Under the pieces are notes generated by a model that saw only the letters and a program-made list of their open reading frames with translations, did not search any database and was not told the DNA's origin. A DNA stretch of 63,034 bases from Lachnospiraceae bacterium (lineage in GTDB: Bacteria > Bacillota > Clostridia > Lachnospirales > Lachnospiraceae), in NCBI GenBank assembly GCA_017474455.1, contig JAFVHP010000035.1, forward strand, positions 1 through 63,034. The letters are read 5' to 3'. The translations under genes were made by a program, and so were the position numbers. Of this stretch, positions 1-63,034 are shown one piece after another. How positions within the stretch are numbered: the first letter of the stretch is position 1; each line of letters begins with the position of its first letter.

Positions 1-110
1 CCGTCTCCATCCATCACCTGACCGATTCCCGGTCCTGAAGGCGTACAGCCGACAAGCATCAGCGCCAGTAAAATAATTGTAATGATCCCCGCTCGCTTCA
101 TATACCTCAT
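1..110 (-). CDS. Lipoprotein, N-terminal part only
   Basis: The first 36 codons of a minus-strand gene that runs off the window edge. After two possible start Mets (codons at 110 and 101) comes a basic KRA and a hydrophobic run ending in LMLVGC, a good lipobox, so the mature protein should be lipid-anchored on the outer face of the membrane through that Cys. Neither start has a strong ribosome site. The gene lies about 87 bases downstream of the large exported protein at 197-2464 on the same strand and could be co-transcribed with it. The rest of the protein is not visible, so no function can be proposed. Confidence 0.7.
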   Translation of the reverse strand, partial: MRYMKRAGIITIILLALMLVGCTPSGPGIGQVMDGD

Positions 111-196
111 CCCATCACTTCAGCGCGGCACTTAAGCTGTTCGGTATCCCTCTCGGTCCCCTTATAGCGTAAATCCCGTATTCCTCCCGACAATCC

Positions 197-2464
197 CTAA
201 GGAGTGCAGCGTTCAAACTTAGTGATAATACCTCTGTAGTCTATCTGCTCAACATGATCCTTATCTGAAAACCGATAGAGTGTTGTAATGCCTTCCGAAA
301 CACTTAGTTTAAGATCGCCGGTTTCCGGGTCAATCGACCAGGCTTCTTCAGGCATGGCATCTATCGCAATATTGAAATCGATGATCTCTCCGGTTTCTGC
401 CTGCCACTGGTCTCCTAACATCTCCAGCTGCCCCTCCAGGGACAAGTTCATTTCTGGCTGCTGTTCCGCAGTGCCATGGGTGAGTCGATAAGTCTCGGTA
501 GTACTGCCGTTCTCCAGATTTGTAAGATCCATATGGTCCTCGTCGCGGAAGCTGAAAACATATATGGCATGGGAGCCTTCCACAAAGGGACCATCATATT
601 TCAGGCTGCCGGTCTCGGGGTCTATCGAGAAATGCTCCGGATAATTATCCAGAAGGAAATCAAACGACACATCCAGCATTATCTTGGGGTTATTGGACAT
701 ATTCCATGAGCCCCGCAGCAGTTCCATCTGCTCCTGCAGTGTTGGATCCTCAATATAAGTTGCCGTCTTCTTCTCATCCTCTGTTTCCTTTTCAGAGCCG
801 GAGTCCTCCGGTCCGGGCCCTACATTCACAGGCTCTCCATCCACAGTTACGGGTTTGCCATCCCGCAACAGGTTGCCTTCTTCATCCATCGTGTATTCAT
901 AGTCGTCTGAAGAGATAAGTACCAGTTCTCCGTCCTCATCATGTGTCCACATCACTTTGGAATTATTCTCCGGATCCACCAGAATGCCGATCCCGTCATA
1001 AGAGATGTAACTGATTTTGCTGTTTTCTTCCTGCTCAGGCTCCAGCCCCTGTTCTTCCATTACTTCTTCCAGGAACTCTTCACATTCTGTCTTCAGGGCT
1101 TCCGCATAAGCATCCGGATCAAAGTCACTGCCCGGTGTAATGCCTGAATAACTTTCGATGAGCTGCTCCGCCTGCTCCAGCGTGATCTCATTCAACTTGG
1201 GAAGCTCGATCGCTTCCGATGACGCTACTTTTTCCAGTGCCTGCTCCGCAATATCAGAAGGAACGCCTGCGTCCTTCATCAGTTTTTCCACGGATTCCGT
1301 CTCTCCCAACATGGTATCCGCCAGAGTGAATTTGAGTCCTTCATCCGTATAGGTGAATGTACCGCTGAGGATACTGCCGCTGTCACAATAGTCGTAGACG
1401 GAGGTGGTCAGATAGGAGACTCCTCCAAAGATGTCGTTCTTCACTCCGTCCAGGTAATTACTGTAGGTCCCGTCAGCCAGCGCTTTTGCGCCGTCTTTGG
1501 CATATTCACCGGTCAGCAGCTTTTGGCCGTTCAGTCCGAGGCTCATCAGCGAGAATACCTGCCCGACAGGTGCCAGCTGGGATTCTGTTTTCTCAAAGAA
1601 TTCCGTATAATCGTTGCCGTCTCCATTGGTAGTGAGTATGGTTCCAAGGGCACCGACTTCCAGTACGGTATTGACGCCGCCCATGACAATGCCCCCGGTC
1701 TGTGCTACTGCTGCGAGGCCGGTTGCCGGTCCGGCTAAGGCAACGGAAATCACAAGCCCCGCGCCGGTTCCCGCTGTTTTCAGGGTCGAAGCTGTCTTGT
1801 AACAGGTATTGGCATAATCGGCAAAATCCGTATAGGCAGCACCTTCCAGTACGGCCTGGGCCTGTTTGAGCTGCTCGTAAGCATGTTTACTGTCCGTGCC
1901 CAGCTGATCCGCAAGGGTGCGAATTCCTTTCATGGAAGGCGCATTGTCATAGATTGCCGTGATCTCTTTTGCCCATTGCAGGGCGGGCGGATCATCTTCT
2001 GCCGCATAAACGGTAAGAACCAGGCTGTTGTGGCTTCGCGTCCGGATAAGCTTTGCATAAAAAGCCTTATCTGCATATGCATCCGCCCCGGCTGCTTCCA
2101 TCAGCGTCACATAATCCGCGGTGTTCCGGAATGCAGAAGCGAGTATATCCGCCGTCTCAAAAGCAGAGATCGTATCCGCCAGCAGGATATCATAATCCTC
2201 CCGGTTGCCCTTTTCCGCATCGTACTGGAGCAGCTTTTCCAGGTACATCCTTGCGACCAGGTAAGAACCTACTGCAAGCTGGCCGGCATCATCCATACAG
2301 GCTCTTGCCTCACTCGGTTGCGGCAGCATAATCTCCACACTATGGATCGCATCGTCCTCTTTATTTGTATCCGATGTTTTTTTTGTGCTTCCAAAGCCAG
2401 TCAGTGTGCATATGAGCACCATACTCACCAGCAGCATACTCAGAATCCGTCTCCGGCTTTTCAT
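197..2464 (-). CDS. Large exported protein of unknown function with duplicated C-terminal domain
   Basis: A 755-residue protein. The start is set at the second Met (MKSRRR), which sits 6 bases after a GGGAGG site; the upstream Met at 2470 is too close to it. It opens with a basic, hydrophobic signal segment (residues 1-25) that contains a Cys but no good lipobox. A helical-looking region to about 230 is followed by a Gly/Ala-rich hydrophobic stretch (about 235-290) that could be a membrane hairpin or glycine-zipper-like segment. The C-terminus carries two copies of an approximately 85-residue unit, each beginning with a QxELL/QLEML-like helix and containing SIDPETG followed by LK and a later DxDH motif. 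I do not recognise the family. The C-terminal repeats look like an extracellular beta module. Confidence 0.75.
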   Translation of the reverse strand: MKSRRRILSMLLVSMVLICTLTGFGSTKKTSDTNKEDDAIHSVEIMLPQPSEARACMDDAGQLAVGSYLVARMYLEKLLQYDAEKGNREDYDILLADTISAFETADILASAFRNTADYVTLMEAAGADAYADKAFYAKLIRTRSHNSLVLTVYAAEDDPPALQWAKEITAIYDNAPSMKGIRTLADQLGTDSKHAYEQLKQAQAVLEGAAYTDFADYANTCYKTASTLKTAGTGAGLVISVALAGPATGLAAVAQTGGIVMGGVNTVLEVGALGTILTTNGDGNDYTEFFEKTESQLAPVGQVFSLMSLGLNGQKLLTGEYAKDGAKALADGTYSNYLDGVKNDIFGGVSYLTTSVYDYCDSGSILSGTFTYTDEGLKFTLADTMLGETESVEKLMKDAGVPSDIAEQALEKVASSEAIELPKLNEITLEQAEQLIESYSGITPGSDFDPDAYAEALKTECEEFLEEVMEEQGLEPEQEENSKISYISYDGIGILVDPENNSKVMWTHDEDGELVLISSDDYEYTMDEEGNLLRDGKPVTVDGEPVNVGPGPEDSGSEKETEDEKKTATYIEDPTLQEQMELLRGSWNMSNNPKIMLDVSFDFLLDNYPEHFSIDPETGSLKYDGPFVEGSHAIYVFSFRDEDHMDLTNLENGSTTETYRLTHGTAEQQPEMNLSLEGQLEMLGDQWQAETGEIIDFNIAIDAMPEEAWSIDPETGDLKLSVSEGITTLYRFSDKDHVEQIDYRGIITKFERCTP

Positions 2465-2611
2465 CGCCATCCTCCCTTACATAAAAGCTCGTATTTCAGA
2501 AAAATGGTATTGCACTATGATGATATCAATTATAAAACGAGTTAATGTATTTTTATAAGGAGCAAATTACAAATAACCCAGTTAAGATTGTAAGGAGTTC
2601 TATATCTATAG

Positions 2612-2845
2612 TTAACCGAATAACATCTTTTTTCTAATTGGATTAATTGAAAACGATTCGTTATTAGTAATCAAATTGCTTTTTGTAAAGTTTAGACCTG
2701 ATTCAGTGTTAGTGTTAAGTTTTACCATCTGTTCCCTTATGCATTCCGAATGCACAGACTCCTCCATTTTTTGGTTAGAAATCCTCATGTGCTCCCTGAA
2801 TGTATCATCAATTGCACTTATTTCCAGCTTATTATTCTGCGTCAT
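2612..2845 (-). CDS. Small 77-residue protein coupled to the Ntn-hydrolase-like gene
   Basis: This gene starts with ATG at 2845, inside the last codons of the gene upstream, overlapping it by 14 bases in another reading frame. An AAGAGGCAGG ribosome site lies 5-15 bases before the ATG, which supports translational coupling. A longer open frame runs back to 3010 but overlaps the upstream coding region by 179 bases, so I reject that start. The product (begins MTQNNKLEISAIDD, ends RKKMLFG) is polar and probably helical, with no signal peptide and no recognised domain. Base composition is as AT-rich as its partner. The tight overlap suggests a substrate, adaptor or regulator of the partner, but nothing in the sequence shows which. 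Confidence 0.55.
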   Translation of the reverse strand: MTQNNKLEISAIDDTFREHMRISNQKMEESVHSECIREQMVKLNTNTESGLNFTKSNLITNNESFSINPIRKKMLFG

Positions 2846-4130
2846 AACAGCCTGCCTCTTCTTGTTTTTCAAAATGCGAATAGAAGTATTGCGGATTATA
2901 CTTCCTATCAAAGTAGTGTTTCCTTTTAAGCCAGATAAATCCATCACCTTTAGTGATGATCGATACGTCAATTGGTCCGCCAACAGTTCCAATATTATTA
3001 TCAATTGCAACTTTTCTTCTAAGTGATGTAATGTTAATCATTGACTCTGCGAGTAATGCCAATTCTTCAATTGGGAGAGATGCCACTGATTGAATTATTG
3101 GACGCATATAATTGTTACCTGCAGTTTCTGTCATGTGCTTGATGATTTTTCCTGTTACACTTTTTAGTTGAACACACACTTCGTTTTTCTTATCTTCAAC
3201 AAAACAGCTATCGTTAATTGAATTAAAACACTCATCGATCTGTTTAGGAATTTCCTTTGCCAAATCATTAATAAATTGATCGTTAATGCCAAACAAAAAA
3301 GTTTGCATCACATCTGTCTGAGCAAGTGGTGCGATGGAAGCAATTGTACTTTCAGATATCTCCACAGTCTCAATAGTACTATATTTTAGTTTTGAGTTAA
3401 TAACACCTCCAATATGTAAGTGTACTAAATGCGGATAAATCTCTTCCTCACCGTATCCAGCTATTGCAACCCCAACAAAGCCACCTCTGTCAAAGTCTGT
3501 ATCATATAACTCACAAGATTTATTGCATACTTGTTGAATCTGTTCATCCGTAAGCCATTGCAGATTTGAGTCTTGCTTTAGCATGTCAATAAAGGTATTA
3601 AGGTATTTTATCTTTATATATTCCGCAAAGTTATAATCGGTTCGCTTCACAATTCCATTGATAAAACTAATAGTAGCATTGACAGCCGATTCAGCGACTT
3701 TTTGCAAAGCGTTTTCATCCAATGGTTTTCCTACCTTGCTTTGCTCAGAATTTATAAGCATTTTGTAATCACCAAGTAAACCACACATCAGATCTGAGAA
3801 AATCTGCAAAACAAATGCTTGTTCATTTATATCAAACCTGAAATAATGCGATTTATTACTAAGGTAATCGAGAAAATCATCAACATAATCATTCAGCTTT
3901 TGGAACACACGATCCCCAAGATGTTTTTTGTATTGTTTAACGATTATTTCAATCGGAACGGTCATTAATGCTGCATTTGCATACACAATTACTCCTACAG
4001 GCGCAACTCTTGAAAGAGAAAACAGTTTGTTTGCCGAGTTGTGTATTGCTGCATGGTCACCGATGGTTACCGCACTATCAGCAGCCATTGCTATTGCGTT
4101 TCTGTTCATAATACAAATTCCAGCGCTCAT
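2832..4130 (-). CDS. Proteasome-like Ntn-hydrolase family protein
   Basis: A 432-residue protein whose N-terminus matches the proteasome beta/HslV fold. After removal of Met1, Ser2 would be the N-terminal nucleophile. Asp18 in AMAADSAVT falls at the place of proteasome Asp17, with Ser, Thr and Gly following as in D-S-x-x-T-x-G, and Lys35 in NKLF matches Lys33 with a one-residue insertion. A later GGFVGVAIAGYG followed by YPHLVHLHI resembles the central proteasome strands. It is about twice the length of HslV, with an inserted helical middle and a C-terminal extension containing VGGPIDVSIITKGDGFIWLK. The region is far richer in A+T than the neighbours, suggesting transfer. Peptidase activity and substrate are inference from fold only. 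Confidence 0.6.
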   Translation of the reverse strand: MSAGICIMNRNAIAMAADSAVTIGDHAAIHNSANKLFSLSRVAPVGVIVYANAALMTVPIEIIVKQYKKHLGDRVFQKLNDYVDDFLDYLSNKSHYFRFDINEQAFVLQIFSDLMCGLLGDYKMLINSEQSKVGKPLDENALQKVAESAVNATISFINGIVKRTDYNFAEYIKIKYLNTFIDMLKQDSNLQWLTDEQIQQVCNKSCELYDTDFDRGGFVGVAIAGYGEEEIYPHLVHLHIGGVINSKLKYSTIETVEISESTIASIAPLAQTDVMQTFLFGINDQFINDLAKEIPKQIDECFNSINDSCFVEDKKNEVCVQLKSVTGKIIKHMTETAGNNYMRPIIQSVASLPIEELALLAESMINITSLRRKVAIDNNIGTVGGPIDVSIITKGDGFIWLKRKHYFDRKYNPQYFYSHFEKQEEAGCYDAE

Positions 4131-4134
4131 ATTC

Positions 4135-4257
4135 TTATCTTCCTTCCGTTAAAGAATATCCTGCATAAGACTTCATTGCTTTGATAGCATCATTGTAAAG
4201 TTCTTCAACATGCTAGATGCCTGGAGAGCTTTTGTTTTTATTTAGACTGTATATCAT
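4135..4257 (-). pseudogene. Short reading frame broken by an amber codon
   Basis: Upstream of the Ntn-hydrolase-like gene, a frame begins ATG at 4257 (MIYSLNKNKSSPGI), is stopped by TAG at 4213-4215, and continues in the same frame as HVEELYNDAIKAMKSYAGYS and a few more residues to TAA at 4135, only 4 bases before the next start. The part after the amber codon has a normal amphipathic helical composition. It may be the remnant of a small protein gene of this AT-rich island, or chance. I see no ribosome site strong enough to decide. Confidence 0.3.
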
Positions 4258-4445
4258 ATCTTTCCCTTATTTGAATCTCATTAGAATAGCAGACAAAAGC
4301 CATTTTTAATCATAACAGATTTCCATCATCTAATCATAAATACAGTGTCTCTGAACAATATAAAAGATGTATTACTGTTTCTTACTCTAAAGTACTTTCA
4401 TCTTATTAATGCTTATATAGCCTTATATTGCCTTATCCTGATAAC
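4258..4445. other. AT-rich noncoding stretch
   Basis: About 190 bases of very AT-rich sequence between the amber-broken short frame and the lysS terminator. It presumably holds the promoter of the Ntn-hydrolase cluster, since transcription of that cluster must start here unless it is read through from lysS. I see no clear -35/-10 pair, no tRNA and no direct repeat that would mark an attachment site. Confidence 0.4.
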
Positions 4446-4507
4446 AAAAAAAGCCTTACTACAACACCATTACAACAAAATTGTTGTAGTAAATGTTGTA
4501 GTAAGGC
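4446..4507 (-). terminator. Rho-independent terminator of lysS
   Basis: Perfect 14-base arms (GCCTTACTACAACA at 4453-4466 and its complement at 4494-4507) enclose an inner, weaker inverted repeat built from the same ACAACA words. On the minus strand the stem is followed by seven U. It lies about 37 bases past the lysS stop codon and marks the border with the AT-rich island. Confidence 0.8.
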
Positions 4508-4543
4508 CTTTCTAACGGTCTGAAACCCGCATAAATACTGGGT

Positions 4544-6058
4544 TTATTCTTTGACGGTTTTCATTGTCGGGAACAGCAGCACATCCCTGATCGCCGCACT
4601 GTCGGTAAGAAGCATGACCAGTCTGTCGATGCCGTATCCGATACCGCCGGTCGGAGGCATGCCTATCTCCATGGCATAAAGGAAATCTTCATCCGTATGC
4701 TGGGCTTCTTCATCGCCTGCCTCGGACAGGGCGTCCTGGGCGGCGAAACGTTCGCGCTGGTCGATAGGATCATTCAACTCGGAATAAGCGTTGCACATTT
4801 CCCAGCCGTTGATATAAAGCTCGAAACGTTCGACCTTGGAAGGATCGTCCGGTTTTTTCTTCGTAAGCGGGCTGATCTCGATCGGGTGGTCCATGATGAA
4901 GGTCGGCTGGATCATCTTCTCTTCACAGAATTCATCAAAGAAGAGATTGACGATGTCGCCTTTCTTATGACGTTCCTCGTATTCGATGCCTTTTTCATCG
5001 GCAAGTTTTTTGGCTTCTTCGTCTGTCTTGACGGTATCAAAGTCAATGCCTGTCTCTTCTTTGATCGCATCGACCATAGTGAGCTTTCTGAAGGGTTTGC
5101 CGAGATCGATCTCCTTATCCCCGTAATGGATGAGTGTTGTACCGCAGACCTTTTCGGCGACATAGCGGAACATGCTTTCAGTCAGTTCCATCATTCCGTT
5201 GTAATCTGTGTACGCCTGGTAAAGCTCCATGAGGGTAAACTCGGGATTGTGCTTTGTATCCAGGCCTTCGTTGCGGAAGACTCTGCCGATCTCGAATACT
5301 CTCTCCATCCCGCCGATGATCAGTCTCTTAAGGTAAAGTTCAAGGGAGATACGGAGTTTGAAATCCTCGTCGAGAGCGTTGAAGTGTGTCTCGAAAGGTC
5401 TGGCCGCGGCGCCGCCGGCGTTGGAGACCAGCATGGGCGTTTCCACTTCCATGAATTCCCTGCCGGCAAGGAAGTTGCGGATCTCACGGATGATCTCGGA
5501 ACGTTTGCGGAATGTATCCCTGACTTCATCGTTCATGATGAGGTCCGTATATCTCTGGCGGTACCTGGTATCCGTATCGGTCAGGCCGTGGAATTTCTCC
5601 GGCAGCGGCTGGAGTGATTTGGACAGGAGGATCAGGCTCTTTGCATGGACGGATATCTCACCGGTCTGTGTTTTGAAAACATAACCTTTTACGCCGATGA
5701 TATCGCCGATGTCCATCTTCTTGAAAGCCGCGTAGGCTTCTTCGCCCAGTTCATCCCTGGTCACATAGCACTGGATCCTGCCGTCGCGGTCCTGGATATT
5801 GCAGAAGGACGCTTTGCCCATGACACGTTTGAACATCATCCTGCCGGCGATCGAAACATCTTTGTTTTCCAGTTCTTCAAAATGTTCTTTGATCTCCAGT
5901 GAGTGATGTGTCTGGTCAAACGAAACGATGCGGAACGGATCCTGTCCCGCTTCCTGCAGCGCAGTCAGTTTATCCCGGCGTACCTGTGCAAGTTTGGAGA
6001 CGTCCTGTGCGTCGTTCGCGTTCTGGCCTTTTTTTCCTCTGGTCTGTTCTTCCGCCAT
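4544..6058 (-). CDS. lysS: Lysyl-tRNA synthetase, class II
   Basis: Charges tRNA-Lys with lysine in the cytoplasm. The 504-residue length is normal for bacterial LysS. An N-terminal OB fold (about 60-165, with [18 protein letters not shown]) binds the anticodon. The catalytic core shows class II motif 2 ([18 protein letters not shown]) and motif 3 ([13 protein letters not shown] near the C-terminus). The start has a GGAGGG site 5 bases upstream. It is preceded by a cluster of hairpins after greA, so it probably has its own promoter, although partial read-through from greA is possible. A strong terminator follows. I saw no T-box leader upstream. Confidence 0.97.
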
Positions 6059-6084
6059 TTTTCCCTCCGTTTATAAATTAATAA

Positions 6085-6243
6085 TGGTGCTGAATCCGTT
6101 GACATACTACTTATTCAGCACCATGCAGGATGCGGGCATCCTGCATGTACACGTGCAGAGTCGCTCCGCGCCTTGCCCGCCATGAAAAACAGGAAAGCCC
6201 TGGGAACAGGCGAGCCGGTTCCGGGGCCTTCCTGTTTTTCATG
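6085..6243. repeat. Cluster of inverted repeats between greA and lysS
   Basis: Three separate dyads lie in 160 bases. The first has 11-base arms (TGGTGCTGAAT at 6085-6095, complement at 6113-6123). The second has 11-base arms ATGCAGGATGC with a 2-base centre (6123-6146). The third has 15-base arms (CATGAAAAACAGGAA at 6181-6195, complement at 6229-6243) extended by GCCC/GGGC. The word TGGTGCTGAATA recurs at 6243-6253, so one copy of the first dyad's arm also flanks the third. The third hairpin with its A/T-rich outer arms could act as a terminator in either direction. No coding sequence is visible here. Confidence 0.6.
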
Positions 6244-6254
6244 GTGCTGAATAA

Positions 6255-6304
6255 AACAAAAACCCGGCTCAGATCATCGGCATCAGCCGAGGAAGTGAGC
6301 CGGG
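6255..6304 (-). terminator. Rho-independent terminator of greA
   Basis: Arms CCCGGCTCA (6263-6271) and TGAGCCGGG (6296-6304) with an internal small stem form a strong hairpin. On the minus strand it is followed by UUUUUGUUUU. It begins 19 bases past the greA stop codon. Confidence 0.85.
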
Positions 6305-6322
6305 GTATGATCAGTGTTTCTG

Positions 6323-6820
6323 TCAGGCTACATCCGATCTCTGGATCTCCAGGACCTTGTACTGGCTGCTGCCTGCGAGTGTCTCGACCGTTACGATCTC
6401 TCCGACCTTTTTGCCGAGCAGCGCCTTGCCTACCGGTGATTCGTTTGAGATCTTGCCTTTGAGGCTGTTGGCTTCGGTCGATCCGACGATCTTGTACTCG
6501 AGATCTTCATCGAATTCCATATCATGCAGGATAACTTTGCATCCGATGTTGATCTTGTCGAGGTCTACCTCATCCTCTACGACGACTTCAACGTTCTTTA
6601 AGATCTTTTCCAGGTCCTCGATCCTGGCTTCGATATCACGCTGTTCGTCTTTAGCTGCATCGTATTCTGCGTTTTCAGAAAGATCGCCCTGCTCGCGGGC
6701 TTCTTTGATCTTCTGAGCGACTTCCTGACGTTTGACTACCTTCAGTTCGTGAAGTTCGTCTTCATATTTTTTGAGACCTTCATAAGTCAGGATGTGCTTC
6801 TTATTCTGAACTTCTTCCAT
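6323..6820 (-). CDS. greA: Transcription elongation factor GreA
   Basis: Rescues backtracked RNA polymerase by stimulating cleavage of the nascent RNA. The 165-residue length is slightly above the usual 158. An N-terminal antiparallel coiled coil (about 15-85) carries the expected acidic tip (AEYDAAKDEQ), and a C-terminal FKBP-like domain contains NESPVGKALLGKKVGE. A GGGGGAG site precedes the ATG. It has its own near-perfect promoter inside the end of proC, so it is not dependent on the long upstream operon, and it ends in its own terminator. Confidence 0.95.
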   Translation of the reverse strand: MEEVQNKKHILTYEGLKKYEDELHELKVVKRQEVAQKIKEAREQGDLSENAEYDAAKDEQRDIEARIEDLEKILKNVEVVVEDEVDLDKINIGCKVILHDMEFDEDLEYKIVGSTEANSLKGKISNESPVGKALLGKKVGEIVTVETLAGSSQYKVLEIQRSDVA

Positions 6821-6892
6821 AACTTAACTCCCCCCGTTAACTGTTGCTGTACTTATGCCTTTACGGAATACCTTTCCATGAGGACTCACCGC

Positions 6893-6921
6893 ATTATATA
6901 TCGTAACGGGTATACTGTCAA
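6893..6921 (-). promoter_or_regulatory. Consensus sigma-70-type promoter of greA
   Basis: On the minus strand TTGACA (6921-6916), a 17-base spacer and TATAAT (6898-6893) form an exact consensus vegetative promoter. The -35 element overlaps the proC stop codon. Transcription would start near 6886 and leave a leader of about 65 bases before greA. Confidence 0.85.
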
Positions 6922-7712
6922 AGTTTTTTTGACTTCTCGATGCAGGCGTCCACAGCCTTCATCAGAGCCGCCCTGAAACCGTTCTCTTCAAGCACTTCGA
7001 CAGCGTCGATCGTCGTTCCCGCGGGAGAACATACCATGTCTTTGAGTTCGCCGGGATGCAGGCCTGTTTCCAGCATCAGCTTTGCGGATCCCATGACTGC
7101 CTGCGCTGCGAACCGGTACGCCTGCCCGCGCTGCATGCCGCCCTTTACGCCTGCATCCGCGATAGCTTCGATCATCATGAATACATAGGCCGGTGAAGAA
7201 CCGCTGACTCCGACGACAGCATCCATCAGCGTCTCCGGTACGACTTCCGCCAGTCCGCATCCCGTCAAGAGGCTCATGACCAGGTTCAGTTCTTCGTCGC
7301 TGACATTGCTGTTCCTGCAGACTGCCGTCATACCGGCCTGGACCAGTGCCGGGGTGTTGGGCATGCACCTGACCAGCTTTACAGGATGGTCAAAGAAGTC
7401 TTCGATCCATTTAACGGTCTTGCCGGCGGCTATGCTTACCAGAAGGGTATCTTCCGTGACAGTATCTCTCAATTCTTCCAGCACGAGCGGCATCACGACC
7501 GGCTTGACGCACAGGAAAAGGACGTCTGCCTTTTCGGCTGCTTCCTTATTGGACGCGGTAACGAAGATTCCAAATCTGTCGGCCGCCTTCAGTCTCATGG
7601 CTTCACTGGCGTCGGCGCCGATGATATCCGTATTTTTGACCTGTCCGCTGCCGGTAAACCCGGTCAGCAGCGCGCTTGCCATGTTTCCCAGACCTATTGT
7701 CCCTATGATCAC
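6918..7712 (-). CDS. proC: Pyrroline-5-carboxylate reductase
   Basis: Last step of proline synthesis: NAD(P)H-dependent reduction of pyrroline-5-carboxylate. The Rossmann motif GTIGLGNMASALL lies at the N-terminus, and the C-terminal signature region reads LKDMVCSPAGTTIDAVEVLE. I place the start at GTG (7712), because GGAGGG lies 7 bases upstream and GTGA overlaps the stop of the preceding gene by 4 bases. An ATG at 7727 would add five residues but has a poor ribosome site. About 264 residues, normal for the family. It is the last gene of the long minus-strand housekeeping run. Confidence 0.93.
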   Translation of the reverse strand: MIIGTIGLGNMASALLTGFTGSGQVKNTDIIGADASEAMRLKAADRFGIFVTASNKEAAEKADVLFLCVKPVVMPLVLEELRDTVTEDTLLVSIAAGKTVKWIEDFFDHPVKLVRCMPNTPALVQAGMTAVCRNSNVSDEELNLVMSLLTGCGLAEVVPETLMDAVVGVSGSSPAYVFMMIEAIADAGVKGGMQRGQAYRFAAQAVMGSAKLMLETGLHPGELKDMVCSPAGTTIDAVEVLEENGFRAALMKAVDACIEKSKKL

Positions 7713-8521
7713 AGTTCTTCCCTCCATCTGGCTGCTTCAAAGAGCAGTATGCTGGCCGCTACCGCGGCGTTTAATGATTCCACGTCCTTACGCATCGGGA
7801 TCGATACGGGACAGTCGGCTGCCGCCATGACCTTATCCGATATGCCGTTGCCCTCGTTCCCGATAATGACAGCGCACGGTGTATTCCACGGCATCCGTGA
7901 ATATATATGTTCCTTATCGGCCGCCGCCGCGAAAACGCGTATGCCCCGTTCCTTCAACAGGCTGATCTCACCCGTCAGGTCTTCCGTGTAATAGAACGGC
8001 GTCCTGAATATGGCGCTCATGGTCGATCTGACGGCTTTCGGCCCTGTGATGTCGGCCGTATCCCTGCTCATGATGATCCCTGTCGCGCCTGCTGCCGCCG
8101 CGCTTCTGAAGATCGTACCGAGGTTGCCCGGATCCTGAATGCCGTCCAGTATCAGGATCAGGGGCATTTCTTCCAGCATATCCTGTATGCCTGCTTCGGG
8201 CAGCGATGCCGTACAGAGGATTCCCTGCGGCGTGACTGTATCGCAGACATGACGGAAGACATCATCACTGACTGTGGCGGCCGGCACGCCGGTGTCCGTC
8301 AGCCGGCGTATTTTTTCCTGTATGCCGGCATCCGGCACAAATGAAGACGCTGTATAGATCTCTCTGATATATTGCTCTGGAGTATCCAAAAAAAGCCTGG
8401 TCCCCTCGATCAGGAAAAGCCCGTCTTTTCTGCGGGCTTTTGCCTTATCCCTGTAGGTGACCAGTCTTTTGATATCCGCGTTGGCGGCGGATGTGATCTG
8501 TTTTACCGTAGTCGTGGCCAT
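7709..8521 (-). CDS. TrmH/SpoU family RNA 2'-O-methyltransferase
   Basis: A 270-residue SPOUT methyltransferase. The N-terminal substrate-binding domain (FLIEGTRLFLD, about 36-46) precedes the three SpoU motifs: LDGIQDPGNLGTIFRSA (about 125-141), IIGNEGNGIS (about 213-222) and IPMRKDVESLNAAVAAS (about 237-253), which form the knotted AdoMet site. The family methylates ribose in rRNA or tRNA (RlmB, TsnR, TrmH), but the exact target cannot be told from this sequence. It overlaps proC by 4 bases and follows pfkA closely. Confidence 0.9.
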   Translation of the reverse strand: MATTTVKQITSAANADIKRLVTYRDKAKARRKDGLFLIEGTRLFLDTPEQYIREIYTASSFVPDAGIQEKIRRLTDTGVPAATVSDDVFRHVCDTVTPQGILCTASLPEAGIQDMLEEMPLILILDGIQDPGNLGTIFRSAAAAGATGIIMSRDTADITGPKAVRSTMSAIFRTPFYYTEDLTGEISLLKERGIRVFAAAADKEHIYSRMPWNTPCAVIIGNEGNGISDKVMAAADCPVSIPMRKDVESLNAAVAASILLFEAARWREEL

Positions 8522-8536
8522 ATCTGCTCGACCTGA

Positions 8537-9511
8537 TTATCTGGACAGCGCCACGCTGATATCATACTGGTACTGCGGTATGTCTTTCTGCATGGAAAGC
8601 GCTTCCTCGATATCGAAATCAGTATAGGTACCGTTCTTATATGCGATCACGCGGTTGCTCCTGCCCTCGGAAAGAAGGTCTGCCGCATAAGCGCCCATAA
8701 TGGATGCGTGATAGCGGTCCGTGGCCGTAGGTGAACCGCCGCGCTGCATATAGCCGAGGATGGTGGCCCTGGTCTCGATCCCGGTGGCGGCTTCGATGCG
8801 CCTGGCCATGGAGGTCGAATGGCCGATTCCTTCGGCATTGATGATGATATGGTGGCGTTTGCCGTGTTTGCGGCTGCTGATGATATTGTCGACCAGCTTC
8901 TGCTCATCGTAGTCGTACTTTTCCGGCAGCAGGATATCTTCCGCCCCGTTGGCGATGCCGCACCAGAGCGCGATGTATCCGGCATTCCTGCCCATGACTT
9001 CAATGATGCTGCAGCGCTCGTGGCTGGACGAGGTGTCGCGGACCTTATCGATCGCCTGCATGGCGGTATTGACCGCCGTATCAAAACCGATCGTGTAGTC
9101 GGTGCAGGCGATATCCAGATCTATGGTCCCGGGCAGCGCGATCGTGGCAACACCGTGGTGGTAAAGCGCGAGGGCTCCCCTGTAGGATCCGTCCCCGCCT
9201 ATGACGACGATTCCGTCGATCCCGTGCTTTTTGCAGATCGCGGCGCCTTTTGCCTGTCCTTCTTCGGTAATGAACTCGGAACATCTGGCTGTACCGAGCA
9301 CCGTACCGCCCCTCTGTATGATATCGGAGACCGAATGCTTCTCCATATCTATGATCTCTTCGTTCAAAAGGCCCAGGTACCCGCGTTCGATACCTTTGAC
9401 CTTCAGTCCCGCGTTTATGGCCTTTCTGGTGACGGCACGGATAGCCGCGTTCATTCCGGGCGCGTCGCCGCCGCTCGTCAGGATCCCGATCGTTTTTATC
9501 TGTTTAGGCAT
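8537..9511 (-). CDS. pfkA: ATP-dependent 6-phosphofructokinase
   Basis: Phosphorylates fructose-6-phosphate in glycolysis. GILTSGGDAPGMNAAIR at the N-terminus, VVIGGDGSYRGA (Gly rather than Asp after GGDG, the ATP-using type) and EVMGRNAGYIAL are clear. The catalytic loop reads PGTIDLDI where the usual text is PGTIDNDI: both Asp are kept, but the Asn between them is Leu. The start is put at MPKQIKT (9511), with AAGGAG 9 bases upstream; a Met six codons earlier has a weaker context. 324 residues, normal length. Located between dnaE and the SpoU methyltransferase. Confidence 0.95.
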   Translation of the reverse strand: MPKQIKTIGILTSGGDAPGMNAAIRAVTRKAINAGLKVKGIERGYLGLLNEEIIDMEKHSVSDIIQRGGTVLGTARCSEFITEEGQAKGAAICKKHGIDGIVVIGGDGSYRGALALYHHGVATIALPGTIDLDIACTDYTIGFDTAVNTAMQAIDKVRDTSSSHERCSIIEVMGRNAGYIALWCGIANGAEDILLPEKYDYDEQKLVDNIISSRKHGKRHHIIINAEGIGHSTSMARRIEAATGIETRATILGYMQRGGSPTATDRYHASIMGAYAADLLSEGRSNRVIAYKNGTYTDFDIEEALSMQKDIPQYQYDISVALSR

Positions 9512-9578
9512 GGCAGTTTTCTCCTTCACGACACATTTTAAAACACAGATGCTGCTGCGTACAAGTGCCTGCGCTTAT

Positions 9579-12500
9579 TCAGACGAGCTGCACGTTTCCA
9601 TCTCCGAGCAGTTCTTTCAGCAGTAAAATGACTTCTTCATCCGCTTTGATCCCGGCCCCCGGAGGCAGTTCTTTCTTGCTGCGGGGATTTTCTATATACA
9701 GGACCACCTGGTCCCTGCCGCCATGCGCGTTTATGATGCTGTTTACCTGTTCCGATTTTTCCCTGAACGCATTCAGATCAGTGAACCGGAGCCAGAGTTT
9801 CCTCGTTCTTTCGGAAAACAGCTGCACCTGGCTGCAGATGAGTTTCGCGTCCTTGTCTTCTTCCGCCTGCACGCGGCCGCTGATGAATACCTTCTCGCCT
9901 TCGTTCAGTTTGTCGGAGCAGACCTCATAGCTTTTGGGAAAGACGATGACTTCTACCGTCCCTGTCAGGTCTTCCAGATTCACGAAGGCCATGACCTGGT
10001 TATTCCTGGTATATTTCACGGTCTTTGCCGTAATCATGCCGCCGGCTGTCACGCTCATGCCGTCTTTCAGTTTCATGGCGCCGGTCTCTTCGTCCAGCGC
10101 GAAATCCGCCGCGTTCACATTCGCGGCCGAACGCAGAAGCGCCGCATATTCCTCCAGCGGATGTCCGCTGACATACAGGCCCAGGACGTCTTTTTCAAAT
10201 TCCAGCATCAGTTCTCTGGGATATTCGCCGACGTCCGGATACTGTACTGTCTGATATGGATGGGAAGAGCCGTCGTCACCTGTCATCAGGTCGAAGATAC
10301 TCATCTGGCCCGACAGTCTGTTCTTATGGGACTGGGTGAGCTCGTCCGTCAGCTGCAGATAGACGCTCATCATCTGTTTCCTTGTGACTCCGAAGCTGTC
10401 GAACGCCCCTGCCTTGATCAGGTTTTCGACCACTCGCTTGTTGATCTCCCTGCTGCCGGCGACCGTCCTGTCTATAAAATCGGCGAGATCCCTGAACTTA
10501 CCGTTCTTCTCCCTTTCCGAAACGATCGCGTCGATTACCGATCTCCCGATGCCCTTGATAGCTGTCAGGGCGTACACGATCTGGTCGTCGCGCACGGAAA
10601 AGCCAGTCTCGCCGGCATTGATATCCGGCGGCAGGATATTGATATGCATGTCGCGGCAGGTCAGTATGTAGGCGGCGACCTTTCCCGGGAAATCAATCAC
10701 GCTGGTGAGCAGTGCCGCCATGAACTGTGTCGGATAATAGTATTTCAGCCATGCTGTCTGGTAGGAAACGACTGCGTAGCATGCCGCATGGGACTTGTTG
10801 AAAGCATAGTTTGCAAAATCCATCATGGCGTCGAAGATGGATTCGGCCACGTCTTCACGGATCCCGCGGGCAAGACAGCCGGGCACTCCTTCGTCCGGAT
10901 TTCCGTAAACAAAGTTATGCCTTTCCTTCTCCATCACGGACTGTTTTTTCTTGGACATGGCACGGCGGACAAGGTCGCTCCTGCCGAGCGTGTAGCCGCC
11001 CAGGTCCCGAACGATCTGCATGACCTGTTCCTGATAGACGATACAGCCGTAGGTAGGCGCCAGGATCGGTTCCAGTTCCGGGCACTGATAGGTTATGCCG
11101 CTCCGGTTGTTCTTTCCTGCGATGTACCGCGGTATGAAATCCATAGGCCCCGGCCTGTACAGGGATATGCCTGCCGTAAGGTCCTCAAGGCTTTCCGGCT
11201 TGAGCTCTTTCATGAAACTCTGCATGCCCGCGCTTTCAAGCTGGAACACGCCGTCCGTATGCCCTGTTGCCATGGAAGCGTACACTTTCGGATCGTCAAA
11301 ATCGATGGTATCGATATCGATCGGAGGCAGCCCTTTCCCGGCCCTCTCCTTATCCGCCATGCTGACAGCGTCCTGAATGACCGTCAGGTTGCGCAGGCCG
11401 AGGAAGTCCATCTTCAGGAGGCCCAGTTCCTCGATTGCGGTCATCGTGAACTGTGTTGTGACGGAACCGTCCTGGGCAAGGGACAGGGGTACCAGGTCTT
11501 CCGCCGGTTCGGAACAGATGACGACACCGGCCGCATGCACGGAAGTATGCCGCGGCAGTCCTTCAAGGCGCCGGCTCATGTCGATCAGGTGCCTGACCTT
11601 TTCGTCTTCTTCACAGGCGTTCCTTAAGTCGGGGTTCTGCTTCAGCGCTTTCTCCAGCGTGATGCCCAGTTCGTTGGGCACCATCTTGGCGATCTGGTCC
11701 ACGAAACCGTACGGCAGGTCCATGACCCGGCCGACGTCCCTGATCACGCCCCTGGCCGCCATCGTTCCGAAAGTTATGATCTGGACTACCTTGTCCCTGC
11801 CGTATTTGGCCGTTACGTAATCGATGACCTCCTGCCGGCGTTCATAACCGAAATCGACGTCGATATCCGGCATGGAGACACGTTCCGGGTTCAGGAATCT
11901 TTCAAACAGGAGCTGGAAGCGGATCGGATCGATATTGGTGATATGCAGACAGTATGAAACAACGGAGCCGGCCGCGGAGCCCCTGCCGGGTCCGACCATG
12001 ATACTGTTTTTCCTTGCGTAATTGATATAATCCCAGACTATGAGGAAGTAATCCACATAGCCCATGTTCCGGATCGTGTCCAGTTCGTATTCCAGGCGTT
12101 TTTCAATGGTGCCGTCGTCGTCGGGATAACGTTCTTTCATCCCTTCCCTGCAGAGATGGTTCAGGTAGGTCCAGGAATCATAGCCGTCCGGGACATCGAA
12201 ACGGGGCAGCCTTGTATGCCCGAATTCGATTGTCACGTTGCAGCGCTGTGCGATCTTTGCCGTATTGTCTATCGCCTCCGGTGCGTAAAGGAAGAGACTG
12301 CGCATCTCCTCTTCGCTCTTGACGTAGAACTGTCCGCCATCGTAGCGCATCCTGTCCTCGTCCGAAAGCTTCTTTGCGGTCTGGATGCACAGCAGGATGT
12401 CGTGGGGGTCCACATCGGAAGCGTCGGTATAGTGCACGTCATTGGTCGCGACCAGCGGAATGCCCAGCCTGTCGGAAATACCGAGCAGCGCGGCGTTCAC

Positions 12501-13055
12501 TTTCTGCTGGTCGGCATAACCGTGATCCTGGAGTTCCAGGAAAAAGTTGTCCTTTCCGAAGCAGTCCCTGTAGCGCAGCGCGGCTTCTTCCGCACCGGCT
12601 ATGTCTTCCCTGACGATACAGCGCGCGATCTCGCCTGCAAGGCAGGCGCTGGTGGCGATCAGACCCTCATGGTATTCCCGCAGAAGTTCCATATCCACAC
12701 GGGGCCTGTAATAGAAACCCTCGGTAAAGGACCGGCTGACGAGCTTGGTCAGGTTGGCATAGCCCTTATTGTTTTCCGCCAAAAGGATCAGGTGGTAATA
12801 GCGGTCTTCCGACAGGTTCCTGTCCCTGTCAAAACGGGATCCGGGCGCGACGTACACCTCGCAGCCGATGACCGGTTTGATTCCTTCTGCCAGGGCGGCT
12901 TTGTAAAAATCCAGTACCCCGTACATGACGCCGTGATCGGTTATGGCGCAGCTGTCCATACCGAGTTCCTTGACCCGGCGGATATATTCCGTCACTTTAT
13001 TGGCGCTGTCGAGCAGGGACCACTCCGTATGGGAGTGCAGATGTACAAAACTCAT
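9579..13055 (-). CDS. dnaE: DNA polymerase III alpha subunit
   Basis: Replicative or lagging-strand DNA polymerase of the C family, 1158 residues as usual for DnaE1/DnaE3-type enzymes without a proofreading domain. An N-terminal PHP domain starts FVHLHSHTEWSLLDSAN. The palm catalytic triad includes PDIDVDFGYERR at about residue 400. A helix-hairpin-helix tract and an OB fold (GMITAKTVKYTRNNQVMAF) occupy the last 200 residues. Its ATG overlaps the stop of ispD as ATGA, so it is translationally coupled within the operon. Confidence 0.97.
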   Translation of the reverse strand: MSFVHLHSHTEWSLLDSANKVTEYIRRVKELGMDSCAITDHGVMYGVLDFYKAALAEGIKPVIGCEVYVAPGSRFDRDRNLSEDRYYHLILLAENNKGYANLTKLVSRSFTEGFYYRPRVDMELLREYHEGLIATSACLAGEIARCIVREDIAGAEEAALRYRDCFGKDNFFLELQDHGYADQQKVNAALLGISDRLGIPLVATNDVHYTDASDVDPHDILLCIQTAKKLSDEDRMRYDGGQFYVKSEEEMRSLFLYAPEAIDNTAKIAQRCNVTIEFGHTRLPRFDVPDGYDSWTYLNHLCREGMKERYPDDDGTIEKRLEYELDTIRNMGYVDYFLIVWDYINYARKNSIMVGPGRGSAAGSVVSYCLHITNIDPIRFQLLFERFLNPERVSMPDIDVDFGYERRQEVIDYVTAKYGRDKVVQIITFGTMAARGVIRDVGRVMDLPYGFVDQIAKMVPNELGITLEKALKQNPDLRNACEEDEKVRHLIDMSRRLEGLPRHTSVHAAGVVICSEPAEDLVPLSLAQDGSVTTQFTMTAIEELGLLKMDFLGLRNLTVIQDAVSMADKERAGKGLPPIDIDTIDFDDPKVYASMATGHTDGVFQLESAGMQSFMKELKPESLEDLTAGISLYRPGPMDFIPRYIAGKNNRSGITYQCPELEPILAPTYGCIVYQEQVMQIVRDLGGYTLGRSDLVRRAMSKKKQSVMEKERHNFVYGNPDEGVPGCLARGIREDVAESIFDAMMDFANYAFNKSHAACYAVVSYQTAWLKYYYPTQFMAALLTSVIDFPGKVAAYILTCRDMHINILPPDINAGETGFSVRDDQIVYALTAIKGIGRSVIDAIVSEREKNGKFRDLADFIDRTVAGSREINKRVVENLIKAGAFDSFGVTRKQMMSVYLQLTDELTQSHKNRLSGQMSIFDLMTGDDGSSHPYQTVQYPDVGEYPRELMLEFEKDVLGLYVSGHPLEEYAALLRSAANVNAADFALDEETGAMKLKDGMSVTAGGMITAKTVKYTRNNQVMAFVNLEDLTGTVEVIVFPKSYEVCSDKLNEGEKVFISGRVQAEEDKDAKLICSQVQLFSERTRKLWLRFTDLNAFREKSEQVNSIINAHGGRDQVVLYIENPRSKKELPPGAGIKADEEVILLLKELLGDGNVQLV

Positions 13056-13852
13056 GATTCACCGGATCCTTCGCGTTCTTTCAGTATCTGTTCCGCCAGC
13101 AGCATATCTTCCGGCGTTGTTATCTTTATGTTCTCGTAGGAGCCTTCCGTCAGTTTGACCGGCTTCCCGGTATGGGTCATATAAACAAAGGCGTCGTCCG
13201 TGACCGTGACGGTATTGCCTTCCCGGTCCGTATATCTCCCGTTTGCATCCGCCTCCGGTATCACGGCGCTGTACGCCTCCAGTATCGTATCCAGCATAAA
13301 GACCTGCGGGGTCTGCATGCTCCACAGAGTCTGCCTGTCGGGAGTGGCGATGCCGAATCCGTCGTCATCGGCGATCCGGATCGTATCCTTTACAGGCACT
13401 GCCGCTATGGCTGAGCCGTATTTTTCCACATCCGCAGTCAGCCTGTCCGCCATGGCCGCATCCGCGAAGGGCCTTGCGCCGTCATGGATCATCACGATAT
13501 GGTCTTTAGCCTGGCCTTCTGTGTTTTCAGAAATCACCTTCAGCCCGTTCAGGACCGAATCACAGCGCCTTCTGCCGCCGGCAGCGACATGCACCGGCCG
13601 GCCGGGTCCGGCCCATATCCCGGCTTCCTTTATGCCCTTTGCTGCCTGCGCGGCCAGTTCCAGGCATTCGTCCTCCTCCCCTTTTGGGGCGGTGATCAGG
13701 ATATCCGTCACACAGGGCATGCGCATAAAAGCCCTGAGGGTATGGACCAGCAGCGGTTCACCCCTGATAAGCCTGTACTGTTTTTTTACTCCTTCTCCCA
13801 TGCGGCTGCCGCTGCCTGCCGCAAGGATCAGCGCCGTAACTTTCCGGTCCAT
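13052..13852 (-). CDS. ispD: 2-C-methyl-D-erythritol 4-phosphate cytidylyltransferase
   Basis: Third step of the MEP isoprenoid pathway: CTP plus MEP gives CDP-ME. The nucleotide-binding loop reads LILAAGSGSRMGEGVKKQY at residues 8-26, IHDGARPF and VKDTI supply the substrate site, and the C-terminus has the expected ENIKITTPEDMLLAE. 266 residues, somewhat longer than the usual 230 because of an insertion around 60-95 and one near 210. It overlaps dnaE by 4 bases and follows tsaD by 13 bases. Confidence 0.95.
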   Translation of the reverse strand: MDRKVTALILAAGSGSRMGEGVKKQYRLIRGEPLLVHTLRAFMRMPCVTDILITAPKGEEDECLELAAQAAKGIKEAGIWAGPGRPVHVAAGGRRRCDSVLNGLKVISENTEGQAKDHIVMIHDGARPFADAAMADRLTADVEKYGSAIAAVPVKDTIRIADDDGFGIATPDRQTLWSMQTPQVFMLDTILEAYSAVIPEADANGRYTDREGNTVTVTDDAFVYMTHTGKPVKLTEGSYENIKITTPEDMLLAEQILKEREGSGES

Positions 13853-13865
13853 CGCAGATATCCTG

Positions 13866-14888
13866 TCAAATATGCTTTAACCGCAGGCCGGGCACCGCAT
13901 TCAGTGTCAGGTCCGCAAACTCTCCCCTTCTGTACGCGAAATAACCCGCGCCGGCGATCATGGCCGCATTGTCCGTGCACAAAACCGGCGGCGGACAATA
14001 GAAACGTATACCCATTTCATCTGCCGCTTCCTGCATGCTCTGCCTCAGGGCGCTGTTGGACGCAACGCCTCCTGCCAGCGCGATGGCCGGAGCATTCAGG
14101 CTCTTTGCCGCAGTCACTGTGTGTGCCGTGAGTACATCGACCACCGATTTCTGGAAAGACGCGGCCACGTCAGGGACGCTGACGGGCTCATTTTTCATTT
14201 CCATCTGGTTCAGATAATTCAGGACAGCGGATTTGAGCCCGCTGAAGCTGAAATCGTACTCCGAATCCCTGACCTTCCCCCTGGGGAAATCGATGGCGTC
14301 GGGATCGCCTTCCTTTGCCGCCTTATCTATCTTCGGCCCGCCGGGGTAACCCAGGCCGACAGCCCTGGCCACCTTGTCGAAAGCTTCCCCCGCGGCGTCG
14401 TCCTGCGTCATGCCGAGGATCCTGTATTCCCCGTAGTCCAGCGTTTCCAGAAGGTGGGTATGCCCGCCGGACACCACCAGGCATAAAAAAGGCGGTTCGA
14501 GATCTTCGTGCGCGATATAATTGGCGCAGATATGCCCTTCGATATGATTGACGCCGATCAGCGGCACTTTGCTGACATAATGGAGCGCTTTGGCCATGGA
14601 AACGCCGACCAGGAGCGGTCCGACCAGACCCGGTCCGTATGTGACGGCGATGGCGTCAAGGTCTTTCAGACCGACACCTGCTTCTTCCAGCGCCTTGTCC
14701 ACGACCTGCACGATCCTCTCCGTATGCTTCCTGGACGCTATCTCGGGCACCACGCCGCCGTATAGTGTATGTATATCGATCTGGGAAGAGATCACGTTCG
14801 AAAGCACCTGCCTGCCGTTTTTTACCACAGCCGCAGCCGTTTCGTCACAGCTGGATTCTATTCCCAGTATCAGGACGTCACTGCTCAT
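13866..14888 (-). CDS. tsaD: tRNA threonylcarbamoyladenosine synthase subunit TsaD
   Basis: Transfers the threonylcarbamoyl group to A37 of ANN-decoding tRNAs together with TsaB and Tsa[17 protein letters not shown] opens the ASKHA fold, and the metal-binding [10 protein letters not shown] motif lies at about 110-120. 340 residues, normal. It overlaps rnz by 4 bases. TsaE, TsaB and TsaD all lie in this run; the TsaC/YwlC partner that makes the intermediate is not in the window. Confidence 0.97.
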
Positions 14889-15814
14889 TCCTCATCCTCA
14901 TCGTCAAATCTCATTACGATGCTCTTCCCGTCCTTGCCGGCCTTTGCCTCCGGAAAGATCTTTTTCACCCTGTCCATATACTGGTCGGGATGGGTCATGG
15001 AAGGGCTGTAATGTGTCAGCCACATTTCTTTTACGCCGGCATTGGCAGCCAGCTTCGCCGCTTCATCAAAGGTCATGTGGCGGTGTTCCCGGGCCTTGTC
15101 TTCGCTGTCCGGCTCGCCGTACATGCCTTCGCAGATAAACAGATCGCTCCCTGCCGCGTTTTCAACTATGGAAGGGCAGGGCCTGGTATCTGTCACATAG
15201 GTGATCTTCAGACCTTTCCTGCTGTCCCCCATGACCAGGTCCGGTGTATAGGTCTTTCCTTCATATTCCACGGTCTCTCCGTGCTGGAGCCTGCCCCACA
15301 TCGGTTTCGGCAGACCCAGCCCGGCTGCCGCCTCCGGATCAAAGCGCCCCTTCCTGGAAAGCGAAAGGCTGTATCCGTATGTCGTCACACTGTGGCTGAC
15401 CCTGAAAGCAGTGACCGTCATCTCTTCCTCACCGGGATAGGGGAAGGTCTCCACCGCCTCATTCAATTCATGGCAGACCAGCTCGAAGGGCAGGTCCGGC
15501 GTGATCACACGGAGCGAGCCGACCACCCTGGCCAGGCCTTTGGGCCCGTAAAGATGCACCGGCTCTGTCCTGTCCGCATTAGCCATGGACAGCAGCATGC
15601 CCGGCAGGCCCGAGATATGGTCCGCATGGTAATGGGTAAAAAGGATCACGTCGACAGGCTTGGGGGACCATCCCTTTTTCCGCAGGGCGATCTGGGTGCC
15701 TTCGCCGCAGTCTATCAGCGTATTCCTTCCGTTGTATCTGACAAAGAGAGCCGTCAGCCATCTGTAATGAAGAGGCATCATGCCTCCTGTTCCCAAAAGG
15801 CAGATATCGATCAT
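14885..15814 (-). CDS. rnz: Ribonuclease Z
   Basis: Metallo-beta-lactamase-fold endonuclease that trims the 3' trailer of tRNA precursors. The zinc motif [13 protein letters not shown] is at about residues 60-72, and further ligands are in YVTDTRP and the final HxxxT/THYSP region. The start is taken at [11 protein letters not shown] (15814): GGAGGAG lies just upstream and the ATGA overlaps the stop of the preceding gene; a Met four codons earlier has no such site. About 309 residues. Its position between tsaB and tsaD groups three tRNA-maturation functions. Confidence 0.92.
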
Positions 15815-16980
15815 ACTCTCCTCCACATGATCAGGGCGTCTTCCACGGGCTTTTTGTAAAAGTCTTTCCGGACTCCTTCGCTTTTGAATCCGAGTCCTTC
15901 ATAGAGGCTTACCGCCGGCCTGTTGGAAGCCCTGACTTCCAACGTATATTCAAAGATCCCTTCCCGCATGGCGTCATCCAGGAGTTTTTCCAGCATCCTG
16001 CGCCCGATCTTCCTGCTCCTGTAGTCCGGCAGGACCGCCACGTTGGAGATCTCTCCCGTATCAGACAGTATCCTGACGCCGCAGATGCCGGCGATCGTTC
16101 CATCCTCAGTCTCGGCCACATAATATCTGGCATAGGGCAGAAGCAGCGTCATATCGAACATTTCTTTCGTCCAAGGTTCGGAAAATGAAGCCTGCTCCAC
16201 TTTAAGGGCAGCCTCCACGTCGCTCTTCTCCATCCTGCGGACCCTGATCTTTAAAAGACCGGCATTCCTTTCCCGTTCCGCCTGGGAAAGCCGCAGGTAT
16301 TCGGGCCTGAATCTGTCCGCGGCAACGAAGGCTTCTTCCCCGCGCTCTTTATACATTTCCATGGCAAGATATGCCGTCGCGGCGGCTCTTTGCCTTGCAA
16401 GGTGCGGCGGGGCAAACCTGAACTTAGTATTGCTTTTTCTCTCCAGTATCATCTGCCTGAAGACCGGAACGCCGTCTCCCGTAAATATGACCGTCTCAGG
16501 AGCCATCTCTTCCAGGATATCCAGCAGGTCCGGGGCTTCGGCCGCCCTGGTCCTGATCAGCGGGACGGGCCTGCCGTTCCGGTACCGGTAGATCCCCGTA
16601 TAGACCTGCCCGCGCCTGGCGTCCATAATCGGACAGACAAGGCAGCTGTCCGCAGCGCTTCCGTCCATATACAGTCCCGCCGCCAGGCATTCCAGCGTAG
16701 GGACCGGTATGATCGGCACCTGCAGCGCGTAGGCAAGCCCTTTGACCGTCGCCGCTCCGATCCGCAGACCCGTAAAGGATCCGGGTCCAGACGTGACCGC
16801 CACCGCGTCAATACTGCCGATCTCCATATTCAACGACCGGAACAGGTCGTCCACCATAGGCATCAGGGTCTGCGAATGGGTAAGCCCGTTCTGGAGGCTG
16901 ATCTCCCCGATCAGGGCATCATCTTCCCAGAGCGCGCATCCCGCCACTTTTCCCGATGCTTCCAAAGCCAGTATCTTCAT
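15811..16980 (-). CDS. tsaB-rimI: TsaB fused to RimI acetyltransferase
   Basis: Two enzymes in one 389-residue chain. Residues 1 to about 230 are TsaB (MKILALEASG, then TSGPGSFTGLRIGAATVKG), the platform subunit for t6A synthesis. From about 240 onward is a GNAT acetyltransferase of the RimI type (ASFSEPWTKEMF, ISNVAVLPDYRSRKIGRRML, LEVRASNRPAVSLYEGLGF) that acetylates the N-terminus of ribosomal protein S18 in other bacteria. In many Firmicutes the two are adjacent separate genes; here no stop or start separates them. The ATG overlaps the tsaE stop by 4 bases. Confidence 0.93.
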   Translation of the reverse strand: MKILALEASGKVAGCALWEDDALIGEISLQNGLTHSQTLMPMVDDLFRSLNMEIGSIDAVAVTSGPGSFTGLRIGAATVKGLAYALQVPIIPVPTLECLAAGLYMDGSAADSCLVCPIMDARRGQVYTGIYRYRNGRPVPLIRTRAAEAPDLLDILEEMAPETVIFTGDGVPVFRQMILERKSNTKFRFAPPHLARQRAAATAYLAMEMYKERGEEAFVAADRFRPEYLRLSQAERERNAGLLKIRVRRMEKSDVEAALKVEQASFSEPWTKEMFDMTLLLPYARYYVAETEDGTIAGICGVRILSDTGEISNVAVLPDYRSRKIGRRMLEKLLDDAMREGIFEYTLEVRASNRPAVSLYEGLGFKSEGVRKDFYKKPVEDALIMWRRV

Positions 16981-17432
16981 GAAAACGTTTTGTCTCCTGT
17001 TATCGTGATCTTTCTCTCATCCGGACCGGCGTCCCGGATCTTTTCGATCGTAATGCTGACTGTGTCCGGAGGAAGAAGCCCTTTGATACGTTCCGGCCAT
17101 TCGATCAGGCAGACGCCTCCGCCGTAAAGGCAGTCGTCCAGGCCTACTTCTTCCATCTCGTCCTCATCTTCTATCCTGTACACATCCATGTGGTGAAGGG
17201 TAAGGCGCCCTCCCTCATAGGTCTGCAGGATCGTAAATGTGGGCGAAGTCACAGGTTCGCTGATCCCCAGCCCTCTGGCGAATCCTTTGGTAAATACCGT
17301 CTTGCCGGTACCAAGGTCGCCGTTCAGGGCGTAACATGCGCCCGGCACTGCTCCCTCGGCCAGTTCCATGCCCAGCGCAAAAGTCTCTTCCGCCGAATGT
17401 GTTATCCTCACTGTCGTATTGCCAGATTCCAT
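16977..17432 (-). CDS. tsaE: tRNA threonylcarbamoyladenosine synthase ATPase TsaE
   Basis: P-loop ATPase that drives turnover of the TsaB-TsaD complex. Walker A reads ALNGDLGTGKTVFTKGFARG, followed by VTSPTFTILQTYEG and HHMDVYRIED. The start is set at MESGNTT (17432) because AGAGGAAC lies directly upstream; the open frame extends a further 33 codons, but those overlap the preceding gene and look like shadow sequence. About 151 residues, as expected for the family. Confidence 0.95.
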   Translation of the reverse strand: MESGNTTVRITHSAEETFALGMELAEGAVPGACYALNGDLGTGKTVFTKGFARGLGISEPVTSPTFTILQTYEGGRLTLHHMDVYRIEDEDEMEEVGLDDCLYGGGVCLIEWPERIKGLLPPDTVSITIEKIRDAGPDERKITITGDKTFS

Positions 17433-17443
17433 AGTTCCTCTTT

Positions 17444-19024
17444 TTATCTTTCTCCCGGTCCCGCCAGACAGGCTGTATACATGTCCCTGTTCCAGAGTCT
17501 TTCCGCGCTCTCTTTCCCCAGCAGTCTGCACGCGTTCGCGCCTCCGCCGGTATCGTCGGCCTGATAGACCATGACGCGCAGGGACTCCTGGATCCTCCCG
17601 TCTGTTACTTCTTCCGTATTGTCCGGATCGATCAGATAGACTTCCGGGTATTTCAGCAGCACGTTCGCGATCCGGAACATGTTGTATGGCGACGCGGGAT
17701 TATATATGACCGCAGCCGGTATATTTTCAGAGGCGGCTGCAGCAGCTTCAGCGGTATAAGCCTTTTCTTCCTGATACAGGAAGAGTACTTTGTCCCGGCC
17801 AAGGCCATAGGCATTACAGGCCAGTAAGATCCCCAGCAGGGCACCGGCAGCGGCATACCAGGCAGAGGGCCTGCCCAGGCATCCGGCAGCCCGGCCTGCC
17901 AGCCCGAATATGGCCGATACAACGACCATGACAAACAGCGGACATACCGGCATTACATACCTTAAGGACGACGCACCCAGCAGAAGGGACGTCTTCGCCG
18001 TGACCATAAAATAGAAAACCGATGCCAGAAGGGGCATAAGGGAGCATAGCGTTACACTGCGTTTCCTTATGTCCAGGATGACAGCCAGGATGACGGCTGC
18101 CGCCGCGGCGGCGAACAGACCGCCGAAGACGTATTCGTTTACAACAGGGACAAACAGGGAAAACCTCTCTTTCAGGTTGGCCAGATCAAAAAAGGCCTCC
18201 TGCGCTTCCCTGCCCCTGTAGCCTCTTAAGATGTGCACTGCGGCGGAAGGATATATCAGCACGGACAAAAGGAGTGCTCCTGCCTGCGCCCCGCAGTACA
18301 GCGCCGCTTCTTTGATCCTTTTTTTCAGCACCAGTTCCAGAAGGAAGATAAGTCCGGTGAAGAACAGGAATACGGCATAATAATAATGTGTCAGAAAGCC
18401 GCCCAGCGTCACCGCGGCCATCAGGACAGCCTGCGGCAGAAGGCTCCTGAGAGGAATTCTTTCAGCCTTCATGAACGCGTCGGAAGCGCCAAGGTGCACA
18501 AGGGCGCACAAAAGGACGAAGAACGTCAGCATCGCGTACATCCGGATGAACATGATCATGGACATGGCTGCCGGGGAAAAGCCCCACAGTGCGACCGCGC
18601 ACAATGCGGCTGCGTCCGAACCGCCGCACTCTTTCCGGCGGGCCAGCGCGAACAGCACCAGCTGTCCCAGCACAAAGAATGCGATATTGACGGATATCCC
18701 CTGCCACTTTGAGAATATCTCCGGCGTCACGGAGCATACGAAGTGCAGTACATCATAATATAAAGGCGGGTGCACATCCCACGACTGCACAAGGTGTACG
18801 AGCGGGAAATTGAACCCTTCGCCCCTGACGACATAAAACTCTTTCAGCCAGCTGTCCGTATCGGTCCATACTCTGTCGTCATAATAGAATCCGGCCGTCC
18901 TGTTGCTGGAATAATATGAGTAATATTCATCCTCATGAAAACCCGCCTTTTTACCGCCGAAATACAATGCGCACACGATCTGCAGCACGATGACGGCGGC
19001 CAGAAGTATCCGGCGTGTCATCAT
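17444..19024 (-). CDS. GT-C fold membrane glycosyltransferase (GT39/ArnT-like)
   Basis: An integral membrane protein of about 526 residues with a dozen or so hydrophobic segments. After the first membrane helix, the outer loop has HEDEYYSYYSS, giving the acidic pair used by GT-C transferases, and later DVHPPLYY, typical of the PMT/ArnT group that takes sugar from a polyprenyl-phosphate donor. The start is put at MMTRRILL, 12 bases past the folT stop; the longer frame overlaps folT. Donor and acceptor are unknown. The C-terminal 130 residues form a soluble outer domain. It is sandwiched between folT and tsaE, with no obvious functional link to either. Confidence 0.75.
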   Translation of the reverse strand: MMTRRILLAAVIVLQIVCALYFGGKKAGFHEDEYYSYYSSNRTAGFYYDDRVWTDTDSWLKEFYVVRGEGFNFPLVHLVQSWDVHPPLYYDVLHFVCSVTPEIFSKWQGISVNIAFFVLGQLVLFALARRKECGGSDAAALCAVALWGFSPAAMSMIMFIRMYAMLTFFVLLCALVHLGASDAFMKAERIPLRSLLPQAVLMAAVTLGGFLTHYYYAVFLFFTGLIFLLELVLKKRIKEAALYCGAQAGALLLSVLIYPSAAVHILRGYRGREAQEAFFDLANLKERFSLFVPVVNEYVFGGLFAAAAAAVILAVILDIRKRSVTLCSLMPLLASVFYFMVTAKTSLLLGASSLRYVMPVCPLFVMVVVSAIFGLAGRAAGCLGRPSAWYAAAGALLGILLACNAYGLGRDKVLFLYQEEKAYTAEAAAAASENIPAAVIYNPASPYNMFRIANVLLKYPEVYLIDPDNTEEVTDGRIQESLRVMVYQADDTGGGANACRLLGKESAERLWNRDMYTACLAGPGER

Positions 19025-19035
19025 TTTCTGAAACT

Positions 19036-19599
19036 TCAACTCTTTGTCAAACTCCTTATGGTCTTGCCCAGGCGCCTGTCGACCGCGTACAGTATGACCC
19101 ATACTATGGCCGTATCCACGAACAGCATGACGCCGTTGGACAGGATGCGTGACGGCAGAAGCGCCAGTATCGCTTTCTGATACAGGATCCTGAGCCACAG
19201 TGAATTCAGTCCGACATTCAGGAATGCCTTGACGATCAGTTCCGCGGCGAAGAGCCTGGGGATCGAAAGTTTTCTTTTATAAAGCAGCGTTCCGAAGATG
19301 AGTCCACCCAGCACGGCTGTCAGCGTAAATCCCGGGAAATAGGCTCCCTCCGGCTTCACCAGGTACTTGACGATATCCATCGCGCCGCCGAAAACGGCGC
19401 CGGTCACCGGGCCGAAATAAAAATCCACGATCAGGTTCGGGATCTCGCTCACTCCGATCCTGACGTATGGCCCGATACTGATCGTAGCGACAAACTTAAG
19501 GATTACTGACAGTGCCCCCATGAATCCGCAAAAAGCAAGGATCCTCAGATTTTTAAGGGCAGAAGCTGATGAAAGGTAGCGCTGTTTTAAGTCCGACAA
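19036..19599 (-). CDS. folT: ECF transporter S component for folate (FolT-like)
   Basis: Substrate-capture subunit of an energy-coupling-factor vitamin transporter: 187 residues with about six membrane helices (ILAFCGFMGALSVILKF, FYFGPVTGAVFGGAMDIVKY, FPGFTLTAVLGGLIFGTLLY and others). The TTG start at 19599 is supported by a perfect AAGGAGGTGA site 5 bases upstream. Assignment to folate rests on the tetrahydrofolate riboswitch in its leader, not on the protein alone. The shared EcfA/EcfT module is not next to it. The nickel-type NikQ/NikO genes at 29-31 kb form a separate dedicated transporter. Confidence 0.85.
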   Translation of the reverse strand: MSDLKQRYLSSASALKNLRILAFCGFMGALSVILKFVATISIGPYVRIGVSEIPNLIVDFYFGPVTGAVFGGAMDIVKYLVKPEGAYFPGFTLTAVLGGLIFGTLLYKRKLSIPRLFAAELIVKAFLNVGLNSLWLRILYQKAILALLPSRILSNGVMLFVDTAIVWVILYAVDRRLGKTIRSLTKS

Positions 19600-19605
19600 T
19601 CAAAT

Positions 19606-19644
19606 CACCTCCTTCTGCAGTGTTCCTTACCACATAAGGAGGTG
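19606..19644 (-). promoter_or_regulatory. Shine-Dalgarno sequestering hairpin of folT
   Basis: The leader contains CACCTCCTT (complement at 19636-19644), which pairs perfectly over 9 bases with the AAGGAGGTG ribosome site (19614-19606), with a 21-base loop. When formed, this closes the folT ribosome site. It lies directly behind the riboswitch aptamer and so is its likely expression platform, acting on translation. Confidence 0.75.
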
Positions 19645-19667
19645 CCGTAAACGTCGCCTGCATATGC

Positions 19668-19787
19668 GGCAGCGGGATGCGGGACGGATACCGCAGGTCA
19701 GCCCTTTTCGTCCGGCTGTCAACTCCCTGTACAGCCGGCACTTTTGCCACGGGATCCCGTGGACTACGCATCCGTTCCTACTCTGCC
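19668..19787 (-). promoter_or_regulatory. Tetrahydrofolate (THF) riboswitch
   Basis: On the minus strand the leader fits the THF aptamer. P1 is closed by GGCAG/CUGCC. GAGUAG follows. P2 is ACGGAU/AUCCGU around GCGU and GCGGU. AAGUG starts P3 (CCGGCUGU/ACAGCCGG) with loop ACAGGGAGUUG. Then come ACGAA and a short stem, and the 3' side ends in GCAUCCCGCUGCC. These are the family's conserved blocks in the right order. An extra 16-base self-complementary hairpin (CCACGGGA/UCCCGUGG) is inserted between GCGU and AAGUG. Upstream, TTGCGT, 17 bases and TATATT (19840-19812) could be the promoter. Folate sufficiency would shut off folT. Confidence 0.85.
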
Positions 19788-19907
19788 TGATACAATTCTG
19801 TTGTCCACAAAAATATATCACGCATGACAACAACACGCAATTATGCTATATTGCTAGTTTATAGATAACCAATTCCAGTATTCCCCAAAGAAATGAAGGT
19901 CCGCCCT

Positions 19908-21284
19908 ATGGCATCTGATAAGACCGTTACAGCGGGAAGCCGGATGAGCCTGCTCGAAGGCAGCGTACCGGCGACCCTGCTTAAATTCTCGTTCCCGTTC
20001 ATGCTCAGCACCTTGCTCCAGACCCTGTATTCGACGACCGATACGATCATCGTCGGGCAGTTCCTGGGCAGCCGGGGGCTCTCCGCCGTCTCGAACGGCG
20101 CCCAGCTGATGCAGCTGATCTATCTGGCCTGTATCGGCGCGTCCATGGCCGGCCAGATCCTGATCGCCCAGGCAAAGGGCGCGGGTAATCAGGAAAAAGT
20201 ACAGAAAGTCGTCAGTTCCCTGTTTGTCCTCGAGATCATACTGTCCCTCATCATGACTGCAGTCTCGCTGATCTTTGCAAAGACACTCCTCCGGCTTCTG
20301 CATACACCGGAAGAAGCGGTCCCCCAGGCCTATTACTACATAGTGATCTGTGGGCTCGGCATTATCTTCACCGGCCTTTACAATATGTACAGCGCCGTAC
20401 TGCGGGGACTCGGGGATTCCATACATCCCCTTATCTTCGTTGCGGTGGCCGTCGGTCTTAATATCATTCTGGATATACTGTTTGTCGCCGTTTTCCACTG
20501 GCAGGTCGCCGGCGCCGCTCTGGCCACTGTGATCGGACAGGCAGTCAGCGTAATATTCAGTATCGTATATCTGACAAAGCACAGCCGCGATTACGGCATC
20601 GACTTCGGTATCCGGCAGCAGAAAACGGATGCCGAAACGCAGACGGCTATCATCAAGATGGCTGTCCCGATGGCCATCCAGAGCGCGGCCATACATTTCA
20701 GCTTCCTGTTCGTCACATCCATGATCAATACACAGGGTCTGGCTGTCAGCGCCGCGTTCGCCGTCTTTGGAAAGCTTGAGATGCTGCCGGGCATTATCAC
20801 GCAGGGCCTCGGCCTTGGAACGTCCAGCATGATCGGGCAGAATTTCGGCGCACATAAAAATGACCGCGTAAAAAGCACCGTGCATTACTGCATGCTTTTT
20901 ACAACGGTCATCCAGCTTCTGTTCGGAGCTTTCTTCGGCCTTTTCCCGCAGCTCTCCTACCGGCTGTTCACGCAGGATGAGACAGTCCTTGCCTACGCTT
21001 CGCTCGGCACCGCTATCATCCTCATGCAGATTCCTGCCCGCTGTGTCATGGGCGCCTGCAACAGCCTGATCTCCGCGATCGGATACGTAAAGCTGTCCTT
21101 CATCATCGCTGTCGTGGACGCATTTCTCGGCCGCGTCCTGATCTGCTGGCTTTTAGGCAGCGCGCTGCACCTGGGCACCACGGGATATTTTATCGGTTAC
21201 GGAAGCGGCACATACGTCACGGCGATAATGGCTCTCGTCTATTTCCTCAGCGGACGCTGGGAAAAGCGGAAAGTCCTTGTCTGA
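19908..21284 (+). CDS. MATE family multidrug/toxin exporter
   Basis: A 12-helix exporter of about 458 residues (NorM/DinF type) that extrudes cationic compounds by Na+ or H+ antiport. Typical segments are LLEGSVPATLLKFSFPFMLS at the N-terminus, TDTIIVGQFLGSRGLSAVS, and the second-half equivalent with GLGLGTSSMIGQNFGAHK. The start is placed at MASDKT, with GAAGG 8 bases upstream; a Met five codons earlier has a weaker site. It is transcribed divergently from folT and stands alone, so its substrate is unknown. Confidence 0.9.
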   Translation: MASDKTVTAGSRMSLLEGSVPATLLKFSFPFMLSTLLQTLYSTTDTIIVGQFLGSRGLSAVSNGAQLMQLIYLACIGASMAGQILIAQAKGAGNQEKVQKVVSSLFVLEIILSLIMTAVSLIFAKTLLRLLHTPEEAVPQAYYYIVICGLGIIFTGLYNMYSAVLRGLGDSIHPLIFVAVAVGLNIILDILFVAVFHWQVAGAALATVIGQAVSVIFSIVYLTKHSRDYGIDFGIRQQKTDAETQTAIIKMAVPMAIQSAAIHFSFLFVTSMINTQGLAVSAAFAVFGKLEMLPGIITQGLGLGTSSMIGQNFGAHKNDRVKSTVHYCMLFTTVIQLLFGAFFGLFPQLSYRLFTQDETVLAYASLGTAIILMQIPARCVMGACNSLISAIGYVKLSFIIAVVDAFLGRVLICWLLGSALHLGTTGYFIGYGSGTYVTAIMALVYFLSGRWEKRKVLV

Positions 21285-21321
21285 CGCCTGACAGTCCCAC
21301 GCCACAGCCACGGACCGTCTT

Positions 21322-22239
21322 TCAGATCACGCCCATGACCGATGCCAGCGCCATGATCAGAGACATGGTAACTATGCTGAGGATCGTACTCAGGCAGACG
21401 ATCTTAACGGCATATGTATGGTCCTTCCCCTGTTTCTGCGCATAAACGGCGACGTTTGAGCCGATCGGGGCGGCATTTACGATGATCAGAACAGAACGGA
21501 TCAGGCTGTACTGCCGCGGTATCAGAAGGACGATAAGGATCGTGATCAACGGGATCACGAGGAGCCTGACGGCGCTGACGAAGTAGAGATGGCCTTCGGA
21601 AAACATTTCCCCGATCCTGGTCTGCGCCAGATATATTCCCAGGATGACCATGGCAAGAGGCCCGTTCATGCCTGCCAGGGCTCCGATGGCGGATGATACT
21701 ACAGCCGGCAGCGGGATCCCGGCAAAAAAGATGACGAGGCCGGCGGCGACCGCGATCAGTACAGGATTTTTCAGGATCGCCCCGGGCTGTATCATTGACC
21801 TGTCACCGGAGATCAGCGCCTGTCCGTATGTCCACTGCAGGATATTCAGAAGGGCGATGAACCCCGCCGCGTAAAAAACAGCATCCGATCCCAGTGCCGC
21901 AGTGATCAGCGGTATCCCCATGAAACCGGCATTCGAAAAGGCCGCGCCGAAGTTATCGATCGCGTTCTTCCTGAAAAAAGCTGCCGCGATGAGCATTGAA
22001 ACAGCCAGTATAACCGCGGCGGCAATAAAGCTGATGATCAGCCCGGCCGCCTTATCCGGTGTCCTTTCGGCAATAAACGGGCGGATAAGTGAAGCAGGAA
22101 GCACAACGTAAAGCAGCAGGTTGGCTAACGACCTGCTGCCCTCGTCCGAAACTTTGTGCGACCTGTAGAGCAGATAGCCGATCATCATGTAGATAAACAT
22201 GATGAGAAGCTGTTTTGCTATAACAAGTGCTATTGTCAT
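21322..22239 (-). CDS. AEC (auxin efflux carrier) family transporter
   Basis: A 305-residue membrane protein with about ten helices in two inverted halves. The first half shows ANLLLYVVLPASLIRPF, the second MNGPLAMVILGIYLAQT and VNAAPIGSNVAVYAQKQG, all typical of bacterial AEC permeases, which carry malate, malonate or other organic anions. Convergent with the MATE gene and downstream of the stator-like pair on the same strand with a 24-base gap, so it might be co-transcribed with that pair. The substrate is unknown. Confidence 0.85.
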   Translation of the reverse strand: MTIALVIAKQLLIMFIYMMIGYLLYRSHKVSDEGSRSLANLLLYVVLPASLIRPFIAERTPDKAAGLIISFIAAAVILAVSMLIAAAFFRKNAIDNFGAAFSNAGFMGIPLITAALGSDAVFYAAGFIALLNILQWTYGQALISGDRSMIQPGAILKNPVLIAVAAGLVIFFAGIPLPAVVSSAIGALAGMNGPLAMVILGIYLAQTRIGEMFSEGHLYFVSAVRLLVIPLITILIVLLIPRQYSLIRSVLIIVNAAPIGSNVAVYAQKQGKDHTYAVKIVCLSTILSIVTMSLIMALASVMGVI

Positions 22240-22263
22240 TTTGTCTGTTTATTCCCCTTTCCT

Positions 22264-23220
22264 TCAGCCTCCTGAAGTATCCGAGCTCAGGATCTCGATC
22301 ATCTCCCTGATCATCTCTTCGTCCGTCAGCCTGAACAGGAATTCAACACGTCTTGACGCATCCATATCGATCTTTCCGTTTTCGTCCAAAACAGGGCTGC
22401 TGAAAGATCTGCCGGTCGCCGCAACGACCTTCCTTAAGGCCTCCAGCGACTTCTTATCCAGTATCTTCGTATTGTCCGACAGGCAGTACTGCGCGACCGA
22501 AAGGGCTCGCTGCTGGGACAGTTCCAGGTTGGAGAGATAATCTCCGTCCGTATCCGTATGCCCCTCGATCAGGATCTCCGATACATAATCCTTATACTTG
22601 TCGCTGAGCAGGACGCCTGTGTAGATCGGCAGGAAACGCGAAAGGAATTCCTCGCCGGTAGGTTTTAAGACAAATTCATTGTAATCAAACAGGATGCTGG
22701 CATCGAACGTGATAGCGCCTGTCTGCTCGTCGACCAGGATGTGGAGATTGGATTTCTCGAACTCCTTTTTCAGCGCTTCGATCAGTTCTCCCCTGACGCC
22801 GATGATGTTGTCCAGTTTGAACTGCTGCTCATCCAGAAGGGCCTGCAGTTCCGCCAGCTTGATATCCCTCTCGTTCAGGGCCTCTTCCTGGGACTTTAAC
22901 CTGGCCATCTGCTCATCCAGCGTGATCTGGAGACTGTCCAGTTCCTCTCCCTGTTCGGAAAGCTGTATCCTCTGCTTGTCCAGCTCCGTCTGCTGCAGAG
23001 CGACCAGCGCCCTTTCGTGTTCCAGGTCGTCGGATTTTGCGATGAGCTCATCTTCCTTGCCGAGTAGTTCCAGTTCCTTGGCATCGAACTGTATTTTCGC
23101 GTGCAGTACAGTCAGGGAGATGATCAGCACGAACACCAGAAGAAGTCCTGCCATCATATCGGAATATGACAGCCAGTAGGTAGTCTCTTCATCCTGTTTT
23201 CTGTGATGCGCACGAATCAT
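22264..23220 (-). CDS. MotB/ZorB-like protein with OmpA peptidoglycan-binding domain
   Basis: A 318-residue single-pass membrane protein. Residues 15-42 form the membrane helix with the MotB-type acidic residue near its start (YWLSYSDMMAGLLLVFVLII), expected to carry ions. Residues about 45-150 form a long heptad coiled coil rich in Leu, Glu and Gln. The C-terminal OmpA/MotB domain (ILIEGHTDTDGDYLSNLELS) should bind peptidoglycan. It overlaps the MotA-like gene by 4 bases, so the two make one complex. No flagellar genes are nearby. It resembles ZorB of Zorya defence, but the ZorC/ZorD/ZorE partners are absent. Confidence 0.85.
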   Translation of the reverse strand: MIRAHHRKQDEETTYWLSYSDMMAGLLLVFVLIISLTVLHAKIQFDAKELELLGKEDELIAKSDDLEHERALVALQQTELDKQRIQLSEQGEELDSLQITLDEQMARLKSQEEALNERDIKLAELQALLDEQQFKLDNIIGVRGELIEALKKEFEKSNLHILVDEQTGAITFDASILFDYNEFVLKPTGEEFLSRFLPIYTGVLLSDKYKDYVSEILIEGHTDTDGDYLSNLELSQQRALSVAQYCLSDNTKILDKKSLEALRKVVAATGRSFSSPVLDENGKIDMDASRRVEFLFRLTDEEMIREMIEILSSDTSGG

Positions 23221-24821
23221 TCGGGTCTCCTTTCGCTCCTCTCGCTCCTTTCACGCTCCCTGCGCTCCATTTTGTCGAGCGCCTTTGAGAGCGCCTGTAC
23301 GGCTTCGGCCGCTCTGGCAAAACCGTCTTCGATGCCGGCATAGGAATTACGGACGATCTCCGGGACCTGTTCCGTGGCATCCTTTATCTCTTCGATCGTA
23401 TCCTGGAAGTGGTTCTCGACGCTGATCAGGTTTTCGTCGATGATCTCAAACGTTTCATCGATCTTCCTGGGCATGAGCTGCGTAGCTTTGGAAAGCTCAC
23501 GCAGCAGATCGTCCTGATGGCGCAGCTCTTCGCTGATCACGGCAGCCGATGCCTCGAGGTTGCTCCTGTAATCCGAAAGATCCTTAAGATAACGCTGCTG
23601 CTGTGTCAGGAGCAGGTGGCTGGTGTGGCTTTCTTCACGTACCGTCTCCACATTCTGCGACATCGCGGCTTCGATCGTCTGCACGTTGGCCGCGTAATTA
23701 TTCATGGTATCAAGCAGCGCAGCGGTGCAGGTATTGATCTCCTTGAGATATTCCGCCGTACTTCCCGTCCTGCGCAGGATCTCCTGCATCTGCTTGGCGT
23801 TCTCCTGCTGTGTCTGGTAAGTCTGGTTGATCGTAAAGGCGAGCTGGGAGAATGCGCCGTTTAAGGAATGGTTCATTTCTTCAATAAAAGCGTCCACCAC
23901 GATGGACAGCTGTTCCATCTGGTTCTTTGTGGCCATCCTGCCGAAATCGGAGATCGTCTTGTCAAACCTGTCGAACTGGGGCTCGAGCAGCTGGGCCAGC
24001 CCCTGGGAAAGCTGGTGGGCGACCGTAAGCGCCAGAGACTGTGTAGCCTCTGTCTGCTGCTTCTGGAATTCCATCAGGCGGTTGATGCCGTCCGTTGTCG
24101 TATCCGGCAGCACGTATTTTTTATAAGCACCGATGAAGTCTTCCACCGCATCATCGGCGTCATCCAGTTTTCTCTTGAAAACGTAGTTGAACACAAGGGA
24201 GAACACCATGCCGTAGATCGAAGTATGGAAAGCGACCCTTATACCCTGCATAAGAGGTTCGATACTGTTGGAGATCTCTGCCGTCGTGCCCGTGCTGAAG
24301 CTCTGGAGACCGAGTGAAAGTCCTATAAAGGTACCGAGGATACCAAGGCCTGTCATGGCGCCGGCGACCTGGTTCAGGAGGTTCCGGTGGATCGTTCTGT
24401 CGATCAGGTCCGGGCTGATATAATTCTCGATGTCCGTTTTGTAGTAGGCCTTATCGGAATTCTCGATGCGGTCCATTTCAAAAACATAATCCCGGTAGAC
24501 CTCTTTCAGAATGCTCTCTTCAAACAGGTCACTGTTGTCGTTCTTATACCGCTCCCATAAATACACATGCGTATTCATGGCATCCTTGCGGATCTTCTGC
24601 GTGACTCTCTTGAGATCGGCGATCATCCGGTTCACCGGCGCGAAGCTGTGCAGTTCACAGTTCAGGAAAACTATACCGACGATGAGGAACATGACCCCGT
24701 TGATAATGATATTTGCCAATCCTTCCTTATGTCCTGAAAACAGGTTGAGGTAAAGAAAGACCAGGATCATTGCGATATACACGAATGTCAGCAGCCATTC
24801 ATACCATTTTCTCTTTCCCAT
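23217..24821 (-). CDS. MotA/TolQ/ExbB-family proton channel protein with long tail
   Basis: A 534-residue protein. Two N-terminal hydrophobic segments (about 8-55) and two more at about 150-215 carry the family signature AMTGLGILGTFIGLSLGLQ and LMQGIRVAFHTSIYGMVFSL. After about 230 the rest is a long helical, coiled-coil-like tail of some 300 residues with many Gln and Glu, ending in an Arg/Glu-rich stretch. Classical MotA is about 280 residues and ExbB about 240, so the tail is the unusual part and recalls ZorA, whose tail projects into the cytoplasm. It forms a two-gene operon with the MotB-like partner downstream. Confidence 0.85.
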   Translation of the reverse strand: MGKRKWYEWLLTFVYIAMILVFLYLNLFSGHKEGLANIIINGVMFLIVGIVFLNCELHSFAPVNRMIADLKRVTQKIRKDAMNTHVYLWERYKNDNSDLFEESILKEVYRDYVFEMDRIENSDKAYYKTDIENYISPDLIDRTIHRNLLNQVAGAMTGLGILGTFIGLSLGLQSFSTGTTAEISNSIEPLMQGIRVAFHTSIYGMVFSLVFNYVFKRKLDDADDAVEDFIGAYKKYVLPDTTTDGINRLMEFQKQQTEATQSLALTVAHQLSQGLAQLLEPQFDRFDKTISDFGRMATKNQMEQLSIVVDAFIEEMNHSLNGAFSQLAFTINQTYQTQQENAKQMQEILRRTGSTAEYLKEINTCTAALLDTMNNYAANVQTIEAAMSQNVETVREESHTSHLLLTQQQRYLKDLSDYRSNLEASAAVISEELRHQDDLLRELSKATQLMPRKIDETFEIIDENLISVENHFQDTIEEIKDATEQVPEIVRNSYAGIEDGFARAAEAVQALSKALDKMERRERERSERSERRPE

Positions 24822-24893
24822 GCTTGTCCTCTCCGCTTAAAAGCGCTTGTTCCCGGCTGCATTTCTGCAGCTGAATATACCTATACAATTTAC

Positions 24894-24923
24894 AATATAC
24901 CCCACAAAAAAGGAGAGCGTCAA
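24894..24923 (-). promoter_or_regulatory. Probable vegetative promoter of the stator-like pair
   Basis: On the minus strand TTGACG (24923-24918), 18 bases, then TATATT (24899-24894). The next gene start is at 24821. The facing gene at 25042 is transcribed in the opposite direction from the same 220-base gap. Confidence 0.55.
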
Positions 24924-25041
24924 CTGATCATAAATATGCATTCCTCACCGAAAACTGCTGTGAAAACCGGGCAAAGAAGTTTACAATAGAAGCAGGTCTA
25001 TTTTGTACTTATAGTCGTATTCTGTATTGGGAGGTTGCACT

Positions 25042-26313
25042 ATGAAAAAACAAATCCTTGCGGCCGTATCCGCGATACTGCTCTCTTTGTGCCTCGCCGT
25101 CGGCGCGTTCGGCGCTGTCCCGGCAAAGGCCCTTACCAGGGGCGGATCAGGATCGGAAGAAACTGACGATGCCGGTTACTATGTCCTCACCTATATCTCG
25201 TACGGCGAAGAATCCATGGATGAGGAATACCTCAGCATGTTCGGCATGGCCGGCGGCATCATCCTGGAAGACGGCGGGACAGGTTATATCTATCTGTTCG
25301 ACGAGATAACCGATCTGACCTGGAAGGACAACACGCTGATCATCGAAGATGAAGAAGTTTCCTATACGGTAACGGACGGCGTCCTCGAATTCACCATCGA
25401 AGACCTGGACGATTCCATGAGCCTGCAGTTCACAAAGAGTGACGAGGAGGCGCCCACAAGGGATGAGATCATCGCCATGTTCGAGGAAGGCTACGGCGAG
25501 GAAGATCCCGAAGATCCCGGCTTTGACCTTGAAGAAGAACCGGAGACCATAATCGTATCCACAACAGAAGAACTGATGGAAAACCTGGCACAGAACGCCA
25601 CCCTTATCCTTCTGCCCGGCGAATACAACGTTTCCGAATGGCTTGAGGAAAATGAAGCGGAAGTGTGGGATCAGGAGACATATGATTCCGACGGATATCT
25701 TCCGGCAGGGATCTACTGCGAAGAAGTCTTCGACGGCAGCCAGCTGATCCTCAACGATTTCGATTATGTCACGATCATGTCCGCCGACAAGAACGACCCT
25801 GCAAAGATCGTCTGCGATCCCAGATATGCCAATGTCCTGACTTTTGTGGACTGTGACGACCTGACCCTGGACCACGTAATCGTCGGACATTCAGACGGTG
25901 AAGGTTACTGCACAGGCAATGTGCTCTCCCTTATCTACAGCTGGAACGTGAATGTCATTGACTGTGATCTCTACGGCTGCGGGACTTACGGCCTCAACAT
26001 CGACGACTGCTACAACGTCAGTGTTGTGGACAGCCTGATCCACGACTGCACATACGGCTGCGCCGTCATCACCGACTCGACAGTCGCGATGAAGTATACC
26101 GAGTTCTATGACTGCAAGGAATTTGTCATGTTCGAAGTCTACGAGAGCGACATTGATTTCATCGGCTGTGTCTTCGAAGATCTGGACGGCGAGTTCATGA
26201 GCGAACTGGATGATTATTCGGAAGTCAACCTGATCTGCTGCAAATGCGACGATGACGTGACTGCTTCCTTAGAAGACAATCCTTCTTATGATAACGGGAT
26301 CTATGTATACTGA
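25042..26313 (+). CDS. Secreted protein with right-handed beta-helix domain
   Basis: A 423-residue exported protein. The start MKKQILAAVS follows GGGAGG by 7 bases; a Met five codons earlier is rejected. The signal peptide ends near VPAKA. Residues about 40-130 form a small beta domain (GYYVLTYISYGEESMDEEYL then YIYLFDEITDLTWKDNTL) like those seen in other clostridial surface proteins. An acidic linker precedes a beta-helix from about 190, with short Cys- and Asp-rich turns such as WNVNVIDCDLYGCGTYGLNI. Strongly acidic overall. No catalytic residues or cell-wall sorting signal are evident, so its role is unknown. Confidence 0.75.
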   Translation: MKKQILAAVSAILLSLCLAVGAFGAVPAKALTRGGSGSEETDDAGYYVLTYISYGEESMDEEYLSMFGMAGGIILEDGGTGYIYLFDEITDLTWKDNTLIIEDEEVSYTVTDGVLEFTIEDLDDSMSLQFTKSDEEAPTRDEIIAMFEEGYGEEDPEDPGFDLEEEPETIIVSTTEELMENLAQNATLILLPGEYNVSEWLEENEAEVWDQETYDSDGYLPAGIYCEEVFDGSQLILNDFDYVTIMSADKNDPAKIVCDPRYANVLTFVDCDDLTLDHVIVGHSDGEGYCTGNVLSLIYSWNVNVIDCDLYGCGTYGLNIDDCYNVSVVDSLIHDCTYGCAVITDSTVAMKYTEFYDCKEFVMFEVYESDIDFIGCVFEDLDGEFMSELDDYSEVNLICCKCDDDVTASLEDNPSYDNGIYVY

Positions 26314-26354
26314 TCCGGTACTGACAGAATACTTACAGTATCATCTGAAATCTG

Positions 26355-26385
26355 AAAAGGGACTGCCCTGCGGCAGTCCTTTTTT
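26355..26385. terminator. Bidirectional terminator between the beta-helix gene and larC
   Basis: Stem GGACTGCC (26360-26367), loop CTGC, GGCAGTCC (26372-26379), followed by six T on the plus strand and preceded by AAAA, so it can stop transcription of the plus-strand gene at 25042 and the convergent lar operon. Confidence 0.85.
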
Positions 26386-26411
26386 CATGCTATGCGTTAT
26401 CTTCAGGCTTC

Positions 26412-27680
26412 TTATCCGATCTCAGACTCTATGGCCCTGCGGACTTCCTCGATCGACATTCCGCGCTCTTTGGCTATTGCGGACAGATCGTCATATTCCA
26501 GCTTGCTTCTGCTCACCCCGTAGCCGGATACCGATTTACGCCTGACTTTGCCGAAGGACGTATCCAGCTCTTCCATCGTCCTTTTCAGTGTGTAACGGCT
26601 CGTTGCCACTTCTCGGATACCGATCGTGGACGTGTGCTTGAAGATACAGGCCGCAAGCCTTGACCTGTCAGCACCGCTGCACATGACCCTGATCAGGGTG
26701 CCGGGCCTTCCCTTCTTCATCCCGATCGGGATCGTATAGGCTTCAAACGCGCCGTTTTCAAAGAACCGCTCCGTCGCGAACGCGATCTGTTCCGCGGTCA
26801 TATCGTCCACATTGCAGGAAAGCTCATAAACAAAACCGGTATCATCCTCTGCTTCCCCGAGCATCGCCCTTACACAGTTGGCGGCCTCGAAGTCCTTTTT
26901 ACCCATGCCGTACCCGATCGCCCTTACCTGCATCGGAGGCATGCTGCCGAAATCATCGGCAAAGTATTTCAGAAGTGCGGCACCCGTGGGTGTACAGAGT
27001 TCCCCGCGGATGCTGCCGCCGTAGATCGGAACATCCCTGAGAATATAGGCCGTGGCCGGGGCAGGCACCGGCAGGATGCCGTGCGCGCAGTGTACCTGTC
27101 CGCTTCCGACATGGACCGGAGACACGATCACTTTGTCCGGCGCGATCTCATTCATCAGCATGCAGACAGCAGTGACATCGGCGACCGCATCCATCGTCCC
27201 AACCTCATGGAAATGGATCTGGTCGACCGCAGTGTTGTGCACGTGGCTTTCCGCTTCGGCGATCATCCCGTAAACAGCCATGATGTCCTTTTTGACTTTG
27301 TCAGGCAGATCCATATGATCCATCACGATATGCTCTATATCATGCATTCCGCTGTGATGATGTGTATGGCCGTGGTCATGGTCATGATGATCGTGGTCGT
27401 GATGCTCATGTTCATGGTCATTCTCGTGGCCATGATGCTCATGATCGTGGTCATGATGGTGATCGACCGATTCCTCTTCTTCGCCGTTTATCCGGACGAC
27501 CATATGGGTTCCGGTTATGCCGCATTTTACAGAGGGTTCGTAAGAGACTTCCACGCCGGGAATGCCCAGCGCGTTGATCCTGGCGATCATTTCTTCTTTA
27601 TTGTCCGTGAGTTCAAGCAGGGCGGCGGTCAGCATATCGCCGGCAGCGCCTATCTGGCAGTCAAGATATAATGTCTTCAT
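26412..27680 (-). CDS. larC: Nickel-pincer cofactor biosynthesis protein LarC
   Basis: CTP-dependent nickel insertase that places nickel into the pincer nucleotide used by lactate racemase-like enzymes. 422 residues in one uninterrupted frame; in Lactobacillus plantarum the two halves are joined only by a ribosomal frameshift. Starts MKTLYLDCQIGAAGDMLTAA. Residues about 70-115 are a strikingly His/Asp/Glu-rich segment (repeats of HDHDH and HEHH), a probable nickel store. GTMDAVADVTAV and SCNVDDMTAEQIAFATE mark the two domains. A good AGGAGC site precedes it. Last gene of the operon. Confidence 0.95.
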   Translation of the reverse strand: MKTLYLDCQIGAAGDMLTAALLELTDNKEEMIARINALGIPGVEVSYEPSVKCGITGTHMVVRINGEEEESVDHHHDHDHEHHGHENDHEHEHHDHDHHDHDHGHTHHHSGMHDIEHIVMDHMDLPDKVKKDIMAVYGMIAEAESHVHNTAVDQIHFHEVGTMDAVADVTAVCMLMNEIAPDKVIVSPVHVGSGQVHCAHGILPVPAPATAYILRDVPIYGGSIRGELCTPTGAALLKYFADDFGSMPPMQVRAIGYGMGKKDFEAANCVRAMLGEAEDDTGFVYELSCNVDDMTAEQIAFATERFFENGAFEAYTIPIGMKKGRPGTLIRVMCSGADRSRLAACIFKHTSTIGIREVATSRYTLKRTMEELDTSFGKVRRKSVSGYGVSRSKLEYDDLSAIAKERGMSIEEVRRAIESEIG

Positions 27681-27710
27681 TCGCAGCAGCTCCTTTTGAT
27701 GTCTTGCGTG

Positions 27711-28466
27711 TTATGACCTGGTCTCCATATGGTTTATCCTCGAAGCGATATATCCTGCCCCGAAGCCGTTATCGATATTCACGACGCTTACTCCGCTCGC
27801 GCAGGAATTCAGCATGGAAAGCAGCGCGGACAGTCCCCCGAAGGAAGCACCGTATCCCACGCTGGTGGGCACGGCGATCACCGGGCAGTCGGATAGGCCG
27901 CCGATCACGCTGGCCAGGGCGCCTTCCATTCCCGCGATCGCAATGATCACGCTGGCGCTCATGATCTCATCCATGTGCGCAAGGGTCCTGTGCAGACCGG
28001 CAACGCCGACGTCATACAGGCGGCACACTTCATTGCCCATGATCTCGCAGGTCCTGGCCGCTTCTTCCGCAACGGGCATGTCGCTGGTCCCGCCGGTGGC
28101 AATGACGATCGTCCCAATGCCGTCGGGCTCATGGCATTTTCCGAAGATGGCTGTGCGGGAGAGCGGGTCATAATCCAGTTCTTCCTCTGCCGAGACAAAT
28201 TCATATGCTTCCTTGCTCATCCTGGTGACCAGCACCGAGTCCTGCCCGTTCTGTTTCATCAGGCGCAGGATCCCCAGGATCTGTTCCGGTGTCTTGCCTG
28301 CGCCGAAAATGACTTCCGCGACTCCCTGCCTGACCTTTCTGTGCAGGTCGATTTTGGCAAACCCGAGATCCACAAAGGGTTCCTTCTTGATCTCCAGGAG
28401 CGCATCTTCAATCGATACGCTGCCGTCCCTCACGCCTTCAAGAAGTTTTCTGATGTCATTGTCCAT
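27711..28466 (-). CDS. larB: Pyridinium-3,5-biscarboxylic acid mononucleotide synthase LarB
   Basis: Carboxylates and hydrolyses nicotinic acid adenine dinucleotide, the first step to the nickel-pincer nucleotide. 251 residues. The C-terminal PurE-like half reads VIATGGTSDMPVAEEAARTC, with GVAGLHR and IAGMEGALASVIGGL following. The start has GGAGAA upstream and overlaps larE by 11 bases. The gap of 30 bases to larC is compatible with one operon. Confidence 0.95.
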   Translation of the reverse strand: MDNDIRKLLEGVRDGSVSIEDALLEIKKEPFVDLGFAKIDLHRKVRQGVAEVIFGAGKTPEQILGILRLMKQNGQDSVLVTRMSKEAYEFVSAEEELDYDPLSRTAIFGKCHEPDGIGTIVIATGGTSDMPVAEEAARTCEIMGNEVCRLYDVGVAGLHRTLAHMDEIMSASVIIAIAGMEGALASVIGGLSDCPVIAVPTSVGYGASFGGLSALLSMLNSCASGVSVVNIDNGFGAGYIASRINHMETRS

Positions 28467-29217
28467 TTCTGTTCTCCAAATCCAGCAGTACTTTTGTATA
28501 ACCGAAGCTGTCCTTCAGTTTTGCGGATATCTGCTGTCTCATTTCAAACGCCCGGCCGATCTGGTCTTCAGGAAACTGAAGGCCCGCAAAACCGTTCTTA
28601 ACCATCCTCACGCGGAAATCTGTAAACCCGAGTGAGAACAGATAGTCTTCGGCCTGTTCGGTCATCGTAAGCAGTTCTTCCGTTATTTCTGTCCCTTCAG
28701 GAATCCTCGTCGCCAGGCAGGCATATGCAGGCTTATTCCATGTAAAAAGCCCGGCCTCCCTGGACAGTTCCCTTATCATGGCCTTGGTCAGTCCGCATTC
28801 TCTGAGCGGCGACCTGACTTCCATTTCCTTAAGGGCTCTCATCCCCGGCCTGTCGTCCGCCCTGTCCGAAGCATTCGTCCCGTCCAGGATCAGGCTGTAC
28901 CCATCCTCTCCGGCGGCTTCAAGGATACGGGAAAAGATATTCCTTTTACAATAATAGCATCTGTCGGCCGGATTTGCCGCCACCTGCGGATCGGCCAGTA
29001 CGTCCGCGCGGATGATCCTGACATCGGCGCCCAGCTGCCCGGCCAGTTTCATGGCATCGTCAAATTCGAACTGCGGCTGGAACTGGGCTTTGACATAGTA
29101 GGCTTTGACCTTTGCACCGGCTTGCATGGCCGCGTACAGAAGATACGATGAATCGACGCCCCCCGAAAAAGCAAGTGCTACCCTGTTGTGCTGTTCAAAA
29201 AATTCATTTAATGTCAT
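28456..29217 (-). CDS. larE: ATP-dependent sulfur transferase LarE
   Basis: Adds sulfur to the activated pincer nucleotide. 253 residues of the PP-loop family: ALAFSGGVDSSYLLYAAM is the ATP loop. DRCYYCKRNIF and PAYACLATRIPEG contain the conserved Cys residues. In one class of LarE a Cys in the second region is the sacrificial sulfur donor, in another three Cys hold an iron-sulfur cluster; I cannot decide which applies here. A GGAGG site precedes the ATG. Lies 6 bases after nikO. Confidence 0.93.
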   Translation of the reverse strand: MTLNEFFEQHNRVALAFSGGVDSSYLLYAAMQAGAKVKAYYVKAQFQPQFEFDDAMKLAGQLGADVRIIRADVLADPQVAANPADRCYYCKRNIFSRILEAAGEDGYSLILDGTNASDRADDRPGMRALKEMEVRSPLRECGLTKAMIRELSREAGLFTWNKPAYACLATRIPEGTEITEELLTMTEQAEDYLFSLGFTDFRVRMVKNGFAGLQFPEDQIGRAFEMRQQISAKLKDSFGYTKVLLDLENRNGQ

Positions 29218-29223
29218 GTTGCA

Positions 29224-29970
29224 CTACCTCCTTCCCTGGAGTGAAAGCGGAAGCTCCAGATCGTTTTCCCTGAGCAGCTCCTCATTACGCATAATGTCAT
29301 CAGCGGGACCGTCGCATACGATCCTTCCGTCCCTGATCAGCAGTATCCTGCTGCAGGTATCCCACAGCAGATCCATGTCATGGCTGGCGATCAGCTTCGT
29401 GCCCGGCAGATCCCGGATTATACCGATCAGGTTCCTGCGGTTTTTGGGGTCGAGGCCGGAGGACGGTTCATCCATCAGGACTACTTCCGGTGTCAGCGAA
29501 AGGATCGTCGCGATACTTACCAGCCTCTTTTCGCCGCCGGAAAGTCTGTAGACCGGCTTTTTTGCCAGATGTTCCGCATTGACGCTCCTCAAGGCATTCT
29601 CAACCCGCTTCTTCGTCTCATCCGCGGAATAACCGTAGTTCAGCGGGGCAAAAGCCACGTCCTCCTCCACTGTAGTCATGAACAGCTGGCTGTCCGAATC
29701 CTGGAAAACATACCCGATATGCCTGCGCACAGCCGCCAGGTTCTTTTTGTCCAGCCTGATCCCGCAGATCTCAATACTGCCTTCAAAGCCTGTCTCCAGC
29801 CCTACCAGGAGCTTCAGCAGCGTGGATTTGCCGGCGCCGTTCGCACCGGCGATCCCCACCGTTTCTCCAGGTGCGGCCTCAAAACTGATCTCATGCAGGA
29901 CCGGATACTTTTTTTCATATGCAAAGCTGACGTTCCTTACCAGCAGGCAGCTCTCATTTTTATCAGCCAT
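29224..29970 (-). CDS. nikO: Nickel/cobalt ECF transporter ATP-binding protein
   Basis: ATPase of a group I ECF metal transporter, 248 residues. Walker A GIAGANGAGKSTLLKLLVG, signature LSGGEKRLVSIATILS and Walker B VVLMDEPSSGLDPK are all intact. It powers uptake by the NikM/N-NikQ membrane complex encoded just upstream. Linkage to larE, larB and larC argues that the cargo is nickel rather than cobalt, so I prefer nikO to cbiO. Confidence 0.92.
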   Translation of the reverse strand: MADKNESCLLVRNVSFAYEKKYPVLHEISFEAAPGETVGIAGANGAGKSTLLKLLVGLETGFEGSIEICGIRLDKKNLAAVRRHIGYVFQDSDSQLFMTTVEEDVAFAPLNYGYSADETKKRVENALRSVNAEHLAKKPVYRLSGGEKRLVSIATILSLTPEVVLMDEPSSGLDPKNRRNLIGIIRDLPGTKLIASHDMDLLWDTCSRILLIRDGRIVCDGPADDIMRNEELLRENDLELPLSLQGRR

Positions 29971-29982
29971 CCGATAACGCCC

Positions 29983-30804
29983 TCAGATACCAAAAACACT
30001 TCCGACTATGCCGGCTACGGGTACGATCCTTAATAATACGAGGATAACAGCCCATACCGCAAAGTAGATGATACTCAGCCTTCTGTTGTCCCTGCCTTCA
30101 TAAAAGAGCGCGTGCAGGCCTTCCGGGAATTCCCCGTCAAAGCCGCGCAGCTGCATGCTTTCATACAGCACCTGCGCCCTGTCCATGCTCCTTAAGAGAA
30201 GCCCTCCTGCAAGCGGCCCCCATGCCCGGATCCCTATCCCTTTCTCCGAAGGGGCCCGCAGAAGATACGCGTTGGTGACCCTGTCCGCTTCCTGCAGCAG
30301 CACGGTGACATACCTGTAGATCAGCAGGATCACAGTTACAATGGTCTTCGGTACCCTGAAAGCCCTGAGGCTCCGGCAGATCCCCTCGATCGGTGTCGTC
30401 GCGATCAGGATATAGGCGCCAAGTACGCAAAGTATCCCCTTAACGATAAGTGTAGCCATGGATACCATCCCGCCGGTAACAGCAAAGTTCCCGATGTAAA
30501 ATTGGACCTGCCGGTCAAAAAACGGATTGGTGATGCCGGTGACTACGACCAGCGGCAGGACGATCCACAGCCTCCTGAGGGCATCTTTAAAACGCAGCCC
30601 GCCGGCAATAAAGACAAACAGGGGATAGACAAACAGACCTAAAAGGCCGGGAAGATTATATTTATCAAAGGATACCGCAAGGACAGCCAGCAGTAAAGTA
30701 AGCAACAGTTTAACAGATGGGTGAAGCCTGTTCACCCATCTGTTCTGTCTTGAAAGATCTTCTATTGAATTCAGTTCAAAAACAGCCTTTTCAATTCTGC
30801 TCAT
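29983..30804 (-). CDS. nikQ: Nickel/cobalt ECF transporter transmembrane protein
   Basis: The T component coupling the ATPase to the substrate subunit: 273 residues with five or six hydrophobic segments (VKLLLTLLLAVLAVSF near the N-terminus) and the Ala-Arg-Gly-type coupling region around LLRAPSEKGIGIRAWGPL. It overlaps nikMN by 14 bases and precedes nikO by 12 bases. Confidence 0.92.
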   Translation of the reverse strand: MSRIEKAVFELNSIEDLSRQNRWVNRLHPSVKLLLTLLLAVLAVSFDKYNLPGLLGLFVYPLFVFIAGGLRFKDALRRLWIVLPLVVVTGITNPFFDRQVQFYIGNFAVTGGMVSMATLIVKGILCVLGAYILIATTPIEGICRSLRAFRVPKTIVTVILLIYRYVTVLLQEADRVTNAYLLRAPSEKGIGIRAWGPLAGGLLLRSMDRAQVLYESMQLRGFDGEFPEGLHALFYEGRDNRRLSIIYFAVWAVILVLLRIVPVAGIVGSVFGI

Positions 30805-31795
30805 TGGTCCTTCTGTTCATAAACAGCCTGAGTATATAGCACAGGCACACGCACAGGGCAAGGACAAGGGCAGCGCCAACGATCCCGGATACTGTTGTCC
30901 CGGCAGCGCTCTCCGAACCCTTGAATGCGTAGTCGGGCAGGAATGATAGTTTCTCCTGAATAGAAGAAGCACTCTCATAAACACTCCCGGCCGCTTCCAG
31001 TTCTTCCACGCCGGCGACCCTGCCGATCGCCCATTCCAGCCCGTCCGGAAGCGCGGAGGCGATAAGGGATACGGCTCCGCCGATCACCGCGGCAGCCGCT
31101 GCCAGGATGACCAGTGTCTTTTTGAGAGTGAACCGGCCTTCCCTGCCTTCATCTTCAACGCCCCAGAGGAGCTCCGGCCTTGCGTCCTGCACAAATACAA
31201 GTACCGCGCCGGTGATTATGCCTTCCACAAGCCCGATCGCCAGATGGATCGGCTGCATGGCGGCAAGGAAAACGCCGAAAGGCAGTTCGGTGATCCCTGA
31301 AAGCAGTGTTTCGACTGTTACGGAGAACGCGCCGAGCTGCAGCGTCACGATACAGCCTATGATCGAAGCTGCCATGATCCTGGCTTTGGTGGCGCCTTTT
31401 CTCATAAAAGGCTTCCAGACAAGGAGAGCGCCTATAAAACATCCGTAAAATGCCATATTCCATACATTACAGCCAAGGGCCAGAAGTCCCCCGTCCGCAA
31501 AGAAAAGGCACTGGATCAGCAAAACGCCGATCATCGTCAGAAAACCGGCGTAAGGCCCTGCCAGCGCAGAGATCAGAAAGCCGCCGCAGATATGGCCCGA
31601 AGAACCCGTGCCTGGAATTGTAAAATTGATCATCTGCGCGGCAAAAACAAAGGCTCCCATTACGCCCATAACGGGTATTCTTTTAGGATCATCCTCTTCC
31701 CGCAGCTTTTTGACCGAATAAACGGCGGCGGCGCCGGAAAGGACTGCCATCGTTCCCGCCACTGCGGGCGATACCAGAGCATCAGCCATATGCAT
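30791..31795 (-). CDS. nikMN: Nickel ECF transporter substrate subunits NikM and NikN, fused
   Basis: Metal-capture component, about 334 residues. The start is set at MHMADALVSPAVAG because this family uses the free N-terminal Met-His to bind the metal, and GAGGAGG lies 8 bases upstream. A frame open for 21 more codons would bury that motif. Residues 1 to about 210 are NikM (helices with FTIPGTGSSGHICGGFLISA). The C-terminal part from about 235 is NikN-like, with SALPDGLEWAIGRVAG (the PDGLE motif) and a final membrane helix. First gene of the nickel and pincer-cofactor operon. Confidence 0.93.
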   Translation of the reverse strand: MHMADALVSPAVAGTMAVLSGAAAVYSVKKLREEDDPKRIPVMGVMGAFVFAAQMINFTIPGTGSSGHICGGFLISALAGPYAGFLTMIGVLLIQCLFFADGGLLALGCNVWNMAFYGCFIGALLVWKPFMRKGATKARIMAASIIGCIVTLQLGAFSVTVETLLSGITELPFGVFLAAMQPIHLAIGLVEGIITGAVLVFVQDARPELLWGVEDEGREGRFTLKKTLVILAAAAAVIGGAVSLIASALPDGLEWAIGRVAGVEELEAAGSVYESASSIQEKLSFLPDYAFKGSESAAGTTVSGIVGAALVLALCVCLCYILRLFMNRRTNEQN

Positions 31796-31814
31796 AACTG
31801 TTTCCTCCTCATAA

Positions 31815-31880
31815 TAAAAAAGGCACGTCGTCCCCTTCAGAGAACAGCGTACCTTCATAGTACCTTTTGATATTCGTGCC
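31815..31880 (-). promoter_or_regulatory. Attenuator-like multibranch hairpin in the nickel operon leader
   Basis: Between tex and nikMN, on the minus strand, GGCACG (31880-31875) pairs with CGUGCC (31827-31822), enclosing two smaller stems, GGUAC/GUACG-type and GUUCUC-UGAA-GGGGAC. Six U and the nikMN ribosome site follow directly. This looks like a terminator placed to govern entry into the nickel operon. It may simply terminate tex, but its nearness to the ribosome site and its branched shape suggest conditional control by a metal or cofactor. I could not match it to a known riboswitch class. Confidence 0.5.
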
Positions 31881-31965
31881 AGACTTACGATGAAATATTT
31901 GATAAACGTCCCGCTTCTGCAGGCTCCGGCGGCTTCATACCGCTACAAAAGAGATTATAGAAGAA

Positions 31966-34161
31966 TCACGGCTGATGCGCAACAGAAGTCTTCATGGACA
32001 GGGATATCCTTTTCTTTTCCGGATCGCACGACAGCACGGTCACGTCCACGATATCCCCGACTTTTACGACATCCATGGGATCCTTGACGAACCTGTCCGA
32101 AAGCTGTGAGATATGGACAAGTCCGTCCTGGTGCACACCTATATCCACAAAAGCGCCGAAATCAACTATATTCCGCACCGTCCCCTTCAGCTTCAAGCCG
32201 GGCTGCAGATCCTGCATAGTCAGCACACCGCTCCTTAAAAGAGGCGGTTCCAGTTCTTCCCTGATATCCCTTCCCGGCCTTTCAAGTTCCGAAAGGATAT
32301 CGGACAGAGTGATCTCCCCTATGCCGAGCCGCCTGGCCATGGCGGGGATATCCTTTCCCCGGACCATGCCGGCCGCCCTGCGGACATCCGTGTCCGTATC
32401 GTCAAGGCCCAGTTCCTTCAGCATCTTATGGACCGCTTTATAATCCTCGGGATGGACGGCAGTAGAATCCAGCACTTCGTCACCGTCCCTTATCCTCAGG
32501 AATCCAGCGCATTGCTCAAAAGTCCTGGGGCCGAGTCCGGGAACATTCATAAGCTGTCTGCGGTTCCTGAAGGGGCCGTTCTTTTCCCGTTCTTCCACGA
32601 TCTTTACCGCCAGGGACTCCGTTATGCCCGAAACATAGGAAAGAAGGGAGAAAGATGCCGTATTCAGGTCTGCTCCGACCCTGTTGACACAGTCCTCCAC
32701 AACGCCGTTCAATGCTTCCGAAAGGCGTTTTTCATTCATGTCATGCTGGTACTGGCCTACACCCAGCGCTGCAGGATCGATCTTGACCAGTTCTGCCAGG
32801 GGATCCTGGAGACGTCTGGCCATGGAAGAAGCGCTGCGCTGTCCCGTGTCAAACTCCGGGAATTCCCTGCCCGCCAGTTCACTGGCGCTGTATACGGAAG
32901 CGCCGGCTTCGTTTACGACCGCGTACTGCAGCCGGATATTCTCCGCCGCCAGGTCTTTTATGATCGAAGCGATCACCTGTTCCGATTCTCCGGATGCCGT
33001 TCCGTTTCCCAGCGCGATCAGGGATACACCATGCTTCCTGATCATGTCACTGATTATCTTTTCGGTCTCCTGTATCCTGTTGTGCGGAGGCGTCGGATAT
33101 ACGACCGTTGTATCCAGTACCTTCCCCGTCTCATCGACTATGGCGATCTTGCAGCCGGTGCGGTATGCCGGGTCCCATCCCATTACGGTGCGTCCCGTGA
33201 CCGGCGGCTGCATAAGGAGCTGCTCCAGGTTCTTCTTAAAAACGACAAGCGCCTTTTCCTGCGCGGCCTTTGTCAGGTCCGAGCGGACCTGCCTTTCTAT
33301 TGAAGGAGCGATCAGGCGGCGGTAAGCGTCCTTTGCCGCTTCCCTGATGACCGGTTCCGTGTACCGGTTATGCCCGGTTATGAGAAGGCCGCAGATATGA
33401 TCTGTGATCTGCTCTTCCGGAATTTCGATGCTGACCGAAAGGATCCCTTCGTTCTCACCGCGGTCCACGGCGAGGATCCGGTGGCCGGGTATGGCCTTTA
33501 CCGCTTCCGCATAGGAAAAGTACATCCCGTACACGTCCCGGCGCTGCTTGTCTGACGCGCCTTTCTTCTCGGAAGAAGTAAGGACGCCTCTGTCATAAAA
33601 GGCATTCCTTACAAATTCCCTGATGCCGGCATCATCCGAGAAACGCTCCGCCAGGATATCCATGGCTCCCCTGAGCGCATCTTCGGCTGTGGCGACTCGT
33701 TTCTCTTCCTCCGCTGTTTCTGACGGCGTGACATATTTTGCGGCTTCATCGATCAGAGGGCCTGCCGCTGTCTGCTCCATGATATAGTCCGCAAGGGGCA
33801 GCAGCCCTTTCGCTATGGCCGTCGAAGCCCTTTTCTTCCTCTTCGGCCTGTACGGGAGGTACAGATCTTCCAGCACATTGAGTGTCCCGGCCTCTTCAAT
33901 TCTGGTTTTCAGTTCCGGCGTCAGTTTCCCCTGTTCTTCAACAGACCGTAAAACAGCAGCCCGCCTCTCTTCCAATGCCCTCAGGGCGCCGAGCCTTTCA
34001 TAAAGGGCCCTTAATCTGACATCGTCCAGCGACCCGGTCGCTTCTTTTCTGTACCTGGCTATAAAGGGAATAGTATTGCCCTTGTCGATCAGGGACACAG
34101 CGCTGTTTACCTGTTCCGGACGTATGCCCAGTTCAGCCGCGATGACCGCGTTAATATCCAT
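31966..34161 (-). CDS. tex: Tex family RNA-binding transcription accessory protein
   Basis: A 731-residue nucleic-acid-binding protein (Tex/YhgF). In order it has an N-terminal helical region (IAAELGIRPEQVNSAVSLID), a YqgF/RuvC-like domain around 320-430 (VMGWDPAYRTGCKIAIVDE), helix-hairpin-helix repeats near 490-560 (VNRVGADLNTASFSLLSYVS, MNVPGLGPRTFEQCAGFL) and a C-terminal S1 domain (GTVRNIVDFGAFVDIGVHQD). Role known only in outline: transcription fidelity, RNA handling, toxin expression in some species. Slightly shorter than the usual 770-780. Confidence 0.95.
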   Translation of the reverse strand: MDINAVIAAELGIRPEQVNSAVSLIDKGNTIPFIARYRKEATGSLDDVRLRALYERLGALRALEERRAAVLRSVEEQGKLTPELKTRIEEAGTLNVLEDLYLPYRPKRKKRASTAIAKGLLPLADYIMEQTAAGPLIDEAAKYVTPSETAEEEKRVATAEDALRGAMDILAERFSDDAGIREFVRNAFYDRGVLTSSEKKGASDKQRRDVYGMYFSYAEAVKAIPGHRILAVDRGENEGILSVSIEIPEEQITDHICGLLITGHNRYTEPVIREAAKDAYRRLIAPSIERQVRSDLTKAAQEKALVVFKKNLEQLLMQPPVTGRTVMGWDPAYRTGCKIAIVDETGKVLDTTVVYPTPPHNRIQETEKIISDMIRKHGVSLIALGNGTASGESEQVIASIIKDLAAENIRLQYAVVNEAGASVYSASELAGREFPEFDTGQRSASSMARRLQDPLAELVKIDPAALGVGQYQHDMNEKRLSEALNGVVEDCVNRVGADLNTASFSLLSYVSGITESLAVKIVEEREKNGPFRNRRQLMNVPGLGPRTFEQCAGFLRIRDGDEVLDSTAVHPEDYKAVHKMLKELGLDDTDTDVRRAAGMVRGKDIPAMARRLGIGEITLSDILSELERPGRDIREELEPPLLRSGVLTMQDLQPGLKLKGTVRNIVDFGAFVDIGVHQDGLVHISQLSDRFVKDPMDVVKVGDIVDVTVLSCDPEKKRISLSMKTSVAHQP

Positions 34162-34290
34162 CTTTGCTTCTCCGTTATGAAAAACGACAAGTTATGTAGA
34201 ACAATTTAATAATATATGTTATGATTATTATGGCTCGATCCGCTGGGGAGGATGGGGCGTGGCTAAATTATTATATTAGGAGGAGACGTA

Positions 34291-34686
34291 ATGTACAATA
34301 AACAGATTCTTTCTGAGAACAACGCCCGCAGCGTCTGGGCGCATGGTGAGAAGTACGGCTATCAGTTCCAGGTCACCATCAATTATTACCGTGGCCTTCC
34401 TCTTTGCTGTGTAGACCAGATCACCATGGTAATTGACGGCGAACAGGTACCTTATGATGAGATGTATATTCAGCACCGCGGCCGTGAATATCACTATCCC
34501 GATATTCTGAAAGATGATTTCCCGACAGACTTCTACTGGCTGTTCGGCGAGCCGCTGACGGTCGTCGTAAAGAACGGCAAGGGTATCGAACAGGGAATCC
34601 ACCACTGCAAGCTTACGCTCGGCACACGCCGCAGCTACACGCCTACAATGGTCTCTGTATGTGAGAAGGACTTAACATTCGCATAA
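34291..34686 (+). CDS. C-glycoside deglycosidase beta subunit (DUF6379), copy 1
   Basis: A 131-residue beta-sandwich protein of the DUF6379 family, the small subunit of C-C bond-cleaving deglycosidases. Visible family features are FQVTINYYRGLPLCCVDQIT (about 25-44), VIDGEQVPYDEM, a central FPTDFYWLFGEPLTVVV and GIHHCKLTLGTR near the end. AGGAGGAG lies 6 bases before the ATG. The alpha subunit follows after 22 bases, the usual pairing. In characterised enzymes the beta subunit completes the active site but is not itself catalytic. The 120-base upstream gap to tex should hold the promoter, which I could not place. Confidence 0.85.
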   Translation: MYNKQILSENNARSVWAHGEKYGYQFQVTINYYRGLPLCCVDQITMVIDGEQVPYDEMYIQHRGREYHYPDILKDDFPTDFYWLFGEPLTVVVKNGKGIEQGIHHCKLTLGTRRSYTPTMVSVCEKDLTFA

Positions 34687-34708
34687 GGAAGCAGGAAGGA
34701 ATTAATCT

Positions 34709-35770
34709 ATGAAGACAAATAATGATATCAAGCTGGGTGTATCCCTTTACAGTTATCAGGATAACTACTATTTCCACCGCCTTGACGTGGAAGGCTGCAT
34801 CGCTGCAGCTGCCGGCGCAGGCGCAGAAGGTATCGAGATCTTTTCCGATACCATGATCCCTGAATGGCCTTATGTTTCTGATGCATGGATCGACAAGTGG
34901 AATGCATGGATGGAACGCTATGCCGTTAACCCTGTCTGCCTTGACCACTTCTCAGACCGCGCCATGTGGCATGACAAACAGCTCTCCGATGAGCAGATGT
35001 TCGAACGCGGCGTAATGTATATCAAGCTCGCCGCACGCATGGGCTGCAAGGCTATCCGTGTCCTCCATGAAGAGCATATCGGCGCAAAGAGCTTTTCCGG
35101 CTACAAGCTGACCGATTATGACACCATTGCAAGGCTTCTTCCCATTGCTGCCGAATACGACGTCATGCTTGCCCTTGAAGTTCATACAAGGGACGGCGTA
35201 GGCGCTCCTTATCAGCAGAAGTATATCGAACTTGCCGAGAAGACCGGTATCCCTTATGTCGGCCTTCAGCAGGACTTCTCCACATTCAGCTACTGCATCT
35301 CCACAGCGGACATCAAGGGTGCCGTTTACGAAGGCGCTAACGAAGATCTGCTCATGTTCATCCGCGAGAAGCAGAGAGAAGCTTATTTCGCAGGCGAAGA
35401 ATTCGACTACGAAGAGATCCGTGAAAAAGTCGAAGCCATGAAGCCGAATGAGCACGACCAGCAGCTCCTGAGGTTCGTTGTCGGCGGACACGGCCCCCGC
35501 GTACCTTTCAAGCAGCTTTACAAAGATCTTGCGGACAATGCCGCCAAGCTCGTTTACTGCCATGGCAAATTCTATGATATCGACGAGAACGGCCAGGTCG
35601 ACGATATGGATTATCCGAAGATCTTCCAGATCCTTAAGGACAACGGCTACAAGGGCTACATTTCTTCCGAGTTCGAAGGCAACCGCCGCATGAACCAGAT
35701 CGGCTGGTGCGACGAAGTTGAATACGTCAGGAAGCATCAGGCTCTTATGCGCAGCCTTCTGAACTATTGA
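34709..35770 (+). CDS. C-glycoside deglycosidase alpha subunit (TIM barrel), copy 1
   Basis: A 353-residue xylose-isomerase-like TIM barrel. Candidate Mn2+ ligands sit on the usual strands: Glu in LALEVHT, Asp in VGLQQDFST, His in VYCHGKF and Glu in ISSEFEG; the His in EVHT is the likely catalytic base. Homologues paired with DUF6379 proteins (DgpB-DgpC, DfgA-DfgB, CarB-CarC) cleave 3-oxo-C-glucosides such as oxidised puerarin to the aglycone and a sugar enone. This pair lacks a dehydrogenase next to it; one is at 61.0-62.2 kb. A terminator follows. Some members of the family have other keto-sugar isomerase roles. Confidence 0.8.
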   Translation: MKTNNDIKLGVSLYSYQDNYYFHRLDVEGCIAAAAGAGAEGIEIFSDTMIPEWPYVSDAWIDKWNAWMERYAVNPVCLDHFSDRAMWHDKQLSDEQMFERGVMYIKLAARMGCKAIRVLHEEHIGAKSFSGYKLTDYDTIARLLPIAAEYDVMLALEVHTRDGVGAPYQQKYIELAEKTGIPYVGLQQDFSTFSYCISTADIKGAVYEGANEDLLMFIREKQREAYFAGEEFDYEEIREKVEAMKPNEHDQQLLRFVVGGHGPRVPFKQLYKDLADNAAKLVYCHGKFYDIDENGQVDDMDYPKIFQILKDNGYKGYISSEFEGNRRMNQIGWCDEVEYVRKHQALMRSLLNY

Positions 35771-35818
35771 TCTATTGATCGGTTATTGCAACCGGATTCA
35801 GGACTGATTTGAAACTGT

Positions 35819-35847
35819 GGGCAGCCGTTTTCGCGGCTGCCCTTTTT
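35819..35847 (+). terminator. Rho-independent terminator after deglycosidase pair 1
   Basis: Perfect 9-base stem GGGCAGCCG/CGGCTGCCC with loop TTTTCG, followed by five T. It is 48 bases past the alpha-subunit stop and immediately before the next ribosome site, so the DUF4886 gene either has its own promoter or is read through. Confidence 0.9.
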
Positions 35848-35861
35848 CCCGGAGGATTTCC

Positions 35862-36584
35862 ATGAAAAAGATCCTGTTTATCGGCAACAGCTTCACATAC
35901 TTTAATAATATGCCCTTTATCCTGCAGCAGCTCTTCGCCGCAGCCGGTACCGAAGTCTACACAAGGATGGTCGCATACGGCGGATATCATCTTGCCGATT
36001 ATCTGGACCCGGACAGCAGTGCCGGTGACGAAGCCATGCAGGCGCTTGCCGCTTCAGACTGGGATGCTGTCGTTCTGCAGGAACAGAGCCATACCCCCTA
36101 TACGAACAGACCGGCATTCATCGCGTCTGTCCGGACATGGGCGGAAAAGATCAGAAAGACCTGTCCCCGGGCTTTAATACTTCTCTATCAGACCTGGAGT
36201 TACAAAGAGGGTTCCGGGCTCCTTGCGGAAACGATCACAGATACGGATTACACCGGATTTTATGAGGGGCTGAAGGCCGGTTATGAAGAAGCAGCCGCGG
36301 AAGTTGGTGCCGCCGTCATCCCGGTGGGGACCGCCTTCTACCGCATCAGCCGCGAACAGCCCGGTATCGAACTCTTCGCACAGGACAACTATCATCCCAG
36401 CCCCTTCGGCAGCCTCGCGGCCGCCATGACCTTTTACAAATACATAATAAAAGGATCACCGGGACCGGGAGCTGATGTCCCTGATCCGGTGATCCCCGTG
36501 ATCTCTGTTTCCGGCCTTCCGGCCGCGGATGATGTTTCCGTAAAGGAGGCTGCCGTGATCGCCCGGGTCATCTCTTCCGTCTGA
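35862..36584 (+). CDS. SGNH/GDSL-type hydrolase-like protein (DUF4886)
   Basis: A 240-residue protein starting MKKILFIGNSFTYFNNMPF, with GGAGG 6 bases upstream; the GNSFT block is the GDS-like nucleophile motif (Ser). The late NYHPSPFGSLAAA gives the matching His. DWDAVVLQEQSHTPY carries the Gln-Ser typical of DUF4886. No signal peptide, so probably cytoplasmic. Family members are thought to be esterases acting on acylated sugars, which would fit the surrounding glycoside genes, but no substrate is shown. It is convergent with the isomerase at 36608. Confidence 0.75.
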   Translation: MKKILFIGNSFTYFNNMPFILQQLFAAAGTEVYTRMVAYGGYHLADYLDPDSSAGDEAMQALAASDWDAVVLQEQSHTPYTNRPAFIASVRTWAEKIRKTCPRALILLYQTWSYKEGSGLLAETITDTDYTGFYEGLKAGYEEAAAEVGAAVIPVGTAFYRISREQPGIELFAQDNYHPSPFGSLAAAMTFYKYIIKGSPGPGADVPDPVIPVISVSGLPAADDVSVKEAAVIARVISSV

Positions 36585-36607
36585 TCACCTGCGCCCGTCC
36601 CTTATGA

Positions 36608-38083
36608 TCATGCAAACGGATTCTCTGTCGGATAAGGCAGGGAAGCCGGCCTGTTGTATTCTATATCCCCGACTCCCAGGAATTTGAACACTTCAAACAG
36701 GGCCTTGCCGTGATGGCCGAAAGCCACTGCTCCGTGATGGGGATAACGTTTCTGAATCAGTACATGTCTGTAGAACCTGCCCATCTCATGGATGGCAAAT
36801 ACGGCAATACCGCCGAAACTGGTCGTAGCCACAGGCAGGATCTCGCCTTCCGCGATATAGGAACGGAGCACGCCGTCGCTGTCGCACTGCAGACGGTAGA
36901 AAGTGATCTCGCCGGGTGCGATATCGCCTTCCAGCGTCCCTCTTGTAAAGTCAGGCTCAGAACCTTCGGGTTCCAGCAGACGGTGCTGGATCAGCTGGTA
37001 TTTCACCGCACGGTCCGCACACATCTTGCAGCTGGGCGTATTGCCGCAGTGGAAGCCCATGAATGTATCCGTCAGCGTATAGTCGAATTTGCCTTTAATC
37101 TGTTCTTCCCACATCTTTGCAGGCACGGAATTGTTGATATCCAGCAGGGTGACCGCATCGGCACTTACACAGGCACCGATATACTCGCTGAGCGCACCGT
37201 AGATATCCACTTCACAGGATACGGGAATGCCGCGGGAAGCAAGGCGGGAATTCACATAGCAAGGTTCAAAACCGAACTGTTCCGGGAATGCGGGCCAGCA
37301 CTTGTCGGCAAACGCTACATATTTACGGGCTCCTTTGTGCCCTTCCATCCAGTCGGTCAGTGTCAGTTCAAACTGTGCCATGCGCTCCAGAAGGTCCGGA
37401 TAGTATCTTCCTTCTCCCATCTCCGCAGCCATTTCCTCACACAGCGCACCGATCCGTTCGTCACCGGCATGCGCCTTATAACTGACCAGCAGATCCAGTT
37501 CGGAATTCTCTTCGATCTCTACACCCAGCTCATAAAGCCCTTTGATGGGGGCGTTGCAGGCAAAGAAATCCTGCGGTCTGGGACCGAATGTAATGATCTT
37601 CAGATTCTTAACACCGATAACGGCTCTCGCGATTGGAATGAAATCAGTGATCATACCCGCGATATCCTGCGCTGTGCCGACCGGATACTCCGGAATATAG
37701 CCTTTCAGATGGCGCATACCCAGGTTGTAAGAGCAGTTGAGCATACCGCAGTAGGCGTCGCCGCGCCCGTTGATCAGATCGCCGTCGCCTTCGGCCGCAG
37801 CCACGAACATGCACGGACCGTCAAAGTGTTTTGCGATCAGTGTTTCAGGCGTCTCAGGGCCGAAATTGCCGAGAAATACGACCAGGGCGTTGCAGTCTGC
37901 CGCTTTTACGTCAGCGACCGCATCCAGCATGTCTTTTTCATTCTCTACCGTTACCGGGCACTCGTACAGACCGCCTTCGCATGCCCTGACAATAGCTTCA
38001 CGGCGCGCGATGGACAGCGCGATCGGGAAACAGTCTCTCGAAACAGCGATGATTCCGAGTTTTACTTCAGGTATATTCTGCAT
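36608..38083 (-). CDS. L-fucose/L-arabinose isomerase family protein
   Basis: A 491-residue sugar isomerase-fold protein. The start is at MQNIPEVKLGI (38083), where GGAGG lies 6 bases upstream; the longer frame to 38122 has no site. LGIIAVSRDCFPIALSIARR and VVFLGNFGPETPETLIAKHF match the N-terminal domains of the fucose/arabinose isomerase superfamily, and GFHCGNTPSCKMC near residue 380 and the C-terminal YPHHGAVAFGHHGKALFEVF are typical of its divergent branch. The exact sugar is unknown. Linkage to deglycosidase pair 1 suggests a role with released or modified sugars. Confidence 0.8.
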   Translation of the reverse strand: MQNIPEVKLGIIAVSRDCFPIALSIARREAIVRACEGGLYECPVTVENEKDMLDAVADVKAADCNALVVFLGNFGPETPETLIAKHFDGPCMFVAAAEGDGDLINGRGDAYCGMLNCSYNLGMRHLKGYIPEYPVGTAQDIAGMITDFIPIARAVIGVKNLKIITFGPRPQDFFACNAPIKGLYELGVEIEENSELDLLVSYKAHAGDERIGALCEEMAAEMGEGRYYPDLLERMAQFELTLTDWMEGHKGARKYVAFADKCWPAFPEQFGFEPCYVNSRLASRGIPVSCEVDIYGALSEYIGACVSADAVTLLDINNSVPAKMWEEQIKGKFDYTLTDTFMGFHCGNTPSCKMCADRAVKYQLIQHRLLEPEGSEPDFTRGTLEGDIAPGEITFYRLQCDSDGVLRSYIAEGEILPVATTSFGGIAVFAIHEMGRFYRHVLIQKRYPHHGAVAFGHHGKALFEVFKFLGVGDIEYNRPASLPYPTENPFA

Positions 38084-38204
38084 TTTTACCTCCATACATA
38101 AAAAGTCCGCTGCTTGTTTCAATACCTTCTATTTTATCCCTGCCTGCTTTCATTGCCGTAACATTACCGCAGACAGATCCTCTAAAATGATGATAGCGTT
38201 CTCC

Positions 38205-39314
38205 TTACCTTTGAGCAAGTGCCAGTTCATCCACGATCCGTTCTACCTGTTCTCTCTTTTCAAACAGGACACAGCCGCCGGCATGGTCTTCTTCCAGCAG
38301 GTGTTCCGCTTTCAGGGTCTCGAACAGGCGGGAGCGGATAGCATCCTTCAGGGAAGTATCCTTTACATTGATGTCTGAATACGCGGAAAACGGACACGGT
38401 TCAGCCCCTCCGTGGGAATTGATATGGAAGAAACCCCTTCCAGCCGCGAGGCATCCGCCGGTCCCTTTTTCATCGCCGGGAAAGGCAATGAAGATCATAT
38501 CTTCTCTTTCTTTCCTGAGTTCCTGCATACGCGCCTCGATATATGCCCTGTCACCGTCATCAGGCGCAAGGTGCCTGCTGTCATCGGTCACGGGTACAAA
38601 TTCAACAAAAATGACCGCCTTGCAGCCGCGCTGCGAAAGCGTATCCAGGAATCCGTCAGACATCGCTTCTTCAAGATTCTCCTTTGTGACCGTTACGGAC
38701 GCGCCGAAAATAAGGCCCTTTTCGTTCAGCTTTTCCATATTGCCGATGAGTTTTTCATATACGCCCTGCCCTCTTCTTATATCCGTTTCTTCCTTTCCGC
38801 CTTCAATGCTCATAACAGGCAGAAGGTTCCGGCATTTATCGAACATGGCAAAGCTTTTCTCATTCATGAATGTCCCGTTCGTAAAGATCGGGAACAGGAT
38901 ATTCTGCATCGTACCGGCCACTTCGATGATGTCCTTCCTGAACATCGGTTCACCGCCGGCAAGAAGTATAAAGCTGACGCCGAGATCATCCGCTTCCCTG
39001 AATATTCGCAGCCATTCATCCCCTGTCAGCTGCGCGACAGGTTCGGTATCGACAGTGGCGTGGTTATGCCGTGAATAACATCCTGCACAGTGAAGGTTGC
39101 AGCTCGATGTGATGCTGGCGATCAGGAATGGCGGCACATGCAGCCCTTCCTTTTCTTCCCTGAGGCGCTTGTTCGTCGCTTTCGCACTGGCCGCGGCAAA
39201 CTTTGCCATGAACGCGCTTTCCCTGGGATTGCGGAAAGTCGCCTTTACTGCGTCCCTGACAAGTTTTTCAACATTCTTCGCCAGATACCCCTGTATGTCA
39301 AACTGCTCTTCCAT
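38205..39314 (-). CDS. Radical SAM protein with SPASM-like C-terminus
   Basis: A 369-residue radical SAM enzyme. The 4Fe-4S site is SCNLHCAGCYSRHN (CxxxCxxC) at about residues 72-85, then FILLAGGEPMFRKDIIEVA. The C-terminus has further Cys (GGCLAAGRGFF, AEPCPFSAYSD, AGGCVLFEKR), suggesting a second cluster as in SPASM proteins. An AGGAGA site precedes the start. No precursor peptide gene is recognisable alongside, so a peptide-modifying role is unproven. Related proteins are often annotated only as oxidoreductases. It lies between the isomerase and the zinc transporter, with no clear operon link. Confidence 0.85.
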   Translation of the reverse strand: MEEQFDIQGYLAKNVEKLVRDAVKATFRNPRESAFMAKFAAASAKATNKRLREEKEGLHVPPFLIASITSSCNLHCAGCYSRHNHATVDTEPVAQLTGDEWLRIFREADDLGVSFILLAGGEPMFRKDIIEVAGTMQNILFPIFTNGTFMNEKSFAMFDKCRNLLPVMSIEGGKEETDIRRGQGVYEKLIGNMEKLNEKGLIFGASVTVTKENLEEAMSDGFLDTLSQRGCKAVIFVEFVPVTDDSRHLAPDDGDRAYIEARMQELRKEREDMIFIAFPGDEKGTGGCLAAGRGFFHINSHGGAEPCPFSAYSDINVKDTSLKDAIRSRLFETLKAEHLLEEDHAGGCVLFEKREQVERIVDELALAQR

Positions 39315-39400
39315 GTCTTTTCTCCTGTCGGTTTAATACTGAATTGCCAGTCAGCCGTATCTGCACTATCGCTGCATCCCGCCTTACCGGCAATTCATTT

Positions 39401-40234
39401 TTAACTTTTGATCCATCCGGCCAAACAGCACACAGCAAAGGCCGCGGCGTCGGCCGCTACGATCGTGGAGCCGACCGGTGTCGCGAAAAGGATCGACAGG
39501 ACTATGCCCGCCAATGCGCAGAATACCGAGAGCACAGCCGAGCATATGGTCACCGAACGGAAACTCTTAAAGACCCGCATCGCCGACAGTGCAGGAAAGA
39601 TGACCAGAGCCGAGATCAAAAGCGACCCGACAAGATTCATGGCCAGCACGATGATCACCGCAGTGATGACTGCGATCATCAGATTATACAGCCCGGCGTT
39701 TATCCCTGCTGCCCGCGCGAAGTTTTCATCAAAAGTGACCGCGAAGATCCTGTTATAGAAAAGTATGAAAATGATCACTACAGCTATAGACAGAAAGATA
39801 CACAGCAAAACTTCCGTTTTTGTCAGGGTCAGTATCGAAGTCGAACCGAACAATGTGCTGCAGATGTCCCCTGAAAGGTTCGACGATGTGGAAAAAATAT
39901 TCATCAGAAGATAGCCGAACGCCAGCGCACCGACCGATATCATGGCGATCGCCGCATCCCCCCTGATCTTTGCATTGCTCCCTGTCCTGAGCAGCAGAAT
40001 GGCGCACAGGACCGTGACCGGCAGTACGATCAGCATCTGGTTCGTCAGATTCAGGACCGAAGCGATCGCGACAGCGCCGAACGCCACATGGGAAAGCCCG
40101 TCGCCGATATAGGAGAATCTCTTCAGCACCAGTGTCACACCGAGAAGAGACGAACAGAGAGCGATCAGTACGCCGACGATGAGCGCATACCGTACAAACG
40201 GATACTGCAGATACAGGATCAGTTTCGTCATCAT
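39401..40234 (-). CDS. znuB: Zinc/manganese ABC transporter permease
   Basis: A 277-residue permease of the ZnuB/MntB family with eight or nine hydrophobic segments. SLLGVTLVLKRFSYIGDGLSHV near the N-terminus and ALVIFPALSAMRVFKSFRSV are characteristic. The start is at the MMTKLIL Met (40234), overlapping the znuC stop; a Met four codons upstream lies further into znuC. The specific metal is inferred from the binding protein's His-rich loop and the Fur-family box upstream. Confidence 0.88.
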   Translation of the reverse strand: MMTKLILYLQYPFVRYALIVGVLIALCSSLLGVTLVLKRFSYIGDGLSHVAFGAVAIASVLNLTNQMLIVLPVTVLCAILLLRTGSNAKIRGDAAIAMISVGALAFGYLLMNIFSTSSNLSGDICSTLFGSTSILTLTKTEVLLCIFLSIAVVIIFILFYNRIFAVTFDENFARAAGINAGLYNLMIAVITAVIIVLAMNLVGSLLISALVIFPALSAMRVFKSFRSVTICSAVLSVFCALAGIVLSILFATPVGSTIVAADAAAFAVCCLAGWIKS

Positions 40235-40920
40235 ACCGCTGCCCACCTTCCTGCATCACTGTTCAGATACTCGTCTTTGGTCCCGAAGAATATAACATCA
40301 CCGATATGGAGGATGTGGCTGGCGTATTTCAAAGCCGCATCCATGTCATGAGAGACCATGATCACCGTTACGCCGTTCTTATTCAGGTCCCGGATCAGGT
40401 CATACATTTCCGCGGTAACTACCGGATCCAGGCCTGCTGCCGGTTCGTCCAGAAGCAGGATCCTGCGGGTCGCGCACAAAGCCCTGGCCAGCAGAACTCT
40501 CTGCTGCTGACCGCCGGAAAGTTCACGGTAGCATTTTCCGGATATTCCCTCTATGCCCAGAAGCCTCATATTCTCTTCGGCCAGTTCTTTATCCTTCTTA
40601 GAATAAAAAGGCCGCGAACCGTTTCTTCCCTGGCAGCCGGACAGGACGATCTCGCGGACCGACGCGGGAAAGTCCCGCTGTACGTCTGTCTGCTGCGGCA
40701 GATATCCGATCTCATTCTTTTTCAGTCCTTCACCGGCTGTTATCTTTCCGGCCAGAGGCTCCTGCAGTGAGAGCAGGGTCTTCATGAGCGTCGTCTTGCC
40801 GGAGCCGTTTTCTCCAACAACGCACAGATAATCCCCTTCGTTTACGGTAAAATTCAGATCCTTTACGATCGCGTTCGAATCGTAGCCCAGCGAAAGGCCG
40901 CTTACAGTGATCAATGGCAT
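40231..40920 (-). CDS. znuC: Zinc/manganese ABC transporter ATP-binding protein
   Basis: ATPase of the metal importer, about 229 residues from MPLITVSGLSLGYDS. Walker A VVGENGSGKTTLMKTLLSL, signature ELSGGQQQRVLLARAL and Walker B ILLLDEPAAGLDP are intact. It overlaps znuB by 4 bases and follows znuA by 20 bases. The open frame reaches back to 40944 but the Met at 40920 has a GGAAAG site. Confidence 0.92.
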   Translation of the reverse strand: MPLITVSGLSLGYDSNAIVKDLNFTVNEGDYLCVVGENGSGKTTLMKTLLSLQEPLAGKITAGEGLKKNEIGYLPQQTDVQRDFPASVREIVLSGCQGRNGSRPFYSKKDKELAEENMRLLGIEGISGKCYRELSGGQQQRVLLARALCATRRILLLDEPAAGLDPVVTAEMYDLIRDLNKNGVTVIMVSHDMDAALKYASHILHIGDVIFFGTKDEYLNSDAGRWAAV

Positions 40921-40940
40921 ATCGTGTCTTTCCCGGCGCT

Positions 40941-41969
40941 TCACTCAAGCGCCTGTTTCAGTACGTCCAGGTTCTTTTCCATGATCGAAAGATAGGACGC
41001 GCCGTCTGCTATCTCTTTTGCGGATACCGACTGCATCGAATCCATCGTCAGTATTTTCAGGTCAGGAGAACCCGCGTTTTCCATGACGGTCCTCGCCAGC
41101 TTCTGATCGCTCCCCTCGGTCGTAAGGATGCATTGCAATGACAGTTCAGCCGTCTTTCGGGAAAGGAAAGTGACCGTCTCAAAACTCGCTTCCGTTTCGG
41201 CGGAACAGCCTGGAAAAGCAGCAAAATATGCAAGACCATAATCATCCGTCAGGTAGCGGAACGGAAATCTGTCCGCGAACAGCAGCGTCCTCGTTTCAGC
41301 TGCATCTACTGCTTCCCGGTATTCATGATCCAGCGCGTCCAGCCGGCTGATATACTCCGCCGCATTGTCCGCATAGACGGACGCATGTTCCTGATCAAGT
41401 TCGCATAAAGCGTCCCTGATCGCTTCCGTACAGACCGCCGCATTTCTCAGGGACAGCCAGACATGTTCGTCATAACTGTCTTCGTCTTCGTGATCATGTT
41501 CATGTCCATGATCATCTTCATGATCGTCCCAATGCTCCTCTTCCTGCATGCCCTCAGTTGTTTCCTCCTGCCTTGCCCGGCTGCCCAGGCAGTCCAGAAG
41601 GTCAATGACGACCATATCCCCGTTCACTGCATTGCCGAGCGCATCTTTCACCCATCTGTCGGACTCCCCTCCGACATAGATAAACAGATCACAGTCCGCG
41701 ATCTTAAGGACATCGTCCACAGACGGCTGATAGGAATGAAGGTCCACGCCGCTGCCGCAGAGCAATGTGACCTCAGCGCTGGCCGGATTATTCCCCAGCA
41801 CATTCATGAGCCAGTCATATTCGGGAAAGATAGTTGCCACTATGGAGAGTGTACCGGCATTTCGCCGGTTCCCGGTCTCCTGTGCGCTGCCCGCCTTCCC
41901 GCAGGCTGTGATAAGTGTAGCCAGAATGGAAAAACAAAGGGCAAGCAGAACAGATATTCTTCGTTTCAA
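40941..41969 (-). CDS. znuA: Zinc ABC transporter substrate-binding lipoprotein
   Basis: Cluster A-I metal-binding protein, 342 residues, with lipobox LITAC at about 19-23. The start is TTG (41969): GGAGGC lies 7 bases upstream and no ATG fits. An acidic His-rich loop (DDHEDDHGHEHDHEDED, about 150-166) lies between the two lobes, as in zinc-specific members. Metal ligands are probably the His in DLHSYQPS, the His in DEHVWLS, and an Asp near the C-terminus. First gene of znuABC, behind a Fur-family operator. Confidence 0.92.
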   Translation of the reverse strand: MKRRISVLLALCFSILATLITACGKAGSAQETGNRRNAGTLSIVATIFPEYDWLMNVLGNNPASAEVTLLCGSGVDLHSYQPSVDDVLKIADCDLFIYVGGESDRWVKDALGNAVNGDMVVIDLLDCLGSRARQEETTEGMQEEEHWDDHEDDHGHEHDHEDEDSYDEHVWLSLRNAAVCTEAIRDALCELDQEHASVYADNAAEYISRLDALDHEYREAVDAAETRTLLFADRFPFRYLTDDYGLAYFAAFPGCSAETEASFETVTFLSRKTAELSLQCILTTEGSDQKLARTVMENAGSPDLKILTMDSMQSVSAKEIADGASYLSIMEKNLDVLKQALE

Positions 41970-41988
41970 AAAAAGCCTCCGTCAAAAT

Positions 41989-42009
41989 TGAAAATGATTC
42001 TCATTTTCA
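41989..42009 (-). promoter_or_regulatory. Fur-family operator (probable Zur box) before znuA
   Basis: A perfect dyad, TGAAAATGA-N3-TCATTTTCA, ending 20 bases before the znuA start codon. The shape and length match Fur/Zur/PerR sites, and zinc importers are usually Zur-controlled. It would block znuABC transcription when zinc is plentiful. No fur-family gene is in the window. Confidence 0.8.
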
Positions 42010-42027
42010 CATAACGGATGCAGGAAG

Positions 42028-42906
42028 TCAACTGTTGTTTTCCCTGTTTCCATCAGGACGCAGCATGGAAATGACTGCAATAACGATCATGACCATCATC
42101 AGGATATTCAGGAGAACGGCAGGTACAGATAGGGCGAAGGCACTGCCAAAGACTGCTCCCGCAGAGCCAAAGGTCACGGCACAGACAGTCAGTTTCTGAT
42201 GATAATCGCCTCTTTTATAGACGACCGGCGCACCGCCCATCGGACCTGCGCAGCCCATGACCAGCGTCATGGTCAGCGTAGCCACCGGCGAGAGTCCCAG
42301 CAGCAGAAACACAGCCGTCCCGGCCGGTTTCATCGGTATGCCCAGCATGCTCATATTCCCCCAGATAAAGGAAAAGAGGATCGCGATGAGGAGTCTTATA
42401 CCGGTCAGTTCCATCATTGTTCCTGACGCATCTTTCTGGACGATCATCTTGATAATAAGCGCGGCCAGGGATCCGATCAGCGCAAATCCCATAAAAGTCC
42501 GGATCTTCCGGCCATCCATCCTGCCGACTATAAAGCCTCCGGTCATGGTGCCGACGATCATGGACAGCGCGCAGGTTATGATCGTGATGATCCCGGCCGG
42601 CCTGTCCGAGCGCAGCATGGAAAACGCCATTACAGCACCGGGAGTTACCGCAGCCGCCACGAGTGTCCCGGGGATCTTTCTGCTGTCCGCCAGTTTCATC
42701 CCCCGGATCTCCAGTGTATGGAGAAGATAATCTGACAACCCTAAAGTGGCAAGAAAATAAATCAGGATCTCTATCGGGGCGATCAGCTTTACATTGCCGC
42801 TTTCGCCCCTGACCGTCTCCCGCATTCTGTATGCTTTGATGAGGACCAGGATCCCGAACGATATTCCTGCAATGAGCAGTACATATCCTGCGATCTTCTG
42901 AAACAT
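42028..42906 (-). CDS. Multi-pass membrane permease, TSUP (TauE/SafE)-like
   Basis: A 292-residue hydrophobic protein with about eight or nine membrane segments in two loosely repeated halves. Gly-rich turns (GTMTGGFIVGRMDGRKIRTF; GCAGPMGGAPVVYKRG) recall the TSUP family, which exports small anions or sulfonates, but similarity by eye is limited and other permease families are possible. GGCGGGAC precedes the ATG. It stands alone between znuA and the old-yellow-enzyme gene and is flanked by a strong inverted repeat on its upstream side. Confidence 0.45.
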   Translation of the reverse strand: MFQKIAGYVLLIAGISFGILVLIKAYRMRETVRGESGNVKLIAPIEILIYFLATLGLSDYLLHTLEIRGMKLADSRKIPGTLVAAAVTPGAVMAFSMLRSDRPAGIITIITCALSMIVGTMTGGFIVGRMDGRKIRTFMGFALIGSLAALIIKMIVQKDASGTMMELTGIRLLIAILFSFIWGNMSMLGIPMKPAGTAVFLLLGLSPVATLTMTLVMGCAGPMGGAPVVYKRGDYHQKLTVCAVTFGSAGAVFGSAFALSVPAVLLNILMMVMIVIAVISMLRPDGNRENNS

Positions 42907-42930
42907 CTGTCCCGCCTTTCCTTAACAGCA

Positions 42931-42995
42931 GTGTCCAGCCATGCCGCAGGCAGTTATGAGTTGTACCTGTTACCCTGCTGCGCATGGCTGGACAC
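42931..42995. repeat. Long inverted repeat upstream of the permease
   Basis: 13-base perfect arms (GTGTCCAGCCATG at 42931-42943 and its complement at 42983-42995), extended inward by CGCAG/CTGCG-like pairs with one mismatch. On either strand the tail lacks a long U run. It lies 27 bases past the stop of the flavoprotein gene (43023), so a terminator role is likely. Confidence 0.6.
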
Positions 42996-43022
42996 TTCAT
43001 TCATCACAGCGTTATAAATACT

Positions 43023-44000
43023 TCAGACTGACGCAAGAGCCTTTCCCGCCCATCCGGCATCCTTCAGGAACGCCCTGCCGACGCCGATGATATCGGCTGC
43101 GCCTGCATCCAGAATGGCCTGTGCGTCCGCTCCGGTATTGACACCTCCCGTAACAAGTACAGGTATATCCACAGACGCTTTTGCGCATTTTGCTTCTTCG
43201 GAGAACCAGCCGGGTTCCTTATGGCCCGGTTTTTCCGCTATATGCGGCACACCGCCGGAAATATCGATCAGGTCTGCGCCGGCAGCTTCAAATATCCTGA
43301 CAGCTTCCGGGATCTCCGCCATTACGCTGCCGCCTTCTTCATAGTCACAGGCGCCGAAGCGGATGGCGACCACGAAATCCTCCCCGACAGCTGCCCTGAC
43401 CGCCTTCAAAACTTCCGCATGAAAGCGCGTACGTCCCGCCATCGTCGATCCGGTATATGCGTCCGTCCGTTTGTTGGTCAGCGGGGAATAGAACTGGTTC
43501 AGGAGATATCCGTGCGCGCCGTGGAGCTCGATCCCGTCAAATCCGGCTTCCTTTGCCCTAAGCGCTGCCTGTACATAGCATTCCGTTACTCTCTTAATAT
43601 CTTCTGCCGTCATCTCCTGCGGCATGGGTCTGTCATCCCTTGTCCGGACCGCGCTGGGGGCGAGCACAACAAGTCCGCCGTTTATGGCCGCAGCGCCGGC
43701 ATGACTGATCTGGAGCAGTGCCGCGGCGCCTTGTCCGTGGATCGTACCCGCCAGCTTCCGGTAACCCGGGATCACCTCATCCGAAGCGATGGACAGCTGG
43801 GTCGGATGCGCCATACCTTCCGGTGAAACATATTCATGCTCCACGATCACAAGGCCTGTGTTCTCCGATCTTTGCCTGTAGTATTCGATCATATCGTCCC
43901 CGGGGGCGCCGTCCACGGCTTTCCCGGTCGCCATCGGCGGCAGGGCTATACGGTTCCTTATGGTAACATTCCTGATCTGTAATGCATCTGCAAGCTTCAT
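43023..44000 (-). CDS. NADH:flavin oxidoreductase, old yellow enzyme family
   Basis: A 325-residue FMN TIM barrel that reduces activated alkenes such as enones. LLQISHAGAAA and FDGIELHGAHGYLLNQFYSP supply FMN and substrate contacts, DISGGVPH and VLVTGGVNTGADAQAIL the phosphate site, and IGVGRAFLKDAGW the C-terminal end. It is the single-domain form, without the iron-sulfur and FAD domains of 2,4-dienoyl-CoA reductase or daidzein reductase. A sugar enone or plant polyphenol would be plausible substrates given the neighbours, but nothing proves this. Confidence 0.9.
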   Translation of the reverse strand: MKLADALQIRNVTIRNRIALPPMATGKAVDGAPGDDMIEYYRQRSENTGLVIVEHEYVSPEGMAHPTQLSIASDEVIPGYRKLAGTIHGQGAAALLQISHAGAAAINGGLVVLAPSAVRTRDDRPMPQEMTAEDIKRVTECYVQAALRAKEAGFDGIELHGAHGYLLNQFYSPLTNKRTDAYTGSTMAGRTRFHAEVLKAVRAAVGEDFVVAIRFGACDYEEGGSVMAEIPEAVRIFEAAGADLIDISGGVPHIAEKPGHKEPGWFSEEAKCAKASVDIPVLVTGGVNTGADAQAILDAGAADIIGVGRAFLKDAGWAGKALASV

Positions 44001-44030
44001 TCTATGTGTCCTCCTGTCATTACACTGTCA

Positions 44031-44531
44031 TTACAAATTTCCCGATTCCTTAAGCTTCAGAAGCCGTGCAGGAATATGGCAGTACCCGCCGGGATTCTTA
44101 TCAAGGTATTTCTGGTGATACTCTTCCGCGGCAAAGAAATTGGCAAGGGGCTTCACTTCCACAGCCAGCTGCTGTCCGGCCTTTTCCTGTTCCGCATTAT
44201 AGACAGACATGATCTCCGGCAGCTGGTCTTCGTCTGTATAGTAGATCCCCGTACGGTACTGGATCCCTGTATCTTCTCCCTGTCTGTTGACGGACAGCGG
44301 ATCGATGGCCATAAAATAATACTCCAGCAGCTTCGTCAGGGTGATCTTTTCCTCGTCATAACTGATCCGCACCGTTTCCGCGTGACCGCTGGAGCGGCAG
44401 ACATCCTCGTACGCCGGGGCTGTATCCGGTCCGTTGGCATAGCCTGTCTCCGTATGCAGCACACCGTCGAACTGGTCGATAAACTTCTGCATGCCCCAGA
44501 AGCACCCCCCGGCTAAATAGATCTCTTTCAT
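44031..44531 (-). CDS. msrA: Peptide-methionine (S)-S-oxide reductase
   Basis: Repairs methionine sulfoxide in proteins. The 166-residue enzyme opens with YLAGGCFWGMQKFIDQFDGV, where the Cys is catalytic, followed by TGYANGPD, YEDVCRSSGHAETVRI and the conserved FFAAEEYHQKYLDKN. It stands between two flavoprotein genes on the same strand, 30 bases upstream of the old yellow enzyme gene. Confidence 0.97.
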   Translation of the reverse strand: MKEIYLAGGCFWGMQKFIDQFDGVLHTETGYANGPDTAPAYEDVCRSSGHAETVRISYDEEKITLTKLLEYYFMAIDPLSVNRQGEDTGIQYRTGIYYTDEDQLPEIMSVYNAEQEKAGQQLAVEVKPLANFFAAEEYHQKYLDKNPGGYCHIPARLLKLKESGNL

Positions 44532-44582
44532 ACTGTCTTCCTCCGTTGTCCTGTCTCAGACGCAATGACCGCTTTCGGAACA

Positions 44583-44628
44583 AAAGAACAGCTCTCCGAA
44601 GCGCCATACGTTCAGAAAGCTGTTCTTT
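44583..44628 (-). terminator. Terminator after the fumarate-reductase-like gene
   Basis: Arms AAAGAACAGCT (44583-44593) and its complement (44618-44628) form an 11-base stem with U-rich 3' flank on the minus strand. A second small GGACC-rich dyad (ACCCGGA/TCCGGGT) lies between it and the stop codon at 44727. Confidence 0.7.
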
Positions 44629-44726
44629 AAATTCTATCTGACCCGGACCTGTCTTCCGGGTCCCGGTCCTAAGCTGAGCAGTCGCTGACCAATATCTTGA
44701 TCAGTCTTTTGTTCAATCTTTTTTGC

Positions 44727-46190
44727 TCAGCCTTCTTCCAGCACATCCTGCACATAGGCAGCCGCTTCCATGCCGGCGATCCTGCCGGTATTGACAGCGA
44801 AGCCCATGGAGTTGCCGGGCAGCAGGAACATATAGCTGTCGTCATAGATATTGCAGGCATCTGCACCGGCTGCATAAAGGCCGGGGATCGGTTCGTCATC
44901 CGCATCGCAGGCTTCACAGTACTCATTGATCCTGATGCCGCCTACCGTGCCGTAACCGCCGCAGTGGAATGCAGCTGCATAGAACGGAGCCTTTGTGATG
45001 GGACGCAGGTACTTCTTCTGCTTGAAGAATTCTTCATCGCCTTCTACACAGAAGCGATTGTATTCTTCGACTGTTTCCGCAAGGGCATCAGGATCGATGC
45101 CGAGCATCTCGGCCAGTTCTTCGATGGAATCGGCGATATACATACCTTCATTCCCGCTATCCTTCGCAGCCTTGATGGCATCGAAGAAATCGGAAACATC
45201 CGGATCAGACCTGACAAGGCTGATCTCATCTACGCCGTTCTTGGCATAATACTTCGCGATATTGGTGTCGATGATGCTGAAAAGGATCCTGCCTTTCTGA
45301 TGCGAGATCGCGTTTGAAAGGAATGTCGGGTTGGTCGACATCTCTTCATCCATGATCCTCTTGCCGTGCAGGTTGACGATCAGGTTGGGCTGGCTCATTA
45401 CGTTGCCGACGCACTGCGGCAGATCGTCTACGCCGGAAATACCCGCGGCCTGTTCGATCCTGACGGGTACACGGTCAACGCCTGCTTCCCAAGCCATCTT
45501 GATACCGTCGCCAACGTTGCCGGGAATGGCGAAATTGAACATATCCTTGCCCCAGGTATAGCCGGTCTGTTCCTTGATGAATTCAGGGTTCGCGCCCGCG
45601 CCGCCGGTGGCGATGATGGCTGCCAGGCAGCTGATCTCGACGTCATTGCCGTCCTTGTCGTGGCAGAGAACGCCGCAGACAAATCCGTCGTCATCCTTAA
45701 GGATCTTGACGGCCGGTGTCTCCAGAAGGACCTTGACGCCCAGTTCCTGTGCCCTCTTGTACAGAGCCATATTCATAAAGGAAGCCGCACGGGGACCGAT
45801 GCCCTGGTCAGTTTTAACGATATGCCATGTAGGTTCTGCCTTTGCGAAATAACGGAAAGCGCCTTCGAATTCAACGCCCATATCCTCCAGCCACTGGATC
45901 GTATCCGCGGACTGATCGAAATATCTCTTTACGAGCCTTCCGTCAACATTGTAATGAGAATATTCCATGAACATTCTGTATGCCTTCTCGATCGAGATAT
46001 CCAGCATCTGTCTCTTCTGATACTTTGTACCGATTCCGAGAGGGCCCATGCCCATGTTTGCTGCGCCGCCGACAGTCGAATTCTTCTCGACAAGAATGAC
46101 TTCCGCGCCGTCTTCAGCAGCCTGTACCGCTGCAGCAAGCCCTGCGGGACCGCCCGCGATAACAACTACCTGTGTTTCATATGCAGCCAT
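44727..46190 (-). CDS. FAD-dependent oxidoreductase, fumarate reductase/succinate dehydrogenase flavoprotein-like
   Basis: A 487-residue flavoprotein. The start is MAAYETQVV (46190), 6 bases after AAGGAGG; the frame runs to 46256 without a site. The FAD dinucleotide motif reads VVVIAGGPAGLAAAVQAAED with GAEVILVEK following; note Ala where the first Gly of GxGxxG is expected. AAIIATGGAGANPEF and AGADACNIYDDSYMFLLPGN complete the site. This fold includes fumarate and urocanate reductases and the tetrahydrodaidzein reductase of equol-forming gut bacteria. No tethered flavin domain or signal peptide is seen, so it is cytoplasmic. Confidence 0.88.
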   Translation of the reverse strand: MAAYETQVVVIAGGPAGLAAAVQAAEDGAEVILVEKNSTVGGAANMGMGPLGIGTKYQKRQMLDISIEKAYRMFMEYSHYNVDGRLVKRYFDQSADTIQWLEDMGVEFEGAFRYFAKAEPTWHIVKTDQGIGPRAASFMNMALYKRAQELGVKVLLETPAVKILKDDDGFVCGVLCHDKDGNDVEISCLAAIIATGGAGANPEFIKEQTGYTWGKDMFNFAIPGNVGDGIKMAWEAGVDRVPVRIEQAAGISGVDDLPQCVGNVMSQPNLIVNLHGKRIMDEEMSTNPTFLSNAISHQKGRILFSIIDTNIAKYYAKNGVDEISLVRSDPDVSDFFDAIKAAKDSGNEGMYIADSIEELAEMLGIDPDALAETVEEYNRFCVEGDEEFFKQKKYLRPITKAPFYAAAFHCGGYGTVGGIRINEYCEACDADDEPIPGLYAAGADACNIYDDSYMFLLPGNSMGFAVNTGRIAGMEAAAYVQDVLEEG

Positions 46191-46259
46191 AGAAAACCTC
46201 CTTAAATTTGATACACTGATACCTCGTTCCGAAGCACCTTCTACAATCCATATCATACA

Positions 46260-46380
46260 CCATCGGGTACGGGTTGATAAAGTGTTTTGGCAGTTTCAGG
46301 GGATGTATCAAGCTTTGGGGGACAGAGGACTGCAGGGGTGCCTGAGTTGCTGGTGTGTTGTTTCGTCTATTGTTATTTGC
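46260..46380. other. Noncoding stretch before the repeat arrays
   Basis: About 120 bases between the flavoprotein promoter region and the 47-bp repeats. G/T-rich on the plus strand; I see no gene or clear signal in it. Confidence 0.4.
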
Positions 46381-46518
46381 TTTGTTTCTTGTATTGTTTT
46401 TTGTGTTGCTATTGTGTTGCTATTTGATTTGTTTCTTGTATTGTTTCTTGTATCGCTTTTGTGTTGCTATTGGATTTGTTTCTTGTATCGTTTCTTGTAT
46501 TGCGCTTTATATTCGGCT
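46381..46518. repeat. 47-bp tandem repeat, about three copies
   Basis: The word TTTGTTTCTTGTATYG begins at 46381, 46428 and 46475, exactly 47 bases apart. Each unit is pyrimidine/T-G rich and has a second block around TTTTGTGTTGCTATTG. The third unit decays into the start of the 52-bp array (ATTCGGCTTAGATA at 46511-46524). No protein is encoded: the period is not a multiple of 3. Confidence 0.8.
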
Positions 46519-47075
46519 TAGATACTTGTTTTTCTTAGCCAGGCCGTCGCTTTTGCTTATTTTGTCGGCCTATTTGGTAATTCTGGCTTTTCAGGCCGTC
46601 ACATTCCTCTTATTTTTCGGCCTAGATAGCAAGTACAGTCATTTAGGCCGTCGCTTCCTCTCCATTTTTCGGCTTAGATAGCAAGTATAGCAATTCAGGC
46701 CGTCGCATCCCCTTCTATTTTCGGCTTAGATAGCAAGTATAGCAATTCAGGCCGTCGTATCCTCTCCTATTTTCGGCTTGTTTAGCAATTCCAGCCCTCC
46801 AGGCCGTCTCTTTCCTCTCATTTTTCGGCCCATCCGACGATTCTTGCCATCTAGGCCGTCGCTTCCTCTCTTCCTTTCGGCTTAGATAGCAAGTATAGCA
46901 ATTCAAGCCGTCGCATCCCCTTCTTTTATCGGCCTATTTAGTAATTCTGGCACTTCAGGCCGTCGCATCCCCTCTTTTTTTCGGCTCAGATAGCAAGAAT
47001 AGCAATTCAAGCCGTCACACCCCCCTTCATTTTTCGGCCTGCCCAACCGGATCAGTCCTTCAGGCCGAACCCGCC
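46519..47075. repeat. 52-bp tandem array, ten full units, conserved 30-base part plus variable 22-base part
   Basis: Units begin at 46541, 46593, 46645, 46697, 46749, 46801, 46853, 46905, 46957 and 47009, nine at exactly 52 bases and the last 53, with partial units at both ends. Each starts A(G/A)GCCGTC, runs through a pyrimidine-rich stretch to TTTTCGGC(C/T), then has a 22-base segment. GGCCG and CGGCC form a dyad about 20 bases apart in each unit. Three 22-base segments are identical (46675, 46727, 46883), two are close variants, and the others differ strongly while keeping length. The period rules out coding. The array ends 40 bases from the stop of the nuclease-like gene. Confidence 0.9.
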
Positions 47076-47101
47076 GTTGACCCACTGCCCCGCTGACTTG
47101 T

Positions 47102-47902
47102 TCATTCTTCACCCAGCAGGCAATGCCTTATGATGCTCTTCAACACCCGCACGTTCAAAGGGGCATCATTTGACTCCGCAGTGAAAATAATGTTCTCGCC
47201 CGGAAAATAACCGTTCATTATGTACGCTGCCTGTTTCTTCAGGGCTGACGCGGCATAATCCGGATCGTCCATCATGCCCAAGTGTTCCCAGATGACTTCT
47301 TTACGGGTCCGCGGGTCCAGAATGGTGAAATCAGGAAAGACTCTGCCGAATCCTGTTAAGAGAACAGGACATTCATATTTGTAATGTATGCCTTCTTTAA
47401 ACAGCAGGTTCGCGATTATCATCTCTGATTTTGAACGGACGCGTTCTCCTTTATCCGTATAAAACTCCGGAGCGCCGTCTGCAAATGGTTTTCCTTCATA
47501 CTCAGTTTCTTCCCATTTACGGACTGCTTCTTCAATTGGTTCTACAACAGGAGAGACGAGCAGTTTCCTGCTTTTCGGCATCCTGTTATAGATATCCTCC
47601 GCGATAACAGGCGGCAGAGACCGCAGATATCTGTCGATCGCGCCTAGTTCCTTCTCGATCGCTTCGCAGAGTTTCCGGTCATAGTCTTTCTGGCCCAGTA
47701 CATAAGCAGCATCCATGTGTTCCCGGTCAAGATATGTGCCGTCTGCCGTGGTAAAGTCAGTTTTCAGATAGTACTGCGGCTTTCCGCAGCGTGAACTGAC
47801 CCTGAGCTTTCCGGGCGGTGCAGCATCCAATCGGTGTTTTGTTTTCTCTAACAGGTTTTCAAGATACTCTTTTCTTTTCATGATCTGATCATAGACAGGC
47901 AT
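47102..47902 (-). CDS. PD-(D/E)XK nuclease-like protein of unknown role
   Basis: A 266-residue protein. The start is MPVYDQIMKRKEY (47902), with GGGAGG 7 bases upstream; the longer frame to 47959 has none. The N-terminal half is helical and coiled-coil-like (KRKEYLENLLEKTKHRL, LGQKDYDRKLCEAIEKEL). The C-terminal half fits a restriction-endonuclease fold: Glu in RSKSEMIIANLLF, Asp in VFPDFTILDP, Glu in EVIWEHLGMMDDPDY, then a Lys-rich helix. This resembles the core of PD-(D/E)XK nucleases with the last Lys replaced or displaced. Such small proteins are common in Lachnospiraceae without assigned function. The 52-bp array lies immediately downstream on its transcript strand. Confidence 0.65.
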   Translation of the reverse strand: MPVYDQIMKRKEYLENLLEKTKHRLDAAPPGKLRVSSRCGKPQYYLKTDFTTADGTYLDREHMDAAYVLGQKDYDRKLCEAIEKELGAIDRYLRSLPPVIAEDIYNRMPKSRKLLVSPVVEPIEEAVRKWEETEYEGKPFADGAPEFYTDKGERVRSKSEMIIANLLFKEGIHYKYECPVLLTGFGRVFPDFTILDPRTRKEVIWEHLGMMDDPDYAASALKKQAAYIMNGYFPGENIIFTAESNDAPLNVRVLKSIIRHCLLGEE

Positions 47903-47960
47903 AGGCTTTCCTCCCGGCAGCGGATTTCCAAAGAAATGCAAAGAAATGAAATGAGACAAG

Positions 47961-47994
47961 AAGCTCCTGTCCCGTATCCCGGAGACAGGAGCTT
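47961..47994. terminator. Perfect 11-base hairpin between the fusion transporter and nuclease-like genes
   Basis: AAGCTCCTGTC (47961-47971) and its exact complement (47984-47994) enclose 12 bases. The flank on the minus strand is U-rich but lacks a solid U run, so it is probably a moderate terminator of the MATE fusion gene. Confidence 0.55.
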
Positions 47995-48098
47995 ATTGAG
48001 ATAGTATCGAATTGATCCGTTAAGTGCAAGGTCTGAAAGCAAGCCCTGTATACTTTTTTGTCTTTCAAGCTGTCACCAGCCATGCTTCTTCTGCCAGG

Positions 48099-48177
48099 CC
48101 CTGATCGCCAAACCCTGATCGCCAGCATGATCACCAAACCCTGATCACCAACCCCTGAGCATCATGCCCTGATCGTC
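48099..48177. repeat. Degenerate 14-bp minisatellite at the 3' end of the MATE fusion gene
   Basis: Five to six imperfect copies of a unit like CCCTGATCRCCAAA run from 48099 to 48177. The last copy lies within the final codons of the MATE fusion gene, suggesting the repeat grew by slippage from the gene's own 3' end. Confidence 0.6.
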
Positions 48178-49940
48178 AGCACGTTCAGCCCGAGTATATT
48201 CTGGTATCGGATGTCGTCCGCGATCGCGTAGACCATGCGTATCCCTATATTCTTTGTAATATCATCGGGATCGAGAATTTTGCTGCGTTCTGCAGGATCG
48301 AAGGGGACACAGTCATCTTTGATCCTCAGGATGATATCGTCATTTTTATGCACGACCCTGATATCGATGGTATGATCCTTGCGCCTGTCTTTCGTGAAGC
48401 CGTGCTCAATGACATTTCCTGCCATCTCTTCCATGAACAGCGCGGCCAGGTGAGATCTTCTTTCATCGATCCCGGCCTTCAGGCAGAAATCCTGTACGCC
48501 GGCAGCCACCTCGGTCACTTCGGCCGTATTCCGGACACTCAGGTCGAGCCGGGCGTCGTCCGGAACGCCGAAATCATCCGGGATCACCATCAGGTCATCC
48601 ATATTCGCGGGGAAATGTTTCTTTTTGATCCAGGAATAGGCGATGACGACCAGGATGATCACGATACCGTTCAGGACATTGGCAACACAGACGGCATTAA
48701 GTCCCATGGACCGGATCAGCAGGGCTGAAAAAGCAGAAACACATATCCAGCCGTCCAGCGCGGTGATCAGATACACCAGGAGCTGTTTTCCCGAGATCTG
48801 TCCGTAGCAGACAAAATGCATACTGACGATACTGAGCGGCATGCACAGCGGAAGGATACGGAAACACCAGACAGTCATCATATAGACCGGCGCGGACGGA
48901 TCACGATAGTAAAGCCTGGTCAGAGGCACCGCACATATGATGATCAGGACTGAGACCGCGAACATGATCGGAATACACCGGAACAGAGCGATCCGCATGA
49001 TATCCGTCAGTGTCCTGCGGTCTTCTTCCCCCGCGCTGACACTGAACAGCATGCGCGAGACCGCCAGCATACCGGTCGGGATAGTCCAGAACAGGCTCAG
49101 AAACGAATTGGCCGCAGTAAATGCGGAGATACCCGCCGCCCCGACAAAGCCGAGGATAAGGGCATTGACGATGTATCCTCTGAGTGTCTGCCAGCCGTTC
49201 GTGAGCGCGCCTGGCGCACCCACCTTGATGATCTGCAGGGTATCGCGCAGCCGTATACTGCCTACCCGGATCCGGAAAAGAGCGTTTTTGCCGAAATAGT
49301 GCACAAGCTGTATCAGCAGATAGACCCACAGTCCCAGTGAGGAGGCAAGCCCAAGCCCGAAGACCCCGCTATTGAAGATTCCAAGGAACACAAAATTGAA
49401 TACCACGTTGGCGGCGATATAGATCAGGCTGGCGGCAACGGCCAGGCGTGTCCTGTTTTCCAGCGACAGAAATGCCGACAGGTGCTGGCCCAGCATATAA
49501 GGGATAACGCCGATTGCCTGCCCGTATACATATTGATTCAGAGTATGACGCACAGCCGGATCCTTTGCCATAAACCCCAGCAGATCGAAACCAGCTGCCG
49601 CAGCCAGGAGCAGCGTGAACAGAGCTCCCGCGGCAACAGTGACTACGATATCCAGACTGAAGATCCCCTGTGTCTCTTCCGTCTGGTTGCCGCCCATATA
49701 CTGCCCGCACAAAAGGAGCGCTCCTCCGATGAACATGGCTGAAACAGCCCCGATGAACATATTGAACGGGCCATATAAGCCGACTGCGCTCATGGCCTCT
49801 TCGCCGATATAGTTGCCGGCGAACAGGCTGGATATGATACCGTTTACGGAACCGATAACAGCAAGAAGGATCTGCATGGGAAGCAGCCTGAAAAACAGGC
49901 GGGTTATCAGTTTTCTGTTATCTGTGTGCTGTTCGTTCAT
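48162..49940 (-). CDS. MATE transporter fused to an anti-sigma-type ATPase (HATPase_c) domain
   Basis: A 592-residue chimera. Residues 1 to about 450 are a MATE exporter (LPMQILLAVIGSVNGIISSL, AMSAVGLYGPFNMFIGAVSA, and second-half segments to VVIAYSWIKKKHF). Residues about 475-592 are a GHKL ATPase like RsbW/SpoIIAB: HLAALFMEEMAGNVIEHGF is the N-box, ILRIKDDCVPFDP the G1 box and NIGIRMVYAIADD the G2 region. A cytoplasmic regulatory kinase domain on a transporter suggests either sensing of transported ligand or control of the pump. An AGAGGTAAC site precedes the start. No antisigma antagonist or sigma gene is adjacent. Confidence 0.85.
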   Translation of the reverse strand: MNEQHTDNRKLITRLFFRLLPMQILLAVIGSVNGIISSLFAGNYIGEEAMSAVGLYGPFNMFIGAVSAMFIGGALLLCGQYMGGNQTEETQGIFSLDIVVTVAAGALFTLLLAAAAGFDLLGFMAKDPAVRHTLNQYVYGQAIGVIPYMLGQHLSAFLSLENRTRLAVAASLIYIAANVVFNFVFLGIFNSGVFGLGLASSLGLWVYLLIQLVHYFGKNALFRIRVGSIRLRDTLQIIKVGAPGALTNGWQTLRGYIVNALILGFVGAAGISAFTAANSFLSLFWTIPTGMLAVSRMLFSVSAGEEDRRTLTDIMRIALFRCIPIMFAVSVLIIICAVPLTRLYYRDPSAPVYMMTVWCFRILPLCMPLSIVSMHFVCYGQISGKQLLVYLITALDGWICVSAFSALLIRSMGLNAVCVANVLNGIVIILVVIAYSWIKKKHFPANMDDLMVIPDDFGVPDDARLDLSVRNTAEVTEVAAGVQDFCLKAGIDERRSHLAALFMEEMAGNVIEHGFTKDRRKDHTIDIRVVHKNDDIILRIKDDCVPFDPAERSKILDPDDITKNIGIRMVYAIADDIRYQNILGLNVLTIRA

Positions 49941-50012
49941 TATAACTGTTACCTCTTTATATCTATGCCGCAGGAAATGCTTTTCTGTCTGGCCGGCTTT
50001 ACCGGCGGCAGC

Positions 50013-50900
50013 TTACCTGATGTTTTCAGTCAGCCACCGGTAATCATCTGTCAGGCAGCTGACCCTGTCGGCGTAAAACCCTTCACGTTCAACGATCCAG
50101 AAGGCTTCAAAATCCTGCTCATCCAATGCTGCCTTGATATCGTTCCAGTTGATGTTGGATTCCGGTGCGCCCATTCTGCACTGCAGCCGCAATGTACGAT
50201 CATACACAGGCGCCAGCATCTTATTGAATCCGTCCACAAAAGCTTTCCGTTCTTCGGCCGTCATCTTTGAGAAATCCGGCATCGAGTGTCCGGCACCCTC
50301 GGCGTGGCGGGATGCAGGCAGCGGCCCGGGGCCCTCCACCTTCGCGTTCTCCTTTACATGGATGGAAACGATGCGATTCCTATATTTGCGGATAAAGTAA
50401 GGCGGATACATACCGGCACAGGTCGACCATCCGCAGTCCAGCTGGGCATAACATTTCGTGCTGTTGTCCAACACATGCTCCAGCAGCGCCTTGCCTTCAT
50501 CAAAGTAGAATTCTGACGTGTGGTTATGATAGCCGATTTTTATCCCGTAGGGCTCTGCCATTTCGGCCATGGACTCCAGCTCGGCGGCGACTTCCAGTGC
50601 TTCTGCCTTGCTGCAGAAGGGCGTGCCTGCCCAGATCACTGCGATCGCACCCAGGTCAGCCATACGCCTGACGATCTCTTCGGTCGGCTTCGCATGAACT
50701 GAGGTCACTTCCAGGCCGAATTCGTCCAGCCATTTCTTCAGGTCTTCGTTGCTGTTGGTATCCAGATCCTGCTGCAAAAGTTCTACTCTTTTATAGCCAA
50801 TGTCAGCGATCAATTTCAGTTCATCCCTCGTCGTCATACCGTTGACGAGCGTATCTTCCATCGATGCGATTGAATAGGTTCCTACACCCGGAATAAACAT
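50013..50900 (-). CDS. Sugar phosphate isomerase/epimerase (xylose isomerase-like TIM barrel)
   Basis: A 295-residue TIM barrel. The start MFIPGVGTYS (50900) follows AAAGGAG; the longer frame is rejected. Candidate metal and substrate residues lie at GIKIGYHNHTSEFY (His, Glu), YAQLDCGWST (Asp), IVSIHVKENAK (His, Lys) and FWIVEREGFY (Glu). The pattern resembles IolE/IolI-like and 3-keto-sugar-processing enzymes. It is about 45% alike by eye to the protein at 52698, with which it flanks a solute-binding protein, so the three form a likely sugar-use operon. Confidence 0.82.
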   Translation of the reverse strand: MFIPGVGTYSIASMEDTLVNGMTTRDELKLIADIGYKRVELLQQDLDTNSNEDLKKWLDEFGLEVTSVHAKPTEEIVRRMADLGAIAVIWAGTPFCSKAEALEVAAELESMAEMAEPYGIKIGYHNHTSEFYFDEGKALLEHVLDNSTKCYAQLDCGWSTCAGMYPPYFIRKYRNRIVSIHVKENAKVEGPGPLPASRHAEGAGHSMPDFSKMTAEERKAFVDGFNKMLAPVYDRTLRLQCRMGAPESNINWNDIKAALDEQDFEAFWIVEREGFYADRVSCLTDDYRWLTENIR

Positions 50901-50970
50901 AGAAGACTCCTTTCGACATAAAAAACTAATAACGAATAAATCCATTATAAGTATACTCTGCCCGGCGCAA

Positions 50971-51006
50971 AAAGTCCCTGCAGACCTTCCGGCCTGCAGG
51001 GACTTT
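50971..51006 (-). terminator. Rho-independent terminator after the solute-binding protein gene
   Basis: Perfect 13-base stem AAAGTCCCTGCAG/CTGCAGGGACTTT (50971-50983, 50994-51006) with UUUUU on the minus-strand 3' side. It separates the solute-binding gene from the isomerase at 50013, which must then have its own start of transcription or be expressed by read-through. Confidence 0.85.
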
Positions 51007-51059
51007 CATCTATATACTCATTCCCTTTTTCATTTTCAGTCAGATTGTTCCATGCCCAC

Positions 51060-52634
51060 TCATTCTCCGGCCATATACGCATCCAGCTGTTCCTGGTAAC
51101 CGGCAAGGAGGTCTTCAAACCCGGCCGCGTTCAGCTTTGTACGGTATGCTTCATAATCTTCATCGGTATATGCGCCGTAGTTGATCATCCTGTAATACTG
51201 ATTGTAAGCAGAAGCAACGCCTGCCAGGATGTCATCATACGCATTTGTATTCATGTTGAATCCGAAGTAAGGGCTGATCGGATGATTCTTCATTTCCTGG
51301 TTCATGCAGATGTCCCTGTAATCCGGTGACGTGCCGTCCCAGGGCAGTGCCTTGAAGCAGTCGAACCACATGAAGTCATATGTATGGAAAACATCGCTGA
51401 TCTGCTTTCCGTCAGGATATTTCGCAAGTCCTTCTTCCGTCACGACATAGTCAACGTCCTTAACGCCCCAGGAAAGCAGGTTCTGGCATTCAGGATCCAT
51501 GTAAACATAATTAAGCCACTTGGCAGCCGCTTCCGGCTCAGCGCATGTGATGGGGAATACCCAGCCGCCGTCACGGGCAGTGATCGGGATGTCACTGGTC
51601 GTCTTGGCATAAATCGGATATCCGGTCGACTGTTCTTTGGCTACTTCCACACCGATCTCCGAATGGTGGATAAAGCCGAAGGCTGTGCCGTCATGTACGA
51701 TCTGGTCCGGCGTCGTGCCTGCGTCCAGCGGAAGGTCATGGTTGACAAGGCCTGCGTTATACCAGTCACGGACTCTTTCCTGCTGTTTGATATAATCAGG
51801 ATTGTCAAGCTTGCAGGAAACATTGCCTTCCGTATCCGTATAGATCAGGTTATAGGAGTCCTTCAGCGGATCATATCCTTCTGCTTCCGCAATGATCTCG
51901 GACCCGTAGATGGTGCAGTAAGAAACGGTATCTGCCAGTGTCAGTCCGGTCTCGCTGTTGATATCGGTAAACAGCTGGGTCATGTCCGTCCAGTTGTCGA
52001 TTGCGTCAAAACGTTCAATGAGCCCCAGGTCTTCCAGTATATCCTTACGCATCAGGATATATCCGTGGGAAGCATAATTGTAGAAAGTAGGGACACCATA
52101 GTATTTGCCGTTGGTCGACATGGTCTTCATATATTCACCGAGCAGCGTCCAGAGATCCGGAGCGTATTCTTCCAGATATTCCGTTGCATCCATCAACTGG
52201 TTCTGCGAATACATATAAGCGAATGTAGCCGGCGAAAGCAGGACGTTGATCAGATCGAAATGCTCGTTGGACGCCATGCCGAGAGAGACCCTCTGTCCGT
52301 AATCGCCCCATTCGGCCCATTCCCAGTCCACATCGACACCGATCGCGTTTCTTGTTATCTCATTCAGTTTTTCAATTACATGCGCACCCTTCTCACCCCA
52401 GCCAAGTGAAATGGCAAGAAGCTTTAGAGTGGTAACTTCCCCGTCTTCTGCTGCCGCAGGCTCGGCCTCAGCTGCGGGTGCCTCTTCAGGAGCCGCTGCA
52501 GGAGCTTCCGCAGCAGGCGCTTCCGCCTGTCCTGCTGCCTGCGGGGCTGCCGTGCCTGCCATATCACAGGCTGCCAGGGCTGATACTGCCATCATCCCTG
52601 CGATAAGCAGGGCGATCCATTTTTTCAGTTTCAT
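51060..52634 (-). CDS. Extracellular solute-binding lipoprotein of an ABC sugar transporter
   Basis: A 524-residue lipoprotein. The start MKLKKWIALL (52634) follows GGGAGGG. The lipobox is ALAAC near residue 22, and an Ala/Pro/Glu-rich linker of about 40 residues follows. The mature part is a large carbohydrate-binding fold of the LipO/YtcQ type (GMASNEHFDLINVLLSP; DGGWVFPITCAEPEAAAKWL). Its length suggests an oligosaccharide or glycoside ligand. No permease or ATPase genes lie near, so the partners must be elsewhere. Confidence 0.88.
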   Translation of the reverse strand: MKLKKWIALLIAGMMAVSALAACDMAGTAAPQAAGQAEAPAAEAPAAAPEEAPAAEAEPAAAEDGEVTTLKLLAISLGWGEKGAHVIEKLNEITRNAIGVDVDWEWAEWGDYGQRVSLGMASNEHFDLINVLLSPATFAYMYSQNQLMDATEYLEEYAPDLWTLLGEYMKTMSTNGKYYGVPTFYNYASHGYILMRKDILEDLGLIERFDAIDNWTDMTQLFTDINSETGLTLADTVSYCTIYGSEIIAEAEGYDPLKDSYNLIYTDTEGNVSCKLDNPDYIKQQERVRDWYNAGLVNHDLPLDAGTTPDQIVHDGTAFGFIHHSEIGVEVAKEQSTGYPIYAKTTSDIPITARDGGWVFPITCAEPEAAAKWLNYVYMDPECQNLLSWGVKDVDYVVTEEGLAKYPDGKQISDVFHTYDFMWFDCFKALPWDGTSPDYRDICMNQEMKNHPISPYFGFNMNTNAYDDILAGVASAYNQYYRMINYGAYTDEDYEAYRTKLNAAGFEDLLAGYQEQLDAYMAGE

Positions 52635-52697
52635 TCCGTAACCCTCCCTTTTCAATACATTTGCTGTCAGTAATCGATATACGTAGTGCTGCTAACT

Positions 52698-53567
52698 TTA
52701 TAAGTTTTCTTTCAGCCACGCGCAGTCCTCTTCCAGGCACTGCGCTCTCGTTCCGGCATAGGTGAACTCTCTTTCCACCACGAAGAGCGGTTCCCCAATA
52801 TTCTGCTCCAGAAGCGCTTTCTTGATCTCCACATAGTCCACATTGGAATTATCGGCACCAAGCTTACCCTGTGTCGCCATCTTGATACTGGCTGTCCGCA
52901 TCATTTCCGCCAGGGCTGCCTTTGCCTCTTCGCTCATCTCGCCGTCCGGTCCGGGCTTCATGTCCGGCATAGGCGTCGGCTGGTCAGGCCCGAGGACCTT
53001 ATTGTTCTCTTTCACATGGACAGCGGGGAATCGTCCGCTGTAACGGCGGATAAAGCTCGGGGCATGGGTGCCTGCTGCCGTTGCCCAGCCGCAGTCCAGC
53101 TGGAAGACGACATCAGGATCGCAGGCTTCGATCAGGATCTCCTCCAGGGTCTTTCTTCCATCCATCCAGAACTCCATTGCGTGGTTATGATACCCGACCT
53201 TAATGCCGTAGGGCGCGGCTTTCTTTGCCAGCTCATTCAGCTGCTTAGCAACGTGTCTTGCATCTTCTGCCGTAATGATATTCTCCCTGGCGGAGAAGAA
53301 ATATTTCAGGCCTATCGCCTTTCCTTTTTCAAACAGGCCTTCCATCGCGTCGACCGTCATATGGGAAGAGTATGCTTCAAGGCCATACTTGTCGAGCAGC
53401 TCACGGATCTCCTCCGGTGAATGGTTTTCCAGATCATTTGCCAGGAATTCCACACCGTCATAACCGAGACGTTTGATCTCAGCCAGCTGTGCATCCAGGG
53501 TCTTAGGCGTATCATCCCCGTAACCGCCATTGATGATTGAATAGGTTCCAACAAATACCTTCTGCAT
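52698..53567 (-). CDS. Sugar phosphate isomerase/epimerase (xylose isomerase-like TIM barrel)
   Basis: A 289-residue TIM barrel starting MQKVFVGTYSIINGGYGDD. Putative active-site blocks are GIKVGYHNHAMEFW, VVFQLDCGWATAAGTH, AVHVKENNKVLGP and LFVVEREFTY, closely parallel to the protein at 50013. Probably a metal-dependent keto-sugar isomerase, epimerase or dehydratase. It is divergent from the LacI-type regulator, with a cre/LacI-type operator in the 167-base gap, and is the first gene of the minus-strand set that continues with the solute-binding protein. Confidence 0.85.
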   Translation of the reverse strand: MQKVFVGTYSIINGGYGDDTPKTLDAQLAEIKRLGYDGVEFLANDLENHSPEEIRELLDKYGLEAYSSHMTVDAMEGLFEKGKAIGLKYFFSARENIITAEDARHVAKQLNELAKKAAPYGIKVGYHNHAMEFWMDGRKTLEEILIEACDPDVVFQLDCGWATAAGTHAPSFIRRYSGRFPAVHVKENNKVLGPDQPTPMPDMKPGPDGEMSEEAKAALAEMMRTASIKMATQGKLGADNSNVDYVEIKKALLEQNIGEPLFVVEREFTYAGTRAQCLEEDCAWLKENL

Positions 53568-53609
53568 AATATAAGGATCCTCCGCATTGATTAAAACTAA
53601 CTATTGAAT

Positions 53610-53623
53610 TTTAAGCGCTTACA
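53610..53623 (-). promoter_or_regulatory. cre/LacI-type operator in the divergent promoter region
   Basis: TAAGCGCTTA is a perfect palindrome centred on CG. Read on the minus strand, TGTAAGCGCTTAAA differs from the CcpA cre consensus at one place. It may be bound by CcpA, by the divergently encoded LacI-family protein, or by both. It lies 43 bases before the isomerase start and 111 before the regulator start. Confidence 0.7.
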
Positions 53624-53734
53624 TATTATAAAATTACTATGGATTCCCGATAATAGTCAATTATCGAAAGTTATTTTCAGCAAATTGTCAGATTATTAAT
53701 CCATCTTTTGTTTGTTTTATACAGGAGATATGGA

Positions 53735-54754
53735 ATGGCAACTATATATGACGTAGCAGCCAGGGCAGGCGTATCCATCGCAACGGTCTCACGGGTACTG
53801 CACGGAAAAGATCACATCAGTGATAAAACGATCCAAAAGGTCATGCAGGCAGTCACAGAACTGGACTATTCCCCTCAGATGGGTGCACAGATGCTCTCCG
53901 GCGGCACTGCCAGAAACATTCTGGTCATCCTGCCCCTGCACCCGGTCAATGCCCCTGCATGCCTCTCAGGAATCGATACAGCCGCCAGAGCAAACGGCTA
54001 CAATATCCTGATCGGCTACAGCGACCTCGTCGGCAATACCAGGATCAGGTTAGACGAGATCATCGCCTCGAACCTGATCGCAGGCGTCATTTGTCAGGTG
54101 TATTCGGAAAAGCTGCTGGACATACCGGAAATTCCGTTTGTAGCGATCGGGGAAAACCCGACTGTCCGCTGCTCATACAGCGTTATCAGCAACGACCGGT
54201 ACGGGACCGCACAGCTGACGAAGGAACTGGTCAGACGTGGCAGGAGGCGGTTTGCCTATGTTTCCGGCACGACCGATTTCGCATATGAGTATTCATACTT
54301 TATCCATGAGCGGGAAGCCGGCATGGTTATTGCGCTGCAGGAATCCGGTCTACCATATGATCCCGGCCTGTCCGCTTCCTTTGTCGTACAGAATGAAAAA
54401 AATTACGAAGAACTGTTTGAGAAGGTCTCCGGTTATGCACTGCGGATCGCGGCAATGCCCGAAAAGGCCCGTCCTGACGCGATCATCTGTGCCTATGACT
54501 ATCTTGCCATGATCCTGATCAATGCGCTTACTAAACTTGGGGTCAAAGTCCCGGAGGATATTGCCGTTACCGGCTTTGATAATGATGCGGTCTGCGTCCT
54601 TACTTCCCCTGCCATTGCCACAGCGGCGTCCTCATACGGTGAGATCGGACGGCAGGCAGCCGAGATGCTGTTCACGCTGATCGGCGGGAAAGAACCCGAA
54701 GAGCCGCATCTTCTGGTGGACCCGGAAGTGATCCTCCGGGCTTCGGCAGGATGA
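53735..54754 (+). CDS. LacI family transcriptional regulator
   Basis: A 339-residue repressor. The start MATIYDVAARAGVSIATVSR (53735) follows CAGGAG; earlier codons are not needed. Residues 2-50 are the helix-turn-helix and hinge (VLHGKDHISDKT), and residues 60-339 the sugar-binding periplasmic-binding-protein fold (ILVILPLHPVNAPACLSGI... AVTGFDNDAVCVLTSPAIAT). It is divergent from the isomerase and solute-binding genes, its likely targets. The effector is unknown. Confidence 0.92.
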   Translation: MATIYDVAARAGVSIATVSRVLHGKDHISDKTIQKVMQAVTELDYSPQMGAQMLSGGTARNILVILPLHPVNAPACLSGIDTAARANGYNILIGYSDLVGNTRIRLDEIIASNLIAGVICQVYSEKLLDIPEIPFVAIGENPTVRCSYSVISNDRYGTAQLTKELVRRGRRRFAYVSGTTDFAYEYSYFIHEREAGMVIALQESGLPYDPGLSASFVVQNEKNYEELFEKVSGYALRIAAMPEKARPDAIICAYDYLAMILINALTKLGVKVPEDIAVTGFDNDAVCVLTSPAIATAASSYGEIGRQAAEMLFTLIGGKEPEEPHLLVDPEVILRASAG

Positions 54755-54792
54755 GAAGCCTTATTGCCACAGCAGAACAGCTGCAGATTCGC

Positions 54793-54827
54793 TAAAAAAC
54801 GGAGCGGCCATCCCTGACCGCTCCGTT
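54793..54827 (-). terminator. Terminator of the PRTase-like gene
   Basis: Stem AACGGAGCGG (54799-54808)/CCGCTCCGTT (54818-54827) followed on the minus strand by UUUUUU. It lies between the convergent LacI-type gene and the PRTase-like gene and may also serve the former weakly. Confidence 0.85.
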
Positions 54828-54861
54828 ACTGTCTGTCCTGTATATCTGTGTGTTTCCGGCT

Positions 54862-55500
54862 TTACAGTCTCGAATACCCGAAACCGTTGCAGATCGCGTC
54901 CACCGGTGTGCCTGCCTTGCAGAGCGCGCAGTTATCGGCGCTGTAGGACTTGTAATCCGGGATATCTTCTGTCGAATACAGCTTGTTGACCGCCATGCCG
55001 GCTACTTTGCTGACCGCAGAGAAGATCGCGGAGATACCGCTGACCGTCCCGCCGTAATAATGAACGCCGTCCAGGGCCCTGTTGATCGTTCTGCCGGTCG
55101 TGGCTGACGCAAGCAGGAGGAGGACATTTTTCCCCTGCACCATCATGAGCTGGTTCTCCCTGAAGATCATCTGGCCTGCCAGATCATATTCAGGAGTCGC
55201 GATATAGATCGTTTTATGCGCGTTCATGGAAAGGACGCCGTGCTTGCTCAGTTCGTCCGCCAGATAGGCGCCGATGACTTCCGTCCCGTCCATGCAGAGG
55301 ATCGTATCGACCGTTGTCGTCGCATAATATGCTTCCGCGAGCTGTGCCGCAACGGCTTTGGCTTCATTCTGTCTGGTCTTCATCGTAGTCATATCAACAT
55401 AGTAATTGATATGCGAGTTGGGTGTTACGAAATGACCAGGTATTACCTTGAGCACTACATCACTGTTGCGGTTAGACTGCATTTTGATATAAGACTGCAT
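54862..55500 (-). CDS. Phosphoribosyltransferase-like protein (PyrE-related)
   Basis: A 212-residue protein with a type I PRTase core. ILCMDGTEVIGAYLADEL resembles the hood and flanking helix of orotate PRTases, and KNVLLLLASATTGRTINRAL stands where the PRPP loop (usually four hydrophobic, two acidic, then TG) is expected. The acidic pair is replaced by Ala-Ser, so normal PRPP use is doubtful. Two Cys near the C-terminus (NCALCKAGTP) form a CxxC. AAAGGGGGG precedes the start. It is just downstream of deglycosidase pair 2 on the same strand. It could be a ligand-binding or regulatory PRTase homologue. Confidence 0.6.
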   Translation of the reverse strand: MQSYIKMQSNRNSDVVLKVIPGHFVTPNSHINYYVDMTTMKTRQNEAKAVAAQLAEAYYATTTVDTILCMDGTEVIGAYLADELSKHGVLSMNAHKTIYIATPEYDLAGQMIFRENQLMMVQGKNVLLLLASATTGRTINRALDGVHYYGGTVSGISAIFSAVSKVAGMAVNKLYSTEDIPDYKSYSADNCALCKAGTPVDAICNGFGYSRL

Positions 55501-55575
55501 ATATACCCCCCTTTAAACTGCACTGACAATACATATACATTATTTTAACTTTCAATCCCTGTACGGGCAAGCATT

Positions 55576-56580
55576 TCAGAAGCCGGCCAGGATCCTCCTG
55601 ATCATCTGCTGGTGGCGCGTCACCTGGTCGATACAGTCCATAGTGATATCACATCCCACATCGAAGTAAGCTCTCTGTCCTTCATACTCACTGTCAATAA
55701 AACCGTTCCACCCTTCTTCATGCAGGATGCGCAGAGGATTTTCATAATCGATCGCCGGTTCTTCTCCCGCATCGTTCATTTCATAGAACTTTCCGTGGAC
55801 GGCATGGATATACGGAATGATCTCCCTGATGAATTCAGGGTCGTCATAGGTCAGATTCTGCAGTCTCCGGGCTGCCCTTAACTCCACGTCCGAACCGCCG
55901 AGTTTTACGATCTCGTCTTCGGTCAGATCCTGTCCTGCCTTATGCGCTTCGTCCATTTTGAAAAGGATCTCTTCCTTCGCGCCCTGCCTGCACATCAGAT
56001 GGATCTCCGAAAGGGACAGGCCCTTTGAAAATATTCCGAAGTCCAGGACGAACCCGGCCCCTTTGCTGTTCTTCTTTTCGATCGCCTCGATGTAATCCTG
56101 CGTCCACCATGTGTGGATCCCCCTGGGGGCATGGATCTCCACATCGATCGTGATCCCCAGATCCTCCGCCAGATCAAAGCATTCCGCCATAGCGTCAATA
56201 TCATCGTGCGGGATGATCGCAGTCCGGAAGGACTTAAACCCGAGTTTTGCGCAGTTCTCCATTTCACGGCGAGTGCAGATCGCACGTTCCCTGACCGTCT
56301 GGTGCCGGTTGGAATACATGGAGATAGGAAGCCCTCCGCCATAGATCGTCGGCACCGTATCATATTTTGCCATCAGGTCTTTCCACCATGCGGCGACCTC
56401 ATCGTTGACGACTGACCCGTTTTCACGGTATCCCGGCAGCGGAGTCTCATCCATGATGATCTCCACACCTTTTGCGCCTACCTTCCCCGCGACTGCGGCA
56501 ACAGCTTCTTCCAGCGTCATCCTGCCGAGGAACAGCTCTTCCTGAAAACTGTATATCGATACACCTAAACTGATAGCCAT
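55576..56580 (-). CDS. C-glycoside deglycosidase alpha subunit (TIM barrel), copy 2
   Basis: A 334-residue TIM barrel. The start MAISLGVSIYS (56580) has GGAGG 5 bases upstream. Metal ligand positions match copy 1: Glu in IDVEIHAP, Asp in FVLDFGIF, His in HAVHGKFYEM and Glu in IDSEYEGQRA. N-terminal SLGVSIYSFQEEL matches SLYSYQDNY of copy 1. The beta subunit lies 42 bases upstream, so the order is beta then alpha, as in copy 1. Sequence divergence from copy 1 suggests a different aglycone or sugar preference. It may share a transcript with the PRTase-like gene. Confidence 0.82.
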   Translation of the reverse strand: MAISLGVSIYSFQEELFLGRMTLEEAVAAVAGKVGAKGVEIIMDETPLPGYRENGSVVNDEVAAWWKDLMAKYDTVPTIYGGGLPISMYSNRHQTVRERAICTRREMENCAKLGFKSFRTAIIPHDDIDAMAECFDLAEDLGITIDVEIHAPRGIHTWWTQDYIEAIEKKNSKGAGFVLDFGIFSKGLSLSEIHLMCRQGAKEEILFKMDEAHKAGQDLTEDEIVKLGGSDVELRAARRLQNLTYDDPEFIREIIPYIHAVHGKFYEMNDAGEEPAIDYENPLRILHEEGWNGFIDSEYEGQRAYFDVGCDITMDCIDQVTRHQQMIRRILAGF

Positions 56581-56622
56581 GATAACCTCCATTCATGCAA
56601 GTCCGGATGCAGCTGTGCCGGA

Positions 56623-57012
56623 TCAGATCTCAAATTCCTGCGAAACATCGGCGACAAAGCCGTCCGGCGCATAAATAACGTCTATCGAAGGTTTGACGCG
56701 CAGTGTGTGCCTGCCTGCCGGAAGCCCTCCTTCTTTGTAGACCCTGACCCGGAGAGGCTCCATGTACTCCCAGTAGAACAGCGTGACCGTAATGATCTCG
56801 GGAAGACGGAATTCTTCACCGCTGACAGCGAATACACTGATATCCTCCGCCGGGACCTCCTCCCCATCCATCCAGACTTTGATATACTTTACCTGGCTCA
56901 GCGGTACGCCCTGGTAATACGGGATGCGCAGCCTGAATTCATAACCGGATGTTTTTCCGTCAGTTTCAAAATTGACACATCTGTCTGTTGCGAAAATATA
57001 CTTGTCATTCAT
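56623..57012 (-). CDS. C-glycoside deglycosidase beta subunit (DUF6379), copy 2
   Basis: A 129-residue beta-sandwich protein. The start MNDKYIFATD (57012) has GGGGGAAAG 7 bases upstream; a Met six codons earlier overlaps that site. YEFRLRIPYYQGVPLSQVKY, VWMDGEEVPAEDIS and FYWEYMEPLRVRV line up by eye with NYYRGLPLC, VIDGEQVP and FYWLFGEPL of copy 1. It forms an operon with the alpha subunit downstream. Confidence 0.85.
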   Translation of the reverse strand: MNDKYIFATDRCVNFETDGKTSGYEFRLRIPYYQGVPLSQVKYIKVWMDGEEVPAEDISVFAVSGEEFRLPEIITVTLFYWEYMEPLRVRVYKEGGLPAGRHTLRVKPSIDVIYAPDGFVADVSQEFEI

Positions 57013-57138
57013 GATCTGGCTTTCCCCCAATCATCTGTGCCGGTCATCCCCTAAGTCTTTCGGATATGACCGGTCAAAAGGCCCTTGCGACTTACTTACA
57101 GTTTAGAACACCGGCGAACTGCAGGGCAATCCGTCTAT

Positions 57139-60938
<3,800 letters not shown>

Positions 60939-60975
60939 TTGTCCGGTCTCCTTATCCCTGATCTTCCGATCCTTT

Positions 60976-61020
60976 AAAAAAACAGCTGCGTCCCGGTCAA
61001 CAGAGCGGAACACAGCTGTC
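60976..61020 (-). terminator. Terminator of the Gfo/Idh/MocA gene
   Basis: On the minus strand ACAGCTGUGUUCC...GGGACGCAGCTGT forms a stem with one internal mismatch, followed by seven U (60981-60975). It begins 31 bases past the stop codon at 61051 and covers the first codons of the longer NUDIX frame, which supports the shorter NUDIX start. Confidence 0.85.
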
Positions 61021-61050
61021 TTTATTCAGTTTACTGACTGATGACCCTTA

Positions 61051-62187
61051 TTACTTGTCAAATTCAACAGCGATACCCTTCTCGGAAGACTCGAAGCAGG
61101 CTTCCATCAGGCGAAGGACACGGACTGTCTGCTCAGGCTTGCAGATGAGTTCTGCACCGTTGTTGATGGCATCAACAAGGTTGAGATACAGCTCGTTGCG
61201 GTTGACAGTAACGGGCGGGCAGGCTGTCGTAGTCACGGAATCGGTACTGCGGTCCGCCATGGTCTTTGTAAGGCCTTCACCCGCGAGGATGGGCTTTAAA
61301 TTCTCATCTTCGAACTTGGTCAGTACGGACATGCTGCCCTGCATATCTGACCAGTCCTTAATGGTAACAGTACCCTTTTCGCCGCACATATACCACAGGG
61401 GAAGCTTCTCAAAGTTCCATGTGCTGACTTCAACATGCCATTCGGGGCCGTTTTCGAAAACGAAAATGCCGGTAAAGCCGTCGTCGCATTCATCATGGGT
61501 CGCATAACGGGTACGGCAGAAAACGGTCTTCAGCTTGTAGCCTTCCATCATATACAGCATGCGGTCCAGAAGGTGGATGCCCCAGTCATACATCATGCCG
61601 CCGCCGCGTGCCTTTTCGTGGCGCCAGTCTCCGGGGATACCGTTCGAGCCGTGTACACGGGATTCGATATCGAACACTTCACCGATGAGCTTCTTCTCAA
61701 AGATCTCCTTGATCGTAACAAAGTCATAATCCCAACGGCGGTTCTGGCGGGGATAGAAGACCATTCCGGTCTCTTTTGCGACTTCGATGACATCCAGCAT
61801 ATCCTGGGATGAAAGCATCGCGGGCTTTTCACAGAGAACGTGCTTGCCGGCTCTCATTGCCTTAATGGCATGGCCCTTATGCAGGTCATTGGGAAGAGCG
61901 ATCAGGATGATATCAACATCGGGATCCGCCAGCATATCATCATAGTCTTTGTAGCAGTGGAAGCCATGGGATGCAGCCCACTCCATACGTGCAGGATCGA
62001 TATCGTAGATACCCGCCAGTTCAAGCTTGCCGTCAAGAGGCTCGGTAACGACCTGGCCTGCCATATAGGCATTGTAAACTGTGATGCCCGCATCTTCGGC
62101 GTAAGCACCCATTCCGGTTATCGCGCACACATGTCCTGTTCCCATTCCGCCGCAGCCTACCACCGCGATCTTAAGAGGCAATTTCAT
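61051..62187 (-). CDS. Gfo/Idh/MocA family NAD(P)-dependent sugar oxidoreductase
   Basis: A 378-residue dehydrogenase. The Rossmann motif IAVVGCGGMGTGHV is at the N-terminus, CEKPAMLSSQDML carries the catalytic-type Lys of EKP at about 118, and GGMMYDWGIHLLDRMLYMM the Asp and His of the substrate site. Family members that work with C-glycoside deglycosidases (such as DgpA) oxidise the sugar C3-hydroxyl to a ketone, the step needed before C-C cleavage. AAAGGAGCG precedes the start and a GntR/FadR-type palindrome lies just upstream of it. It ends in its own terminator. Confidence 0.9.
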   Translation of the reverse strand: MKLPLKIAVVGCGGMGTGHVCAITGMGAYAEDAGITVYNAYMAGQVVTEPLDGKLELAGIYDIDPARMEWAASHGFHCYKDYDDMLADPDVDIILIALPNDLHKGHAIKAMRAGKHVLCEKPAMLSSQDMLDVIEVAKETGMVFYPRQNRRWDYDFVTIKEIFEKKLIGEVFDIESRVHGSNGIPGDWRHEKARGGGMMYDWGIHLLDRMLYMMEGYKLKTVFCRTRYATHDECDDGFTGIFVFENGPEWHVEVSTWNFEKLPLWYMCGEKGTVTIKDWSDMQGSMSVLTKFEDENLKPILAGEGLTKTMADRSTDSVTTTACPPVTVNRNELYLNLVDAINNGAELICKPEQTVRVLRLMEACFESSEKGIAVEFDK

Positions 62188-62202
62188 TGCTTCGCTCCTT
62201 TC

Positions 62203-62215
62203 TTGGTCCGACCAA
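62203..62215 (-). promoter_or_regulatory. GntR/FadR-type operator before the oxidoreductase gene
   Basis: A 6-1-6 palindrome, TTGGTC-C-GACCAA on the plus strand, fits the TGGT-N3-ACCA pattern recognised by FadR-subfamily GntR repressors. It abuts the ribosome site of the gene that starts at 62187, a position suited to blocking transcription. No GntR gene is in the window. Confidence 0.5.
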
Positions 62216-62325
62216 ATTTATTACTTTATAAACTGCTGAAACAGGTCAGATCCCGGCTTCAGCACAGATTAATACACTTTGATTTTACTATATCCGGCAC
62301 ATCAGCATCAAGTCCGGCTGCCTGC

Positions 62326-63034
62326 TCAAAACAGTCCAAGCTGCATACATGCATAGTATATCCCGTCATCACAGACGTCTCTGGTGATAAGATCCGCTTT
62401 TTCCTTCAGTTCATCCGCAGCGTTGCCCATGGCCACGCATGTCCATTCATCGACAAACATCGACAGATCGTTCAGGGCGTCGCCAAACACAATAACATCC
62501 TTACAGTCTGCTCCCATGAGGTCCATCATCCTCCGGATCCCGTACGCCTTGTCGCACGGCTCCACGAAAATGTATTCCCTGTGGAACCGGCACCACGGCA
62601 GCTTCTTCAGCATGTCCAGTTTTTCTTCCTCATGCTCGTAACAGGCGACAAAGACCTTATATATATCCGCATAATCCTCAGGGTCGAGTCCCGGTACCAC
62701 ATCAATGCTCATATACGTATCGTGTGTAAATTCATAGAAAGAACTGTCCGGGGCCTTTCTGATGCTGGAATTGTCCACCTGAATAGCCCAGGGGAAGCCT
62801 TTTTCACGACACTCCCTGACAAGATCGATGCAGTCCTGCCTGTTCAGCGGCATAATGCCGATCAGTTTATCATTGACCGTCAGTCCGTACCCGCCGTTGA
62901 TACCATATTGTGGAAGCCTAGTTCCCGCATGACGTCAACAGCCATTGCCTGTGCCCTGCCCGTGGAAATGCATAAAAAATGCCCCGCGGATCTGAGCTTA
63001 TCAAGGGCGGTCTTCGTCGATTCGGGAATAAACA
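62326..63034 (-). pseudogene. Cof-type HAD hydrolase, frameshifted and cut by the window edge
   Basis: The C-terminal 175 codons read as a Cof/YbiV-type HAD phosphatase, with motif IV VIVFGDALNDLSMF. Upstream, the same strand in another frame encodes the preceding part (IPESTKTALDKL, then FLCISTGRAQAMAVDVMREL with motif II), which ends in a stop after ELGFHNMVSTAGTD. The two frames meet near 62902-62910, where one base appears to be missing: adding one G there would join GFHNM to GINGGYGLTVND. So the gene is either broken, a sequencing error, or needs a -1 shift. Motif I (DxDxT) lies outside the window. Related enzymes dephosphorylate sugar phosphates. Confidence 0.75.

Follow-up and report, generated by a model that had tools for sequence, protein, structure and literature searches.

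Bacterial intergenic tandem repeats are usually regarded as products of slippage, and RAYT enzymes are proteins of the HUH/Y1 kind. In the RAYT (TnpA-REP)/REPIN system, the main text of PMC3116915 describes an enzyme gene flanked by palindromic repeats that form a dispersed population in the genome, with the type of repeat going with the enzyme; the word 'helical' does not occur in that main text. STAR elements of Staphylococcus are described in PMC3532100 as a short GC-rich motif with long, locus-specific spacers, intergenic and variable in copy number. The 14 bp consensus is T(G/A/T)TGTTG(G/T)GGCCC(C/A) and the spacer at gapR is 40-44 bp, which by our own sum of the published figures gives a unit of about 54-58 bp at gapR. 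No paired arms are mentioned in the passages on STAR, and the word 'nuclease' is absent from the main text of that paper. BrickBuilt, a minisatellite MITE of Porphyromonas gingivalis, is a species-specific, dispersed intergenic tandem repeat of 23-bp units without spacers, with a leader and a tail that have small inverted ends; its abstract names no linked enzyme (PMC4596501).

The array described here lies beside a gene for a stand-alone nuclease on a Lachnospiraceae contig, of which we analysed a stretch of 63,034 nucleotides (the window). As in RAYT/REPIN, one enzyme gene is flanked by repeats that are also dispersed in the genome. Unlike RAYT/REPIN, the enzyme is PD-(D/E)XK-like rather than HUH/Y1, and the units are repeated in tandem at a pitch of whole helical turns. 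At E 0.01, no Pfam family matched more than one of 47 homologues of the enzyme; its nuclease end matched a PD-DEXK model instead. By analogy, the system seems to work like RAYT/REPIN without being a member of it. Window-type arrays resemble STAR elements as described in having a short GC-rich motif and long, locus-specific spacers, in being intergenic and in their variable copy number, but their arms, ARGCCG and CGGCYT, do not fit the published STAR consensus. They resemble BrickBuilt, as its abstract and description present it, in being species-specific, dispersed intergenic tandem repeats, and differ from it in their linked nuclease and in having spacers. In the open-access literature we found no description of a system combining a nuclease with phased arrays, and the system is apparently undescribed so far.

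The window array and the adjoining nuclease gene

The array comprises ten tandem units at positions 46541..47061, with no strand assigned. Each unit consists of an arm ARGCCG, N18, an arm CGGCYT and a 22-bp segment; the two arms alternate, with an outer span of 30 bp and the 22-bp segments between. The units start at 46541, 46593, 46645, 46697, 46749, 46801, 46853, 46905, 46957 and 47009, and the ten intervals up to a closing arm AGGCCG (47062..47067) are nine of 52 bp and one of 53 bp, the last. These starts confirm the count of ten units and the pitch of 52 bp, with one of 53, that had been proposed from the sequence alone. The ends proposed in that sequence-only reading, 46519 and 47102, were slightly off: the array opens with a half unit at 46514..46540 (strand likewise unassigned), in which a CGGCTT arm is joined to a segment like the 22-bp ones, and ends with the closing arm. 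TRF called the array at 46540-47040 with period 52 (score 349) and again at 46590-47040 with period 104 (score 433). The autocorrelation score of the array was 174, compared with a maximum of 14 among 26 shuffled 1200-bp flanks.

Units 3, 4 and 7 have one and the same 22-bp segment and units 2 and 9 close variants of it, just as the sequence-only reading had it, and segments are alike in other units as well. The same reading was right that unrelated spacers are lacking. The array has the repeat-and-spacer look of a CRISPR array, but this identification was rejected because the segments are related to one another. Of the two annotated neighbours, one is an FAD oxidoreductase and the other a MATE transporter, and neither of these two is an adaptation-type gene. 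Array and gene are flanked by other short tandem repeats, 12/47-bp repeats of the TTGTTTCTTGTATTG type at 46354-46503 on the array side and 14-bp repeats of the GCCAAGCCCTGATC type at 48093-48175 on the other; by eye, similar short repeats also stand beside the arrays on contigs C21 and C39 of the same genome. At the Rfam gathering score, the only match in the whole window was a THF riboswitch at 19668-19787 on the minus strand (66.7 bits, gathering score 36), and the array itself was unmatched.

The array sits 3′ of the nuclease gene, which lies on the minus strand at 47102..47902, ends at 47102 and encodes 266 amino acids from an ATG at 47902; the open frame continues as far as a TTG at 47959. 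The protein matched no family of Pfam or NCBIfam. Residues 148-261 matched the PADLOC model PDC-S68 (E=1.2e-28), the protein matched the PADLOC model HEAT_CxxC_PDDEXK (E=2.3e-5), and the nuclease end is also similar to the PADLOC candidate defence model PDC-S69. The PADLOC model proteins are much larger, and the domain match reaches only one end of them. We infer that PDC-S68 carries a PD-(D/E)XK domain. Residues K158, E160, D191 and E206 are invariant across the 47 homologues and are probably the catalytic residues. Sequence similarity and acidic core residues together would place the product in the PD-(D/E)XK superfamily. A profile search of solved chains gave three matches, all with E above 0.2. 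Lachnospiraceae and other Clostridia have homologues, as do Treponema, Sphaerochaeta and Fibrobacter. A relative with 33.7% identity over 94% of the query is encoded at 380-1123 of MT839528.1, a 4.2 kb sequence labelled Bacteriophage sp. that may really be a bacterial fragment. The other matches in phages (2), plasmids (8) and viral contigs (9) were to the nuclease end only.

Array pitch beside homologous genes

We sampled 130 copies of the gene family, which became 120 distinct copies when those with a common gene sequence (80-mer) were merged; the merged duplicates were partly the same contig met twice (for example L005/L155, L031/L162, L032/L188 and L051/L163). The genomes are mostly metagenome assemblies, one per species, with contigs that break in arrays. 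Arrays were counted as near when they lay within 600 bp of the gene and had an autocorrelation score of at least 40, and there were 83 of them at the 130 copies and 80 after merging. An array of 50-90 bp pitch was present within 600 bp of 53 of the 120 distinct copies (56 of 130 before merging), and on both sides of the gene in seven copies. Strong arrays were seen in Bacillota only. All pitches in the 50-90 bp class were 52-53, 62-65, 73-74 or 84-86 bp, corresponding to 5, 6, 7 and 8 turns of B-DNA, with mean pitches of 52.5, 63.6, 73.6 and 85.0 bp respectively.

Over the wider range of 45-110 bp there were 66 near arrays, with pitches (number of arrays in brackets) of 45 (2), 52 (6), 53 (10), 62 (4), 63 (7), 64 (19), 65 (1), 73 (4), 74 (5), 84 (2), 85 (3), 86 (2) and 105 (1) bp. 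Their best common period was 10.55 bp, with a phase near zero and R=0.885. Merging of copies left 63 arrays with R=0.881, and a set of 49 non-redundant families (one array per copy, kin removed) gave R=0.864 with the same best period of 10.55 bp. The maximum R for 49 families in 2000 uniform simulations, with periods of 6-20 bp scanned, was 0.47. The idea of helical phasing, which the sequence-only reading had drawn from one array, is therefore strongly supported beyond it: next to homologous genes, pitches of at least 45 bp gather around whole multiples of some 10.5 bp.

Several results stand against the reading favoured below. No 50-90 bp array was found at score 40 within 600 bp of 67 of the 120 distinct copies, 17 of the 83 near arrays were off-phase (none of these with a period above 45 bp), and 12 loci of Fibrobacter and spirochaetes had no score-40 array. 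Some of the Fibrobacter and spirochaete loci had weaker word recurrences, at distances that included 73-75, 83-85 and 95-96 bp. Shared words were slightly over-represented at phased distances in those 74 members of the 130-copy set that lack a strong array (R=0.13, p ~3e-4, with kinship ignored).

In 234 control windows at the same loci, all over 2.5 kb away from the gene, there were 13 arrays; four were in the 45-110 bp range (63, 64, 73 and 73 bp), and these were phased too. A random 420 kb from seven gene-bearing congeners, a small sample, yielded 13 tandem arrays of 45-130 bp, only six of them phased, which again speaks against the favoured reading. The phased periods were 52, 63, 63, 64, 74 and 124 bp, where one 63-bp array may be coding and the other adjoins the 64-bp one; the unphased periods were 48 (three times), 61, 69, 79 and 80 bp. 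Five arrays were found in a similarly small random sample of 380 kb from five genomes without a full-length nuclease copy, one phased (53 bp) and four not (45, 48, 51 and 87 bp). Also on the opposing side is a 53-bp array in genome G067 (L259:18097-18249), with arms TGTCTGCC...GGCAGACA; the search for the nuclease in this genome turned up no more than a partial match, within a long frame.

The number of turns per unit agrees with the nuclease tree. On a tree of 53 rows the turn class required 14 changes, compared with a mean of 23.8 when the classes were shuffled, and without near copies (45 rows) it required 13 compared with 20.2; in each case none of 200 shuffles was as low. Loci with like units lie close together on the tree (L043/L044/L049, L035/L056, L070/L077 and L051/L060, the likeness in the three pairs being judged by eye). 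The 8-turn class alone did not cluster, and L054, which has the arms of L043/L044/L049 but falls outside their clade, counts against the favoured reading. Pitch class on the tree is clustering, not proof of recognition. When neighbouring genes of the 130 copies were clustered over about 5 kb (1.5 kb or less for short loci), no gene family was common to the set; the largest cluster, ABC-transporter-like by eye, covered 17 loci at a median distance of 3 kb. Since pitch class follows the phylogeny of the nuclease and no other family is common to the loci, the nuclease is the natural candidate for the reader of the arrays. The tie between array and nuclease-like gene, first suggested by their adjacency in the window, is supported in other genomes and by the nuclease tree.

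Arms and dispersed arrays within genomes

Dyads and arm distances were analysed in the 130-copy set. The consensus of 25 of 63 arrays contained a perfect inverted repeat of 7 bp or longer, compared with 3.3 expected from shuffles. Against the favoured reading, 26 of the 63 had no 6-bp perfect dyad, the window array among them; by this inverted-repeat measure the window consensus has only a 4-bp perfect dyad. For 35 arrays that have arms, we took the arm distance closest to 30 bp; its mean deviation from that value was 2.86 bp, compared with 5.55 for the null (minimum 3.00 in 2000 draws), the value of 30 bp having been chosen after seeing the data. Units were split into 23+30 bp at L054, 28+35 at L038, 31+42 at L077 and 33+52 at L029, and the quantised quantity is the whole unit. 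About 28 different arm sequences were counted across the arrays. Three arrays of 73-74 bp units from different genomes (L070, L076 and L077) have an inner CCTCAG/CTGAGG dyad in common, and paired changes distinguish the outer arms of L070 from those of L077 (TACAGCCC/GGGCTGTA and TTATAGCC/GGCTATAA).

A pattern search with the arms and pitch of the window array showed that these recur at five or six places in its own genome, on the window contig C17 and on contigs C15, C21, C23, C39 and C47. Because C15 and C47 end inside arrays with common units, they may be one place, hence the two figures. The contigs C15 (L130 end), C47 (L134 end) and C21 (L131 start) break inside arrays, and the units common to C15 and C47 suggest that one array may span between two convergent genes. 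The family was revealed only by this pattern of arms plus spacing; a DNA search with the whole window against 60 other genomes gave no match. Intervals between like arms were 52 bp in 70 of 86 cases (no register filter, C47 left out), and the remainder were 10, 14, 38, 39, 51, 53, 70, 104 and 108 bp. Comparison of the window array with the other arrays of the genome gave 27-37% identity for the 19-bp interior (21-33% for shuffled letters) and 42-46% for the 25-bp interior (26-27% for shuffled letters). One interior is therefore near chance and the other weakly conserved, and length has been kept despite the divergence of the interiors.

The genome has four copies of the nuclease gene, on C17, C42, C29 and C6, and none on the other contigs with window-type arrays. 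These arrays stand in differing gene contexts, at four or five places without an adjacent nuclease copy. A strong phased array was found only at the window copy and none at C42, which counts against the favoured reading. Upstream of the C29 copy (L185) is a three-unit array of 45 bp, or 4.3 turns, which is unphased. The C6 copy has a degenerate 63/64-bp array upstream, in which the 7-mer AATATGT recurs at intervals of 128, 64, 63 and 64 bp.

Among 61 genomes, a two-unit pattern with zero mismatch matched the own genome alone. With one mismatch, 18 of 62 genomes matched, the 17 others with at most three scattered forward matches each (reversed controls gave at most four), and a window-type array was found in none of 61 congeners. 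At the level of the order 3 of 392 genomes matched, the two besides the own genome with single matches each.

Arms mostly differ between genomes. In the five genomes for which places were listed (the own genome, G453, G456, G457 and G459), the family is dispersed at constant spacing; for G454 and G455 match counts were obtained, and the places listed in that group were those of G453 and G456. The arms of L043, L044, L049 and L054 recurred 37-50 times per genome in their four genomes, with zero matches in three other genomes and in reversed controls. At 20 fetched places in G453, the like-arm interval was 53 bp in 74 of 82 cases, where the pattern allowed 28-80 bp; 12 of the 20 arrays had no overlapping open frame of at least 80 codons, and eight were overlapped wholly or partly. 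Units in G453 were up to 94-100% alike between places, beside others under 50%, which suggests that units spread within the genome. The arms of the isolate Lachnospiraceae bacterium P6A3 (L077, G459) gave 35 matches at 12 listed places, two by the gene, with a pitch of 72-74 bp, and those of L038 gave 25 matches in its genome on four contigs including its own. The searches with L077 and L038 arms produced one single match in other genomes and one in a reversed control.

Readings of the phased arrays

On balance we think it probable, with considerable room for doubt, that the array is cognate DNA of a solitary nuclease family and that each genome carries its own dispersed arrays, maintained in a REPIN-like manner. 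A unit would typically consist of two inverted arms about 30 bp apart and a linker, the whole unit amounting to an integral number of helical turns. Like arms would then face the same side of double-stranded DNA, which points to a protein assembly on DNA and not to RNA. The nuclease, as a dimer or oligomer, could recognise arms in a cooperative way along a single face of the helix. Further along this line, the enzyme might cut or nick arrays, and repair that draws on other copies might then expand arrays in place and seed new ones, and the result would be a REPIN-like population of repeats served by one enzyme gene.

Phasing and gene linkage would be equally expected if the arrays were architectural, the phased sites holding the nuclease or a nucleoid protein of the host in a filament that regulates or sequesters it, for example in defence, with no spread driven by an enzyme. 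The similarity of the nuclease end to PDC-S68 and PDC-S69 agrees with this, as does the excess of 50-90 bp arrays upstream of the gene (40, compared with 20 downstream). We regard it as unlikely, though a serious alternative, since the many copies far from the gene and the near-identical units of G453 require some process of spreading, and the PADLOC matches reach one end only of the larger model proteins. Quantisation near 10.5 bp is expected too if phasing only reflects how the units were born, from tiny circles of double-stranded DNA or from paired cuts, both favoured at whole turns, and nothing binds afterwards. The exact spacing in arrays with one interior close to chance similarity, together with the intervals of 64, 63 and 64 bp kept by the 7-mer in the degenerate C6 array, looks instead like constraint after birth, and makes this explanation rather improbable.

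A function in RNA, with transcripts folding as chains of hairpins, was the alternative offered in the sequence-only reading. It has in its favour the inverted arms, folds of the window array that beat all 100 shuffles (z -2.86 on the minus strand, -4.91 on the plus strand) and some coupling of arm changes. With arms kept in register within 1 bp only, A coincided with T across the 22-bp segment in 5 of 12 cases in the own genome and G with T in 3 of 33, and across the other segment in 1 of 11 and 5 of 33 respectively; covariation in this genome is thus weak, with some coupling across the 22-bp segment. But it is hard to see what a whole-turn pitch would mean for single-stranded hairpins, the stems are short, both strands fold and the arrays of the genome stand in different gene contexts, so that the hairpin chain is the weaker explanation and a very improbable one. 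An ordinary minisatellite produced by slippage is less probable still: it would fit the patchy similarity of units, the other short tandem repeats on both sides and the unphased tandem arrays in random stretches of congeners, but not the pitch law, the gene linkage or a spacing that is exact where the sequence is not conserved. The marks of a minisatellite named beforehand were random sites, the lack of a conserved neighbour and the lack of covariation, and the outcome was mixed: in their own genome window-type arrays stand apart from any nuclease copy at four or five places and arm covariation is weak, but over the range of genomes the gene is often found together with arrays of its kind. The sequence-only reading is therefore partly supported as a whole, its phasing having been borne out in a more general form and its tie to the nuclease supported.

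If the arrays are indeed the cognate DNA of the nuclease, the two may make up a new genetic element of two parts, a proposal on which we are close to evenly divided. In it, a solitary nuclease would measure repeat length in whole turns and would maintain, spread and phase the dyad arrays specific to its own genome; the element would be widespread in Bacillota, perhaps with weaker arrays in Fibrobacter and Treponema. Repeat length here follows a physical rule in that it comes in multiples of the helical repeat, and the length class tracks the phylogeny of the linked enzyme. This raises the testable question of which protein reads the arrays, and whether enzymes make and keep bacterial minisatellites. 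The enzyme/site pairs, with their many arm sequences, are a source for learning rules of recognition.
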